Made by a program: the position numbers and the translations under genes. This document shows, piece by piece, positions 1 to 48,486 of a DNA stretch of 48,486 bases. Below the pieces are notes generated by a model that was not told where the DNA came from, made no database searches, and saw nothing but the letters and a program-made list of their open reading frames with translations. The first letter of the stretch is position 1; each line of letters starts with the position of its first letter. Source of the stretch: an uncultured Candidatus Melainabacteria bacterium (GTDB lineage: Bacteria > Cyanobacteriota > Vampirovibrionia > Gastranaerophilales > Gastranaerophilaceae); the NCBI GenBank assembly GCA_934754735.1, contig CAKVJE010000002.1:1-48486 (forward strand), given 5' to 3'.

Positions 1-60
1 GATTCGAACCCACGACCAAAGGATTATGAGTCCTCTGCGCTACCGCTGCGCCACAGGCCC
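1..60 (-). tRNA. tRNA-Met (CAU), 3' part cut off by the window edge
   Basis: Read on the minus strand, the sequence begins GGGCCTG (acceptor 5' strand), followed by a GCGC/GCGC D-stem with loop AGCGGTA, a GAGGA/TCCTT anticodon stem with loop CTCATAA (anticodon CAT), and the start of a T-arm with GTTCGAATC. The 3' end lies outside the window. CAT could also be an Ile tRNA with lysidine; elongator Met is the default reading. The 5' tip of this tRNA is repeated in the adjacent tandem repeat. Confidence 0.9.
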
Positions 61-315
61 TTATATAGTATGGCGTCTTAATATTCAGTTTTATCTTGCT
101 TTAGCCTGTGTCTTGCGTTAGCGTCGCTACCTTCCTCTCACTAAACTTGACATTTAGTCAACTTTTGTTCGGCAGAGTGCCACAGGCCCTTATATAGTAT
201 GGCGTCTTAATATTCAGTTTTATCTTGCTTTAACCTGTGTCTTGCGCTAGCGTCGCTACCTTCCTCTCACAAAACTTGACATTTAGTCAACTTTCGTTTG
301 GCAGAGCGCCACAGG
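52..315. repeat. 129-bp tandem duplication starting in the tRNA 5' end
   Basis: Copies lie at 52-180 and 181-309, with a third start (CACAGG) at 310. Each unit begins with CACAGGCCC, the complement of the tRNA-Met acceptor strand, and contains TTGACATTTAGTCAA, a 5-bp inverted repeat. The copies differ at only a few positions. The unit lies upstream of the leftward tRNA, so it may duplicate the tRNA promoter region (ATACTATATAA just before the tRNA start). From 316 to 544 the DNA is AT-rich and I see no gene. Confidence 0.9.
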
Positions 316-544
316 TAATTATACAGGAATGATAAATCACTTATTCATCCTATACAAGGATACCAACTAAATAACAAAAAATCAAGAGTTTGTTTTTATA
401 TACAAATTTCTTTTTAAACAGGTTAAACAACTCCAATAATAATTACAAAAGAAATTTTTAAAAATGTAACAAAAAACTCACTTAACATGCAAAAATCTGA
501 ATTGCGCAACAAAAACAACAAATATAATATCGCACGCTAAAGTT

Positions 545-1576
545 TTATTTGACTCTTGAAAATACTTCTACATCAATATTATCAAATGTATTATTGAAGA
601 AATACGCAGATGATGCCACCATAGAAGCATTGTCCGTACAATATTTCATTATTGGCGCATAAACTGAATATCCTTCGTCTTTCAAGCTAAATATTTTTTT
701 TCTAATTTCAGAATTTGCAGCAACTCCACCGGCTAAAACAACTTGCTTATAACCTGTCTCTTCAAGTGCGTGCTTAACTTTTTTAAACAAAGTAGATGAA
801 ACACATTCTTGAAAACTCGCACAAATATCATTTACAGGCATTTCTTTGCCGTCAAAACTTTTTACTAATCTTAAAACTGCCGTCTTTAATCCACTAAAAC
901 TGAAATCATATCCGCCAACTTTAGCTTCAGGAAGTTTGAAAGCTTGTGGATTACCTTCTTGCGCCAATTTGTCAAGTTTAGGGCCTCCAGGATAAGGCAA
1001 GCCGATTAATCTTGCAACTTTATCATAAGCTTCACCGACAGCGTCATCAATTGTTTCACCTATGATTTCTAAATCAGAATATGAACTTGCTTTAATAATT
1101 TGTGTATGACCACCGCTAACTAAAAGCGCAATAAAAGGTGGTTCTAATTCTGTATCAATAAAGTTTGCAGCCAAGTGAGCGTTTAAGTGGTTAACACCTA
1201 TAAAAGGTTTATCATAGGCTAAAGCTAATGATTTAGCCGCGTTTAATCCGACCAAAAGACAACCTACAAGCCCTGGACCGACAGTTCCTGCAAATGCTGT
1301 AATGTCTTCGCCTTTTAGATTCGCTTGTTTAAAAGCTTCATCAATAACTACATTAATAGCTTCTAAGTGTTCCCTCGCTGCAATTTCAGGAATAACACCG
1401 CCGTAAGCCTCATGAATTTTAATTTGAGAAGCTACAACATTTGCTAAAACTTCTCGTCCACCTTTAACAATAGCACACGCTGTTTCATCACAGCTTGATT
1501 CTATTGCCATAATTATTGAATTTTTATCAATTGTAACAGGTTTGTTACTGAATAATGTATTTTTAATCTTGTTCAT
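545..1576 (-). CDS. tsaD: tRNA N6-adenosine threonylcarbamoyltransferase TsaD
   Basis: TsaD transfers the threonylcarbamoyl group from threonylcarbamoyl-AMP to A37 of ANN-decoding tRNAs, working with TsaB and TsaE in the cytoplasm. The protein (343 aa from this start) shows the ASKHA-type N-terminus MAIESSCDETA, the metal-binding HLNAH motif (His130 and His134), SGGHT, a YPGGPKLD segment, AGGVAAN and the C-terminal CTDNASM motif. The open frame extends further upstream into a repeat, but ATG 1576 has a TATAAT box six bases before it; the other option is the ATG at 1510, directly before AIESSCDE. Neither has a clear Shine-Dalgarno site. It is transcribed divergently from obg. Confidence 0.95.
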   Translation of the reverse strand: MNKIKNTLFSNKPVTIDKNSIIMAIESSCDETACAIVKGGREVLANVVASQIKIHEAYGGVIPEIAAREHLEAINVVIDEAFKQANLKGEDITAFAGTVGPGLVGCLLVGLNAAKSLALAYDKPFIGVNHLNAHLAANFIDTELEPPFIALLVSGGHTQIIKASSYSDLEIIGETIDDAVGEAYDKVARLIGLPYPGGPKLDKLAQEGNPQAFKLPEAKVGGYDFSFSGLKTAVLRLVKSFDGKEMPVNDICASFQECVSSTLFKKVKHALEETGYKQVVLAGGVAANSEIRKKIFSLKDEGYSVYAPIMKYCTDNASMVASSAYFFNNTFDNIDVEVFSRVK

Positions 1577-1582
1577 AGTAGC

Positions 1583-1611
1583 ATTATAATACAAATATAT
1601 CGTGGAACCAA
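1583..1611 (-). promoter_or_regulatory. tsaD promoter, probably leaderless
   Basis: On the minus strand TTGGTT (1606-1611), a 17-base spacer and TATAAT (1583-1588) precede ATG 1576 by six bases. This spacing puts transcription start at or next to the start codon. No ribosome-binding site is visible. Confidence 0.6.
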
Positions 1612-1613
1612 TG

Positions 1614-1802
1614 TCTAAGTAATTTGTTCCAAAGGGTGACTTGGAATTAAAGGACAAACTTGTAGTAAGGTGGAATGTCACCCGCACAAATGGTGAAAAT
1701 CAAATAGCAAAAAAAATCTAAGAAATTTGTTCCAAAGGGTGACTTGGAACAAAAGAACAAACTTGTAGTAAGGTGGAATGTCACCCGCACAAATGGTGAA
1801 AA
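1614..1802. repeat. Two 86-bp direct repeats in the tsaD-obg intergenic region
   Basis: Copies at 1614-1699 and 1717-1802 are offset by 103 bp. Each contains TTCCAA-AGGGTGAC-TTGGAA. In the second copy this is a perfect 10-bp inverted repeat, TTTGTTCCAA/TTGGAACAAA, with an 8-base loop. Each copy also has a distant GGGTGAC/GTCACCC pair. The repeat ends at the obg start; in the first copy ATGGTGAAAATC runs to a TAG, like an aborted copy of the obg leader. Confidence 0.9.
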
Positions 1803-1804
1803 AA

Positions 1805-3103
1805 ATGAAGTTTTTAGATAAAGCAAAAATAAGAGTAATCTCAGGTCATGGCGGAAACGGCATGGTAGCTTGGCGTCGTGAAAAATATGTAGATAAAGGC
1901 GGCCCGGCTGGTGGTGACGGAGGACGCGGAGGAGACATTTATTTTGTTGCAGATGAAAACATGTCAACACTTTTGGACTTCAAAATCAAATCAGTGTTCA
2001 AAGCTCCATCCGGTGAAAACGGCGGTATCAAGGGTATGCATGGTGCTTGCGCCAAAGATTTGTATTTAAAAGTACCGATGGGAACAATTGTTAGAGATAC
2101 TAAAACAGGCAATATTATAGCAGATTTAACAGAACACGAACAAAAAGTTCTTATTGCAAAAGGTGGACGCGGTGGTCGCGGGAATGCAAGATTTGCGACT
2201 GCTCAAAAAAGAGCTCCGCAATTTTGTGAACCGGGAGAACCGGGAATTGAAAGAGTTTTGGAATTAGAACTTAAACTAATTGCTGATATCGGACTTTTAG
2301 GGATGCCAAACGCCGGCAAATCAACATTTATTAGTGCAGTAAGTTCTGCAAAACCCAAAATAGCTGATTATCCGTTTACAACACTCGTTCCAAACTTGGG
2401 CGTTGTGAAGAAGTCTGACGGCGGTTCTTATGTTATTGCTGATATTCCCGGTCTTATTGAAGGCGCGTCTGAAGGCGTTGGACTTGGTCACGAATTCTTA
2501 AGACACGTTGAAAGATGTCGTTTCTTGGTTCATATTGTTGATTTAACTGCAGAAAATCCTGTTGAAAATTATAAAATTATTAATAATGAGCTAAAAAAAC
2601 ATTCAGAAGGTTTAGCAAATCTTTATCAAATTCTTGTTCTTAACAAAATTGATGCGATATTGGAAGAAGATTTAGAAAGACTTAAAAATGAATTTAAGCC
2701 TTTAGCTAAAGATATTTTCACAATTTCTGCTGTTACTAAACAGGGCTTAGATGATTTACTTTACTTTATTTCAAATAAGGTTGACGAAATTCCTAAACCT
2801 GAATTTGACATTGATATAGAAGAAGATTTAGGCGCTTATGACAATGATGATAGCGCGTTTGAAGTTAATAAAGTTGCTAAAGATGTTTATATAATTTCAG
2901 GCGGAAAAATTAATCGTTTAGCAAAAGTTACGGATGCTAGAAATACTGAGCAAGTTGTAAGATTGCAAAATATCTTGAAAAGTATGGGAGTTTTTGAGAA
3001 ATTACATCAATATGGACTTAAAAACGGCGATACTGTAATTCTCGGACATTTAGAACTTGGTTATTACGATGATGAAATTTGGGGAGAAGGTAGCAAAATT
3101 TAA
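1805..3103 (+). CDS. obg: GTPase Obg/CgtA
   Basis: Essential ribosome-associated GTPase acting in 50S assembly and stress signalling. The 432-aa protein has the glycine-rich Obg fold (GGNGMVAWRREKYVDKGGPAGG region, residues 16-37), then the G domain with GMPNAGKST (about 166-174), ADIPG, and LNKID, then a complete OCT C-terminal domain ending in LELGYYDD. I chose MKFLDKAKIRV as the start because it matches the family N-terminus and has GGTGA six to seven bases upstream; the frame is open further upstream through the repeat. In many bacteria obg lies next to rplU-rpmA; here four genes separate them. Confidence 0.96.
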   Translation: MKFLDKAKIRVISGHGGNGMVAWRREKYVDKGGPAGGDGGRGGDIYFVADENMSTLLDFKIKSVFKAPSGENGGIKGMHGACAKDLYLKVPMGTIVRDTKTGNIIADLTEHEQKVLIAKGGRGGRGNARFATAQKRAPQFCEPGEPGIERVLELELKLIADIGLLGMPNAGKSTFISAVSSAKPKIADYPFTTLVPNLGVVKKSDGGSYVIADIPGLIEGASEGVGLGHEFLRHVERCRFLVHIVDLTAENPVENYKIINNELKKHSEGLANLYQILVLNKIDAILEEDLERLKNEFKPLAKDIFTISAVTKQGLDDLLYFISNKVDEIPKPEFDIDIEEDLGAYDNDDSAFEVNKVAKDVYIISGGKINRLAKVTDARNTEQVVRLQNILKSMGVFEKLHQYGLKNGDTVILGHLELGYYDDEIWGEGSKI

Positions 3104-3139
3104 TTTTACAAGTTTTGTATAAGTACAAGGAGTATAAAA

Positions 3140-3649
3140 ATGAACGTATCACTAAAAACTTTTTTACCAATTACATTAGCCGGTGCTATGACTTTGGCAT
3201 CTTGTGAATCTCAATTGCCAAAACTTGTGCATGAATATTGTACGGAACATGATAAAAGTGCTAAAGATTTTAATAGTATTGATGAAACATACGGTGCTTC
3301 CGAGAAGGTTTCTAAACTGGATTCTATGGCTTATTCAGATATTTTTAGAGGTACTAAATTAGCCAAAGATTCAGCTAAAGTTGCAGAATTTAATAAGTTT
3401 GCATCAGATAATCGTTGTAAAAGTGCTTTACGCGATGAAGTTATTGATTATCAAAATAATAAAGCGCGAAATATTGGTATGTCATTAAAAGAGTTTGATG
3501 AAATGCACAGCTATCAACATTTGGAACATCGCCAAAATTATTTGGATAATTACATGTACAAAAAGTTTTTCAAAGATAATGGCGTTTTAGATAAGAATGT
3601 TGAAAAACAATGTGACGAATATTCTAATCACATACTTTCTAATTTATAG
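3140..3649 (+). CDS. Small lipoprotein, tandem paralogue 1
   Basis: Unrecognised family. A 169-aa protein with a lipoprotein signal: Lys6, a hydrophobic stretch, then the lipobox LASC with Cys22. It is predicted to be secreted by Sec, lipidated by Lgt (encoded at 42432-43205) and anchored in the envelope. The mature part shares two blocks with the next two genes: SKLDSxAYSDIFxxTKLxKDSAKVAEFNK, and C-terminal YxxFFxDNGVLDKN followed by a CDxYS segment. An AAGGAG site lies just upstream. It probably forms one operon with its paralogues. Confidence 0.85.
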   Translation: MNVSLKTFLPITLAGAMTLASCESQLPKLVHEYCTEHDKSAKDFNSIDETYGASEKVSKLDSMAYSDIFRGTKLAKDSAKVAEFNKFASDNRCKSALRDEVIDYQNNKARNIGMSLKEFDEMHSYQHLEHRQNYLDNYMYKKFFKDNGVLDKNVEKQCDEYSNHILSNL

Positions 3650-3667
3650 TACATAAAGGAGTATAAT

Positions 3668-4180
3668 ATGAACGTATCATTAAAAACTATTTTGCCAATC
3701 ACACTAGCAGGTGCAATTACACTTACAGCTTGCGATAGCGAAATCAAATCTCTTGCTCATCAATATTGTGTGGAAAATAATAAAACTGTAAAAGATTATG
3801 ATAACATCGAAAATACCATAGGTGCTGATAAAAAAATCTCTAAATTAGATTCTATTGCTTATTCAGATATTTTCAATGCAACAAAATTGATAAAAGATTC
3901 AGCAAAAGTTGCCGAATTTAACAAAATTGCTTCACAGCATCGTTCCAGTTCATATGATCAACAGAATATTGAATCCTTTTTAAAAACTAAAGCCAAAAAT
4001 TCCGGAATGTTATTAAAAGATTATGATGAAATGTGTAAGTGTGATAACAATGCTTATTACCAACACTTTTTAGATAATTTTGTATACCAAAAATTTTTTA
4101 ATGATAATGGTGTTTTAGATAAAAATATAAAAAACAAATGCGATAAATACTCACAAAACGCAATTTCAGTATTAAAATAA
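3668..4180 (+). CDS. Small lipoprotein, tandem paralogue 2
   Basis: A 170-aa close paralogue of the preceding gene: the signal peptides are nearly identical (lipobox LTAC, Cys22), as are the SKLDSIAYSDIF and KDSAKVAEFNKIAS blocks and the FFNDNGVLDKN tail. It starts 18 bases after the previous stop and has its own AAAGGAG site. The middle of the protein (residues about 95-130) is the least conserved part. It probably arose by tandem duplication. No function is recognised. Confidence 0.85.
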   Translation: MNVSLKTILPITLAGAITLTACDSEIKSLAHQYCVENNKTVKDYDNIENTIGADKKISKLDSIAYSDIFNATKLIKDSAKVAEFNKIASQHRSSSYDQQNIESFLKTKAKNSGMLLKDYDEMCKCDNNAYYQHFLDNFVYQKFFNDNGVLDKNIKNKCDKYSQNAISVLK

Positions 4181-4204
4181 TATAATTACATAGAGGAACA
4201 AGAT

Positions 4205-4660
4205 ATGAAGATATCGTTAAAGACATTTTTACCAGTTGTTGCTATAGGGAGCTTGGTTACAGCTTCTTGTGCATCTCAAATAGACAAAAGAAATGCAATA
4301 GAAATTGCAGAAGAAAATTGCTTGAAACAAGCCGATTTGGATTCGGTAGCATACAGAAATATCTTTAACTCAACAATTGCAGCTAAAGATTCAGATAAAG
4401 TAGCGCAGTTTAACGAAGTTGCCGGCAACATGAAATTCCGCTTTAACGAAATTGATAGAATTCTTACCGATGAAGGAATTTCACCTGAAGAATATAATAT
4501 GGGTAATTTCAAACTTGCTGATGACGTGGATACAAGCAGAGCATACCAACATTTTGCAGATAGCTGGATGTACAAAAACTTATTTAAAAAGATGGGTATT
4601 TTATCAGACAGCATTGCTAAAAAATGTGATGAAGCAGCAGAAAAAACAAAACCTTACTAA
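4205..4660 (+). CDS. Small lipoprotein, tandem paralogue 3
   Basis: A 151-aa, more diverged paralogue: signal MKISLKTFLPVV with TASC (Cys22), the LDSVAYRNIF block, KDSDKVAQFNEVAG and a YQHFADSWMYKNLFKKMGIL tail followed by CDEA. The gene ends directly before tadA, whose ATG lies one base after the stop, so translation of tadA may depend on this gene. The role is unknown. Confidence 0.83.
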   Translation: MKISLKTFLPVVAIGSLVTASCASQIDKRNAIEIAEENCLKQADLDSVAYRNIFNSTIAAKDSDKVAQFNEVAGNMKFRFNEIDRILTDEGISPEEYNMGNFKLADDVDTSRAYQHFADSWMYKNLFKKMGILSDSIAKKCDEAAEKTKPY

Positions 4661-4661
4661 A

Positions 4662-5090
4662 ATGCAAAACGCTATTAATGAAGCTTTAAAATGCAAAATT
4701 GATGTTCCGGTCGGTTGTGTAATAAAAAAAGACGGCGAAATTATCGCAAAAGCAAGCAACAGACGGGAGATAGATAATGACGTAACCGCACACGCTGAAA
4801 TTCTTGCAATCAAAGACGCACAGCAAGAATTAAACAGCTCAAGACTAACGAATTGTGAGCTATATGTTACGTTAGAGCCTTGCCCAATGTGCACTTGGGC
4901 AATTTTACAAGCAGGAATAAAAACTATTTATTTTGGCTCGTACAACACTCAATATGGCGCAATGGGAAGTGCTATAGATTTAGCAAGTTTAGCGCATTCA
5001 AAAATAAAAATCTATGGCGGAATTGAAGAAGAAAAATGCGATCAAATATTAAAAGAGTTTTTTAACAAGATTCGAAAATCGCATTTGTAA
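4662..5090 (+). CDS. tadA: tRNA-specific adenosine deaminase TadA
   Basis: Converts A34 to inosine in the wobble position of tRNA-Arg(ACG). The 142-aa protein has the zinc-deaminase motifs: TAHAE (His and catalytic Glu), then LEPCPMC with two zinc cysteines, and the TadA-type GAMGSAIDL segment that separates it from cytidine and guanine deaminases. VPVG precedes these as in the family. The frame is open far upstream inside the lipoprotein gene, but homology begins at MQNAINEA and the ATG follows the previous stop by one base, which suggests coupled translation. No strong Shine-Dalgarno site is seen. Confidence 0.9.
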   Translation: MQNAINEALKCKIDVPVGCVIKKDGEIIAKASNRREIDNDVTAHAEILAIKDAQQELNSSRLTNCELYVTLEPCPMCTWAILQAGIKTIYFGSYNTQYGAMGSAIDLASLAHSKIKIYGGIEEEKCDQILKEFFNKIRKSHL

Positions 5091-5110
5091 ATAAATTTAA
5101 AGCTCAAATC

Positions 5111-5139
5111 TTGACAGTATACTTGCGATTATGTTTAAA
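5111..5139 (+). promoter_or_regulatory. Probable promoter and long leader of rplU-rpmA
   Basis: A consensus TTGACA (5111-5116) is followed after 17-18 bases by TTTAAA/TTAAAT. The expected transcript has a leader of about 130 bases before rplU, including TAGATA-(9)-TATCTA. Autoregulatory leaders are known for r-protein operons; I cannot match this one to a known L21 leader family. Confidence 0.5.
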
Positions 5140-5278
5140 TATAAGTTATAAATAGTATTAGATAGGTTAATCGTATCTAAACGGGTGGTACAAGACATAA
5201 AATTGGCGAAAGTAGAAACTTGCGCAATAGAATTTGTCAAAATACACTCTACGATTCCTCAAAAAGAAAGGAAATACA

Positions 5279-5629
5279 ATGTACGCAATAGTCGAAACAG
5301 GTGGTAAACAATACCAAGTTGAAGAAGGACGTTATGTAGACGTTGAATTATTAGGCGAAGAAAAAGACGCTAAAGTAGTTTTTGATAAAGTTGTTATGAT
5401 TGTTAACGGCAAAAAATCAAAAGTTGGTCAACCATACGTAGCTAACGCTAAGGTTGAAGGTACAATCGTAAAAAATGACAAAGCTAAAAAAGTTATCGTA
5501 TACAAACAAAGACCTAAAAAAGGTTATAGAAAAAAACAAGGTCACAGACAAGGCTTTGCAAGAGTTATGATTAGCAAAATCAGAACAACAGCTTCTAAAG
5601 CTAAATCAGAAGCAACTTCTGAAGAATAG
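5279..5629 (+). CDS. rplU: 50S ribosomal protein L21
   Basis: Binds 23S rRNA in the large subunit. It starts at MYAIVETGGKQYQV, the universal L21 N-terminus, with AGAAAGGAAA upstream; the 15-residue upstream extension of the frame is not family-like. The 116-aa protein keeps the basic KRPKKGYRKKQGHRQ segment (about residues 79-95) that contacts rRNA, and has a lysine/serine-rich tail slightly longer than usual. It is followed by rpmA, with a CACCC/GGGTG hairpin at about 5638-5659 between them. Confidence 0.97.
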   Translation: MYAIVETGGKQYQVEEGRYVDVELLGEEKDAKVVFDKVVMIVNGKKSKVGQPYVANAKVEGTIVKNDKAKKVIVYKQRPKKGYRKKQGHRQGFARVMISKIRTTASKAKSEATSEE

Positions 5630-5728
5630 TCGGACTCGCACCCTTTCAAAATGGGTGTTTACAATAGAGGTTGATGAATAATTACAAATGTCAACCGATA
5701 AAAATAATATAATAAAAGGAGAATAAAA

Positions 5729-5983
5729 ATGGCACATAAGAAAGGTATGGGTTCCACCCGTAACGGTCGTGATTCCGAAGCGAAGCGATTAGGCGTTAAA
5801 AAATTTGGTGGAGAAATTGTAAAAGCCGGTAATATCCTTGTTCGCCAAAGAGGAACAAAAGTTCACCCTGGTAACAATGTAGGTATCGGTTCAGATGACA
5901 CTTTGTTCGCTTTAATTGACGGACAAGTTAAATTTGAAGCTCACAGACGCGACAGAAAACAAGTTAGTGTTTACGCTGTGTAG
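5729..5983 (+). CDS. rpmA: 50S ribosomal protein L27
   Basis: L27 reaches the peptidyl transferase centre with its N-terminus. The 84-aa protein begins [19 protein letters not shown], the family signature, with a strong AAAGGAGA site. It lacks the cleaved N-terminal extension of Firmicutes and Fusobacteria, and no Prp protease gene lies between rplU and rpmA. This argues against a Clostridium-type host. A strong terminator follows. Confidence 0.97.
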
Positions 5984-6000
5984 TTTAAAACTAAATTCAA

Positions 6001-6033
6001 AAAAAAAGCCTTTCTTATAGAAAGGCTTTTTTT
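6001..6033 (+). terminator. Rho-independent terminator after rpmA
   Basis: GCCTTTC-TTATA-GAAAGGC stem flanked by A7 on the left and T7 on the right. It ends the rplU-rpmA transcript. Confidence 0.93.
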
Positions 6034-6123
6034 ATTAATATAAAATAGCAAAAATTATTTTTACAGGTTTTACAATAATAAATAAGAAAAGTAAATTATT
6101 AAATTTAGATAAAGGAGGCTCTC

Positions 6124-6414
6124 TTGAATTTAAATAATGTATCACCAATCTCTTGCAAAGCTAATACTTCTAAATTCGCTAAACAATTCAATATTCCGAT
6201 GAAAGATGGTTCTGAAACAATTATGAAATTGACGGACAATTCTATAGATTGCTTAATGCATAAAGAAGGACGTATTTTAGGCGGATATGGTCATAAAGCG
6301 CCGGATGGAATTGTTGTTGATGAAGTTTTAGATATTTATAAAAAGTCTTTAGCCAATAATATTAAAGAAGGTTTTGATTTTTTAAAAGAATTTTTGATTG
6401 CAATATCTAAATAA
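6124..6414 (+). CDS. Hypothetical 96-aa protein, TTG start
   Basis: Not recognised. The start is a TTG placed five bases after a perfect AAAGGAGG. The N-terminus MNLNNVSPISCKANTSKF resembles the short leader-like N-termini of the proteins at 20006 and 45428 (P-I-x, then an F/C-x-A/G). The body contains GSETIMKLTDNSIDCLMHKEG and a GGYGHKAPDG loop and ends in a hydrophobic amphipathic helix (FDFLKEFLIAIS). No membrane segment or enzyme motif is seen. Confidence 0.72.
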   Translation: MNLNNVSPISCKANTSKFAKQFNIPMKDGSETIMKLTDNSIDCLMHKEGRILGGYGHKAPDGIVVDEVLDIYKKSLANNIKEGFDFLKEFLIAISK

Positions 6415-6443
6415 TTGCCCTAAATTGCAAATTATAGTATAAT
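6415..6443 (+). promoter_or_regulatory. Promoter of the methyltransferase gene
   Basis: TTGCCC (6415-6420), a 17-base spacer and TATAAT (6438-6443). The -35 box follows directly after the TAA of the previous gene. The leader is about 20 bases and carries AAGGAAA before ATG 6470. Confidence 0.65.
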
Positions 6444-6469
6444 TTTCTGGTAACAACAAGGAAAATTAT

Positions 6470-7336
6470 ATGAGTGAGATTTGCAAAAATTGGACGCAAT
6501 GGCTTAAACAAAATCGTTTTGCCGGCTTAACTCCTGAAATGCAAGAGCAAACTATGCGTTGGCTTGAAGCTGTTAGGGATGTTATTATGGTTTATGCAGA
6601 AATTAAACCTTATGACGTTGTGCTAGATATTGGAACCGGCACCGGACTCTTGGCGTTCAAAGCTTTAGAACTGCAAAACTGCGCAGGTAAGGTTATTTTT
6701 TCAGATTTATTCCAAGATTGTTTGGATGATTGCAAGCAGATTCTTGATGATGCCGGAATTACGACCGGTTACGAATTCTTGCAATGTCCGGTTGAGCATA
6801 TTGCACTTCCGGAAAGTACCGTACACAAAGCACTTATGCGTTCTGTGCTTGTTCACGTTGTAAATAAGCAACCTGCAATAAGTGAAGTATACAGAGTTTT
6901 AAAACCGGGTGGAAAATTGTGTGCGTTTGAACCTATAATTCGCTCAAACACCCGTTATTGGGAAATTTTAGACCCAATGTATATAGAAAAATATGAAGAT
7001 TTCAAGAGGGTAGAAAATGAAATTATGGATAATCCGCTTGATTCGCTTTGTAATTTTGATGAAGATACTTTAAAAATGAATCTTGAAATTGCAGGATTTT
7101 CAATTCCGGAAGTTAAGTTACAAGAAGTTCGTTCAAAATACGTAGTTCAGCCGAATATGGTTAAAGAGTGGTTTGTAAATCCGCCATCACCTAACCAACC
7201 TTCGACAAAAGAAAGGTACTTAAAATATTTTGACGAAAAAACAGTAGATAAATTTATGCAAGATGTTCAAAACTACTTGACAGGACGTGAGATTAGTTTG
7301 AAAACAAATGCAGTGTTTATTAATGCAACGAAGTAG
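6470..7336 (+). CDS. SAM-dependent methyltransferase, substrate unknown
   Basis: A 288-aa class I methyltransferase. The SAM-binding motif I is VLDIGTGTGLLAF (about residues 50-62), an acidic post-motif lies at IFSDLF, and the RVLKPGGKLCAFEP segment matches motif III of the Methyltransf_11 type. The N-terminal 40 residues (WTQWLKQNRFAGL) and the C-terminal third (YLKYFDEKTVDKFMQDVQNYL) are probably for substrate binding and are not recognised. ArsM- or UbiE-like substrates are possible, but the paired cysteines expected of ArsM are not evident. It has its own promoter and sits before the LPS genes. Confidence 0.85.
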   Translation: MSEICKNWTQWLKQNRFAGLTPEMQEQTMRWLEAVRDVIMVYAEIKPYDVVLDIGTGTGLLAFKALELQNCAGKVIFSDLFQDCLDDCKQILDDAGITTGYEFLQCPVEHIALPESTVHKALMRSVLVHVVNKQPAISEVYRVLKPGGKLCAFEPIIRSNTRYWEILDPMYIEKYEDFKRVENEIMDNPLDSLCNFDEDTLKMNLEIAGFSIPEVKLQEVRSKYVVQPNMVKEWFVNPPSPNQPSTKERYLKYFDEKTVDKFMQDVQNYLTGREISLKTNAVFINATK

Positions 7337-7343
7337 AAAGGAT

Positions 7344-7482
7344 GGGAATAAGGTAATAGGGTAATAAGGGAATAAGTGATTTTAAAAGATATTTTTAATA
7401 AAAATACATTTATTTTGCGCATACATAGATAATAAATTTAAAACCTCTTATTCCCTCATTGCCTTATTCCCCTATTCCCTTA
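7344..7482. repeat. Inverted pair of about 7-bp periodic arrays
   Basis: The left arm (7344-7376) is built of GGGAATAAGGTAATAGGG-like units; the right arm (7447-7482) is its approximate complement (CTTATTCCC repeated). The spacer of about 70 bases is AT-rich. The right arm ends about ten bases before the kdsB start, so it lies in the kdsB leader. The same architecture recurs at 8269-8422. Confidence 0.8.
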
Positions 7483-7492
7483 AGAAACAACA

Positions 7493-8245
7493 ATGACAAC
7501 ACAAAATCAAACCGCCATAATCATTCCGGCGCGTTACGGCTCATCCAGACTTGAAGGCAAACCGTTACTAAAAGCAAACAATAAACCTATCATTCAATGG
7601 GTTTGGGAAAAGGCAAAATCTTGCCCGATGGTTGATAGAGTAATTGTAGCAACCGATGATGATAGAATTTATAACGCTTGTAAAGAATTCAGAGCAGAAG
7701 TTGAAATGACTTCAACCGAACATAAAAGCGGAAGTGATAGAATCGCTGAAGTAGCGGAACGTCATCCTGAAATTGGCTACATTATTAATCTTCAAGGTGA
7801 TGAACCATTAATTGAACAAGCAAACATTGAACTTGTTATTAAAGGTGTAAAAGAAGATGCTAACGCGGACATTTCAACACTTGTAAGAGAAATTAAAGAC
7901 GCGGACGAAGTCAACAATCCAAACCTTGTAAAATGCGTTTTTGACTTCAATAATTATGCAATGTATTTTTCTCGCTCAAAAATTCCTTATGAAAGAGCTG
8001 AAAATGACGGTAGTTGGAAGTTTTACGGTCATCTGGGAATTTACGGTTATAAACGTGAAGCATTATTTAAGATGACAAAATTACCTCAAACACCTTATGA
8101 AATGGCAGAAAAGCTTGAACAATTAAGAGCTTTGCAAAACGGTATGAAAATCAAAGTTGCAGTCGTTGACAATGTTCCGGTTGGAATTGATACGGCTGAG
8201 GATTTTGAGAAGTTTAGGAAAATGGTAGAAAAAGGATGTGAATAG
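7493..8245 (+). CDS. kdsB: CMP-Kdo synthetase (3-deoxy-manno-octulosonate cytidylyltransferase)
   Basis: Activates Kdo with CTP to form CMP-Kdo for the inner core of LPS. The 250-aa length matches the family. Motifs: IIPARYGSSRLEGKPL nucleotide-binding N-terminus, VATDDDRI, TSTEHKSGSDRIAE, NLQGDEPLI with the metal-binding Asp, FSRSKIPYER, and the C-terminal VPVGIDTAEDFEK. No clear Shine-Dalgarno site precedes ATG 7493; the leader carries the arm of an inverted repeat. With kdsA (38551) and lpxK it shows that the cell makes Kdo-lipid A. Confidence 0.95.
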   Translation: MTTQNQTAIIIPARYGSSRLEGKPLLKANNKPIIQWVWEKAKSCPMVDRVIVATDDDRIYNACKEFRAEVEMTSTEHKSGSDRIAEVAERHPEIGYIINLQGDEPLIEQANIELVIKGVKEDANADISTLVREIKDADEVNNPNLVKCVFDFNNYAMYFSRSKIPYERAENDGSWKFYGHLGIYGYKREALFKMTKLPQTPYEMAEKLEQLRALQNGMKIKVAVVDNVPVGIDTAEDFEKFRKMVEKGCE

Positions 8246-8268
8246 ACTAGTAGTTGGGTAAAAATATT

Positions 8269-8422
8269 AGTTGACAGTTGAAAGTGGAAAGTTGACAGTT
8301 GTATTAAACTTTTCAAATATTACATAAGTTCAATATTGAACATATTTAAATTTAAAAATTATATGGTGCAATTTTTTGCACCATATAAGTAACTTTCCAC
8401 TTCCCACTTTCAACTGTCAACT
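8269..8422. repeat. 154-bp palindromic element with seven-base arms and an inner hairpin
   Basis: The left arm (8269-8301) is a run of heptamers: TTGACAG, TTGAAAG, TGGAAAG, TTGACAG, TTG. The right arm (8390-8422) is the imperfect complement. Inside, 8361-8386 is a perfect 11-bp hairpin ATATGGTGCAA-TTTT-TTGCACCATAT. That inner hairpin core also occurs at about 16381 and 17214, and the heptamer arms recur at about 29755 and 30141. Confidence 0.88.
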
Positions 8423-8464
8423 CAAAACATTTTATATAACATTCACCTATTCACTTTAAAATGA

Positions 8465-9529
8465 ATGAACATCAAAACACAAATAACAAAACTACATTAC
8501 ACAAAAGACGCACGTGGTGCGTTGTTTAACTTGCTTAAATTTTGCTCTATTTTTTACGGAATAGGAAGCGGATTTAAGAATTATTTATACGACAAAAATA
8601 TTCTTAAACCTAAAAAAGTTGACGCATTTGTAATTTCTATCGGGAATTTTACAACCGGTGGCGTTGGCAAAACTCCTGTTGTTGCAGAAATAGCAAAATA
8701 TTTTGTCAACAAAGGTGAAAGAGTTGCAATAGTTTCTCGCGGATATGGTGGAAAACTCGATAACAAAAAGGTTAACGTAATTTCTGATGGAATAAATCTT
8801 TATTACAAAGCTGATATGGCGGGCGATGAACCGTATTGGCTTGCCGTAAATCTTAATATGTGTGCAGTTTTAACTTGTTCAAACAGAGTGAAAGCCGCTG
8901 AATATGCAATAAAAGAACTCGGCGTTACTAAAATAATTCTTGATGACGGATTTCAACATAGAAAAATGGCGCGTGATTTGAATGTTGTTTTAGTTGATTC
9001 AGAAAAAATGTTCGGTAACGAAAACTTACTTCCTGCAGGGCCTCTAAGAGAAGGAATGGAAGGATTTAACAGAGTTGATAAACTTATAGTTGTGAGTAAA
9101 AACATTGACCACACAAGGGCTGAAAAAATTGCAAGAATTTTGGATAAAAAGTTTATGAAGGGAAAGACCCCACCCCCTAACCCCCTCCCTCAAGGGGCGG
9201 GGGCAACCACGCTTCTTTGCAAAGTTGAACCGGATTATTGCTACAATATAATTACAGGCGAACATTTACCAAAAGGAAAAGAAATTACTGCACTTTCAGC
9301 GATTGGACAACCTGAGCAGTTTTATAAATTTTTAGAAAAAGATTATATAATAAAAGAAAAAATAACATTCGACGACCATCATCAATATACTTTAGAAGAT
9401 ATTGAAAATATTGAAGGAACAATTGTTACAACGGAAAAAGATGCTGTAAAACTTGCACTTTTAGGCAAACACAATATTTTTGCATTAAAACTGAAAACAG
9501 TACTCAATGTAGATATGTTACTAAATTAG
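8465..9529 (+). CDS. lpxK: Tetraacyldisaccharide 4'-kinase LpxK
   Basis: Phosphorylates the 4' position of the lipid A disaccharide at the inner membrane. The 354-aa protein has an N-terminal hydrophobic stretch (FNLLKFCSIFYGIGSGF), the P-loop GGVGKTP (about residues 67-73), SRGYGG, MAGDEP, ILDDGFQHRK with its catalytic Asp-Asp-Gly-Phe-Gln-His, and LLPAGPLRE. Residues about 235-248 (TPPPNPLPQGAGAT) are encoded by an intergenic-type GC-rich repeat that entered the frame without breaking it. The stop overlaps the end of the convergent gene by four bases. Confidence 0.93.
   Translation: MNIKTQITKLHYTKDARGALFNLLKFCSIFYGIGSGFKNYLYDKNILKPKKVDAFVISIGNFTTGGVGKTPVVAEIAKYFVNKGERVAIVSRGYGGKLDNKKVNVISDGINLYYKADMAGDEPYWLAVNLNMCAVLTCSNRVKAAEYAIKELGVTKIILDDGFQHRKMARDLNVVLVDSEKMFGNENLLPAGPLREGMEGFNRVDKLIVVSKNIDHTRAEKIARILDKKFMKGKTPPPNPLPQGAGATTLLCKVEPDYCYNIITGEHLPKGKEITALSAIGQPEQFYKFLEKDYIIKEKITFDDHHQYTLEDIENIEGTIVTTEKDAVKLALLGKHNIFALKLKTVLNVDMLLN
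9166..9207. repeat. GC-rich palindromic repeat inserted in frame in lpxK
   Basis: ACCCCACCCCC followed by CCCTCCCTCAAGGGGCGGGGG is much more GC-rich than the surrounding AT-rich gene. The same CCCTCCCTCAAGGGG core appears between kdsA and aroA (38515-38545) and, as CCCTCAAGGGGCGAGGGG, near 39530. Its translation, PPPNPLPQG, matches a peptide known to recur in many bacterial annotations from such repeats. Confidence 0.9.
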
Positions 9530-10641
9530 TTATAATCTCTTAATGGAGGTCTTGATGAATCGAAATCGCCATATAAGTTATTTTTGCGAGTCTTTTTAAT
9601 CTCAACAGGTTGATATAAGCTTTCATCTTGTAATGGCCTTTTATAATTAATGTTGTGAATGCCGTTTTCTAAAGTTTTTGTCTCTGATTTTACAGGTTCA
9701 GCTTTAACTTCTAATTTCTGTTGCAAAGCTTTTTCTTGCGCCTTTTGCTGTCTATCTTCTTTAAATTGTTGATATTTAGATTTTGTTTTTTCTTTAGTTT
9801 CGTTAATTTTATCTTTTGTATCCGCAATTTTAGCATCTACTCTAGATTTTGCAACTGCATAATCCTTACCGCCTTCTTTATGCCATCTGCGGTATTTTTT
9901 TGTAAACACGTTATCGAAATTACCCATATCATAATAAACTTGATTAGATTCTTTTGAATATGTTTCAGGTGGTAATACATTAACCTGCACATTTTGCGCA
10001 ATTTCCGGACAAAGCATTCTTGAGTAGTCACGAATTTTTTGCAGTTGTTCTGTTTGCGGTGAAGGACCGCGGGTTATAATTCTATTTTCTACAACACTAA
10101 TCGTTTTGTAGAAAGTATTTGACCACAAAGCAACATTATTTTGTGTATCAATCAAAACTGCATAAGTATTTATTTTATAAGCAGGATCAACTACTGTTGC
10201 ACCGGGAATGTTCAAAAAATCCCAGAATGTTCTTCTTAAAATATAGTTTTCAGAATCAATTGACGAAGTCAAAAGTAATACGTATCTAACTTTTGCTTGG
10301 TTTGCAATTTTTCTTAATAATAAATAATCTACATTATATGAAGCTCTAAACTTGTTAGTAAGATTTCTTGCCGGAATCATGTATGAAGGATTACTTTTTA
10401 AAAGCTTTCTTTCGTCACTAACTGTTGGAGATTTTATGTAATCAGTTTGATTTAAAATATTGATTACTTCGTTCGCAAAAAATTCGGAAGTAGCATTATA
10501 AATATAAGAATCAACCGCAGCATTTTCTGTTACTATATTGTCAGGAATAACAAGCACCTTATACTGTTGTTCCGCACCAAACGCTAACGGAGCAATTGAA
10601 AGCACTATCCCAACTACTAATATCCTTAATAAATCTCTCAC
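9526..10641 (-). CDS. Secreted hypothetical protein with charged C-terminus
   Basis: Not recognised. A 371-aa protein with a signal peptide (LLRILVVGIVLSIAPLAFGA, cleavage after about residue 23), a globular part with alternating strands (KVLVIPDN, YVLLLTSSI, TYAVLIDTQNNVALWSNTFY) and a long helical, Lys/Glu-rich stretch (about residues 265-320) before a proline-containing tail. The globular part could be an envelope assembly domain, but I claim no family. The start is GTG, placed six bases after TATAAT. galE and recF lie further upstream on the same strand. Confidence 0.8.
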   Translation of the reverse strand: MRDLLRILVVGIVLSIAPLAFGAEQQYKVLVIPDNIVTENAAVDSYIYNATSEFFANEVINILNQTDYIKSPTVSDERKLLKSNPSYMIPARNLTNKFRASYNVDYLLLRKIANQAKVRYVLLLTSSIDSENYILRRTFWDFLNIPGATVVDPAYKINTYAVLIDTQNNVALWSNTFYKTISVVENRIITRGPSPQTEQLQKIRDYSRMLCPEIAQNVQVNVLPPETYSKESNQVYYDMGNFDNVFTKKYRRWHKEGGKDYAVAKSRVDAKIADTKDKINETKEKTKSKYQQFKEDRQQKAQEKALQQKLEVKAEPVKSETKTLENGIHNINYKRPLQDESLYQPVEIKKTRKNNLYGDFDSSRPPLRDYN

Positions 10642-10647
10642 AACAAA

Positions 10648-10656
10648 ATTATAGCA
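10648..10656 (-). promoter_or_regulatory. Extended -10 promoter, leaderless start
   Basis: TGCTATAAT read on the minus strand, with TATAAT at 10648-10653 and exactly six bases before the GTG start codon at 10641. TG at the extended position supports a real promoter. Confidence 0.6.
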
Positions 10657-10695
10657 TAGTAAACTCCAAAATAAAAGTTTATTGTTTACATTTTT

Positions 10696-11676
10696 CTATG
10701 AAAATTTTGCAATTTCCCATTTGTATGCTGTTTCAATGCAATCCTTTAAGTCGTGATTAGGTTGCCAACCTAAAACTTCTTTAGCTTTTTTATTATCAGC
10801 TACCAAAGTTGCAGGATCGCCGCCACGTCTTGGACAAATTTCTACCGGAATTTTTGCACCCTTAACTTCTTCACAAACGTTAAAAACTTCTTTCACACTA
10901 TTACCTTCTGTTGTTCCAAGGTTGAAGAAATTAGTTTCTCCGCCATTTTTTAAATATTCTAAAGCCTTAATATGAGCTTGCGCCAAATCTTCTACGTTAA
11001 TATAATCTCTTACACAAGTTCCGTCTTTTGTGTCATAATCTGTTCCAAACATTTTAAACACTTTATCCCCCTTAGCTTTAAGAACATTCGGGATTAAGTG
11101 TGTTTCAGGCTCATGCCATTCTCCGATTCTAGCTTCTGAATCCGCACCGGCAACATTGAAATATCTCAATCTTACTGATTTCAAGCCATAAGCTTTGTCA
11201 TAATCATCCATAATAGTTTCAACCATTAATTTTGAGTTACCGTAAGGATTAATTGGTTTTTGCGGATGTTTTTCGTCAATCGGAGTATAAACAGGCTCAC
11301 CATAAGTTGCAGCGGTTGATGAAAATACAATATTTTTAACTCCAAATTCAAGCATTGCATTAAGTAAATTCAAAGTTCCATAAACATTATTATAATAATA
11401 TTTTTGCGGATTTTGTACACTTTCACCGACTTGAGAATATGCAGCAAAATGTACTACAGAATCAATTTTGTTAACCAGAAAAACACCACGAATTTCATCG
11501 AGATTTTTTAAGTTGCCTTTTACAAACTTCAAGTTTCCGTATTGTTTTAAAGTCTCAATTGTTTCAATATGTCCTAATTCAAGACTGTCAAAAACAATAA
11601 CATCCTCACCTTTTTCTAAAAGTGCCATTACAAGATGACTTCCGATATATCCTGCTCCTCCGGTAACTAAAATCAT
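10696..11676 (-). CDS. galE: UDP-glucose 4-epimerase
   Basis: Interconverts UDP-glucose and UDP-galactose with bound NAD. The 326-aa extended SDR protein begins MILVTGGAGYIGSHL (NAD-binding GxxGxxG), has HFAAYSQVGES, the catalytic SSTAATYG serine/threonine segment and YGNSK (Tyr-x-x-x-Lys), then RYFNVAGAD and a C-terminal substrate domain. Its ATG overlaps the recF stop by four bases, so it is translated from the recF transcript. The product feeds LPS or flagellin sugars. Confidence 0.93.
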   Translation of the reverse strand: MILVTGGAGYIGSHLVMALLEKGEDVIVFDSLELGHIETIETLKQYGNLKFVKGNLKNLDEIRGVFLVNKIDSVVHFAAYSQVGESVQNPQKYYYNNVYGTLNLLNAMLEFGVKNIVFSSTAATYGEPVYTPIDEKHPQKPINPYGNSKLMVETIMDDYDKAYGLKSVRLRYFNVAGADSEARIGEWHEPETHLIPNVLKAKGDKVFKMFGTDYDTKDGTCVRDYINVEDLAQAHIKALEYLKNGGETNFFNLGTTEGNSVKEVFNVCEEVKGAKIPVEICPRRGGDPATLVADNKKAKEVLGWQPNHDLKDCIETAYKWEIAKFS

Positions 11677-12752
11677 ACTATTTTCCCTCCGTCAACTTTA
11701 TATATTATAACATCTTTTAAAAATTCTTCCTCAAACAAAATTGTATCAACAGAAGTGATAATTGTCTGAGTGTCTTTTTCTATTGATTTTAATAAATAAT
11801 TTTGCCTTACTTCATCCAATTCCGCCAAAACATCATCTAACAAAAGAATTGGCGAAAAACCTGTTTTTTCTCTTATTATTTCTAATTCCGAAAGTTTTAA
11901 AGAAAGCACAAGCGTCCTTTGTTGACCTTGAGAAGCAAATTTTGTAGCATCTAAGCCATTTATTGAAAATTGAATATCATCACGATGTGGGCCTACACAA
12001 GCCTGTTTTCGTGCAAATTCTTCTTTTCTACGTTCTTTTAGCTCATTTTTTAAATATTCGCAAATTGATTCAATTTCATTTTCAGGACAGGTATAATTTA
12101 AACCAAATTCTTCCGTATCGCTAATTATTTTATGTTTTTCTGATGCAATTTTTTGAATTTCTTTTAGAAATTTTTTGCGCAAGAATATAATGTTGGCGCC
12201 TGTTATAACCAATTGTTCGTTATAAATATCATAAAGAGTTTCATCTACTATTTCATTTTTTAATAAATTACTTTTTTGAATTCGAATTTTTTCGTACTTA
12301 GAAAGTCGTTCGTCATAAGCCGGATATATTTGAGAAATCGCTCTATCTAACCAATCACGTCTATCTTGCGGAGTTCCTCTTAATAAAAGCAAATCTTTTG
12401 TTGAAAATAGAACCGTTTTTACAACAGACTTAAAATCTTTTACTCTTGATTTTACTTTGTTTACCTTGAGTTCACGTTTTTTATCTTTATCATAAGAAAA
12501 ATCTAATTCTATATCAGTATTGTTTTTTTCAATTTCAGCACTAATTTCAAACTTTTCTTCACCAAATTTAATCAAATCTGATACCGTCGATGTTCGAGGA
12601 CTTTTTAAGTCGGACAAAAAATAAATGCTTTCCAAGATATTAGTTTTACCTTGCGCATTTTTACCAATAATAAGAGTTTTCATGCTCTTAAAATCAAGCT
12701 CAACACTTTCTAAATTTCTATAATTTTTAAGCTCTAATTTCCTAATCCTCAT
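11673..12752 (-). CDS. recF: DNA replication and repair protein RecF
   Basis: SMC-like ATPase that loads RecA with RecO and RecR at gaps. The 359-aa protein has Walker A GKNAQGKTN (about residues 30-38), a central helical region, the signature FASQGQQRTLVLSLKLSELE and Walker B PILLLDDVLAELD. The start MRIRKLELKNYRN is the family N-terminus; the open frame extends nine codons more, but TATACT lies six bases before this ATG. recF commonly sits in a dnaA-dnaN-recF group; here it is alone with galE. Confidence 0.95.
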   Translation of the reverse strand: MRIRKLELKNYRNLESVELDFKSMKTLIIGKNAQGKTNILESIYFLSDLKSPRTSTVSDLIKFGEEKFEISAEIEKNNTDIELDFSYDKDKKRELKVNKVKSRVKDFKSVVKTVLFSTKDLLLLRGTPQDRRDWLDRAISQIYPAYDERLSKYEKIRIQKSNLLKNEIVDETLYDIYNEQLVITGANIIFLRKKFLKEIQKIASEKHKIISDTEEFGLNYTCPENEIESICEYLKNELKERRKEEFARKQACVGPHRDDIQFSINGLDATKFASQGQQRTLVLSLKLSELEIIREKTGFSPILLLDDVLAELDEVRQNYLLKSIEKDTQTIITSVDTILFEEEFLKDVIIYKVDGGKIV

Positions 12753-12758
12753 AGAGTA

Positions 12759-12767
12759 AGTATAGCA
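12759..12767 (-). promoter_or_regulatory. Extended -10 promoter of recF-galE, leaderless start
   Basis: TGCTATACT on the minus strand, with TATACT at 12759-12764 and six bases before ATG 12752. No Shine-Dalgarno site is visible. Confidence 0.6.
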
Positions 12768-12866
12768 CAATGAATGCAAAAATTTATTATATCAAACTAG
12801 CAAATTAATTTTTTATATGTTTTATTAGTAATTGTAAGAAATAAAATATAAAGAAAGGAATATACT

Positions 12867-13154
12867 ATGAACCTCAACAAAATTTCTATACCAACTAAAT
12901 TTACAACGCTTGCTATGGGTACACTTCTTTGTGGCAGCGTCGCAATGTGCAATCATAGCAGAAACGAATATGTAAACACTCTAAAAAATCACGTAAAAGA
13001 AAATGTAACACCTGAAGTTTATCAAAATTATGAAAAACAAGCTGCACAATTTGGCGAAAATAAAGAAGCTATATTCCAAAATGCTTATGATTCAATTCAA
13101 TTTGCAAACAGAAATTATTTTGAAGGAATGCAAAATATAAAAGATTTTGAATAA
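12867..13154 (+). CDS. Small lipoprotein-like protein
   Basis: A 95-aa protein with AAAGAAAGGAA upstream. Its N-terminus MNLNKISIPTKFTTLAMGTLLCGSVAMC has a hydrophobic stretch with two cysteines (22 and 28); TLLC22 is the better lipobox, VAMC28 is atypical. The mature part is helical and charged. Its size and leader recall the lipoproteins at 3140-4660, but I see no clear sequence match. Function unknown. Confidence 0.72.
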   Translation: MNLNKISIPTKFTTLAMGTLLCGSVAMCNHSRNEYVNTLKNHVKENVTPEVYQNYEKQAAQFGENKEAIFQNAYDSIQFANRNYFEGMQNIKDFE

Positions 13155-13355
13155 ATAAATTTAAACCAAAAAAATAAAATACAATCATATCATCCTTGCA
13201 TCAAATAAATTCTACCGGATTTATTGAGCATTACCTAAAATAAAAAAATGTAAAGTTTTGTTACAATTATCGTTTTTCCAAAAAAGAAATGGCAATTTTT
13301 CTGAAGAACATGACTTTATATATATAAGGTTAGATAGAAATAGGTTAGGTAGGTT

Positions 13356-13988
13356 ATGATTAATAATATTGCGTCTATGGACATGCGTCCACAGATGGCA
13401 GTTGCAAAAACAACTGCGTCTGTATCAAGCTTTAGTATGCCGCCAATTCTTGGCTTTAAAACAATTCCATTAAAGGAAAAGGCTACTATACGTGTCAAAA
13501 AATTAAAAAGGGGGGATAATATTGCTATCCCGGGGATAATTGACGATGATTATGTAGATGTAGTCGAAGAGACACTCAATCTGGAACGAAAACCGGAGGA
13601 GGGGAATTTCTTTAATAATCAATCATTTATCATACCTGTAAAACGAAAAATACAGTATTTAAAAAACTGTTATATAATTGACTATATTCAATCACCGAAA
13701 CCAAGGTGTGGACTTGGTGCGGAGGCGGTCAAAGCTTTAGCTGAAAAAGCTATGTTTGATCCGAAGGCGGAAGGGCGTATTGTGACTTTTTCGGCGCCTT
13801 TAGTTAAAGAATCGTCGCCGGCCATGTTTTTCTACAAGCTCGGGTTTAGATTTACATCTCCTCTGGCAAACGAATATATGGAGGAATGTTTGAAAAAGAA
13901 AGTACCAGATATTCCTGTTCAGACGGGAATGATGTACTTACCGAAGAACAGGTTGCACAAATTGTTACATTATGGAGAATTGTTCTAA
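13356..13988 (+). CDS. GNAT-fold acetyltransferase-like protein
   Basis: A 210-aa protein. The C-terminal half carries a degenerate acetyl-CoA-binding motif A, PRCGLGAEAVKALAEKA (about residues 117-133), and motif B, SSPAMFFYKLGFRF (about 154-167), typical of GNAT enzymes. The N-terminus (MINNIASMDMRPQMAVAKTT) is polar and low in complexity and may be a targeting or linker segment. The gene is richer in GGGG/CCGG-type codons than its neighbours, which may mean transfer or a different expression level. It is followed without a gap by a small membrane protein. Confidence 0.68.
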   Translation: MINNIASMDMRPQMAVAKTTASVSSFSMPPILGFKTIPLKEKATIRVKKLKRGDNIAIPGIIDDDYVDVVEETLNLERKPEEGNFFNNQSFIIPVKRKIQYLKNCYIIDYIQSPKPRCGLGAEAVKALAEKAMFDPKAEGRIVTFSAPLVKESSPAMFFYKLGFRFTSPLANEYMEECLKKKVPDIPVQTGMMYLPKNRLHKLLHYGELF

Positions 13989-14291
13989 ATGAGCGAAATT
14001 AACAACAATTATTTAGAAGCGCATTACTCGACAGAAACAAAGGTTAAACGACCGAAAGTTGTCGCGGCGGAAGCTCCTGCAATTTTGCCAAAGCACAAAC
14101 TGTTTTCCAACAAAGACGCAGATAAAAAAATGCAAAAAATTAATACTGACATATATGAAGGTGCAAAAAAGGAGAAAACAAAAAATGATTTTAATAAAAA
14201 ATTATATTTTAAAATTTTTGGCGGTATTACTTTGCTCACCGCAGGTATCGCCGGTGTACATAAAATCAGAAACTTCTTTAGAAAATCTTAA
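13989..14291 (+). CDS. Small membrane-anchored protein, hypothetical
   Basis: A 100-aa protein whose ATG directly follows the stop of the GNAT-like gene (TAAATG), so the two are probably translated together. The first 75 residues are charged and lysine-rich. One membrane segment lies near the C-terminus (IFGGITLLTAGIAGVH), followed by a basic end (KIRNFFRKS). That makes a tail-anchored, cytoplasm-facing topology likely. No family is recognised. Confidence 0.7.
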   Translation: MSEINNNYLEAHYSTETKVKRPKVVAAEAPAILPKHKLFSNKDADKKMQKINTDIYEGAKKEKTKNDFNKKLYFKIFGGITLLTAGIAGVHKIRNFFRKS

Positions 14292-14334
14292 TTAACAGAA
14301 TTTCGACTTTATGTTAGAATGAGAATGTAAATTA

Positions 14335-14366
14335 GTTTAGGAGTTTAGAAGTTTAGAAGTTGAGAA
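14335..14366 (+). repeat. Four tandem octamers in the glmS leader
   Basis: GTTTAGGA, GTTTAGAA, GTTTAGAA and GTTGAGAA follow directly on one another about 60 bases before the glmS start. This is the same kind of short periodic array as the heptamer arms elsewhere in the window, but without an inverted partner. Confidence 0.85.
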
Positions 14367-14423
14367 GGGTATTTTGCTTTCAACAGAAGAGCTTTTAAAC
14401 AGTTTATAGCGAGGATATAATAA

Positions 14424-16268
14424 ATGTGCGGAATTGTTGGTTATGTTGGAAATAAAACAGCGGTTGATATTCTTTTAGAAGGTTTAACAAGTCTTGAATA
14501 CAGGGGCTACGATTCTTCAGGAATTGCGGTTAACGTAGAAGGTAAAGTTGAGCTTTATAAAGCTGCAGGGAAATTACAAAATCTTAAAGATATTGTTGAA
14601 AAAAATTATGCAGAAATATCTAAATCAACAATCGGCATCGGTCATATTCGTTGGGCGACACACGGTGCGCCAACAGTTGAAAACGCACACCCGCATTCTT
14701 GTAATTGTGGAAAAGTGGCGGTTGTTCACAACGGTATTATTGAAAATTACAAAGAATTAAGAGCAAAATTAGAAGCTAAAGGTTGCACATTCCGCTCTCA
14801 AACCGATACAGAAACAGTTGCGCACTTAGTAGCTACAAAATATGGTGAAACTCACGATTTAACCGAAGCCGTAAGACTTGCTACAAAAGAAATTGAAGGT
14901 GCTTACGCTCTTTGTGTTATTCATCAAGATGTTCCAAATACTATTGTTGCAACAAGAAGAAATGCACCACTTGTTGTTGGTTTAGGTGATGGTGAAAATT
15001 TTGTAGCATCGGACGTTCCTGCATTAATCCAATATACAAAAAAGGCAATGTATTTAGATGATAACCAAATTGTGACATTGAAACCAGATTCTTACAAAGT
15101 TATTGATATTGACAAAAATCCATTGACGTTGAAAGTTGAAACTTTACCTTGGGAACCCGTAGCACTAAGCAAAATGGGTTACAAGCACTTCATGCTTAAA
15201 GAAATTCATGAACAACCTGATGTTGTTAGAAATGTGCTTTCAGGAAAACTTCATGCGATGGATGAAGATATTGTTTTAAAAGAAGTTACTTTGGATAAAG
15301 ACAAATTAAAAAACTTGAGCCGTATTCAGATTGTTGCTTGTGGAACATCTTTGCATGCAGCTATGGTTGGTAAATATTTAATCGAAGACTTCTGCGGAAT
15401 TCCAGTTGATGTTGAACCTTCAAGTGAATATATTTATAGAAAAACAATTACTGACAAAAATACGCTTGTAATTGGCGTTTCTCAATCAGGTGAAACTGCT
15501 GATACTATTACAGCTGTAAGACAAGCAAAGAATAAAGGCTCACATATTTTAATTGTAACTAACCGACCAGATTCAACAATGGCAAGGGAAGCAGATAGCT
15601 TAGTTCCTGTAAATGCAGGAATTGAGGTTTCTGTTGCAGCTACAAAATCATATATGGCACAGTTAATTTCATTCTACTTGTTAGCGATTTATATGGCAGA
15701 AGTTAAAAACTCCATGCCAAAAGAAGAATTAGTTAACTTGAAACATGAATTAATTGTTCTTCCGCAAAAAATTGAAAAGGTTTTGGCACATACAGATGAT
15801 GTTCAAAAATGCGCAAGAGCATTCTCCAGCGCAAAAGACTTTATCTTTATTGCAAGAGGAATTAACTTCCCAACAGCGTTAGAAGGTGCTTTAAAACTTA
15901 AAGAAATCAGTTATATAAATGCAACAGGATATACTGCAGGCGAATTAAAACACGGTCCTATTGCAATGTTAGATGAATCTATGCCTGTGCTTTCAATCTT
16001 GATGTCAGGCAAAGTATTCGATAAAATCATGTCAAATTCAGAAGAAGCTAAAGCTCGTAACGCAAGAATGATTGCACTTACAGATTGTACAGATTCAAAA
16101 ATGGAAGAACTTTTTGATTGCATAATCAGAGTTCCGGAAATTTCTGAAATATTATCACCTGCACTCGCAATAGTTCCATTACAATTGTTAGCTTATTATA
16201 TTGCAGAATTTTTAGGCAAAGACGTTGACCAACCTAGAAACTTGGCAAAATCAGTTACTGTAGAATAG
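14424..16268 (+). CDS. glmS: Glutamine-fructose-6-phosphate aminotransferase
   Basis: Makes glucosamine-6-phosphate from fructose-6-phosphate and glutamine, the entry to peptidoglycan and lipid A synthesis. The 614-aa protein has the N-terminal glutaminase starting MCGIVGYVG with nucleophile Cys2, YRGYDSSGIA, RWATHG, then two SIS domains (CGTSLHAAMVGKY, SQSGETADT, GINFPTALEGALKLKEISYI) and the canonical end NLAKSVTVE. GCGAGGATA serves as the ribosome-binding site. The 132-base leader is too short and lacks the conserved core for a glmS ribozyme. Confidence 0.97.
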   Translation: MCGIVGYVGNKTAVDILLEGLTSLEYRGYDSSGIAVNVEGKVELYKAAGKLQNLKDIVEKNYAEISKSTIGIGHIRWATHGAPTVENAHPHSCNCGKVAVVHNGIIENYKELRAKLEAKGCTFRSQTDTETVAHLVATKYGETHDLTEAVRLATKEIEGAYALCVIHQDVPNTIVATRRNAPLVVGLGDGENFVASDVPALIQYTKKAMYLDDNQIVTLKPDSYKVIDIDKNPLTLKVETLPWEPVALSKMGYKHFMLKEIHEQPDVVRNVLSGKLHAMDEDIVLKEVTLDKDKLKNLSRIQIVACGTSLHAAMVGKYLIEDFCGIPVDVEPSSEYIYRKTITDKNTLVIGVSQSGETADTITAVRQAKNKGSHILIVTNRPDSTMAREADSLVPVNAGIEVSVAATKSYMAQLISFYLLAIYMAEVKNSMPKEELVNLKHELIVLPQKIEKVLAHTDDVQKCARAFSSAKDFIFIARGINFPTALEGALKLKEISYINATGYTAGELKHGPIAMLDESMPVLSILMSGKVFDKIMSNSEEAKARNARMIALTDCTDSKMEELFDCIIRVPEISEILSPALAIVPLQLLAYYIAEFLGKDVDQPRNLAKSVTVE

Positions 16269-16325
16269 TTTATAAATTGAAAATGGAAAGTTATTAAATT
16301 CGCTTCGCTCATAAAATGTAGAATT

Positions 16326-16407
16326 GTAGGTTGGGCTTTCAGCCCAACAACAATATTAATAAAAATATAAAGAAAAGTAGGGCGCAATTTTTTGCGCCAA
16401 TAACTTA
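16326..16407. repeat. 82-bp two-hairpin element, copy 1
   Basis: Hairpin 1 is GTTGGGCTTTCAGCCCAAC and hairpin 2 is GGCGCAA-TTTT-TTGCGCC, joined by about 31 AT-rich bases and followed by AATAACTTA. It lies between glmS and the hepT-like gene. Compared with copy 2 at 17159, hairpin 2 differs by a paired change (C-G to T-A), which keeps the stem. Confidence 0.92.
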
Positions 16408-16425
16408 AAAAACGGAAAGATTTAT

Positions 16426-16824
16426 ATGATAGAAATTTCAAATCTCGAAGATGCTTATAATACTTTAAATACTTGTTATCTTGATTTTAAAGCAAATCAA
16501 AATTCGCCATTGATTGAATATATTGCCGATTCTTGTGTTAAAAGATTTGAATATACTTTAGAAACAGCTTGGAAGCTTGCTAAAAAAGTTTTCATTGAAA
16601 AATACGGCAAAACAGAAAAAGAACTTTCAATGAATAACATTTTTAGGTTTATGCAGGGCTATGGTTATGCAGAAAATTGGGAAAGATGGCGAGATTATTA
16701 CCAACAACGTAATAATACAGCGCATGAATATAACCTTGTTAAATCAAGAAAAATATTAGAATTCGTTCCGGATTTCTTGGCTGATGTAGAAAATCTAATC
16801 AAAGGATTAAAAGAAGATAATTAG
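16426..16824 (+). CDS. HepT/HI0074-family nucleotidyltransferase partner (putative toxin)
   Basis: A 132-aa all-helical protein of the family annotated as nucleotidyltransferase substrate-binding protein. It has the FEYTLETAWKLAKKV helix and the HepT-type RNxxxHxY motif as RNNTAHEY (about residues 105-112), the proposed RNase active site. The adjacent MntA-like gene forms the usual pair; in characterised MntA-HepT systems the nucleotidyltransferase AMPylates HepT and neutralises it. Ribosome-binding site GGAAAG. Confidence 0.85.
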   Translation: MIEISNLEDAYNTLNTCYLDFKANQNSPLIEYIADSCVKRFEYTLETAWKLAKKVFIEKYGKTEKELSMNNIFRFMQGYGYAENWERWRDYYQQRNNTAHEYNLVKSRKILEFVPDFLADVENLIKGLKEDN

Positions 16825-16846
16825 TAGGTTGGGCTTTCTACCCAAC
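16824..16846. repeat. Partial element: hairpin 1 only, between hepT and mntA
   Basis: GTAGGTTGGGCTTTCTACCCAAC starts at the last base of the hepT stop codon. It matches the first part of the 82-bp element but lacks hairpin 2. It gives a 6-bp stem GTTGGG/CCCAAC. Confidence 0.8.
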
Positions 16847-16865
16847 AATAATTTTAGGAAAAATA

Positions 16866-17159
16866 ATGCCAATTAAAGGTTTGACTGAAAAAGAAGAAAC
16901 TATTGTCAAAGAGATTCTTAAACCATATTTTTCAAAATACGATTTTTATTTTTATGGTTCAAGAGTTAAAGGTAATTTTCGTCCACTTTCAGATTTAGAT
17001 ATTTTAATGAAATCAAACACAGATATTAATTTAAATGATATTGATGAAATTAAAGAAAAATTTGACAAAAGTGATTTATCTTTTGTTGTTAATCTTGCGT
17101 ATAACGTGGATGAAAAATTTTATAATTTAATTGTTTGTGATTTAATAAAAGTTAAATAG
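16866..17159 (+). CDS. MntA-like minimal nucleotidyltransferase (putative antitoxin)
   Basis: A 97-aa minimal nucleotidyltransferase (HI0073/MNT family). The catalytic pattern GS-x10-D-x-D is intact as GSRVKGNFRPLSDLDI (about residues 31-46), and a third acidic residue is probably in the DLSFVVNL strand. It lies 41 bases after the hepT-like gene, with a hairpin between them. The pair as a whole is bounded by copies of the same 82-bp repeat. Confidence 0.87.
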   Translation: MPIKGLTEKEETIVKEILKPYFSKYDFYFYGSRVKGNFRPLSDLDILMKSNTDINLNDIDEIKEKFDKSDLSFVVNLAYNVDEKFYNLIVCDLIKVK

Positions 17160-17240
17160 TAAGTTGGGTTTTCAGCCCAACAACAATATTAACAAAAACA
17201 TAAAAGCAAGTAGGGTGCAATTTTTTGCACCAATAACTTA
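17159..17240. repeat. 82-bp two-hairpin element, copy 2
   Basis: Same length and order as copy 1 with roughly nine differences. Hairpin 1 is GTTGGGTTTTCAGCCCAAC, where the C-to-T change gives a G-U pair in RNA. Hairpin 2 is GGTGCAA-TTTT-TTGCACC, a compensated change. The element ends just before the ribosome-binding site of the small ORF at 17255. Confidence 0.92.
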
Positions 17241-17254
17241 TATAGGAAACAATC

Positions 17255-18692
<1,438 letters not shown>

Positions 18693-18706
18693 TTTCTAAA
18701 TAAAAT

Positions 18707-18742
18707 AAAAAAGACCTTTGCACAAAACAAAGGTCTTTTTTT
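18707..18742 (+). terminator. Terminator after ahcY
   Basis: AAAGACCTTTG-CACAAAA-CAAAGGTCTTT with further A's before and T's after. Confidence 0.93.
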
Positions 18743-18750
18743 GTAAAAAA

Positions 18751-18791
18751 TTAAAACCCTAAAATCGATTTATTTCGTTTTAGGGTTTTAA
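18751..18791 (-). terminator. Bidirectional terminator between ahcY and fba
   Basis: A perfect 14-bp stem TTAAAACCCTAAAA / TTTTAGGGTTTTAA with a 13-base loop. On the minus strand it is followed by a T-run, which suits the end of fba. Confidence 0.85.
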
Positions 18792-18825
18792 TTTTATTAA
18801 TAATAAGCTTTACAAACAAAACTTA

Positions 18826-19785
18826 TTAGTCATCAGCGTGGCCAGCTGTACCAAGAACGTCACGCATTTTGTGCATAACCATTTCTTTAACAGCAGTTCT
18901 ACCAGGTCCCATGTATTCACGTGGGTCAAATTTTTCTGGATGTTCTATAAAGAATTCTCTGATAGTAGAAGTCATAGCTAATCTCAAGTCTGTATCGATG
19001 TTAATTTTAGCTACACCATGCTTAGAAGCGTAGTTAAGCATATCTTCTGGAACACCTTGAGCATCAGGTAAGTTACCGCCGTATTTGTTACATTTAGCAA
19101 CGAATTCAGCAGGAACTGAAGATGAACCGTGAAGAACGATTGGGTAATCGCCGAAACCAGCTTCTTTCAAAGCATCTTTAATTTCTTTCAATCTATCGAA
19201 GTCTAATTTAGCTTCACCTTTGAATTTGTAAGCACCGTGAGAAGTACCGATAGCGATAGCTAAAGAATCGCAACCAGTTTGTTTAACGAATTCAACAGCT
19301 TCGTGAACGTTAGTGTATTTAGCATCTTTAGCATCAACGTTAACGTCATCTTCAACACCAGCAAGTTTACCAAGTTCAGCTTCAACAGAAACTCCTCTTT
19401 CGTGAGCGTATTCAACAACTTTCTTAGTCAAAGCTACGTTTTCTGCGAATGGGAATCTTGAACCGTCAATCATAACTGATGAGAAACCACCGTCGATACA
19501 AGCTTTACAAATTTCGAAATCTGCACCGTGGTCAAGGTGAAGAGCTATAGGAACTGTAGTTGTAGCTAGAGCAGCTTCTACCAATTTGATAAGGTAAGTT
19601 TGGTTAGCGTATTTTCTAGCACCAGCTGAAACTTGAAGAATGATTGGTGATCTTGTTTCTTCAGCAGCTTCTGCAATACCTTGCAAAATTTCCATGTTGT
19701 TAACGTTGTAAGCACCGATAGCGTATCCGCCAGCTAATGCTTTTTTGAACATTTCGCCTGTTCCTACTAATTTTCTTTCACTCAT
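18826..19785 (-). CDS. fba: Class II fructose-bisphosphate aldolase
   Basis: Zinc-dependent cleavage and formation of fructose-1,6-bisphosphate in glycolysis/gluconeogenesis. The 319-aa protein has GAYNVNNMEILQGI, the LHLDHGADFE motif with zinc ligand His and catalytic Asp, SVMIDGSRFPFAEN, VEAELGKLAG, and HGSSSVPAEF near the second zinc ligand, then KINIDTDLRLA. A strong AAAAGGAG site precedes ATG. It has its own transcript: 220 bases separate it from the next gene upstream. Confidence 0.96.
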   Translation of the reverse strand: MSERKLVGTGEMFKKALAGGYAIGAYNVNNMEILQGIAEAAEETRSPIILQVSAGARKYANQTYLIKLVEAALATTTVPIALHLDHGADFEICKACIDGGFSSVMIDGSRFPFAENVALTKKVVEYAHERGVSVEAELGKLAGVEDDVNVDAKDAKYTNVHEAVEFVKQTGCDSLAIAIGTSHGAYKFKGEAKLDFDRLKEIKDALKEAGFGDYPIVLHGSSSVPAEFVAKCNKYGGNLPDAQGVPEDMLNYASKHGVAKINIDTDLRLAMTSTIREFFIEHPEKFDPREYMGPGRTAVKEMVMHKMRDVLGTAGHADD

Positions 19786-20005
19786 GTGAGTTCTCCTTTT
19801 CTAACATTTGGAGCTTTTTGGAATTTCGCCCTTGTATAAGTTAAATCTTCTTCGAGCTCCCTATTTCTAAATAATTTTATATTGATTTATACCCTTGAAA
19901 TTACTACAAAAAGGATAAAAAGTAAAGAGCTACATTTAGTTTTAAGCTTGCATATTTAGAAAAAATATAGTAAAATTCTTTATACTTAATAGGAGATATG
20001 TGTAA

Positions 20006-20341
20006 GTGCAAGTTAAACCAATCAATCACAATAGTTTTCAAGGTATCAGATTGTCTTCAAACGATTATAACAAGACTCGAGATATTGCAATGCAACTAGA
20101 AAAACACGGGTATAATTGTTTAGGACATAGAACATTTGTTTGTAATAATACTCTCAAAGATAAAATTAACTTAGCGAAACAAATTAGAGAAAAAGCTTGC
20201 TTTTTTAAAAATCATTTTGGAACAATTTTTCTACCATGGAGCAAAGAAGCATATTTAATGTCTTCTCCTATAGATGAACAAAAAATGTTTGCTATTGTTA
20301 AAATGCTAGATAAAGATGCAAAAATCAATTTAGCAATATAG
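20006..20341 (+). CDS. Hypothetical 111-aa protein with F-x-G N-terminus
   Basis: Not recognised. The start is GTG about ten bases after AGGAG; TATACT lies a little further upstream. The N-terminus MQVKPINHNSFQGIRL carries the P-I-N and S-F-Q-G pattern also seen in the 45428 gene (MISPINFRAT). The body is basic with scattered cysteines (CLGHRTFVCNN) and looks cytoplasmic. It ends four bases before the convergent TonB-C-like gene. Confidence 0.7.
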   Translation: MQVKPINHNSFQGIRLSSNDYNKTRDIAMQLEKHGYNCLGHRTFVCNNTLKDKINLAKQIREKACFFKNHFGTIFLPWSKEAYLMSSPIDEQKMFAIVKMLDKDAKINLAI

Positions 20342-20344
20342 CTT

Positions 20345-20707
20345 TTATTTCATATATTTTAACAAAACTTGAGTATTAACACTATTACCAGGATATTTGG
20401 ACGGCAATGGCAAATAAGGTGCACCGGTTTTTACAGCGTTTAATACAGCTGTATTTGCATTTTGATTTGTAGAATTCACAATAAACGGTTCTGTTATTGT
20501 ACCATTTTTAAGAACCCTAAATTGAACAGTCACTTCATAATCTTCGTTTGCTTTGTATGGCGTCCAATTCTTATGAACAGCATTTGGTAAGTATTCAAAA
20601 TACTGATTCAAATTTTCTATCTGTTTTGTATTTGTTTGTAAATTTGAAACATCTCCGGCAAAAACAGGAAGAACCATTAATGTTAACAAAATTAAAAATT
20701 TCTTCAT
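20345..20707 (-). CDS. Secreted TonB/TolA C-terminal-like protein
   Basis: A 120-aa protein with a signal peptide (MKKFLILLTLMVLPVFA, cleavage near residue 18). The rest matches the fold pattern of TonB/TolA C-terminal domains: VHKNWTPYKAN, then VTVQFRVLKNGTITEPFIVNST, NANTAVLNAV and a final VLLKYMK strand. It lacks the membrane anchor and proline-rich linker of true TonB, so it would be free in the periplasm. It lies downstream of the MotA/MotB-like pair on the same strand, 54 bases after the MotB-like gene, but also has its own extended -10 box. Confidence 0.75.
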   Translation of the reverse strand: MKKFLILLTLMVLPVFAGDVSNLQTNTKQIENLNQYFEYLPNAVHKNWTPYKANEDYEVTVQFRVLKNGTITEPFIVNSTNQNANTAVLNAVKTGAPYLPLPSKYPGNSVNTQVLLKYMK

Positions 20708-20713
20708 ACCTAC

Positions 20714-20722
20714 ATTATAACA
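20714..20722 (-). promoter_or_regulatory. Extended -10 promoter, leaderless start
   Basis: TGTTATAAT on the minus strand, with TATAAT at 20714-20719 and six bases before ATG 20707. The six bases are GTAGGT, so a weak ribosome-binding site cannot be fully excluded. Confidence 0.55.
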
Positions 20723-20761
20723 TTTTATTTAGTTTCTTGTAAAATAAATATTTTAATCTTG

Positions 20762-21412
20762 TTACTTACGCATAACAATTTTTAATTCAACTCTGCGGCT
20801 TTTATTGTAATCTTCTTTTCCGTTTATCAAAATAGGAGTAGAAAAACTTGCGCCCTCTACAATAATCATTTTTCTTAAACGATTGCCATTTGATTTATTA
20901 TATGGAGTATTTGTCATATAATTTGCAACAGCATAAGCTCTTTTTAAGCTTAAATCCATATTTTTCATATATTGCTCATCCGCAGAATATTTTCCTTTGA
21001 AAGTTTGAGAGTCCGTATGTCCTTGAATGATTATTCGCTCAATATTTTCATTTAAATACCCATTAGAAAATATCGAATTCAAATATGCAGGCGCAAATTT
21101 GTCTAAATATTTTTTGCCTTTTTCAGAAAGTTCATAACTGTTTATATCAAATAACTCTAAATCTGAAATTTTTACAACGCCTGTTATATCATCAATATTT
21201 GCATTGATATTTTGCGCTTTTAAAGTTTCTTCTAAGGCATCTGAAGCTTTTTTTTGTTCCATTTGTCCTTGGATTTTTTCAATGTAACTTGACATAAATG
21301 TATAGAAAAATAGTACAACAAATACCAGAACTAATGCTGTCATTAGGTCAGTCATTGTTACCCAAAAAATATTTTCTTGATTAGTATCTTCTATTTTTCT
21401 ACGAATTCTCAT
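20762..21412 (-). CDS. MotB/ZorB-like stator subunit with OmpA domain
   Basis: A 216-aa protein with a short basic cytoplasmic N-terminus, then ENIFWVTMTDLMTALVLVFVVLFF (one membrane helix; Asp22 is at the position of the proton-carrying Asp of MotB and ZorB). A linker follows, then an OmpA-like peptidoglycan-binding domain with IIIQGHTDS (about residues 127-135), LSLKRAYAVANYM and RRVEL (206-210). The N-terminal ENxFWVxxxDLMTAL pattern is closer to ZorB than to flagellar MotB. It is encoded 18 bases after its MotA-like partner. TolR/ExbD is excluded by the OmpA domain. Confidence 0.85.
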   Translation of the reverse strand: MRIRRKIEDTNQENIFWVTMTDLMTALVLVFVVLFFYTFMSSYIEKIQGQMEQKKASDALEETLKAQNINANIDDITGVVKISDLELFDINSYELSEKGKKYLDKFAPAYLNSIFSNGYLNENIERIIIQGHTDSQTFKGKYSADEQYMKNMDLSLKRAYAVANYMTNTPYNKSNGNRLRKMIIVEGASFSTPILINGKEDYNKSRRVELKIVMRK

Positions 21413-21430
21413 TGATTTTATCCTAAAATT

Positions 21431-22312
21431 CTAGAATAATTTGTCTACAACATCGTTTCCACCGGAACCTTTATCCATTGTTTCGTTTAATTTGTTCAAG
21501 CTGTATAAAATATTTTCCAAATAAGGTGTTGTATTCTCACTAAGGCTTTTAGTTAAAGATTTTGCAAATTCTTCCGGCAAAGCTTTTAAAAGCTTTTCAT
21601 TTGTCTGACTTTGAATTTTTGATTCTTTAACTAAATCAATTAAAAACTTTTCGCTTGTTACGACATCAAATAGTCTGATAAATTCTTTTTGGATTGCCAA
21701 ACAATATTTTTTACACATTCTGCTGTACATAATTTTTTCAATAAACATAAACAAAAGCGAAAAACCAACTGCAAACACAGAACAAAGTGCTGCCATTTGA
21801 ATATTTGTAATTAAACCGTTAAATGAATTTGTTAAATTTAATTCATCTGAAAAATTAACTTGTGTAAACGCTATAGCCATTTTTAAAAAGGTAAAAAATG
21901 GGCCTAAGCCGGTTAAAAGCGTTGGCATTGTTTGGATAAATTTATTATTAATTTTGGAATAAATTAATGTTTCTTCATTAAAAAAATAAGAAGCATCTAC
22001 CGTAAGATATATTTCCGGTTTAAAATCTGCACTTTGAGCTTGTGAAGCTACAAATAATTTTTCCGGAAAAATCAGAGCTTTTTTAAAATCTTCCCAAGTA
22101 GTTGAGGTAAAAGAATTTGACATCATAAGATTATCTAATTCTTGAAATCTATATGAAAGTTCTTTTTTGTTAAGCGAAGTCAAAACATTTAATACTGAAT
22201 TTAAATTCTTTTCAACTTTTGAGTAGTTGCGAAGGACAGTCATAATAAAAAACAAAAAAGTTGCCGTAATGATTAGAATTGCAGGCTCTTTTAATATATC
22301 TAAAAACGTCAT
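21431..22312 (-). CDS. MotA/TolQ/ExbB-ZorA-like proton channel subunit
   Basis: A 293-aa membrane protein. Predicted helices: residues 11-28, about 130-150 (TMPTLLTGLGPFFTFLKMAIAF) and about 168-192 (LITNIQMAALCSVFAVGFSLLFMF). The TLLTGLGPFFTFLK segment corresponds to the PxxLTxLGxxGTFxG motif of ZorA/MotA-type channels, though degenerate. A cytoplasmic tail of about 90 residues is far shorter than the long tail of known ZorA. AGGAGGAG precedes the ATG. It shares a 60-base divergent promoter region with the 1093-aa gene. Confidence 0.82.
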   Translation of the reverse strand: MTFLDILKEPAILIITATFLFFIMTVLRNYSKVEKNLNSVLNVLTSLNKKELSYRFQELDNLMMSNSFTSTTWEDFKKALIFPEKLFVASQAQSADFKPEIYLTVDASYFFNEETLIYSKINNKFIQTMPTLLTGLGPFFTFLKMAIAFTQVNFSDELNLTNSFNGLITNIQMAALCSVFAVGFSLLFMFIEKIMYSRMCKKYCLAIQKEFIRLFDVVTSEKFLIDLVKESKIQSQTNEKLLKALPEEFAKSLTKSLSENTTPYLENILYSLNKLNETMDKGSGGNDVVDKLF

Positions 22313-22332
22313 TTCTCCTCCTATTGATGTAA

Positions 22333-22365
22333 ATTATAGCATAAACTAAGTTTTTCGACTATAAT
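22333..22365. promoter_or_regulatory. Back-to-back promoters of the stator operon and the 1093-aa gene
   Basis: Minus strand: TGCTATAAT with TATAAT at 22333-22338, leading to AGGAGG and ATG 22312. Plus strand: TATAAT at 22360-22365, seven bases before ATG 22373 (leaderless-like). The two -10 boxes are 21 bases apart, so transcription in the two directions is likely linked or competing. Confidence 0.6.
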
Positions 22366-22372
22366 TTAATAT

Positions 22373-25300
22373 ATGGAATGTCCTAAGTGTCATAAAAAGT
22401 TAGAAGAGAATGCAATTGTATGTCCTTATTGTCATAAGGTCTTAACGTTAGAATGTCCGAATTGTCATAATCATACTGATTCTCCAATTTGTGATAAGTG
22501 TGGTTATACAATTTTAACAAAATGTTCTAAATGCGGGCGTAAAGTATCAACAGCACAAGAAAAATGCAAATGCGGATTTCCTACTAAAACGAGTATTGCA
22601 TATCAAGAATGTGAAACTGACGAGTTTGCATCAATAATAGTAAAATTTTCCGCTTTAAAAAATATTCGTAGAGTTTTAGGCTCACAAGAATTATTTACAA
22701 AGTTTTATTTTAGATTAAGAAATTTGTTAGTAGCTCAAATAAAATCTGTTGAAGGTAAAATTATAATTTACAATGATACGTTTGTAATAAATTTTAATAA
22801 AGAACTTTCTTTTCCAACTTCTGCAAATAAAGCAATAAGACTTGCTATTAAATTAGCAAATGCTTTTGCTGATTTAAATTTGAAAGTTATAAAGGAACTT
22901 GGAACTCCAATAAAATTGAATTTGACGATTACGAAAAAAACAGCAGAACAACTTTTAGACGATACATCTATTGATAATAACGTTAAATTATTGAATATAA
23001 AAAAAGACGAAGCCCAATATTTAAAAGGTATGCAAATTATTCTTGATCAATATGTTTGGGATAGCATAAATAATGACTACAAAACAGATTCGTTGTACAC
23101 AGTTGAAAAAGATGGCGCAACGCTTATGTTCTATGAGTTGTTGTTGCCAAATTATGTATTGCCTCCATCCGGTGAAGTAGATGAAGCGCCGATAGCAAAA
23201 GCTCCTGTTGAAATAAAGAAACAAGTACAACAAGAAAATGATGATATTTATGCGTTTAAGGTATTTGATATAAACGCAAAATGCAGTTTTAAAAAAATGC
23301 CAACTAATAAATTAGTATTGGATGATAGTAAAATTGTTTCAATCCGAGCTGAAAAGGATTTAGAAATATCGACATCTGAAATAATAGATTTTTACAAAAA
23401 TAAAGGTATGCGGATTTTACACGCAACTTGCACTGAAGAGGTAAATTACAAGCCTTGGGGTATTTTTGAACAACTATTTAAAGACTTTTATGGACTTTCT
23501 CTATGCAAAACTTTAATTCCACAAAATTTTGAGGTTAAGCGTTTCAATGCAATAAAAAATTTAATTTATACAAAAGCGCGCAAAGCTTCAACTCCGGAAG
23601 ATGCTAGATTTGCGTATATGGAAGATTTTAGCGACTTTTTAGCATCTTTGAAAAATACAGTTATTTTAATTGAAAGTTTTGAGTTTTTAGATGATACTTC
23701 AATTCAAACACTTGATTTATTTTTTGATAACTTTAAAAAACTAAATGTAAATTTTGTGTTTACGACAAACTCGGAAGTTTCATTGCATTCAAAATTTAAA
23801 AAATTGCTTAGAACGCCAGATTATACAGAATTTGTACTGCAGAAAGCCGGAATTGGTGAACTTCTCGGAGATATTAAAGAAGAAGCAAGTGATTTTATTC
23901 AATCTTTTTATTTTGAAAAAATCAAAGAACAATTTAACGGTTCAACCTTGTATTTTCAAAATGCATTAAAATATCTGATTGAAAAAAATATATTGATAAA
24001 TTTTGAAAACAGGCTTTTAATCAAAAGTAAAAGTTCTATTATTTTACCTAATACCTTGGAGGCTTTATTAAAAGCGCGCTTAAAGGGATTGAGTAAAAAT
24101 ATGGACGCTTCAATGATTTTGGCATATTCCGTATATTTAGGTGCAAGATTAGATTATTTGACGTTAGAAAAACTTGGTATAAAAGAAGTTGTAAAAAATG
24201 TTAAAATTCTTGAGGGAATGGGATTTGTACATATATTAAACAATGTTGTTTATATTAACAATTATAATTTATTGAAGCCGATTTTACTTTCTTCTTTAAA
24301 AAAGCAAGTTGAAGAATTTTTGTGTAAAAATATTCTTGCAAATCTGGGTAAAGATCTCGATGATACTTTAATTCTTTTGATTATGGGTAAATTAGGTTAT
24401 TTTAAGGAAGAATATTTGTTATTATGGCGAAATTCTCAATTTGCAATGACAACAGGAGATTATGACGCGTATTTGAAAAATTGTTTAGGATTTTTGTCTT
24501 TAATCGAACACATAGAAAACAATATATCAGAAGAAGATATTGAAAATAATAAAAAAGAAGTTTTTGAAAATATTTTAATGAGTTTGTACAATTATTCTCC
24601 TACTAAAATTTATTCAATTGAGAATATTTTATTAATGGATGCAATTAAAAATAATGACAATAATAAAATTGTAAAACTCTCAAATTTAATGCTTCAAGGT
24701 GCTTTGGTATCTTCTAATTATTCAGAAGCCTTGCCTTTATTACATAATATTTTATCAAGAATGCAAAATCCAACGTTATTGGTAGATGGCGCAATTAACA
24801 CAAGATTTTTATTGCTTTCGCTGGTTAATATAGAAATATTGTTCAACATTGGTGATTTTGCACAATGCGTGGAAGTCGCAAAAGATTTACTTACTGTTAT
24901 TAAGCCGGAAATTCTTGAAAAAATTAAACCTGCAGGTTTTTCAATTAAACTCTTTATTGAGCATTTATTTGAAACATTCAGGCTTGTAGGCTTTGCAAAA
25001 CTTTTTCTAATGGATGATGATTTAGACGAGTTTTTGGATGCGATAAATGCTGCGTTCGGGGAAGAATTGCCTGATAAAAATGCTATTTTGGCGGTTAGAG
25101 ATTATTTGAACGGTAAAACATTTGCAGTTTCTGATACAGAAAATGCTACACCTTTTGCAAAAGTAATATACTTAATTTTGCAAGAATTTTCAGAACATGC
25201 TGATGATTGCAAAACTTTTGCTCAAAATATTTATCAAGCAAAATTATTAGCTTCTGATATTCATCAACGTCAATTAGAACTATTTTGTGACTTATTAATC

Positions 25301-25654
25301 GCAAATTCTTATGCAAAAATAGGCATAAAGAAAAAAGCTGAGACTATATTTAATGATGTATTAAAACAAGCAACAGATTCAGCAATTTTAACAATCGCTT
25401 TAGTTGCAAAATATTTTATTTCAAAACTTATGCTTGCGAATTCAAAACAGGAAGACGCTCTCCTCATAATTAACGACACGCTTGCGTTATTGCAAAAAAG
25501 CAATAACCAAGCAAAACTATTCTTTATACTCTTCGAAAAACTGCTAATCGACACAGTTCAAGAATACGATATAAGTGCAATTAATATCGATTCAGAAGTT
25601 CAAAAGCTTGCAATCGAAACTGCTGATGGCAAACTTTCAAGGCTTATTAATTAG
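22373..25654 (+). CDS. Zinc-ribbon, pseudo-cyclase, degenerate STAND-type ATPase and helical-repeat protein
   Basis: A 1093-aa cytoplasmic protein. Residues 3-67 form zinc ribbons with six C-x-C or C-x2-C knuckles. Residues about 85-200 follow the class III nucleotide cyclase fold (FASIIVKFSALKNIRRV, SVEGKIIIYNDTFVINFNK, ANKAIRLAIKLANAF) but lack the metal-binding Asp pair. Around residues 320-460 a region aligns by pattern with cyclase-linked AAA/STAND ATPases, yet Walker A is lost (SIRAEKDLEISTSEII) and the Walker B-like VILIESFEFLDDTSIQTLDLF keeps only part of the motif. From about 560 on it is all helical, TPR-like. It is probably a scaffold or sensor, divergent from the stator pair. Confidence 0.78.
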   Translation: MECPKCHKKLEENAIVCPYCHKVLTLECPNCHNHTDSPICDKCGYTILTKCSKCGRKVSTAQEKCKCGFPTKTSIAYQECETDEFASIIVKFSALKNIRRVLGSQELFTKFYFRLRNLLVAQIKSVEGKIIIYNDTFVINFNKELSFPTSANKAIRLAIKLANAFADLNLKVIKELGTPIKLNLTITKKTAEQLLDDTSIDNNVKLLNIKKDEAQYLKGMQIILDQYVWDSINNDYKTDSLYTVEKDGATLMFYELLLPNYVLPPSGEVDEAPIAKAPVEIKKQVQQENDDIYAFKVFDINAKCSFKKMPTNKLVLDDSKIVSIRAEKDLEISTSEIIDFYKNKGMRILHATCTEEVNYKPWGIFEQLFKDFYGLSLCKTLIPQNFEVKRFNAIKNLIYTKARKASTPEDARFAYMEDFSDFLASLKNTVILIESFEFLDDTSIQTLDLFFDNFKKLNVNFVFTTNSEVSLHSKFKKLLRTPDYTEFVLQKAGIGELLGDIKEEASDFIQSFYFEKIKEQFNGSTLYFQNALKYLIEKNILINFENRLLIKSKSSIILPNTLEALLKARLKGLSKNMDASMILAYSVYLGARLDYLTLEKLGIKEVVKNVKILEGMGFVHILNNVVYINNYNLLKPILLSSLKKQVEEFLCKNILANLGKDLDDTLILLIMGKLGYFKEEYLLLWRNSQFAMTTGDYDAYLKNCLGFLSLIEHIENNISEEDIENNKKEVFENILMSLYNYSPTKIYSIENILLMDAIKNNDNNKIVKLSNLMLQGALVSSNYSEALPLLHNILSRMQNPTLLVDGAINTRFLLLSLVNIEILFNIGDFAQCVEVAKDLLTVIKPEILEKIKPAGFSIKLFIEHLFETFRLVGFAKLFLMDDDLDEFLDAINAAFGEELPDKNAILAVRDYLNGKTFAVSDTENATPFAKVIYLILQEFSEHADDCKTFAQNIYQAKLLASDIHQRQLELFCDLLIANSYAKIGIKKKAETIFNDVLKQATDSAILTIALVAKYFISKLMLANSKQEDALLIINDTLALLQKSNNQAKLFFILFEKLLIDTVQEYDISAINIDSEVQKLAIETADGKLSRLIN

Positions 25655-25737
25655 TGTTTCTTTTCGCAAATTGTTGGAATACCAATAAGTGCTAAGTAGA
25701 AAACGCATCCGAATAAAACTAAATTTAAAATTTCCAT
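25651..25737 (-). CDS. 28-aa single-pass membrane peptide
   Basis: Strong AAAGGAG, eight bases, then ATG. The peptide begins MEILNLVLFGCVFYLALIG, continues IPTI and ends CEKKH: a membrane helix with a basic C-terminus. Its stop overlaps the end of the convergent 1093-aa gene by four bases. Size and layout recall small subunits of membrane complexes (KdpF, CydX, Pet/Psb types), but the sequence matches none that I know. The clean ribosome-binding site is the main argument that it is real. Confidence 0.6.
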   Translation of the reverse strand: MEILNLVLFGCVFYLALIGIPTICEKKH

Positions 25738-25858
25738 TGTAGAATCTCCTTTCTAAGAGCAACAGATTAAAAACCCTTTTAACCTATATTTCTTTAATTC
25801 CACATTTGGAAATTTTAATAACAGATTTTTAGACAATCTTTACAAAAGTTTACAATTA

Positions 25859-27568
25859 TCACAACATTTTTCGTTTTAATTTTTCAGCAATCTTTTTGCA
25901 ACGAATTTTGTCAATTTCTTCCATAACTTTATCCACCGGAATATTCCATTCACCGGACGTTGGGCATTGAAATGGTTTAATACTCTTGTACCAAGCAATA
26001 TCGTTACCTTCTGTTTTAAACCAACGCCACTCAACAATTCTGTTAAAAATGCCGAACGTTTTAATTCCTAGTGCACCGGCAAGGTTCATAACCCCATTAT
26101 CTGTTGTGACCATAAAGTCCATGCAATTCATAGCACAAGCAGTATCTTCCCAGTTTTTGAAAGTTCGACCCAATCGAATTAATTGAGCGTCAGCCGGAAT
26201 CATGTCCATTTGATGCGTCAAATCATCAACTTGGAAACTATAAACCTCTACATCCGGAAGCTTCATAAGAGGATACAAATAACTTAGTGGAATATCTCTG
26301 TCTGTTTCTTTAGATGCTAATGTACCTTCATAAGCAATGCCGATTTTTATCTTATCGTTGTCGTTAATGTACTCTTTTCTATAAGCATTAATCTTTGCAC
26401 GCGGAACTTTCAAATATCCTTCTGCATGCGGAATTGTATTATACTGAGTTTCACAAACAATAGGCAAATCCATCATTGGAATCCAATAATCATACTCGAT
26501 ATGCGAAATATCATCCTCCGTATAAATATTCACTCCGAGTTTAGAATCCTCAAACAAACTTACCAGCTGTTTTTGAACAACTAAAGAAACCTCTTTACAA
26601 CGAGTTTTGAGTTCATCTAAGAATCTCACGAACATAATCGAATCACCAAAACCTTGCTCAAAATGAACAAGAATGCGCTTATCTTTAATATCAAGCTTGA
26701 TGTTCCATTTTTTCTTTTTTGTTGTAAACAATTGAGGAAATGCAACATTCTTCAAATCTTCTTTTTGAAATCTGTGTTGCAAGAACTTAAAACCTTCTGA
26801 AAAACGTTTATGACGAACTAAATATGCGCCATAAGCATGCAAATCAGAGTGTGTTGGATTTAAATACATAAGTTTTTGGTAAAACTCATCGGCTTTTTGA
26901 GTTTCATCAAACTTACCGTAAACGTAAGCCAAATTCTTAACTACAATTCTATTATTCGGAGAAAGTTCATATGCTTTTGTAAGATAATCAATTTGTTTTT
27001 CTTTAAATTTATCCTGGTAGCAAGTTGAATACAAATGACCGAGCATGTTATAAATAGAAAAATTGTTTTGATTCTTTTCAAGCGCTTTTTCGTAATACTC
27101 AATCGCTTTTTTGTTGTCTTTAATATCTGTATATGTTAAATCTGCCAAATACACATAAACATCTTCTTTGTCCGGCGAAATTTCTTCAAATCGTTCAAGA
27201 AATTTAATAGCCAAATCCGCGTTTCCGATTGATTTCATACAAAGCCCGATATTTTTATATATGTTTATCGGAAAACCTGAGAATTTCATGATTTCGCGAT
27301 ACTGTTCGATAGCCTCAATATATTTTTTATCAATAAAAAGTCGTTGAGCATAATTTATAGCATGCCCCATGTAATTATTTATTACATCATTTCTTTCAAC
27401 TTCATCATTTATTGTCGGAATTATTTCTCTAAAAATTTCCAAACCGCATTCGTAATTGTTATTTTTGCAATAATACTCTGCCATTGCGACATCCATTGAG
27501 ACAATCAAATCTTTAGAATTATCCATTGGAATTTCTTTTCTTACAACTAAACGCTTAGAAACTTGCAT
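25859..27568 (-). CDS. TPR protein with GT9-like glycosyltransferase domain
   Basis: A 569-aa protein from ATG 27568 (GGAG nine bases upstream; a TTG at 27583 is less likely). Residues about 10-270 are tandem TPR helices (ALEKNQNNFSIYNMLGHLYS, AYELSPNNRIVVKNLAYVYG). The C-terminal half resembles heptosyltransferase-type GT-B domains: HFEQGFGDSIMFVRFLDEL, IGIAYEGTLASKETDRDIPL, TTDNGVMNLAGALGIKTFGI and EWRWF...WY. It directly follows the flagellin gene on the same strand, so O-glycosylation of flagellin is a reasonable inference, not shown. A role in LPS is the alternative. Confidence 0.83.
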   Translation of the reverse strand: MQVSKRLVVRKEIPMDNSKDLIVSMDVAMAEYYCKNNNYECGLEIFREIIPTINDEVERNDVINNYMGHAINYAQRLFIDKKYIEAIEQYREIMKFSGFPINIYKNIGLCMKSIGNADLAIKFLERFEEISPDKEDVYVYLADLTYTDIKDNKKAIEYYEKALEKNQNNFSIYNMLGHLYSTCYQDKFKEKQIDYLTKAYELSPNNRIVVKNLAYVYGKFDETQKADEFYQKLMYLNPTHSDLHAYGAYLVRHKRFSEGFKFLQHRFQKEDLKNVAFPQLFTTKKKKWNIKLDIKDKRILVHFEQGFGDSIMFVRFLDELKTRCKEVSLVVQKQLVSLFEDSKLGVNIYTEDDISHIEYDYWIPMMDLPIVCETQYNTIPHAEGYLKVPRAKINAYRKEYINDNDKIKIGIAYEGTLASKETDRDIPLSYLYPLMKLPDVEVYSFQVDDLTHQMDMIPADAQLIRLGRTFKNWEDTACAMNCMDFMVTTDNGVMNLAGALGIKTFGIFNRIVEWRWFKTEGNDIAWYKSIKPFQCPTSGEWNIPVDKVMEEIDKIRCKKIAEKLKRKML

Positions 27569-27647
27569 TTTCCTACTCTCCAATCCTTTTCTTATTAATT
27601 AGAATAATAACATATTATCATTGTTATTTAAAGTAGGATATTTATTA

Positions 27648-27902
27648 GATTGCCACGAAAATCACAGATTTTCGTGCAATGAAGCGAAGCTGGTAGCCTG
27701 ACGAAGTCATTGTGAGGAGCAGCTATTTTTAAGGCGACGAAGCAATCCATAATAAATAAGAAGTTTATAACACCCTCTCCCGCCTTCGGCACCCTCTCCA
27801 TGTAGAATTGAAAAAAGGAGAGGGGAGCAAGACTCGTTTACATGGACATCTTTAGCGTCTCCCCTCCCTTGGGGGAGGGCTAGGGAGAGGGTATTATAAA
27901 TA
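27648..27902. repeat. Repeat cluster downstream of flagellin
   Basis: Element A (27648-27748) runs from GATTGCCACGAAAATC to GCGACGAAGCAATCC, with inner palindrome GAAAATCACAGATTTTC. Element B (27769-27826) begins AACACCCTCTCCCGCC and ends AGGAGAGG. A third part (27854-27897) is CCCCTCCCTTGGGGGAGGG followed by AGGGAGAGGG. A and B recur in the same orientation at 30027-30130 and 29913-29970. The gap from 27569 to 27904 holds no gene. Confidence 0.9.
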
Positions 27903-27904
27903 TA

Positions 27905-29737
27905 TTACAGCAACTGCAACGCTACGGCAGGAGTTTGGTTGGCGGTGGCAAGCAATGTTGCGGCGGCTTGTTGAAGGATTTGATTGCGAATATATTCGCT
28001 CGAAAGATTAGCAATATCCGCATCACGTATTGTCGATTGAGTCGATACTAGATTTTCATAGTGTGTCGAAATTTCGTCAAGAGCGCTGTTTAATCTATTC
28101 TCTATAGCACCCAAATTTGTTTGTTGCTCATTAATTTTAGTCAAAATATTATCAATAGTATCAAAGGCTAAACCATTCGATAAATCAATTCCATTGAGTG
28201 CTGAAAAATCTATTCCCGCTAAATTCAACTCTAGCTGACTAGAATCTGTTGCATTTATCCCAATTTGCAAGTTTAAAGTTTTATTTGCAACATTACTGCC
28301 TGCTTGCGCTAAATCCGAGGAAGGCAAAAGGCCACTCTGAATAAGTTTAATAAGTTCTTCAGTTGTTACTCCTTTTGTGTTGTCAGTAGCACCATTTATG
28401 CCTACCGTTTGCCCTTTTTTAGTATTGTCATAGTAACAATTTGAAGTACTAACACTTGTATTAGTCCCAGACAGTCCAAGAATTGCAGCTGATTTAGTTT
28501 CATCACCGGCAAACAAATCAGAGGCAGAATAGCTGTTTGATATAGATAAATTTCCAGTAGCTGAAGTGCTATCCGATAAAGCAACAAGTCCTGCTACATA
28601 TCCATCGTTTGATTTAATTTGTCCCATAACAGAGCATCCGGAAATTGTTAGTGTTTCCCTTAGCATATAAGATGTAATCCCTGCAGCTGTTGTTACCCCT
28701 GTCACATTACCTGAAAAATTTGTATTCGAAATTGAACCACCATCTTGTACAATACCTACAACACCACCAGCAACAGCTCCATTAATACTACCGGAGACTA
28801 GGCAGTTATCTATTTTCCCCCCATCCGTTATAATCGCTACAATTCCACCTGCATATCCGTTACTTGCAACCGAATTTACGTTCTTTAGATTAAGGTTTTT
28901 TACTGTGCCAGATGTTACAGCACCAAATAGCCCCGCAAAATCACTCTCTACTTGACAACAAAGATTAGAAATTGTAAATCCATTTCCATCAAATATTCCA
29001 GAAAAATCTTTTGCAGCAGCCCAATTTACTCCTGACAAATCTATATCATTCGCCAATACAAACTCTGTATTTGAGCCAAGTTTTCCATTAGTACACATTG
29101 TGGAGAATTTTATCAAGTCTTCTTTCGTCGATATTGAATACGTACCACTTGTCAATGAAGAATTCTCATCTACATTGGATAATGATGTCATCCCACTTGT
29201 ATTGCGTGAATTTACCGGTTTTATAAAATTAGAAGAATCACTGCTTTGAAGTGCAATCGCACTTCTTGATGCAAGCTTTCTAGCAGCGTGAGTTGATGGA
29301 GTTGATGCGTCTTTAGTATCCTCAACAAACAGTTTTATTCCATTATACTCTGCTGTCGTTTGAAGCCTGTTTAACTCTTTTATTAGAGCACTAGCTTCTG
29401 AATTAATGGCATCAATAGATGAGTTTCCATAAGTCCCATTTTGAGCCTGAGTAGCAAGAGTACGTAATCTTGACATTCTATCGCTCATTTCTTCTAATGT
29501 TTCAGAAGCAGTTTGCACCATATCCAAGCCCATTAGAGCATTTTCCTCGCCAGTATTGTAGGCGCCAAGTTTTGTTGTGATTGAAGTCGAGATTGAATAA
29601 TTTGCAGCATTGTCTTTTGCATGATTGAGTTTGAAGCCCGTTGTCATGCGTTCAATAGCCAGATTTAAACCGTTTGTGGAGGTCTTGAGGTTGGATTGGA
29701 TGATGAGGGATGAGAGGTTCGTATTGATTGATATCAT
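27905..29737 (-). CDS. Flagellin with inserted GLUG-type repeat domain
   Basis: A 610-aa filament protein. Residues 1-140 are the D0/D1 N-terminus (ISINTNLSSLIIQ, LRTLATQAQNGT), and about 485-610 the D1/D0 C-terminus (ENRLNSALDEISTHYENL, IRDADIANLSSEYIRNQILQQ). Between them, about 200-475, lies a beta-rich domain with FAGLFGAVTSGTVKNLNL, YAGGIVAIITDGGKIDNCLV, VAGGVVGIVQDGGSISNTNF and VAGLVAL repeats that fit the GLUG motif of surface adhesins. Six cysteines (215, 260, 261, 312, 368, 434), rare in flagellins, all lie there. ATG 29737 was chosen because AGGAGG is six bases before it; GTG 29743 is too close. Confidence 0.93.
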   Translation of the reverse strand: MISINTNLSSLIIQSNLKTSTNGLNLAIERMTTGFKLNHAKDNAANYSISTSITTKLGAYNTGEENALMGLDMVQTASETLEEMSDRMSRLRTLATQAQNGTYGNSSIDAINSEASALIKELNRLQTTAEYNGIKLFVEDTKDASTPSTHAARKLASRSAIALQSSDSSNFIKPVNSRNTSGMTSLSNVDENSSLTSGTYSISTKEDLIKFSTMCTNGKLGSNTEFVLANDIDLSGVNWAAAKDFSGIFDGNGFTISNLCCQVESDFAGLFGAVTSGTVKNLNLKNVNSVASNGYAGGIVAIITDGGKIDNCLVSGSINGAVAGGVVGIVQDGGSISNTNFSGNVTGVTTAAGITSYMLRETLTISGCSVMGQIKSNDGYVAGLVALSDSTSATGNLSISNSYSASDLFAGDETKSAAILGLSGTNTSVSTSNCYYDNTKKGQTVGINGATDNTKGVTTEELIKLIQSGLLPSSDLAQAGSNVANKTLNLQIGINATDSSQLELNLAGIDFSALNGIDLSNGLAFDTIDNILTKINEQQTNLGAIENRLNSALDEISTHYENLVSTQSTIRDADIANLSSEYIRNQILQQAAATLLATANQTPAVALQLL

Positions 29738-29754
29738 GCGCACCTCCTGCTTAA

Positions 29755-30174
29755 GTTGACAGTTGAAAGTGGAAAGTTGAGAGTTGTTTTAGATTCTTTA
29801 GCGTGGAATGCGGTTGTGCATGGTAATTGCGCCCTCTCCACGGGGGAGGGTAGAATTTCAAGTTGAGCTGTGCGAAGCTTTGAAATTCGGGTGGGGGATG
29901 ATTTGAAGTTAATAACACCCTCTCCCGCCTTCGGCACCCTCTCCATGTAGAATTGATTGAAGGAGAGGGAGTGACATGCGTTAGATTGAACGTCATTGGC
30001 GGTTGTTAGTAAGACAACACTAGAATGGATTGCCACGAAAATCGGAGATTTTCTCGCAATAACACGAAGCTGGTAGTCTAACGCCAAGTCATTGCGAGGA
30101 GCAACGATTTTTGGAGCGACGAAGCAATCCAGATGTTTTCTAACTTTCAACTTTCCACTTTCAATTTTCAACTT
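29755..30174. repeat. Repeat cluster upstream of flagellin
   Basis: In order: a heptamer array (29755-29785, TTGACAG TTGAAAG TGGAAAG), a CCCTCTCC/GGGGGAGGG palindrome (29831-29850), element B (29913-29970), element A (30027-30130) and an inverted heptamer array (30141-30173, TTTCAAC TTTCCAC TTTCAAT TTTCAAC). The two heptamer arrays bracket the cluster as inverted ends. It separates the flagellin start from any upstream promoter unless the promoter lies inside it. A long open frame crossing it is repeat-derived and not a gene. Confidence 0.9.
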
Positions 30175-30314
30175 AATAAGCCCCCACTCGCATCTGTAAG
30201 GCTCAACAAAGTTTCGCCAACAGCTGCGGCCTCCCCCTATAAAGGGAGGCTGGGTGTGGGATGCGTTTGTTAGAAATAGAGCAAAAGGTGCGCTAGAGCA
30301 AGCCAATAGACTCA

Positions 30315-30333
30315 CCCCCCCCCCAAAAAAAAA
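30315..30333. repeat. C10-A9 homopolymer tract
   Basis: Ten C followed by nine A in the 870-bp gene-free stretch between flagellin and the 30616 gene. Such tracts slip during replication or sequencing. The rest of 30175-30600 is AT-rich with operator-like palindromes and no gene. Confidence 0.9.
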
Positions 30334-30500
30334 TAGCTATCAGAAGGGCCTTTCGACCACAACATTCTCCGTATAAGTAAACGCATACCTTTGCTCATTA
30401 TCACATATCCTTATATATATTATATTCCACATGTATAGATAAAATAACGAATCATATACTATTTCATTACAAATTTTTACAAAAATACTAATTTCATAAG

Positions 30501-30528
30501 TAGTTTGTAACAATTCTGTTACAAACTA
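30501..30528. promoter_or_regulatory. Perfect 12-bp palindrome, operator-like
   Basis: TAGTTTGTAACA-ATTC-TGTTACAAACTA, without a following T-run, so not a standard terminator. A second inverted repeat, AGGATAAT (30564-30571) / ATTATCCT (30589-30596), lies between it and the 30616 start. GTTACAA half-sites also occur upstream of fliA (31050-31068). Confidence 0.6.
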
Positions 30529-30615
30529 GCAAATAATCCTTTTAGAGGTTATATTATGCTATGAGGATAATTATAATAGAGTGGTATTATTATCCTTAAA
30601 CAACGAGGTCTTAAA

Positions 30616-30993
30616 GTGGTAGATAACAGGTCAGCAGGTTTTTATGGAATCGGCGGGGCATTCAACTTTAAAAGTGGAGACCCTTCCGGAACTGCGGCAA
30701 AAATGAGTCAAGAAAAGTATGGTTCTGAAGCCATGTACCTTCCTCCTGCAGAAGGCGAGGAAGAAGGTGAAGGCTACTATAATGAACCTTATGTAGACAG
30801 AAGTGCATTATTGCGAGCGACTTTAAATTCACTTGCGATGTCAAATGTTGCATCTGTTTTAAATTCAAAAAAACACAAAAAATCAGCCAAGGATATTTTA
30901 GAAGAAGATAACGACGAAGAAAAAGAAGAAAAGCTTGAAATTAAGCGCATTGAAGCGGAAGCTGACGAGGAGTTTAGAGAGGCTAAAGAATAA
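30616..30993 (+). CDS. Hypothetical acidic protein upstream of fliA
   Basis: A 125-aa protein starting at GTG with GAGG eight to nine bases upstream. The N-terminus (SAGFYGIGGAFNFKSGDPSG) is glycine-rich, the middle has ALLRATLNSLAMSNVASVL as a likely amphipathic helix, and the last 45 residues are strongly charged and coiled-coil-like (DNDEEKEEKLEIKRIEAEADEE pattern). It lies 100 bases before the sigma factor on the same strand. A flagellar regulator or chaperone is possible from context only. Confidence 0.65.
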   Translation: MVDNRSAGFYGIGGAFNFKSGDPSGTAAKMSQEKYGSEAMYLPPAEGEEEGEGYYNEPYVDRSALLRATLNSLAMSNVASVLNSKKHKKSAKDILEEDNDEEKEEKLEIKRIEAEADEEFREAKE

Positions 30994-31096
30994 GTTTCAA
31001 CTACTTAAACTTTTTTTAGTAATTTCATCCATATACACGATAGCATTTTTGTTACAAAACGTTACAATAGAATGAGACATGTTTTAGGACACAGGG

Positions 31097-31912
31097 ATGG
31101 AATTTGAAACCTCATACAATAAAATAAAAAAAGTTACGAATGAAGAGTTGGCAGAAATGTGGGCTCGATATTTCGATGACCATGATAACAAGGAATTGAG
31201 AGATGCCCTTATCCTTCAATACATTTATCTTACAAGATACGTAGTTGGTCGTGTAAAAGTAGCACTTCCGCCAACATTTTCGTATGAAGATATTTCAAGT
31301 TATGGCGTAGAAGGTTTGATTGACGCTGTTGAAAAATTTTCACCTAAAATGGGCGCAAGATTTGAAACTTACGCACTTGTTCGTATCAGAGGAAATATTA
31401 TTGACAAAATTCGTTCGCAAGATTTTCTTCCAAGAAGTGTAAGAAGAAAAATTAAAGATGTTAAAGAAGCGCAAGAAGAATTGAAAAAACAATTCGGTCG
31501 TTCTGCTACAAATACAGAAATTGCGAACTACTTGGGAATTGAAAGAGAGAAGGTTGAACAGCTGTTATCTGATGATACAACTGTTACTTCGATTTATGAC
31601 AAAAAAGGTTCATCAGACGGGGATATTGAAATTATTGATACGATTCAGGACTCACATAATTTAGCTCCTCACGAGGAATTGGAAGAAAAAGACGTTAAGA
31701 AGGAGCTTGAGAACGCTTTGAAGAGATTGCCTGAAAGAGAAAGAACTATCATGGTTCTTTATTATCATGAAAACATGACTTTAAAAGAAATCGGTGAAGC
31801 TATTAATGTTTCTGAATCAAGAATTTCACAATTACATGCGCAAGCGATTATGAAGCTTAAGAATTTGTTAAGTGAAAATCGTTCTGAAAGATTAAAGAAA
31901 AGTATTATTTAA
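31097..31912 (+). CDS. fliA: FliA/WhiG-family RNA polymerase sigma factor
   Basis: Sigma-28-type factor, normally directing flagellin and late motility genes. The 271-aa protein lacks region 1.1. It has region 2 (YIYLTRYVVGRVKV, FSYEDISSYGVEGLIDAVEKFSP, FETYALVRIRGNIIDKIRSQDFLPRSVRR), region 3 (AQEELKKQFGRSATNTEIANYLGI) and region 4 with the helix-turn-helix (LPERERTIMVLYYHENMTLKEIGEAINVSESRISQLHAQA). No clear Shine-Dalgarno site; GTTACAAT lies about 35 bases upstream. The flagellin at 27905 is the obvious nearby target. Confidence 0.9.
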   Translation: MEFETSYNKIKKVTNEELAEMWARYFDDHDNKELRDALILQYIYLTRYVVGRVKVALPPTFSYEDISSYGVEGLIDAVEKFSPKMGARFETYALVRIRGNIIDKIRSQDFLPRSVRRKIKDVKEAQEELKKQFGRSATNTEIANYLGIEREKVEQLLSDDTTVTSIYDKKGSSDGDIEIIDTIQDSHNLAPHEELEEKDVKKELENALKRLPERERTIMVLYYHENMTLKEIGEAINVSESRISQLHAQAIMKLKNLLSENRSERLKKSII

Positions 31913-32002
31913 TTTTATCATTCGAAAGATAAATACACGAATTTTCACAGTTTTTTAATTAAAAATACTACGCATAGAGTAGGCATGCAAAACTCTTTAG
32001 TG

Positions 32003-32008
32003 TATAAT
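32003..32008 (+). promoter_or_regulatory. -10 box of dgt, leaderless start
   Basis: TATAAT exactly six bases before ATG 32015, with TG directly before it. No ribosome-binding site and no good -35 box are visible. Confidence 0.55.
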
Positions 32009-32014
32009 TTAGCT

Positions 32015-33046
32015 ATGAATACTGAATTTAAGACCATTAAAGATACATTAGAACAGCGTGAAATGGAACTTTTAAGTCCTTATGCGACTAAATGTTTAAA
32101 TTCAAAAGGCCGAAAACGCAAACGCGAAGAACAATTTGAAATAAGGACAGAATTTCAAAGAGACAGAGATAAAATCTTACATTCTAAATCATTCAGACGC
32201 TTAAAACACAAGACTCAGGTCTTTTTATCCCCATTTAATGACCATTTTAGGACAAGATTGACGCATACGCTTGAAGTTGCTCAAATAGGGCGTACAATGG
32301 CGCGCGCCTTAAACCTGAATGAAGATTTAGTTGAAGCAATATCACTAGGACATGATTTGGGACATACAGCCTTTGGGCATTGCGGAGAAGGTACATTAGA
32401 CGAACTTTTACCGACCGGTTTTCACCATAATTTACAGAGCGTTAGAGTTGTAGAAGTTTTAGAAGACATGAATCTTTGCAAAGAAACTGTTGACGGAATT
32501 TTAACCCACACCTGGGGATATAAGCCAAAAACTCCTGAAGCTCAAATCGTTCAATACGCAGATAAGATTGCATATATCAATCACGATATAGAAGATTCAG
32601 TAAGAGCCGGAATTATATCTGAAAATGATTTACCCGCTGATTGCGTGAAATACTTTTCTTCTAATCAATCTGTAAGGTTAGGCAAAATGATTACAGATGT
32701 TATTACCAATTCATTAGATAAGCCTAAAGTTACGATGTCCGAAGAAGGATGGTTTTATGTAACAAAACTCCGGACTTGGATGTTTGATAATGTTTATTTA
32801 GACCCAATTGCAAAAGCTGAAGAAAAAAAAGCTAAAAATATTATTCGCTCATTATTTGAGTATTATATTAATATGCTTCAACCTTATTATGATGCAGAAG
32901 AAATTCCGCAAATTGTAACTGACCATATTTCCGGAATGACAGATCAGTATGCAATAAGACGTTACAAAGACTTGTTTATTCCTATGCCATTGGCCGATAA
33001 AACTAGTGATGATGCTCTGCTTAAGAAAGCTCGTGAAAGAGAATGA
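32015..33046 (+). CDS. dgt: Deoxyguanosinetriphosphate triphosphohydrolase-like HD protein
   Basis: Hydrolyses dGTP or other dNTPs to nucleoside and triphosphate. The 343-aa protein has RDRDKILHSKSFRRLKHKTQVF, RTRLTHTLEV (His of the HD site), ISLGHDLGHTAFGHCGE (His-Asp), TGFHHNLQS and YADKIAYINHD. The length fits the non-proteobacterial dGTPase group. The start at MNTEFKTI is chosen from the -10 box; an ATG ten codons upstream (31985) is possible but lies before that box. The stop overlaps the next start (ATGA). Confidence 0.92.
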   Translation: MNTEFKTIKDTLEQREMELLSPYATKCLNSKGRKRKREEQFEIRTEFQRDRDKILHSKSFRRLKHKTQVFLSPFNDHFRTRLTHTLEVAQIGRTMARALNLNEDLVEAISLGHDLGHTAFGHCGEGTLDELLPTGFHHNLQSVRVVEVLEDMNLCKETVDGILTHTWGYKPKTPEAQIVQYADKIAYINHDIEDSVRAGIISENDLPADCVKYFSSNQSVRLGKMITDVITNSLDKPKVTMSEEGWFYVTKLRTWMFDNVYLDPIAKAEEKKAKNIIRSLFEYYINMLQPYYDAEEIPQIVTDHISGMTDQYAIRRYKDLFIPMPLADKTSDDALLKKARERE

Positions 33047-33678
33047 AATATTTAGGCTACAGCGTAAACACAGGCGCAAAAAACATGGAAATTGACGCAA
33101 AAATGCTTGAAGATGCAATTTCTAGAGGCGAAAAAGATGTTTTATTCAGGCTTTACGGTTGGTCACCAAAATGTATTTCTCTCGGCAGAAATCAAAAAGA
33201 TGATTTTTTAACTGGAGAAATCGATGCTGTAAGGCGTTTAACAGGCGGAAGAGCACTTCTGCATGATAATGAAATCACATATTGTTGTGTAGCACCAATT
33301 GAATCAATTCCAAACGGTCAAAGTGTAGTAGAATCATATAAATTTATATCCGGAATTCTGATAGATTTCTTTAAAACATTAGGAATAGAGCTGGACTTTG
33401 GAGAAAACAAACGCGTTTCAACTCACTATGATTATTGCATGTTACTTTCAACAGGTGCCGATGTATGCTATCAAGGCAAGAAAATCATCGGTTCGGCTCA
33501 ATGTCGGAAAAACGGATACATTATGCAACACGGCTCAATCTTGTTTGGATACGATAAAGAGTTACTTGAAAGACTTTTTCACGAAAAAGTCCAAGGAATA
33601 ACGACCGTTGCAGAGATTTTACCAAATTTAAGCAAAGAAGAATTTGTCAAAAGATTTGAAAAATTTTTGAATTCATAA
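33043..33678 (+). CDS. LipM/LplA-family octanoyl- or lipoyl-transferase
   Basis: Attaches octanoyl or lipoyl groups to carrier proteins of 2-oxoacid dehydrogenases or GcvH. The 211-aa protein has the BPL/LPL fold motifs VRRLTGGRALLHDNEITY (about residues 63-80) and KKIIGSAQCRKNGYIMQHGSIL. Cys132, in the DYCM segment before the GADVCYQGKK strand, sits where LipM has its catalytic cysteine, which favours an octanoyltransferase over an ATP-dependent ligase. It is shorter than typical LipM (about 278 aa). It is translationally coupled to dgt. Confidence 0.8.
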   Translation: MKYLGYSVNTGAKNMEIDAKMLEDAISRGEKDVLFRLYGWSPKCISLGRNQKDDFLTGEIDAVRRLTGGRALLHDNEITYCCVAPIESIPNGQSVVESYKFISGILIDFFKTLGIELDFGENKRVSTHYDYCMLLSTGADVCYQGKKIIGSAQCRKNGYIMQHGSILFGYDKELLERLFHEKVQGITTVAEILPNLSKEEFVKRFEKFLNS

Positions 33679-33691
33679 TTTGTTTTTTTAT

Positions 33692-33731
33692 AAAAAGAGG
33701 GCGGAAATGCAATGCATTTCCGCCCTCTTTT
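33692..33731. terminator. Bidirectional terminator between convergent genes
   Basis: A 14-bp perfect stem GAGGGCGGAAATGC-AAT-GCATTTCCGCCCTC flanked by A's on the left and T's on the right. It serves both the dgt-lipM transcript and fusA. Confidence 0.95.
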
Positions 33732-33749
33732 AAATGTTTTATAAATAAA

Positions 33750-35837
33750 CTACTTGCTTGCACCTGATTTTTCGATAATTTCTTTTTCGATATTAGCAGG
33801 AACTTGTTCGTAGTTGTGGAATTCCATAGAGAATGTACCACGACCTTGAGTGTTAGATCTCAAGTCAGTTGCGTAACCGAACATATTAGCCAATGGAACT
33901 AATGCTCTAACGATTACGTTACCTGTGTTACCTTGAGGTTCTTGACCTTCAACACGACCACGTCTTCTTGAAATATCACCGATGATTGTACCTGTGAATT
34001 CATCAGGAATTTCGATTTCAACTTTCATCATTGGTTCAAGAATGCAAGGTTGAGCTTTTCTAGTACCTTCTTTGATTGCCATAGAACCAGCAATTTTGAA
34101 TGCCATTTCAGAAGAGTCAACTTCGTGGTAAGAACCATCGTAAAGTTCAACTTTAACGTCAATCATAGGGAATCCAGCTAAGATACCGCCTTCAAGAGCT
34201 TCTTCCATACCTTTTCTTGCAGGTTCAATGTATTCCTTAGGAATAGCACCACCAACGATTTTGTTTTCAAATACAAAACCGGCATTTTCTTCAGCTGGAG
34301 AAATTCTAATTTTAACGTGACCATATTGACCTTTACCACCTGATTGACGAGCGAATTTAGAATCTTGATCAGCTGTTCCTCTGATTGTTTCTCTGTAAGC
34401 AACTTGAGGTTTACCGATGTTTGCTTCTACTTTGAATTCTCTCATCATACGGTCAACGATGATATCCAAGTGAAGTTCACCCATACCTGAAATAATTGTT
34501 TGACCTGTTTCTGTATCAGATTTAACTCTGAATGATGGATCTTCTTCAGCAAGTTTTTGAAGAGCAATACCCATTTTATCTTGGTCAGCTTTTGTTTTTG
34601 GTTCAATAGCTACAGAAATTACAGGTTCCGGGAATGTCATTCTTTCCAAAATGATTGGAGCTTTTTCATCACACAATGTATCACCTGTTGTTGTATCTTT
34701 CAAACCTACAGCTGCGCAAATATCACCAGCGTAAACTTCGTTTTCTTCGATTCTTTGGTCAGCGTACATACGAACTAATCTTGAAATACGTTCTTTCTTA
34801 CCGTTAGTTGAGTTAAGAACATAAGAACCAGCTGTAATAACACCTGAATATACTCTTAAGAATGTTAAACGACCTACGAATGGGTCTGTCATAACCTTGA
34901 ATGACAAAGCTGAGAATGGTTCAGAGTCAGAAGAATGTCTTTCAGTTTTTGTACCGTCTTCTAATTCACCTTCGATAGCTTTAACATCAACCGGTGATGG
35001 CATATAATCAACAACAGCGTTTAATAATAATTGAACACCTTTGTTTTTGAATGCTGTACCGCAAGTTACAGGAACGATTTTGTTATCGCAAACAGCTTTT
35101 CTTAATGCAGCCTTCAATTCATCAATTGTAATTGAATCTGGATCTTCGAAGAATTTTTCCATTAAAGCATCATCTTCAGATGCGATAGCTTCTACCATTG
35201 CATCGTGGTATTCTTTAGCTTTTTCAGCCATATCAGCAGGGATTTCTTCTTCTCTAATGTCTGTACCTAAATCGTTAGTGTAAATTTCAGCTTTCATAGT
35301 CATCAAATCGATAAGACCAGTGAATTTGTCTTCTGCACCGATAGGTAATTGAAGAGGAACTGCGTTAGCGCCTAATCTGTTTTTGATTTGGTCTACAACT
35401 CTGTAGAAATCAGCACCTGTTCTATCCATTTTGTTTACGAATACCATTCTTGGAACTTCGTATCTGTTAGCTTGTCTCCAAACTGTTTCAGATTGTGATT
35501 GAACACCACCAACTGCACAGAATACAGCTACAACACCATCTAATACACGAAGAGAACGCTCTACTTCAATTGTAAAGTCAACGTGACCCGGTGTGTCGAT
35601 AATGTTGATTTGGTGACCTTTCCAAGAAGCTGTAACAGCTGCAGATTGGATTGTAATACCTCTTTCTTTTTCTTGTTCCATAAAGTCAGTTACAGCAGCA
35701 CCATCGTGTGTTTCACCGATTTTGTGAGTTTTACCTGTGTAGAACAAGATACGTTCAGTTGTAGTGGTTTTACCTGCGTCGATGTGAGCAGCAATACCAA
35801 TATTTCTGATTTTTTCTAATGGAGTTTTTCTAGCCAT
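33750..35837 (-). CDS. fusA: Elongation factor G
   Basis: GTPase driving ribosomal translocation. The 695-aa protein has [21 protein letters not shown] (G1), [20 protein letters not shown] (G3), NKMDRTGAD (G4) and the domain IV segment [15 protein letters not shown], ending in a conserved domain V ([28 protein letters not shown]). GGAAACTAAGACA precedes ATG. It stands alone rather than in an rpsL-rpsG-fusA-tuf operon, so it could be the main copy or one of two. Confidence 0.97.
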
Positions 35838-36044
35838 TGTCTTAGTTTCCTTTATATTTCTACTACTACTATTTATACTGTTTCCCAGTTAATCATATTG
35901 TGGCATGAACATGTTTTCAGTACAAGTAGGTTACACCATTTGTTAAGTTTATTAAGAATAGTAAAAAATGTTTAACATTCTCGCCAATTTGTTTTATCAT
36001 ATAAAAAAGAAGATTTAAAAAGCGTTTATATAAGGAGTATTTGA

Positions 36045-37145
36045 ATGAAAAAATTATTAACGTGCTTGGCTTTATCCACAGTATTATTTTCCGGTTGCAC
36101 ACTTCTAAACAAATCCGAAGGAATTGTTAAAGTAAATAATACTGTTATTACACAAGCGGAATTTGACAAAGCGTTTGATGCAAGTGTAGACAAATCTTTC
36201 TTAAAAGCATTCGGCGGTTCTAAGAATTTGGTTAAATCTGATGAAAATCCTATGTTTGGTATTTTCAAAGACAAAATTGTTAACGAACTTATTGTTAAGT
36301 CATTATTGGATGAAGAAATCGCAAAGCGCGGAATTACTGCAACTCAAGATGATATTCAAAACGAATTAAAAACAATTATTGATAAAGTTGGTTCAAAAGA
36401 AGAATTAAATAGACTTTTGAAACAAAGAGGAATTTCTAATGACCAATTTACAGAAGATTTGAAAACTCAAATCAAAATTAAAAAGTTAGTAAATTCAATT
36501 GAAAAAATAAATGTTTCTGACGCTGATGCAAAAAAATACTATGACACACACAAATCCGAATTTACACACGGTGAACAAGTTAGAGCTTCACATATTTTGA
36601 TTTCAGCAAACACTATTGAATTAATCCAACAAATCAAAGCTAAAAATCCAAATATTAATCCTACAGACTTGAATAAAAAAGTCGAAGAACAAACTGCTCA
36701 AGCAAAAATTAAAGCAGAATCTGTTTTAGCACAAGTTAAACAAAATCCGGATGATTTCGCAAAAATCGCCGAAAAGAATTCTGATGACAAAACAAGCGCT
36801 GAACGTGGTGGCGAATTAGGTTTCTTTACAAGAGAAGCAATGGTTCCAGAATTTTCTAAAGCAGCATTTTCAATGAAGCCTAATACCGTAAGTGAAAATT
36901 TAGTTCAATCACCTTACGGTTACCATATCATCAAAGTTACAGACAGAATGGAAGCAGGTACAACTCCTTACGTAAAAGTTAAGGACGAAATTAAGTTCTA
37001 TTTAGAAACTCAAAAGCAAATTGAAATTCTTAAAAAACTTACTGATGGTTTAATGAAAAACGCTAAAATTGAATACTTGAATGAATCTTATAATCCAAAG
37101 AGAGTAATTAAACCTATTGCGCAAAATGAAAAAGAAAAGAAATAA
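36045..37145 (+). CDS. Parvulin-type peptidyl-prolyl isomerase lipoprotein (PrsA/SurA-like)
   Basis: Helps fold secreted proteins outside the cytoplasm. The 366-aa protein has a signal with FSGC (Cys18; Phe at -3 is unusual for a lipobox), a SurA_N-like helical region with VKVNNTVITQAEFDKAF, then one PPIC domain (about residues 180-315: ASHILI, DFAKIAEKNSDDKTSAERGGELGFF, VPEFSKAAFSM, SPYGYHIIKVTDR). The C-terminal helix and lysine-rich tail are outside the domain. AAGGAGTATTTGA precedes the ATG. It acts in the same compartment as the Skp-like protein. Confidence 0.9.
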   Translation: MKKLLTCLALSTVLFSGCTLLNKSEGIVKVNNTVITQAEFDKAFDASVDKSFLKAFGGSKNLVKSDENPMFGIFKDKIVNELIVKSLLDEEIAKRGITATQDDIQNELKTIIDKVGSKEELNRLLKQRGISNDQFTEDLKTQIKIKKLVNSIEKINVSDADAKKYYDTHKSEFTHGEQVRASHILISANTIELIQQIKAKNPNINPTDLNKKVEEQTAQAKIKAESVLAQVKQNPDDFAKIAEKNSDDKTSAERGGELGFFTREAMVPEFSKAAFSMKPNTVSENLVQSPYGYHIIKVTDRMEAGTTPYVKVKDEIKFYLETQKQIEILKKLTDGLMKNAKIEYLNESYNPKRVIKPIAQNEKEKK

Positions 37146-37161
37146 TTATTCTTAAGCATTC

Positions 37162-37198
37162 AAAAAACGCCGAATTTGCAATAAATTCGGCGTTTTTT
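37162..37198. terminator. Bidirectional terminator
   Basis: A 16-bp stem AAAAAACGCCGAATTT / AAATTCGGCGTTTTTT with loop GCAAT. It lies between the parvulin gene and the end of convergent aroA. Confidence 0.95.
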
Positions 37199-37215
37199 AT
37201 ATAAATTTCATTTAT

Positions 37216-38493
37216 TTAACCTAATTGTTCTACCAATTTCTCAAATTCAGGGAATGATATTTTTGTCCATTCAAAACCATTAATAGCTATTTCTTTTTTG
37301 CAAATTAATCCGGCAATATAATAACTCATGGCAAGCCTGTGGTCATGATAGCTTTCAAGTTCTGCCCCACCTTCTAGTTCGGATTTTCCACAAACAACAA
37401 AACCGTCTGGGCGTTCTTCAATATTTACGCCAATTTTAGACAATTCTTCAACTAAACATTTAATTCTATCTGATTCCTTATTACGCAAATCTTCAGCATT
37501 TTTAACAAGCGTTTCTCCCTGTGCTTGAGAAGCTAATACCGCTATAACAGGAAGTTCATCTATTAATCGAGGAATATCTTCACCTTCTATTGTGCAAGGT
37601 TTTAAATTTTCTGTATACTGAACTCTGATATCACCAACTTCTTCTCCTGAAACAGTTGTTTTATTCAAGATTTCTATATTTCCGCCCATACGGTTCACAA
37701 CATCAATTATGCCCGAGCGAGTGTAATTTAAGCCTACATTTTTAATCACAAAATCTGAATTTGGAACAATTAACCCAGCTACTATAAAGAATGCTGCAGA
37801 TGAAATATCCCCAACAACATCAATATCTTTTGCTTGTAAGATAGAAGGCTTAAGTGTTACAGCGGCACCGTTAATTTTAATATCAGCACCCATATACTTA
37901 AATAAATTTTCGGTATGGTTTCTTGAAACATAAGGTTCTGTAAAAATAGTTTCGCCTTCAGCTTTTAAACCAGCCAAAAGGATGCAAGATTTAACCTGTG
38001 CGCTTGCAAGTTTTGAATTATAGCTAATACCATGCAATTTTTGTCCAGTAATTTTTAATGGAGCATGTCCTTCTTCTGATTCAATTTTTGCTCCCATAAG
38101 AGTTAAAGGCTCAATTACACGTTTCATTGGGCGCTTAGATAAACTCAAATCTCCTATCAAAGTTGAATTAAAGTTTTGACCAGCTAAAATTCCGGAAACT
38201 AAACGCATTGTGGTGCCGGAATTTCCGCAATCATAAATAGAATATTTTGTCGGTTGTAAAATTCCTGTTGATTTTATTTTTAGCGTTTTATCGTCAACAA
38301 ATTGAATATCAGTTCCTAAATTTTTGAACAAATTTAGAGTGGAATGGCAATCCGCTCCGCTTGAAAAATTGCTTACTGTACATTCTCCTTCTGCAATTGA
38401 TGAAAACATAACAGCTCTGTGTGAAATAGATTTGTCAGAAGGTATTGTAATAGAACCTTTTAATGAATTTTTGCGTGATACTTTTTTTAACAT
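37216..38493 (-). CDS. aroA: 3-phosphoshikimate 1-carboxyvinyltransferase (EPSP synthase)
   Basis: Joins PEP to shikimate-3-phosphate in aromatic amino acid synthesis. The 425-aa protein shows SDKSISHRAVMFSS, GNSGTTMRL (PEP site), SKRPMKRVI, KSCILLAGL, RNKESDRI and SYHDHRLAMSYYIAG. It follows kdsA on the same strand; the two enzymes both use PEP but belong to different pathways. The 57 bases between them are a GC-rich repeat that reaches up to the ATG, so the ribosome-binding site (GGGGTGGGGTC) is part of the repeat. Confidence 0.96.
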   Translation of the reverse strand: MLKKVSRKNSLKGSITIPSDKSISHRAVMFSSIAEGECTVSNFSSGADCHSTLNLFKNLGTDIQFVDDKTLKIKSTGILQPTKYSIYDCGNSGTTMRLVSGILAGQNFNSTLIGDLSLSKRPMKRVIEPLTLMGAKIESEEGHAPLKITGQKLHGISYNSKLASAQVKSCILLAGLKAEGETIFTEPYVSRNHTENLFKYMGADIKINGAAVTLKPSILQAKDIDVVGDISSAAFFIVAGLIVPNSDFVIKNVGLNYTRSGIIDVVNRMGGNIEILNKTTVSGEEVGDIRVQYTENLKPCTIEGEDIPRLIDELPVIAVLASQAQGETLVKNAEDLRNKESDRIKCLVEELSKIGVNIEERPDGFVVCGKSELEGGAELESYHDHRLAMSYYIAGLICKKEIAINGFEWTKISFPEFEKLVEQLG

Positions 38494-38545
38494 GACCCCA
38501 CCCCGAAATCAGAGATTTCGACCCTCCCTCAAGGGGAGGGTAAAC
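38494..38545. repeat. GC-rich palindromic repeat in the kdsA-aroA gap
   Basis: It contains CGAAATCAGAGATTTCG (inverted repeat) and CCCTCCCTCAAGGGGAGGG. It fills almost the whole intergenic gap and is of the same family as the insert in lpxK and copies near 39390-39550. Confidence 0.9.
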
Positions 38546-38550
38546 CCTCA

Positions 38551-39360
38551 TTATTCTCTAACCAAGTCAAAGATAGCTTTACATTTTTCGAATACTTTTT
38601 TTGCATCTTTAAGAGCAAGCATATTTGCTCCGTCGCAAAGAGCTTTGTCCGGTTCTGGATGAATTTCAAAGAATAAAACATCTGCGCCGGCTGCCATTGC
38701 GGCATTCGCTAATGTCGGCACGAATCTTCTGTCTCCACCTGTTGAATCGCCGTTTGACCCTGGCATTTGAACGCTATGAGTCGCATCAAAAACGACAGGA
38801 TAACCAAATTCTTTCATTATAGGAATTGCTCTAAAATCCACAACTAAATTGTTATAGCCGAATGAAACGCCTCTATCTGTTAGCATTATGTTGTAATTTC
38901 CGCTGTCTTCAACTTTTTTAACTAAAGATTTCATTTGCTGTGGTGCTAAAAACTGTCCTTTTTTTATGTTTACAATTTTACCTGTTTTAGCAGCAGATAC
39001 AAGTAAGTCAGTTTGACGGCAGAGGAATGCAGGAATTTGCAAAATATCAGCCACCTCTGCAACCGGTTCGGCTTGTTCGGGAAGATGAATATCAGTTACA
39101 ATAGGTACTTCAAACTCTTTCTTGATTTGCGCAAGCATTTCTAAGCCTTTTTCCATCCCAACTCCACGATAAGAGTTAATAGAAGAACGGTTCGCTTTAT
39201 CAAAAGAAGATTTGAATACATAATTTATGTCAAGCTCTGCACAAACTTTTTTCAAAGTTTCAGCAGTTTGTTTTAATATATCCATTGATTCTATTGCGCA
39301 TGGTCCGGCTAAAATTGTTAATTTATTTGAGCCGATTTCAAAGTTGTTTAGTTTTATCAT
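38551..39360 (-). CDS. kdsA: 2-dehydro-3-deoxyphosphooctonate aldolase (Kdo-8-P synthase)
   Basis: Condenses PEP and arabinose-5-phosphate to Kdo-8-phosphate. The 269-aa protein has [99 protein letters not shown] and [11 protein letters not shown]. The Cys in AGPCAIES is the usual metal ligand of the metal-dependent class, although Asn26-type residues also decide this. Works upstream of KdsB. Confidence 0.96.
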
Positions 39361-39776
39361 GTTTTCTCTTTCTTACAAATCTTGGTTATTCCATCTCCTT
39401 ACAGGAGAGGGTTAGGGTGAGGTATTTATTTTTATTTAAATAGAATACCGCTCATCTATTCCTAAACATTACCCCTCACCCGAAAATCTAAGTTTCAAGC
39501 ATAGCTTTCAACTTGATTTTCTTCCCTCTCCCTCAAGGGGCGAGGGGTAATTCGCCAAATTTGTAGTTGCAACAGCAGAGGTTGACTTGCTATATTACAT
39601 CAAGTTAGTAGCTATACTTCTGTCAACCGACAAGATGTTCTTTTCTTTTTGGTTACTTTTTCTGCTTGGTTGCTCGCTTTAAACGTGTCTTCGCTTTAGC
39701 AATTTCAAAACCAGTTTTTCATTGCTAAAAGCTACGCACTTTGCTCGCAATCCGCTTTTTGGTAAAGAAAAAGTAA
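39361..39776. repeat. Gene-free repeat region upstream of kdsA
   Basis: No gene is seen. It holds an inverted GC-rich pair (about 39392-39423, AGGAGAGGGTTAGGGTGAGG, against about 39473-39545, CCCCTCACCC ... CCCTCAAGGGGCGAGGGG) and a second inverted repeat, GTTACTTTTTCT (39652-39663) / AGAAAAAGTAAC (39766-39777). The second arm reaches into the stop codon of the activase gene. Between the arms are GCTT/AAGC-rich stretches. Confidence 0.8.
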
Positions 39777-40781
39777 CTATGCGATATCCCATCTTCCGCA
39801 AGTTCCGCCCCAACGTGCGATAATATTACCTTTAATATCACCGATTTTTTCTACGTGGTGCATAGGTTCTGCGCCTTCTAAAATAGTGATAACTTCGCAG
39901 TTGTTAGAACAACCAGTGCATTGACAAGTTACAGATTGGAAATTCATGTTACCAACTTCCCAACCTTTGAACTTAGTATCAACTTCTGTGTATTGGTGAT
40001 TTTCCATTGCAAGAAGCGCTGCTCCGATTGCACCCATTGTTTGGTGGTTTTCCGGAACAACAATTTTTGTATTCAAAGCTTCTTCAAAAGCTTTTACCAT
40101 ACCTGAATTTGTTGCAACACCGCCTTGGAATGAAATTGTAGGCAACAATTCTTTACCAAGAGCCAAGTTTGAAAGATAGTTTCTAACAAGCGCTTGACAT
40201 AAACCATACAACAAATCTTCTACAGGATAACCAAGTTGTTGTTTGTGAATCAAATCACTTTCTGCGAATACACCGCAACGTCCTGCAATACGTGCAGGGT
40301 TTTCTGATTTAAGTGCGGTTTCACCGAATTTTTCAATAGGAACATTCAATCTTTGTGCTTGGTGATCAAGAAAACTGCCTGTACCTGCTGCGCAAACCGT
40401 ATTCATCGCAAAATCGGTTACAATACCATCTCTTAGGATAATAATTTTACTGTCTTGACCGCCGATTTCAAGAATAGTTTGAACTCCGGGAATATTTGTA
40501 CTTGCTGCTACTGCGTGAGCCGTAATTTCGTTTTTAACAACATCAGCTCCTACTAATGCCCCTGCCAAATTTCTACCTGAACCTGTTGTTCCAACACCTT
40601 TTACTGAATATTCGCAAAGTGCTTGTGAATAAATTTGTTTTAAACCGTTTTGAACCGCGTCAACCGGTTTACCAGCGGTTTTTAGCATATAAGAATCAAT
40701 GTACTTACCTTTTTCATCAACTAATGCTAATTTTGTTGTAACTGAACCTACGTCGATACCTAAATATACATCTAAACTCAT
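39777..40781 (-). CDS. BadF/HgdC-family acyl-CoA dehydratase activase-like ATPase
   Basis: ASKHA ATPase that in characterised systems drives electrons into 2-hydroxyacyl-CoA dehydratases or benzoyl-CoA reductase. The 334-aa protein has LGIDVGSVTTKLAL, GTTGSGRNLAGALVGADVVKNEITAHA, ILEIGGQDSKII and NTVCAAGTGSFLDHQA (4Fe-4S Cys), plus AGRCGVFAESDLIHKQQ (second Cys). After the ATPase fold (about residue 255) a tail carries C-x-C-x2-C-x3-C (TCQCTGCSNNC) and GGTCGRW, suggesting an extra metal site. No dehydratase subunits lie nearby, so the target is unknown. Confidence 0.87.
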   Translation of the reverse strand: MSLDVYLGIDVGSVTTKLALVDEKGKYIDSYMLKTAGKPVDAVQNGLKQIYSQALCEYSVKGVGTTGSGRNLAGALVGADVVKNEITAHAVAASTNIPGVQTILEIGGQDSKIIILRDGIVTDFAMNTVCAAGTGSFLDHQAQRLNVPIEKFGETALKSENPARIAGRCGVFAESDLIHKQQLGYPVEDLLYGLCQALVRNYLSNLALGKELLPTISFQGGVATNSGMVKAFEEALNTKIVVPENHQTMGAIGAALLAMENHQYTEVDTKFKGWEVGNMNFQSVTCQCTGCSNNCEVITILEGAEPMHHVEKIGDIKGNIIARWGGTCGRWDIA

Positions 40782-40821
40782 CTTTTTACCTTCTTCCCTT
40801 TAACAAATTTTATTATAACAT

Positions 40822-40851
40822 AAAAAAAAGAGCTTTACGCAAGCCCTTAAA
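40822..40851 (-). terminator. Terminator of the TPR-lgt-skp-dehydrogenase operon
   Basis: On the minus strand AAGGGCTT-GCGT-AAAGCTCTT with a run of T's after it; one G-U pair in the stem. It lies about 90 bases after the dehydrogenase stop. The activase promoter (TGTTATAAT) follows it. Confidence 0.75.
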
Positions 40852-40942
40852 AATCTAACTATAAGCATCAAAAAGATTTGATACAATCAATTTAACTGCT
40901 TCATCACTCTATAATCTATTAGCCACCTAGGCTATTTAGAAA

Positions 40943-41974
40943 TTAAGGGCGAATTAAAAATTTTATAGCGTTACCTGCAATATGTTGTTGCATTGCGTAT
41001 TCAACCTTTTCAAGCGGAAGCTCTGCCGTAATAAGTTTTTCAACTTCGACTTCGCCTGATGCAATTAAATCGAGTGCTTGTCTAAAATATTTTGGAGTAT
41101 GATGGAATACGCTCATCAAACGAATATCACCGTAATGCATTTTTGTTGTATCGAAACTTACCTTAGAGCCTGATTTACAACCACCGAAGAAATGAACCGT
41201 TCCCCCTGGGCGAACACAAGAGAACACAAGCTCCCAAATCTCAGGCATGCCGACACATTCAATTGCAACGTCCAAGCCTTTACCTTCATCTGAAAAATCT
41301 CTGAATATTTTTTCAGGATTTGCATACTTTTTCAAATCGACTATATCATCTACGTGTGCAAATTCTTCTGCAAGCTTTAATTTAATTGGATTACGACCGG
41401 CTACAATTACACGTGCGCCTTTTAATTTGCATAATCTTGCAAACATTAAGCCGATAGGCCCAATTCCAATTACACCTACAGTTTGCCCCGGTTTAATCCC
41501 CGTACGTTCGACGCCATGAACAACGTTTGCAAGCGGTTCGCAAAACGCTGCTTTTTCAAACGGCAAACTTGGAGGTAAAATAAGTGTGTTCTTTTTTACA
41601 ATTCTTTCAGGAACTACGATATATTCTGCATACGCTCCGTTTAGCAGATTCAAATTTTCACAAAGATTATATTCTCCGCGCTTGCAGTAAAAACATTCGC
41701 CACAAGGTGCAGAATTTGCGCAAACAACTCTATCTCCAACTTTTACATTAGTAACATCTGAAGCTACTTTTTCAACAATTCCCGAAAACTCATGTCCGAA
41801 ACCGGAAGGTATTTCTTTGATTAAGACCGGATGACCGCGACGAAAAGTCTTAACATCTGTTCCGCAAGTCAATGCAGCTTGAATCTTAACAAGAATTTCC
41901 CCTTTTTCTAAGGGTTTTATCATTGTTTCTTCGTATCTGATATCTTGTGGACCGTAAAAAAGAACTGCTTTCAT
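40943..41974 (-). CDS. Zinc-dependent medium-chain alcohol/polyol dehydrogenase
   Basis: A 343-aa MDR-family oxidoreductase. The catalytic zinc region is LTCGTDVKTF ... GFGHEFSG, and the structural zinc loop is CGECFYCKRGEYNLC with four cysteines. The NAD(P) domain has GVIGIGPIGLMFARL. The pattern is closest to sorbitol/threonine dehydrogenases; the substrate cannot be told from sequence. The ATG lies one base after the skp stop, so it is the last gene of a tight operon with envelope genes, an unusual partner set. Confidence 0.88.
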   Translation of the reverse strand: MKAVLFYGPQDIRYEETMIKPLEKGEILVKIQAALTCGTDVKTFRRGHPVLIKEIPSGFGHEFSGIVEKVASDVTNVKVGDRVVCANSAPCGECFYCKRGEYNLCENLNLLNGAYAEYIVVPERIVKKNTLILPPSLPFEKAAFCEPLANVVHGVERTGIKPGQTVGVIGIGPIGLMFARLCKLKGARVIVAGRNPIKLKLAEEFAHVDDIVDLKKYANPEKIFRDFSDEGKGLDVAIECVGMPEIWELVFSCVRPGGTVHFFGGCKSGSKVSFDTTKMHYGDIRLMSVFHHTPKYFRQALDLIASGEVEVEKLITAELPLEKVEYAMQQHIAGNAIKFLIRP

Positions 41975-41975
41975 C

Positions 41976-42428
41976 TTATTTAATAACCTTTAAAATTGTT
42001 GCTGTAATATCATCTCCGCCATAAATAACCGCAGATTTTGGAACTACCATGGTGTAACCCATTTCTGTAGCCTTTTTACCGATTTGCGCAGTAATACTTG
42101 CATCTGTTGCTTTTAATTTTGTTGAATAATCTTTTGTATAAGCTTCTCTTTTCGCTACCAATTGTTTTTCATATTGCGCAGCCAAAGCTTTCTTTTTCTT
42201 TTCGTCAGTTTGTTTATTAACATCAGCCTGAGCTTTTTTAATAAATTCGGTTAATTCTTTATTTCTCGCATCTTGAGTTGATTTAAGAGCTTTTACTTGA
42301 GCTGATGCTGCTACAACTTTTTGTATATCAACTACCGCTATTTTTTGAGGTTCTGGTGCTGCAAAAGCAACTGCAGTAAACATAATTAAATAAGCTAATG
42401 ACAATGTGATAGTTCTTTTAAAATTCAT
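41976..42428 (-). CDS. Periplasmic chaperone Skp/OmpH-like
   Basis: Binds unfolded outer-membrane proteins in the periplasm. The 150-aa protein has a signal peptide (MNFKRTITLSLAYLIMFTAVAFA, cleavage near residue 23), KIAVVDIQKVVAASAQVKAL as the OmpH start, a long Lys/Gln/Ala-rich coiled coil (about residues 50-110) and the closing strand YTMVVPKSAVIYGGDDIT. AGAAAGGG upstream. Supports a two-membrane envelope. Confidence 0.88.
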   Translation of the reverse strand: MNFKRTITLSLAYLIMFTAVAFAAPEPQKIAVVDIQKVVAASAQVKALKSTQDARNKELTEFIKKAQADVNKQTDEKKKKALAAQYEKQLVAKREAYTKDYSTKLKATDASITAQIGKKATEMGYTMVVPKSAVIYGGDDITATILKVIK

Positions 42429-42431
42429 AAA

Positions 42432-43205
42432 TCAGCCCTTTCTTTTGATTAAAATGAATGTTGATACAACAATTATACCAATAGAGACACAGATTGCAAC
42501 AGGCAAGCCGAAAAGATATTTTACAGAATCTATTCGAACACTTTCGACAAGAATTCTTGCAACAGAATAAAAAATCAAATATATTAGCGCAATATTGCCT
42601 TCTTTTTCTATTTTGTTAGATTTCATCAAGAAAAATAGCAAAATAAAAATCAAAACATCCAAAATGCTTTCATACAAAAACGCAGGATGGAAAAATTCGC
42701 AATCTTGGTACGGAATTGGTCTGTATTGAGGTGCTATATATAATTTCCAAGGTAAATCGGTTGGACGTCCAAACGCTTCTGAATTAAAAAAGTTTCCCCA
42801 TCTTCCAATAGCTTGAGCAAGTGGCAAACCTAAAGCGCAAGCATCAGCAAGTTTTAATGCAGAAATCTTATGCCTTAAACTAAAAAGCCACAATCCTAAC
42901 GCGCCACCCAAAATCGCACCATGAATAGAAATTCCGCCATGGCGAATCGCAATAATTTCTGTTGGAAATCTTAAATAAAAATCATAATTAAGCGTACAAT
43001 AATAAAGTCTTGCACCAAGAATTCCAAAAATAATTAAATATGGCGCTAAATCAATTATTGTCTCATTTTTAAGACCAAAAAACTTTGTACCAACCCAATC
43101 TGAATAAAGCGTTCCGATTGAAATCGCGATCGCCATTATTACGCCATAATAGTATATGTTAACACCACAAATTGTGCATAAAATTTGAGAAGGTGAAGCG
43201 AACAT
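42432..43205 (-). CDS. lgt: Prolipoprotein diacylglyceryl transferase
   Basis: Transfers diacylglycerol to the lipobox cysteine at the inner membrane. The 257-aa polytopic protein contains GGISIHGAILGGALGLW, the Lgt signature GRWGNFFNSEAFGRPT and HPAFLYESILD, plus about seven membrane helices. Its ATG overlaps the stop of the TPR lipoprotein gene (TAATG). Its substrates include the many lipoproteins in this window. Confidence 0.96.
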   Translation of the reverse strand: MFASPSQILCTICGVNIYYYGVIMAIAISIGTLYSDWVGTKFFGLKNETIIDLAPYLIIFGILGARLYYCTLNYDFYLRFPTEIIAIRHGGISIHGAILGGALGLWLFSLRHKISALKLADACALGLPLAQAIGRWGNFFNSEAFGRPTDLPWKLYIAPQYRPIPYQDCEFFHPAFLYESILDVLIFILLFFLMKSNKIEKEGNIALIYLIFYSVARILVESVRIDSVKYLFGLPVAICVSIGIIVVSTFILIKRKG

Positions 43206-43744
43206 TATTCAGCATATTCTTTCGATGATGTGTCATCACCATTAATAAAAGAATTAGACTCTTCTATTAACTCTTCTATTGTTTTCTTATCTTCTGTTGT
43301 TGGTTGAAGTTCTAAGTATTTTGTAAGGTTTTCAACAGCAGATTTTTTTAATTCTATCGCTTTTAATTTATCTTCTTCTGAAATTTCTTTTTTATCTTCC
43401 GTAACTTCTACAAGTTCATCTGCGAAATCTGTTTGAGCAACGCCCAATGAATAATAAAAATCAGCAAAATCAGGTTTTATTTTAATTCCGCCTTCAAAAG
43501 CTTCGATTGCTTTTTCATATTTTTTTGCATTAATTGATGCTATTCCAAGATTGTAATAAGTTTCATACATTGTAGAATCCAAATCCAAACTCGCTTGAAG
43601 TCTGTTCATTGCTGATTCGTAATCGCCTTTTTGCATATATTCTGCGGCTTTATTATTAAGCTCTTGCACAGCAATATTGTTAATACAAGCCGTAGAAATT
43701 ACAGCCACTAGCAATACTGATGCTATCATTAAAGCTTTCTTCAT
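43205..43744 (-). CDS. TPR lipoprotein
   Basis: A 179-aa protein with a signal peptide and lipobox STAC (Cys20). It has two to three TPR units: ELNNKAAEYMQKGDYESAMNRLQASLDLD, YETYYNLGIASINAKKYEKAIEAFEGGIKIKPD and FADFYYSLGVA. An acidic linker and a last helix with LELQP follow. It is the first gene of the lgt-skp-dehydrogenase operon. It may act in envelope assembly, as BamD/NlpI-type TPR lipoproteins do, but this is inference. Confidence 0.85.
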   Translation of the reverse strand: MKKALMIASVLLVAVISTACINNIAVQELNNKAAEYMQKGDYESAMNRLQASLDLDSTMYETYYNLGIASINAKKYEKAIEAFEGGIKIKPDFADFYYSLGVAQTDFADELVEVTEDKKEISEEDKLKAIELKKSAVENLTKYLELQPTTEDKKTIEELIEESNSFINGDDTSSKEYAE

Positions 43745-43833
43745 CTCAACTATTCCCTCTTATCAAATAATAATGGTATTTTATTACAGGTTGATCAAAT
43801 AATCAAGTTTGTAAAGATTTTTCATCCAAATAA

Positions 43834-43862
43834 TTGACATTTATTGGGGTTTGTCATAAACT
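43834..43862 (+). promoter_or_regulatory. Promoter of rpmI-rplT
   Basis: TTGACA (43834-43839), a 17-base spacer and TAAACT (43857-43862). The leader of about 100 bases holds small hairpins (GGCTC-TATT-GAGCT) and could carry L20 autoregulation, as known for many rpmI-rplT leaders. infC, the usual first gene, is absent here. Confidence 0.65.
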
Positions 43863-43968
43863 TGATTATGCCGAAGTATAGTGCTATGGTATGCCTTACT
43901 CGGATTAGGTACAGACAGCTGAATGAAGGCTCTATTGAGCTTGAATGAGGCAGAAAAGGAGAAACAAA

Positions 43969-44178
43969 ATGCCAAAAATGAAAACCCACCGTGCAGCAGC
44001 TAAGAGATACAAAGTTACTGGCACAGGTAAAATCACAAGAAGACATGCAGGTATTGGCCACTTGCTTCAACACAAAGCTGAATCAAGAAAACGTAAGATT
44101 TTCGGAGATGTAGTGATTTCTGAATCTTACGAAAAATTGATTTCAAAAGAGTTACCTTACAAGAAGTATGCTAGATAG
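43969..44178 (+). CDS. rpmI: 50S ribosomal protein L35
   Basis: A 69-aa basic protein starting MPKMKTHRAAAKR, the family N-terminus, with AAAGGAG eight bases upstream; the upstream in-frame ATG at 43945 has no such support. It contains GKITRRHAGIGHLLQHKAESRKR. It is followed by rplT after twelve bases. Confidence 0.96.
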   Translation: MPKMKTHRAAAKRYKVTGTGKITRRHAGIGHLLQHKAESRKRKIFGDVVISESYEKLISKELPYKKYAR

Positions 44179-44190
44179 GAGTGTTGAACA

Positions 44191-44541
44191 ATGAGAATTA
44201 AACGTGGTAATGTATGTCGTAACAGACACAAAAAAATATTAAAGCTTGCTAAAGGCTTCAAAGGCGCAAGAAGCAGAATCTTTAAAGTTGCAAATTGTGC
44301 AGTTATGAAAGCTCTTAAATACGCTTACAGAGATAGACGCGCTACAAAACGTAATATGCGTCGTTTATGGATTGTAAGAATCAATGCAGCTGTTAGAGAA
44401 CAAGGAATGAGCTATTCAAGATTCGTTAACGCTTGCAAAAAAGCAAACATTCAAGTTAACAGAAAAATGCTTGCTGATTTGGCAGTTAATGACAAAGAAG
44501 CATTTGCAGTTGTTGTTGAAGCAGCAAAAGCAGCTTTATAA
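44191..44541 (+). CDS. rplT: 50S ribosomal protein L20
   Basis: A 116-aa 23S rRNA-binding assembly protein. It has the classic [28 protein letters not shown] start, [24 protein letters not shown] and the C-terminal domain ([25 protein letters not shown]). It often represses its own operon; see the leader upstream of rpmI. Confidence 0.97.
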
Positions 44542-44553
44542 TTTATAGGTCTA

Positions 44554-44597
44554 CAACAAAAAAATAGGATGGTATTAGTCCATCCTATTTTTTTGTT
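44554..44597. terminator. Terminator after rplT
   Basis: AACAAAAAAATAGGATGG-TATTAGT-CCATCCTATTTTTTTGTT, a long stem with T7. It also ends the convergent DUF378 gene two bases away. Confidence 0.95.
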
Positions 44598-44598
44598 A

Positions 44599-44832
44599 CT
44601 ATAAACTACAGTGTCCGTATTCACAGCTATCTACTCGGTGTCTATCACAATTGTGCATAAAATAACCGGAAGCAATAGCACTTAGACCAACTAGAGAATA
44701 GATTATTCTGGACATAATTGTCATATCTCCAAAAATTTGAGCTACTAAATTAAACCCAAATAACCCTACTAAACCCCAATTAAGTGCACCGACTATTGTT
44801 AAAACGTATGCTGCGTACTTGATATATTTCAT
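44599..44832 (-). CDS. DUF378 membrane protein
   Basis: A 77-aa protein with two membrane helices: AAYVLTIVGALNWGLVGLFGFNLVAQIFG contains the DUF378 signature GALNWGLVGLFGF, then IIYSLVGLSAIASGYFM. The C-terminal tail, HNCDRHRVDSCEYGHC, has three cysteines and three histidines and could bind metal; this tail is not typical of the family. AAAGGAGG precedes the ATG. No function is known for the family. Confidence 0.88.
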   Translation of the reverse strand: MKYIKYAAYVLTIVGALNWGLVGLFGFNLVAQIFGDMTIMSRIIYSLVGLSAIASGYFMHNCDRHRVDSCEYGHCSL

Positions 44833-44914
44833 ATCATACCTCCTTTTTTCATGTTAATTATTACTTACTTAACTAAATAATAAATTAGAGGTTCGACCTA
44901 AATAATTCGTCCAA

Positions 44915-45364
44915 TCATTTAGATTTTGGATATTTTGCAGGCGTATAAATATATTTATAAGTATTTTTAGAAATGAAATTGACAGGAATCTCAACTCCAC
45001 TCTCAACCTTTTCTTTTAGCGTATTTTCTAAACGAACTTCTTGTATTTCATTTTGCAATACAGCACTTTCTTTAGTTTGTACGGTATTTGTATTTGTATT
45101 TGTTTTTGTTTTTGTTTTTAAATTATTCGTCTTATTTATAAAATCTGTTTTTGGAGGTTGTGAAACTTTTTTTGCTTCTGTTTTCTCCTTTTCATTTTTT
45201 ACAGACACTTCGGCATGTTCATTCTTTAATTGAACATTTTGTACTTTTGGATGTAAATTATCATTAATTAATTTCGGCTTTTGCGAGAGTTTTAGTATCA
45301 AAAAAGCAGCAAACAAAGCCAAGATTGATGCTGCTATTATTATAAGTAAATATTTTTTATTCAT
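44915..45364 (-). CDS. Single-pass membrane protein with Lys/Thr-Asn/Thr repeats
   Basis: A 149-aa protein: Lys-rich N-terminus, membrane helix LLIIIAASILALFAAFLIL (about residues 6-24), then a lysine- and glutamate-rich, low-complexity exterior part with KTKTKTNTNTNT (encoded by a hexanucleotide microsatellite, about 45084-45120). The C-terminal 30 residues (VEIPVNFISKNTYKYIYTPAKYP) look folded. No family is recognised. AGCAAGGAG upstream of the ATG. Confidence 0.72.
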   Translation of the reverse strand: MNKKYLLIIIAASILALFAAFLILKLSQKPKLINDNLHPKVQNVQLKNEHAEVSVKNEKEKTEAKKVSQPPKTDFINKTNNLKTKTKTNTNTNTVQTKESAVLQNEIQEVRLENTLKEKVESGVEIPVNFISKNTYKYIYTPAKYPKSK

Positions 45365-45427
45365 AAAAAAACTCCTTGCTATTAGTATATTATAATTTTG
45401 GTAAAAAACAAAGAGTTTCTATAAAAA

Positions 45428-45868
45428 TTATGCTTCTTCTGTTTTAGTTTCTCCAGATTCTTCACCCTTAAATGCTGGAGTTTTTGGAGCGTCTACAGAT
45501 TCTACTTCTTCGCCTTTGAACGCAGGAGCTTTTGAAGCATCTTCTGTTTCTACTCCTTCACCTTTGAATGCTGGTGCTTTAGGAGCTTCTTCTGTTTCTA
45601 CTTCTTCGCCTTTGAACGCTGGAGCTTTTGGTGTTTCTTCAGTTTCTACTTCTTCACCTCTAAACGCTGGTGCTTTAGGAGTTTCTTCGGTTGCAGGTTC
45701 AGCTGCTAAGAATGCTTTATTATATGCTGCTAGAGCATTCGCTCCTTTAAATGTAGCTGCAGTTTCAACAGGGGCAGTAACTGTTTCTGTTTTTGGAGCA
45801 TCGGTTTCAACAGGTTTAGTCATTACTACATTGCCTGCGGTCGCTCTAAAGTTAATTGGACTAATCAT
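45428..45868 (-). CDS. Repeat protein with F-R/K-G-E units
   Basis: A 146-aa protein starting MISPINFRATAGN with AGAAGG upstream. After an Ala/Thr/Pro-rich part with TFKGANAL, five near-identical units of about 16 residues follow (APAFRGEEVETEETPK and variants, residues about 67-146), each with an A-F-K/R-G-E core. No signal peptide or membrane helix is found. The protein is very acidic and probably disordered. The repeated F-K-G core echoes the N-terminal F-x-G/A motif of other short proteins here. Confidence 0.75.
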   Translation of the reverse strand: MISPINFRATAGNVVMTKPVETDAPKTETVTAPVETAATFKGANALAAYNKAFLAAEPATEETPKAPAFRGEEVETEETPKAPAFKGEEVETEEAPKAPAFKGEGVETEDASKAPAFKGEEVESVDAPKTPAFKGEESGETKTEEA

Positions 45869-45963
45869 ACTATTTACCTTCTACAATCTGATACACATTA
45901 TTTAAAACAAGTCAATTTTTAAAATTGCTATTTGTTTAATAAATCTTTACATTTATTTTTCTA

Positions 45964-45996
45964 AAAAAGCTCTCTTCTTTTGAAGAGAGCTTTTTA
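45964..45996 (-). terminator. Terminator after rpsP
   Basis: AAAAAGCTCTCTT / AAGAGAGCTTTTTT with a short loop, read on the minus strand. It lies six bases after the rpsP stop. Confidence 0.92.
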
Positions 45997-46002
45997 AACT
46001 TA

Positions 46003-46371
46003 TTACGCTTCAGCAGGAGCTTCTTCTGCTTGAGCTGCAGCTGCTGCTTCTTCAGCTTTTTTTGCTTCTTCTTCAGCCCTTTTAGCTTGAGCTTTCTTTG
46101 AAAGTTTAACCACTTCTGATTTTTTATAATTCAATGAACCATCTTCATTACAGTTAGCCATCAAATATTTAACTGTATCTGTAGGTTGAGCACCTTTTTT
46201 TACCCATGCTTCAGCAGAAACTTTGTTTAATTTCATTTCTTTTGTTTTTGGATTGTAGTAACCTAATTCTTCTACCGGTTTACCTTCACGTTTTGTTGTA
46301 GAGTTGATAACAATAACTCTGTATGTTGGAGCTTTTTTAGCACCTAATCTTTTCAATCTGATTTTTAACAT
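46003..46371 (-). CDS. rpsP: 30S ribosomal protein S16
   Basis: The 122-aa protein begins [21 protein letters not shown], then [15 protein letters not shown] and [15 protein letters not shown], all conserved in S16. The final 40 residues are an Ala/Glu/Lys-rich extension beyond the usual length of about 80-90, as often seen in low-GC and Bacteroidetes-type S16. It stands alone, without rimM-trmD. Confidence 0.96.
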
Positions 46372-46387
46372 TTCATTTTCCTTCTTT

Positions 46388-47119
46388 GTTGTTTTAATAT
46401 AAGTGGAGCATCTTAACTTGATAGATTGGCTCCTAGCCGCTTATACAAAACAGGCTTTTAGAGGATATGCCTGCATATTTATAAATAATCACAAATATGG
46501 TTAATAATCAATAGATTGTTAAGCAAAGTTTAATAAAAAATTTTAGAATACAAATTTAATAATACCCTCTACTGCGATTACGATTTATAGAACGAAAGAA
46601 TGCGGTTTTACCTGCTACATCCACTTGAACCACGCTCATAAGAGTGTACTTTTATTGCAATAAAGAAGAAATAGTAAGAAAATAATTTTGAAATAAAAAA
46701 GTTTTTAGAATGTCCTTTTCTTTCTCTTTTGTTGCAAATAAAAAGAGAAAGAAAAGAACCAAAAGAAAGAGAAAACATGCTACCGCTTCCTACGCTCTTA
46801 CGAGCGTTGAACAAAATGGATGTTGCAGGCATAGCCTGCTCACTTTCGCTCACTATCGGTGCTACGCACGTAAATATTTTGTCGGCAAGCATAAGTAAAA
46901 TACAAAATTTCATTTTCTCTATACAAGCTTGCCTCAAAGTCACATTCCATGTTCGCACGCATGTTCGCGGCGCGAATGTCGTTCATTTTTAGTCTTAACT
47001 CAATGTTTGCGACATAACTACATTAATTTTATTCTATTCTAAAAATTTTTTCTAAAATTTATCTTGAACTTTAGTGCCCAAGAAGAGAGAAAATAACCAG
47101 AGTCATTCAGTTCGCACAA
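46388..47119. repeat. Gene-free region with a perfect 16-bp inverted repeat
   Basis: No convincing gene. CTTTTCTTTCTCTTTT (46715-46730) and AAAAGAGAAAGAAAAG (46741-46756) form a perfect 16-bp stem with a 10-base loop. After it comes a stretch richer in GC than its surroundings (46775-46880) with GCAGGC-AT-AGCCTGC and CGCTC/GAGCG motifs, similar in style to the 39650-39777 repeat. The 46388-46600 part is rpsP leader and AT-rich DNA. Small open frames here have no ribosome-binding site. Confidence 0.75.
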
Positions 47120-47764
47120 TTAAATATTAAAACTCTTTCTTGAACCTTCTTCGTGGTACAAACCGCCGCCACAAATTGTTTCAACTACTTTTAAAACAAA
47201 TTCTCTAGAAGAATCTGTATTATTCAAGAAAAATTCTCTATTAGATAAATGTCTGATTTTAAAAATTGAATTCTGAGTTTTGTCAGCAGGCACAAACAAA
47301 GATGCAACTTCTTTATCCAAAAGGACTTCCATCATTTGATTTCTAGATGTAATACCTTCCATTAACTCATTATAATTCCCGTTAATTGCCATAATACGAC
47401 CAGAAAACATTGGTGGAGCGCTTTCTCTAAACAAAGCTTGCGGTTCATAATTACATCTGGTTGTAAGGCTAATTGTATGCCAAAGAATATTAATCACAAC
47501 AACTGTCTTATCTTTGTCATAATCAACATAAATATTTTCTGTTGTAATACCTCGAGATGCAAATGATTGTTTTAAAGAATCCGCAATTGCTTTCAAATTA
47601 TCAATCATTTCCACAAATATTTCAGCAGTATTTAAAGTTGCATGCTGATAGTCCAAAAACTGTTTATACATGTGGGTAGAAACAAGCCCGATGCGTTCTT
47701 GGATTAGTGTGGATTTTCTGAAAGATGTTTCTGAATTATTAAAATTTTCGTAGCCTTTACTCAA
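47120..47764 (-). CDS. Hypothetical 214-aa cytoplasmic protein, TTG start
   Basis: Not recognised. It starts at TTG with AGGAGG ten bases upstream. The N-terminal half is helical (YKQFLDYQHATLNTAEIFVEMIDNLKAIADSLKQSF); the middle has beta strands (NIYVDYDKDKTVVVINILWHTISLTTRC) and the end is GLYHEEGSRKSFNI. No signal, membrane segment or catalytic motif. The long gene-free region follows it. Confidence 0.75.
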   Translation of the reverse strand: MSKGYENFNNSETSFRKSTLIQERIGLVSTHMYKQFLDYQHATLNTAEIFVEMIDNLKAIADSLKQSFASRGITTENIYVDYDKDKTVVVINILWHTISLTTRCNYEPQALFRESAPPMFSGRIMAINGNYNELMEGITSRNQMMEVLLDKEVASLFVPADKTQNSIFKIRHLSNREFFLNNTDSSREFVLKVVETICGGGLYHEEGSRKSFNI

Positions 47765-47887
47765 ATTTATAAAGCCTCCTTATATAATTGTACACTCAAC
47801 ATAGCTTTTGTGTAAACATGATGCGTAACATTTTGTAACTATGATTAATTTTGAAGCTTTTAATTCCAATTATTATACTGCGAATTA

Positions 47888-47906
47888 ATTAGCCTAACCG
47901 GCTAAT
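47888..47906. promoter_or_regulatory. Operator-like palindrome upstream of the secreted protein gene
   Basis: ATTAGCC-TAACC-GGCTAAT, a perfect 7-bp inverted repeat about 55 bases before ATG 47962, without a T-run. GTTACAAAATGTTACGC on the minus strand lies nearby (about 47824-47840). Confidence 0.45.
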
Positions 47907-47961
47907 GAGAAAGTTAAAATAGAGTTTAATATATAAGTGACTCATAAAAAAGGAGAAACTT

Positions 47962-48288
47962 ATGAAAAAGATTTCAATATTATCAACCATTCTAATCGTC
48001 AGCATGTTCCTACCGTGTTTTGCAACTTGTCCTATTGATGAAGGAGCTACAGTCTGTTCGGTTCCAGGCTTTAGAGAAAAAGTATCACCGATTTACAATC
48101 CTAACAGTCATATCAAAGAATTTTCCGGTTCACCTGAAGCCAGACTCACACCATTAAATAGAAGTGACATAAGAAAAGAAGCTGATAGTTTTGCACCAAG
48201 TGAAAGTAATTTTAATTACAACTCAAGTTGTCAATTTGGAGTTTGTTTGCAAAACAGGGATACACCGCTATTTCAAAAGGCCCAGTAA
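47962..48288 (+). CDS. Small secreted cysteine-containing protein
   Basis: A 108-aa protein with a signal peptide (MKKISILSTILIVSMFLPCFA, cleavage near residue 21). The mature part is short and polar, with two cysteine pairs (TCPIDEGATVC at the start, CQFGVC near the end) and no recognised domain. AAAGGAG precedes the ATG. The stop codon lies in the loop of the following terminator hairpin. Confidence 0.75.
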   Translation: MKKISILSTILIVSMFLPCFATCPIDEGATVCSVPGFREKVSPIYNPNSHIKEFSGSPEARLTPLNRSDIRKEADSFAPSESNFNYNSSCQFGVCLQNRDTPLFQKAQ

Positions 48289-48307
48289 ACTGGGCCTTTA
48301 ATTTTTA
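48275..48307 (+). terminator. Terminator overlapping the end of the secreted protein gene
   Basis: AAAGGCCCAGT-AA-ACTGGGCCTTT, then TAATTTTT. The TAA stop codon (48286-48288) is at the loop, so the last four codons form the stem. Confidence 0.9.
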
Positions 48308-48428
48308 CGAAAAGTAACAGTTTTTATTTGTAGCTATTAAATTTTATCGTAATTAAATTTTTCTTGTGATACACTCAAATTATATGGATACTAACCATAT
48401 TTCATTAAACAAGAAAAGGATTTAAATT

Positions 48429-48486
48429 ATGGACATATTCTCATTATTCACACTATGTGGGGGGCTGGCGTTCTTCCTATATGGTA
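48429..48486 (+). CDS. Na/Pi cotransporter family protein, N-terminal fragment
   Basis: Only the first 19 codons are in the window: MDIFSLFTLCGGLAFFLYG. The GGLAFFLYG(M) pattern is typical of the first helix of NptA/PF02690 Na+/phosphate cotransporters. AAAAGGA lies eight bases upstream. The rest is beyond the right edge. Confidence 0.65.
   Translation, partial: MDIFSLFTLCGGLAFFLYG

Follow-up and report, generated by a model that had tools for sequence, protein, structure and literature searches.

A short-tailed ZorAB-type motor pair and its giant partner in Gastranaerophilales: a candidate cell-wall sensor

The locus described here is located in a window of 48,486 nucleotides (the whole stretch of DNA that was analysed) from an uncultured Candidatus Melainabacteria bacterium of the Gastranaerophilales (assembly GCA_934754735.1, contig CAKVJE010000002.1). 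Its features are listed in Table 1. The gene arrangement given in the initial annotation, namely a ZorB-like protein of 216 and a ZorA-like protein of 293 residues with a divergent protein of 1093 residues (here called the giant) across a gap of 60 bases, was confirmed as a whole.

Table 1. Features of the zorAB–giant locus (positions in the window)
Feature	Position	Strand	Basis or remark
Whole set: ZorB, short ZorA, giant	20762-25654	pair -, giant +	profiles and conserved adjacency
zorB-like gene, 216 aa	20762..21412	-	one membrane helix and OmpA-type peptidoglycan-binding domain
ZorB Asp22 codon, channel aspartate position	21347..21349	-	invariance in homologues
Short zorA-like gene, 293 aa	21431..22312	-	about 96 residues beyond last hydrophobic segment
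ZorA C-terminal tail motif, D..DKLF in the window	21434..21454	-	candidate docking site (inferred)
Intergenic promoter region (putative), 60 bases, divergent	22313..22372	.	conserved -10-like boxes
-10-like box towards zorA	22333-22338	-	TATA[AC]T in homologues
-10-like box towards giant	22360-22365	+	TATAAT in homologues
Gene of the giant partner (1093 aa; predicted to be cytoplasmic)	22373..25654	+	adjoins zorAB in relatives
Zinc ribbons, giant residues 1-72	22373..22588	+	Pfam DZR E 2e-6; conserved Cys
Class III cyclase-like domain (predicted to be inactive), residues 82-252	22616..23128	+	structure model
STAND-like ATPase region and winged-helix-like part, residues 318-640, P-loop absent	23324..24292	+	collinearity with paralogue
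TPR-like helical repeats, residues 644-1093	24302..25651	+	

Judged by profile, the membrane pair groups with ZorA and ZorB and not with MotAB, TolQR or ExbBD, which bears out the earlier suggestion of a Zor-related pair. In PADLOC they match ZorA1 (E 1.2e-28) and ZorB1 (E 2.8e-51), respectively; in Pfam ZorB matches OmpA (E 3.4e-10) and the ZorA of the window has no match to MotA_ExbB (PF01618). A profile built from 19 ZorA homologues found five solved sequences at E 1e-3, ZorA without exception (8vvn is ZorAB; PMC11890865), and the top matches of a profile from 16 ZorB homologues in a PDB profile search are solved ZorB chains. With the NCBIfam models ZorA reaches 88.8 bits for ZorA_2, below the cut-off of 100, and the scores of ZorB for the ZorB equivalogs are far under the cut-off of 400. 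ZorB has a single hydrophobic segment (residues 14-45) and its Asp22 is invariant in 16/16 close homologues as well as in 16/16 of a wider set, and residues of the OmpA domain are likewise invariant. In Zorya types I and II the role of channel aspartate is played by D24 and D21, respectively (PMC11890865). The short tail of ZorA, already remarked upon in the initial annotation, is real and lineage-wide: all 19 sequences compared have a length of 289-316 residues and the long Zorya tail is absent from all of them. Their C-terminal end is LF or IF in 15/19 and LFE in two more; it is missing from the two deepest homologues (G017 and G011), which counts against a docking function of this end.

In the intergenic region TATAAT is found precisely 7 bases upstream of the giant's ATG in 19/19 close homologues and TATA[AC]T upstream of zorA in 18/18. 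As background, 71 of 816 ORFs have TATAAT 3-10 bases before their start. Both boxes may act as promoters.

The giant is a mosaic of domains. Its twelve zinc-ribbon cysteines are invariant in 17/17 sequences; the ribbons are absent from the giants of G153 and G155. Residues 76-262 were modelled with a pLDDT of 82.5, and among the structural matches listed for this model 50/50 are nucleotidyl cyclases. The aspartate at the end of strand 1, which corresponds to the first metal-binding position of cyclase structures, is missing in 17/17 giants and the hairpin aspartate is retained in 15/17; the domain is thus predicted to have a cyclase fold without its first metal aspartate. From residue 336 onwards the giant is collinear with a P-loop paralogue (AAA_16). 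Walker A is absent in 18/18 giants, with decay of the motif visible in the alignment, and is kept in 15/16 paralogues. AAA_16 itself gives weak matches in 3/18 giants (best 5e-4). Foldseek with the giant model has 6mfv as top match (E 4.4e-8), at a TM-score of only 0.16-0.24, and the full model has a pTM of 0.49. In the VIA table of the whole giant nearly all of the coverage lies in the TPR part, and the table is therefore no test of the ATPase region. An apparent giant in G010 (E 4.6e-94) proved to be the P-loop paralogue. We read the giant as a doubly dead cyclase/STAND scaffold, as far as sequence and models can predict it.

The giant is a conserved partner of the ZorA/ZorB pair, as had been proposed: both are adjacent in 17/18 loci of close relatives and their spacing is at most 160 bases in 41/46 close genomes. 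In genomes where they have come apart, pair and giant are mostly both retained. Among 383 Gastranaerophilales genomes, 248 contain zorAB together with the giant, 118 neither and 17 just one of them. Ten of these have a giant without ZorA, and in the ZorA-only genomes G075, G318 and G346 only a protein of the paralogue type was found. The co-occurrence has a p value of 6e-77 in a statistic that ignores kinship, and an independent-pairs test has too few independent changes to reach significance. The set is usually single-copy and its presence and absence need 2-3 changes on the rpoB and SecA trees. We read it as order-wide and mainly vertically inherited.

Adjacency could also be an old gene order kept between functionally unrelated genes, which we consider improbable. 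Such an explanation is favoured by the many genomes in which zorAB and giant are far apart. Co-occurrence would then partly reflect kinship, because zorAB and the giant would each belong to the near-core genes of one clade. Nor does the ZorA–giant pair stand out by tree distances: the mirror-tree partial correlation is 0.67 (17 genomes), but in the eight genomes also having SecA the control is equally high (giant–SecA 0.85, ZorA–giant 0.70), and co-evolution was therefore rejected as evidence of coupling. Against unrelated neighbours speak a divergent gene order common to close relatives, a wider set and two deep genomes, the shared intergenic boxes conserved in 18/18 and the joint absence from several clades on the SecA tree. 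Moreover, one partner occurs without the other in no more than 17 of 383 genomes, although even rpoB is missing in 12 of 80.

The fourth gene of the neighbourhood fared differently. Located 54 bases downstream of zorB, it encodes a 120-residue protein with a TonB_2 domain and a signal-like start, and it had been annotated as a member of the system. If it were, ZorAB might drive a secreted TonB-C-like protein acting on the outer membrane in the manner of Ton/Tol energy transducers. No such gene was found near the set in 18 + 57 loci (overlapping sets); it is private to the window and was rejected as a part of the set. Since ZorA is moreover neither ExbB nor TolQ by profile and a separate MotA_ExbB gene is present in all 80 genomes, this is the least probable of all explanations considered. 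Hardly more probable is a stator for flagella or surface motility, in spite of the common 5:2 motor family and a flagellin gene 2.3 kb past the giant in the window. Flagellin is absent from 8/28 genomes having zorAB and giant, the presence of the set is independent of flagellin (29/42 with the set versus 26/38 without), and 53/55 flagellin-bearing genomes have at least two MotA_ExbB genes, this ZorA not being among them by Pfam. A flagellar role is refuted by these counts.

The main rival to a cell-wall sensor is a chromosomally fixed anti-phage system working on the Zorya principle, in which ZorAB would detect the damage done to the wall by an incoming phage, with the giant taking the place of ZorC/D/E as recruiter or sensor. 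We regard it as unlikely, although less so than the explanations above. STAND proteins are recruiters or sensors in other immune systems, and the giant has a STAND-TPR architecture. Furthermore, the best matches of both ZorA and ZorB are defence profiles, the set is absent from whole clades, and partner genes of Zorya are exchangeable, as in type III (PMC8565338). On the other hand, ZorA is short throughout, whereas defence by Zorya I and II depends on the long cytoplasmic tail (PMC11890865). The noted lack of ZorC/D/E was corroborated: no ZorC-G model matches the giant (PADLOC, E up to 10) or ten neighbouring proteins (E 1e-3), and no nuclease or helicase match was found on either. PADLOC matches to MzaA and dGTPase at 31097-33046 fall on proteins that Pfam assigns to a sigma factor and to the HD-domain type, and were therefore not counted as defence. 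The neighbours of the set are housekeeping genes and no defence island was seen around it. Among viral contigs 26 stretches matched a pattern and none encodes a relative of the set, though defence systems need not occur there. A Zorya-like defence cassette in which the giant is the effector, one of the roles (effector or sensor) proposed for it in the initial annotation, is not supported because the set occurs in roughly two of every three genomes searched, usually in single copy, with few tree changes, among housekeeping genes and without the long ZorA tail. Neither observation that would have spoken against the annotation in general was made, the giant being conserved beside the pair and the pair not falling firmly within MotAB or TolQR.

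We return to the cell-wall sensor. That a short-tailed ZorA5B2-type motor and the giant form an inherited sensor of this kind, and not a mobile anti-phage system, has about even chances of being correct; the fuller proposal of an order-wide fixed, non-defence mechano-signalling machine, in which the motor turns or strains against the wall and drives a doubly dead cyclase/STAND scaffold, is tentative and falls somewhat short of that. The giant is likely the partner of the motor inside the cell. ZorA and ZorB would assemble 5:2 in the inner membrane with ions flowing through the motor, and upon strain or damage of the wall the ZorA ring would turn about peptidoglycan-bound ZorB. Through its tail, which terminates in the conserved ...LF, ZorA may bind the giant, whose shape or partners would shift with the state of the motor, and the signal might be relayed via the TPR surface and the zinc ribbons. 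A scaffold role is proposed for the giant since it is predicted to be unable to use ATP or to make cyclic nucleotides.

In phage defence the ZorAB motor recruits nucleases and the long tail is needed (PMC11890865 for the tail). A natural, lineage-wide, short-tailed ZorAB with a putative dead-enzyme partner offers a handle on what the motor itself senses and raises the evolutionary question whether the defence motor arose from a housekeeping motor or the reverse. The Gastranaerophilales, non-photosynthetic relatives of cyanobacteria, gain a candidate envelope-sensing machine; in the literature searched no paper was found that names Zorya together with this order. Should non-defence mechano-signalling hold true, ZorAB would for the first time be seen in a role outside immunity, and a pseudo-STAND protein would for the first time be seen coupled to an ion-driven motor.

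In comparison with Zorya types I-III (ZorA-ZorB with ZorCD, ZorE or ZorFG) the set shares ZorA and ZorB homologues encoded together, the channel aspartate, the peptidoglycan-binding OmpA-type domain of ZorB and a cytoplasmic partner encoded nearby. In contrast with a Zorya tail of several hundred residues, that of ZorA here has about 96, and in place of ZorC-G, with no match nearby, stands a zinc-ribbon pseudo-cyclase/pseudo-STAND/TPR protein. The patchy, island-borne distribution expected of Zorya differs from that of the set. With the 5:2 motors MotAB, TolQR and ExbBD the plan of a two-subunit ion-driven motor is shared, and with MotB also the OmpA-type domain of the B subunit; ZorA differs from them in lacking PF01618 and in that a search of solved structures with its profile recovers ZorA alone, and from flagellar MotAB the set differs in its independence of flagellin. 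The giant resembles STAND ATPases with TPR (6mfv; MalT) in the fold match of its model, in collinearity with the P-loop paralogue and in its TPR-like C-terminus, but has lost the P-loop and is linked to a membrane motor pair. Finally, the order of class III cyclase, NTPase and TPR is that of proteins such as soluble adenylyl cyclase, with which the giant shares the succession of cyclase, ATPase and helical repeats as well as, by model, the cyclase fold; it differs in its leading zinc ribbons, its one cyclase-like domain and the absence of both the first metal aspartate and the P-loop.

The four open reading frames of the initial annotation are present in the window as described (see the table). 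The 216-aa protein is ZorB-like (PADLOC ZorB1, E 2.8e-51, residues 5-215) with an OmpA match in Pfam (E 3.4e-10), and its channel aspartate is kept in 16 of 16 homologues. The pair also retains GHTDS...LSxxRA, the signature of OmpA-type domains. The 293-aa protein is ZorA-like (PADLOC ZorA1, E 1.2e-28, residues 12-274) and matches the head alone of this profile of 699 positions. When a profile built from 19 ZorA proteins is run against solved structures, five sequences match at E 1e-3, namely four named ZorA and 8vvn, a type I ZorAB (PMC11890865); the ZorB profile places the ZorB chains of 8vvi, 8qyd and 8vvn on top and MotB and PomB far lower. The profile search proposed by the initial annotation supports ZorA and ZorB with PADLOC and solved structures, and the Pfam scan gives no PF01618 match for ZorA; the NCBIfam ZorA_2 score (88.8 bits, cut-off 100) falls short.

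Features of the window and of three paralogue loci
Feature	Position	Strand	Remark
Secreted TonB_2-domain protein, 120 aa	20345-20707	-	54 bases 3' of zorB
zorB-like gene, 216 aa	20762-21412	-	
zorA-like gene, 293 aa	21431-22312	-	
Giant, 1093 aa	22373-25654	+	
Flagellin, 612 aa	27905-29743	-	long insert between N- and C-terminal domains
PADLOC MzaA and dGTPase calls	31097-33046	+	Pfam: sigma factor and HD-domain protein
P-loop zinc-ribbon STAND paralogue, L226	3525-7529		directly 3' of a 186-198-aa gene
P-loop zinc-ribbon STAND paralogue, L227	1490-4986		directly 3' of a 186-198-aa gene
P-loop zinc-ribbon STAND paralogue, L228	3669-7245		directly 3' of a 186-198-aa gene

A flagellar stator is rejected since flagellin is about equally common with and without the set (29 of 42 versus 26 of 38 genomes, n=80) and separate MotA_ExbB genes occur in all 80, at least one in each. 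Exactly one such gene (frame 212-237 aa) is present in each of the 25 genomes that lack flagellin, and 53 of the 55 flagellin genomes have two or more. That some of these bacteria have lost their flagella is described in PMC4040986. The insert of the window's own flagellin gives a weak Peptidase_M26_N match. The secreted TonB-C-like protein, formerly counted to the system, is private to the window; no similar gene accompanies the module at the other loci examined. The PADLOC calls for MzaA and dGTPase are likely false defence calls.

A homologue scan with one genome per species gave 23 loci, and leaving out five with the zinc-ribbon start alone resulted in 18 true homologues. The large gene, whose conservation beside the pair had been named as a check, adjoins zorA and zorB divergently in 17 of them; in the eighteenth (L001) ZorA is encoded elsewhere in the genome, on a second contig. 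Both genes could be placed in 46 close genomes: the spacing is 57-152 bases in 41 and 2.2 kb in one (G319), and four have the genes on different contigs. In the wider family zorAB and giant are often separated. In ten genomes picked because the genes are split, a starch synthase gene adjoins the giant in eight and a DUF711 gene the pair in eight. Six further genomes have the genes together in five and 1.3 kb apart in G384, with the starch synthase gene after the giant in five and the DUF711 gene after zorB in two. The deep genomes G017 and G011 show both adjoining and divergent. From these loci, the linkage is probably ancestral, and it was broken repeatedly without gene loss. In 12 of 19 close loci (L003, L006, L007, L009-L012, L014, L016, L018, L138, L139) the next gene 3' of the giant runs in the same direction and encodes 214-224 aa; it is absent from the window, and the L006 copy, the one scanned, has no Pfam match.

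In 18 of 18 loci a pair of -10-like boxes, set back to back, is kept within the 57-91 bases between zorA and giant. As TATAAT is located exactly 7 bases 5' of the giant ATG in 19 of 19 close homologues, the giant mRNA is predicted to be leaderless. Of 816 background ORFs of at least 150 aa from 58 sources, 71 carry TATAAT at a distance of 3-10 bases 5' of the start codon, suggesting that this lineage commonly uses leaderless mRNAs. In the wider family the box lies 6 bases before the start in 11 of 21 giants and at most 70 bases from zorA in 9 of 17, some starts being uncertain.

With strong matches defined as E < 1e-40 (giant) and E < 1e-60 (ZorA), 258 of 383 Gastranaerophilales genomes have the giant and 255 ZorA: both occur in 248, giant only in 10, ZorA only in 7 and neither in 118 (Fisher 6e-77, a value that does not prove coupling because the genomes are related). 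Incomplete assemblies are frequent: even rpoB could not be found in 12 of 80. A diverged giant is present in four of the seven genomes with ZorA only (G011, G017, G153, G155), unlinked and without zinc ribbons in G153 and G155; in G075, G318 and G346 a paralogue-type protein alone was seen. A wider giant profile (A4) also matches genomes without ZorA (up to E 4.6e-94), and those matches inspected are paralogues, not giants. Among 292 genomes of the phylum all 108 strong ZorA matches come from the order's draw, and 16 others have weak matches in frames of 451-749 aa. No relative was found in viral contigs. In two records titled 'uncultured Acinetobacter sp.' (L007, L009) the module shows 54-55% identity, as it does in the Gastranaerophilales records, and these titles look wrong. 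On quick, midpoint-rooted trees, presence versus absence of either gene needs two changes (rpoB, 66 rows) and the 'none' label three (SecA, 33 rows, G017 among the outer lineages). Therefore, the set probably dates back to the origin of the order and was lost as a unit from entire clades; joint transfers may have occurred a few times.

Genomes of the order also encode zinc-ribbon paralogues of the giant. Four were scanned and match AAA_16 (E 4.5e-8, 4.2e-7, 8.2e-6, 9e-6), the first alone passing the Pfam cut-off, and one AAA_16 paralogue is collinear with residues 336 to 1043 of the window's giant (E 2e-11). The motif [GA]x4GK[ST] is found at the fitting place in 15 of 16 paralogues (G009 has it elsewhere only) and in 0 of 18 giants; L226-L228 also have a P-loop. 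In a 35-row tree, with paralogue rows L228 and G563 on very long branches, all 18 giants fall on one side of one branch (support 91). The alignment places G-x4-G-K-L of the G017 giant opposite the paralogue motif, which is wholly lost in giants of the window's kind. From these sequences the P-loop of the ZorA-linked lineage looks to have decayed stepwise. The gene upstream of the L227 paralogue, the one scanned out of the three, encodes sigma-70 region 4; a sigma factor and STAND regulator pair is possible at L226-L228.

In the open-access literature searched, no paper names Zorya together with Melainabacteria, Gastranaerophilales or related names. A survey of 5:2 motors calls ZorAB remote and omits it from its trees (PMC12505986), and a 2026 preprint on Zorya II addresses other questions (PMC13192584). 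PMC11890865 describes ZorA5B2 of Zorya I and II as binding peptidoglycan via ZorB, defence as requiring both ion flow and the long ZorA tail, and ZorAB as recruiting ZorE; wall damage is suggested there as the trigger, direct in vivo proof lacking according to its authors. Zorya III has ZorF and ZorG, as outlined in PMC8565338. The window's pair would keep a Zorya-like sensing front end joined to a different back end, because channel aspartate and GHTDS...LSxxRA are kept and the tail is about 96 residues; the giant would be a scaffold incapable of nucleotide turnover. Contact between ZorA and giant, rotation, ion flow and function are likewise what we infer, and tree distances do not single out the ZorA-giant pair. 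As the main rival reading, the set may have a fixed anti-phage role. In contrast with the long ZorA tail of Zorya I and II, the ZorA of the window has a short one, with the channel aspartate of the pair kept.
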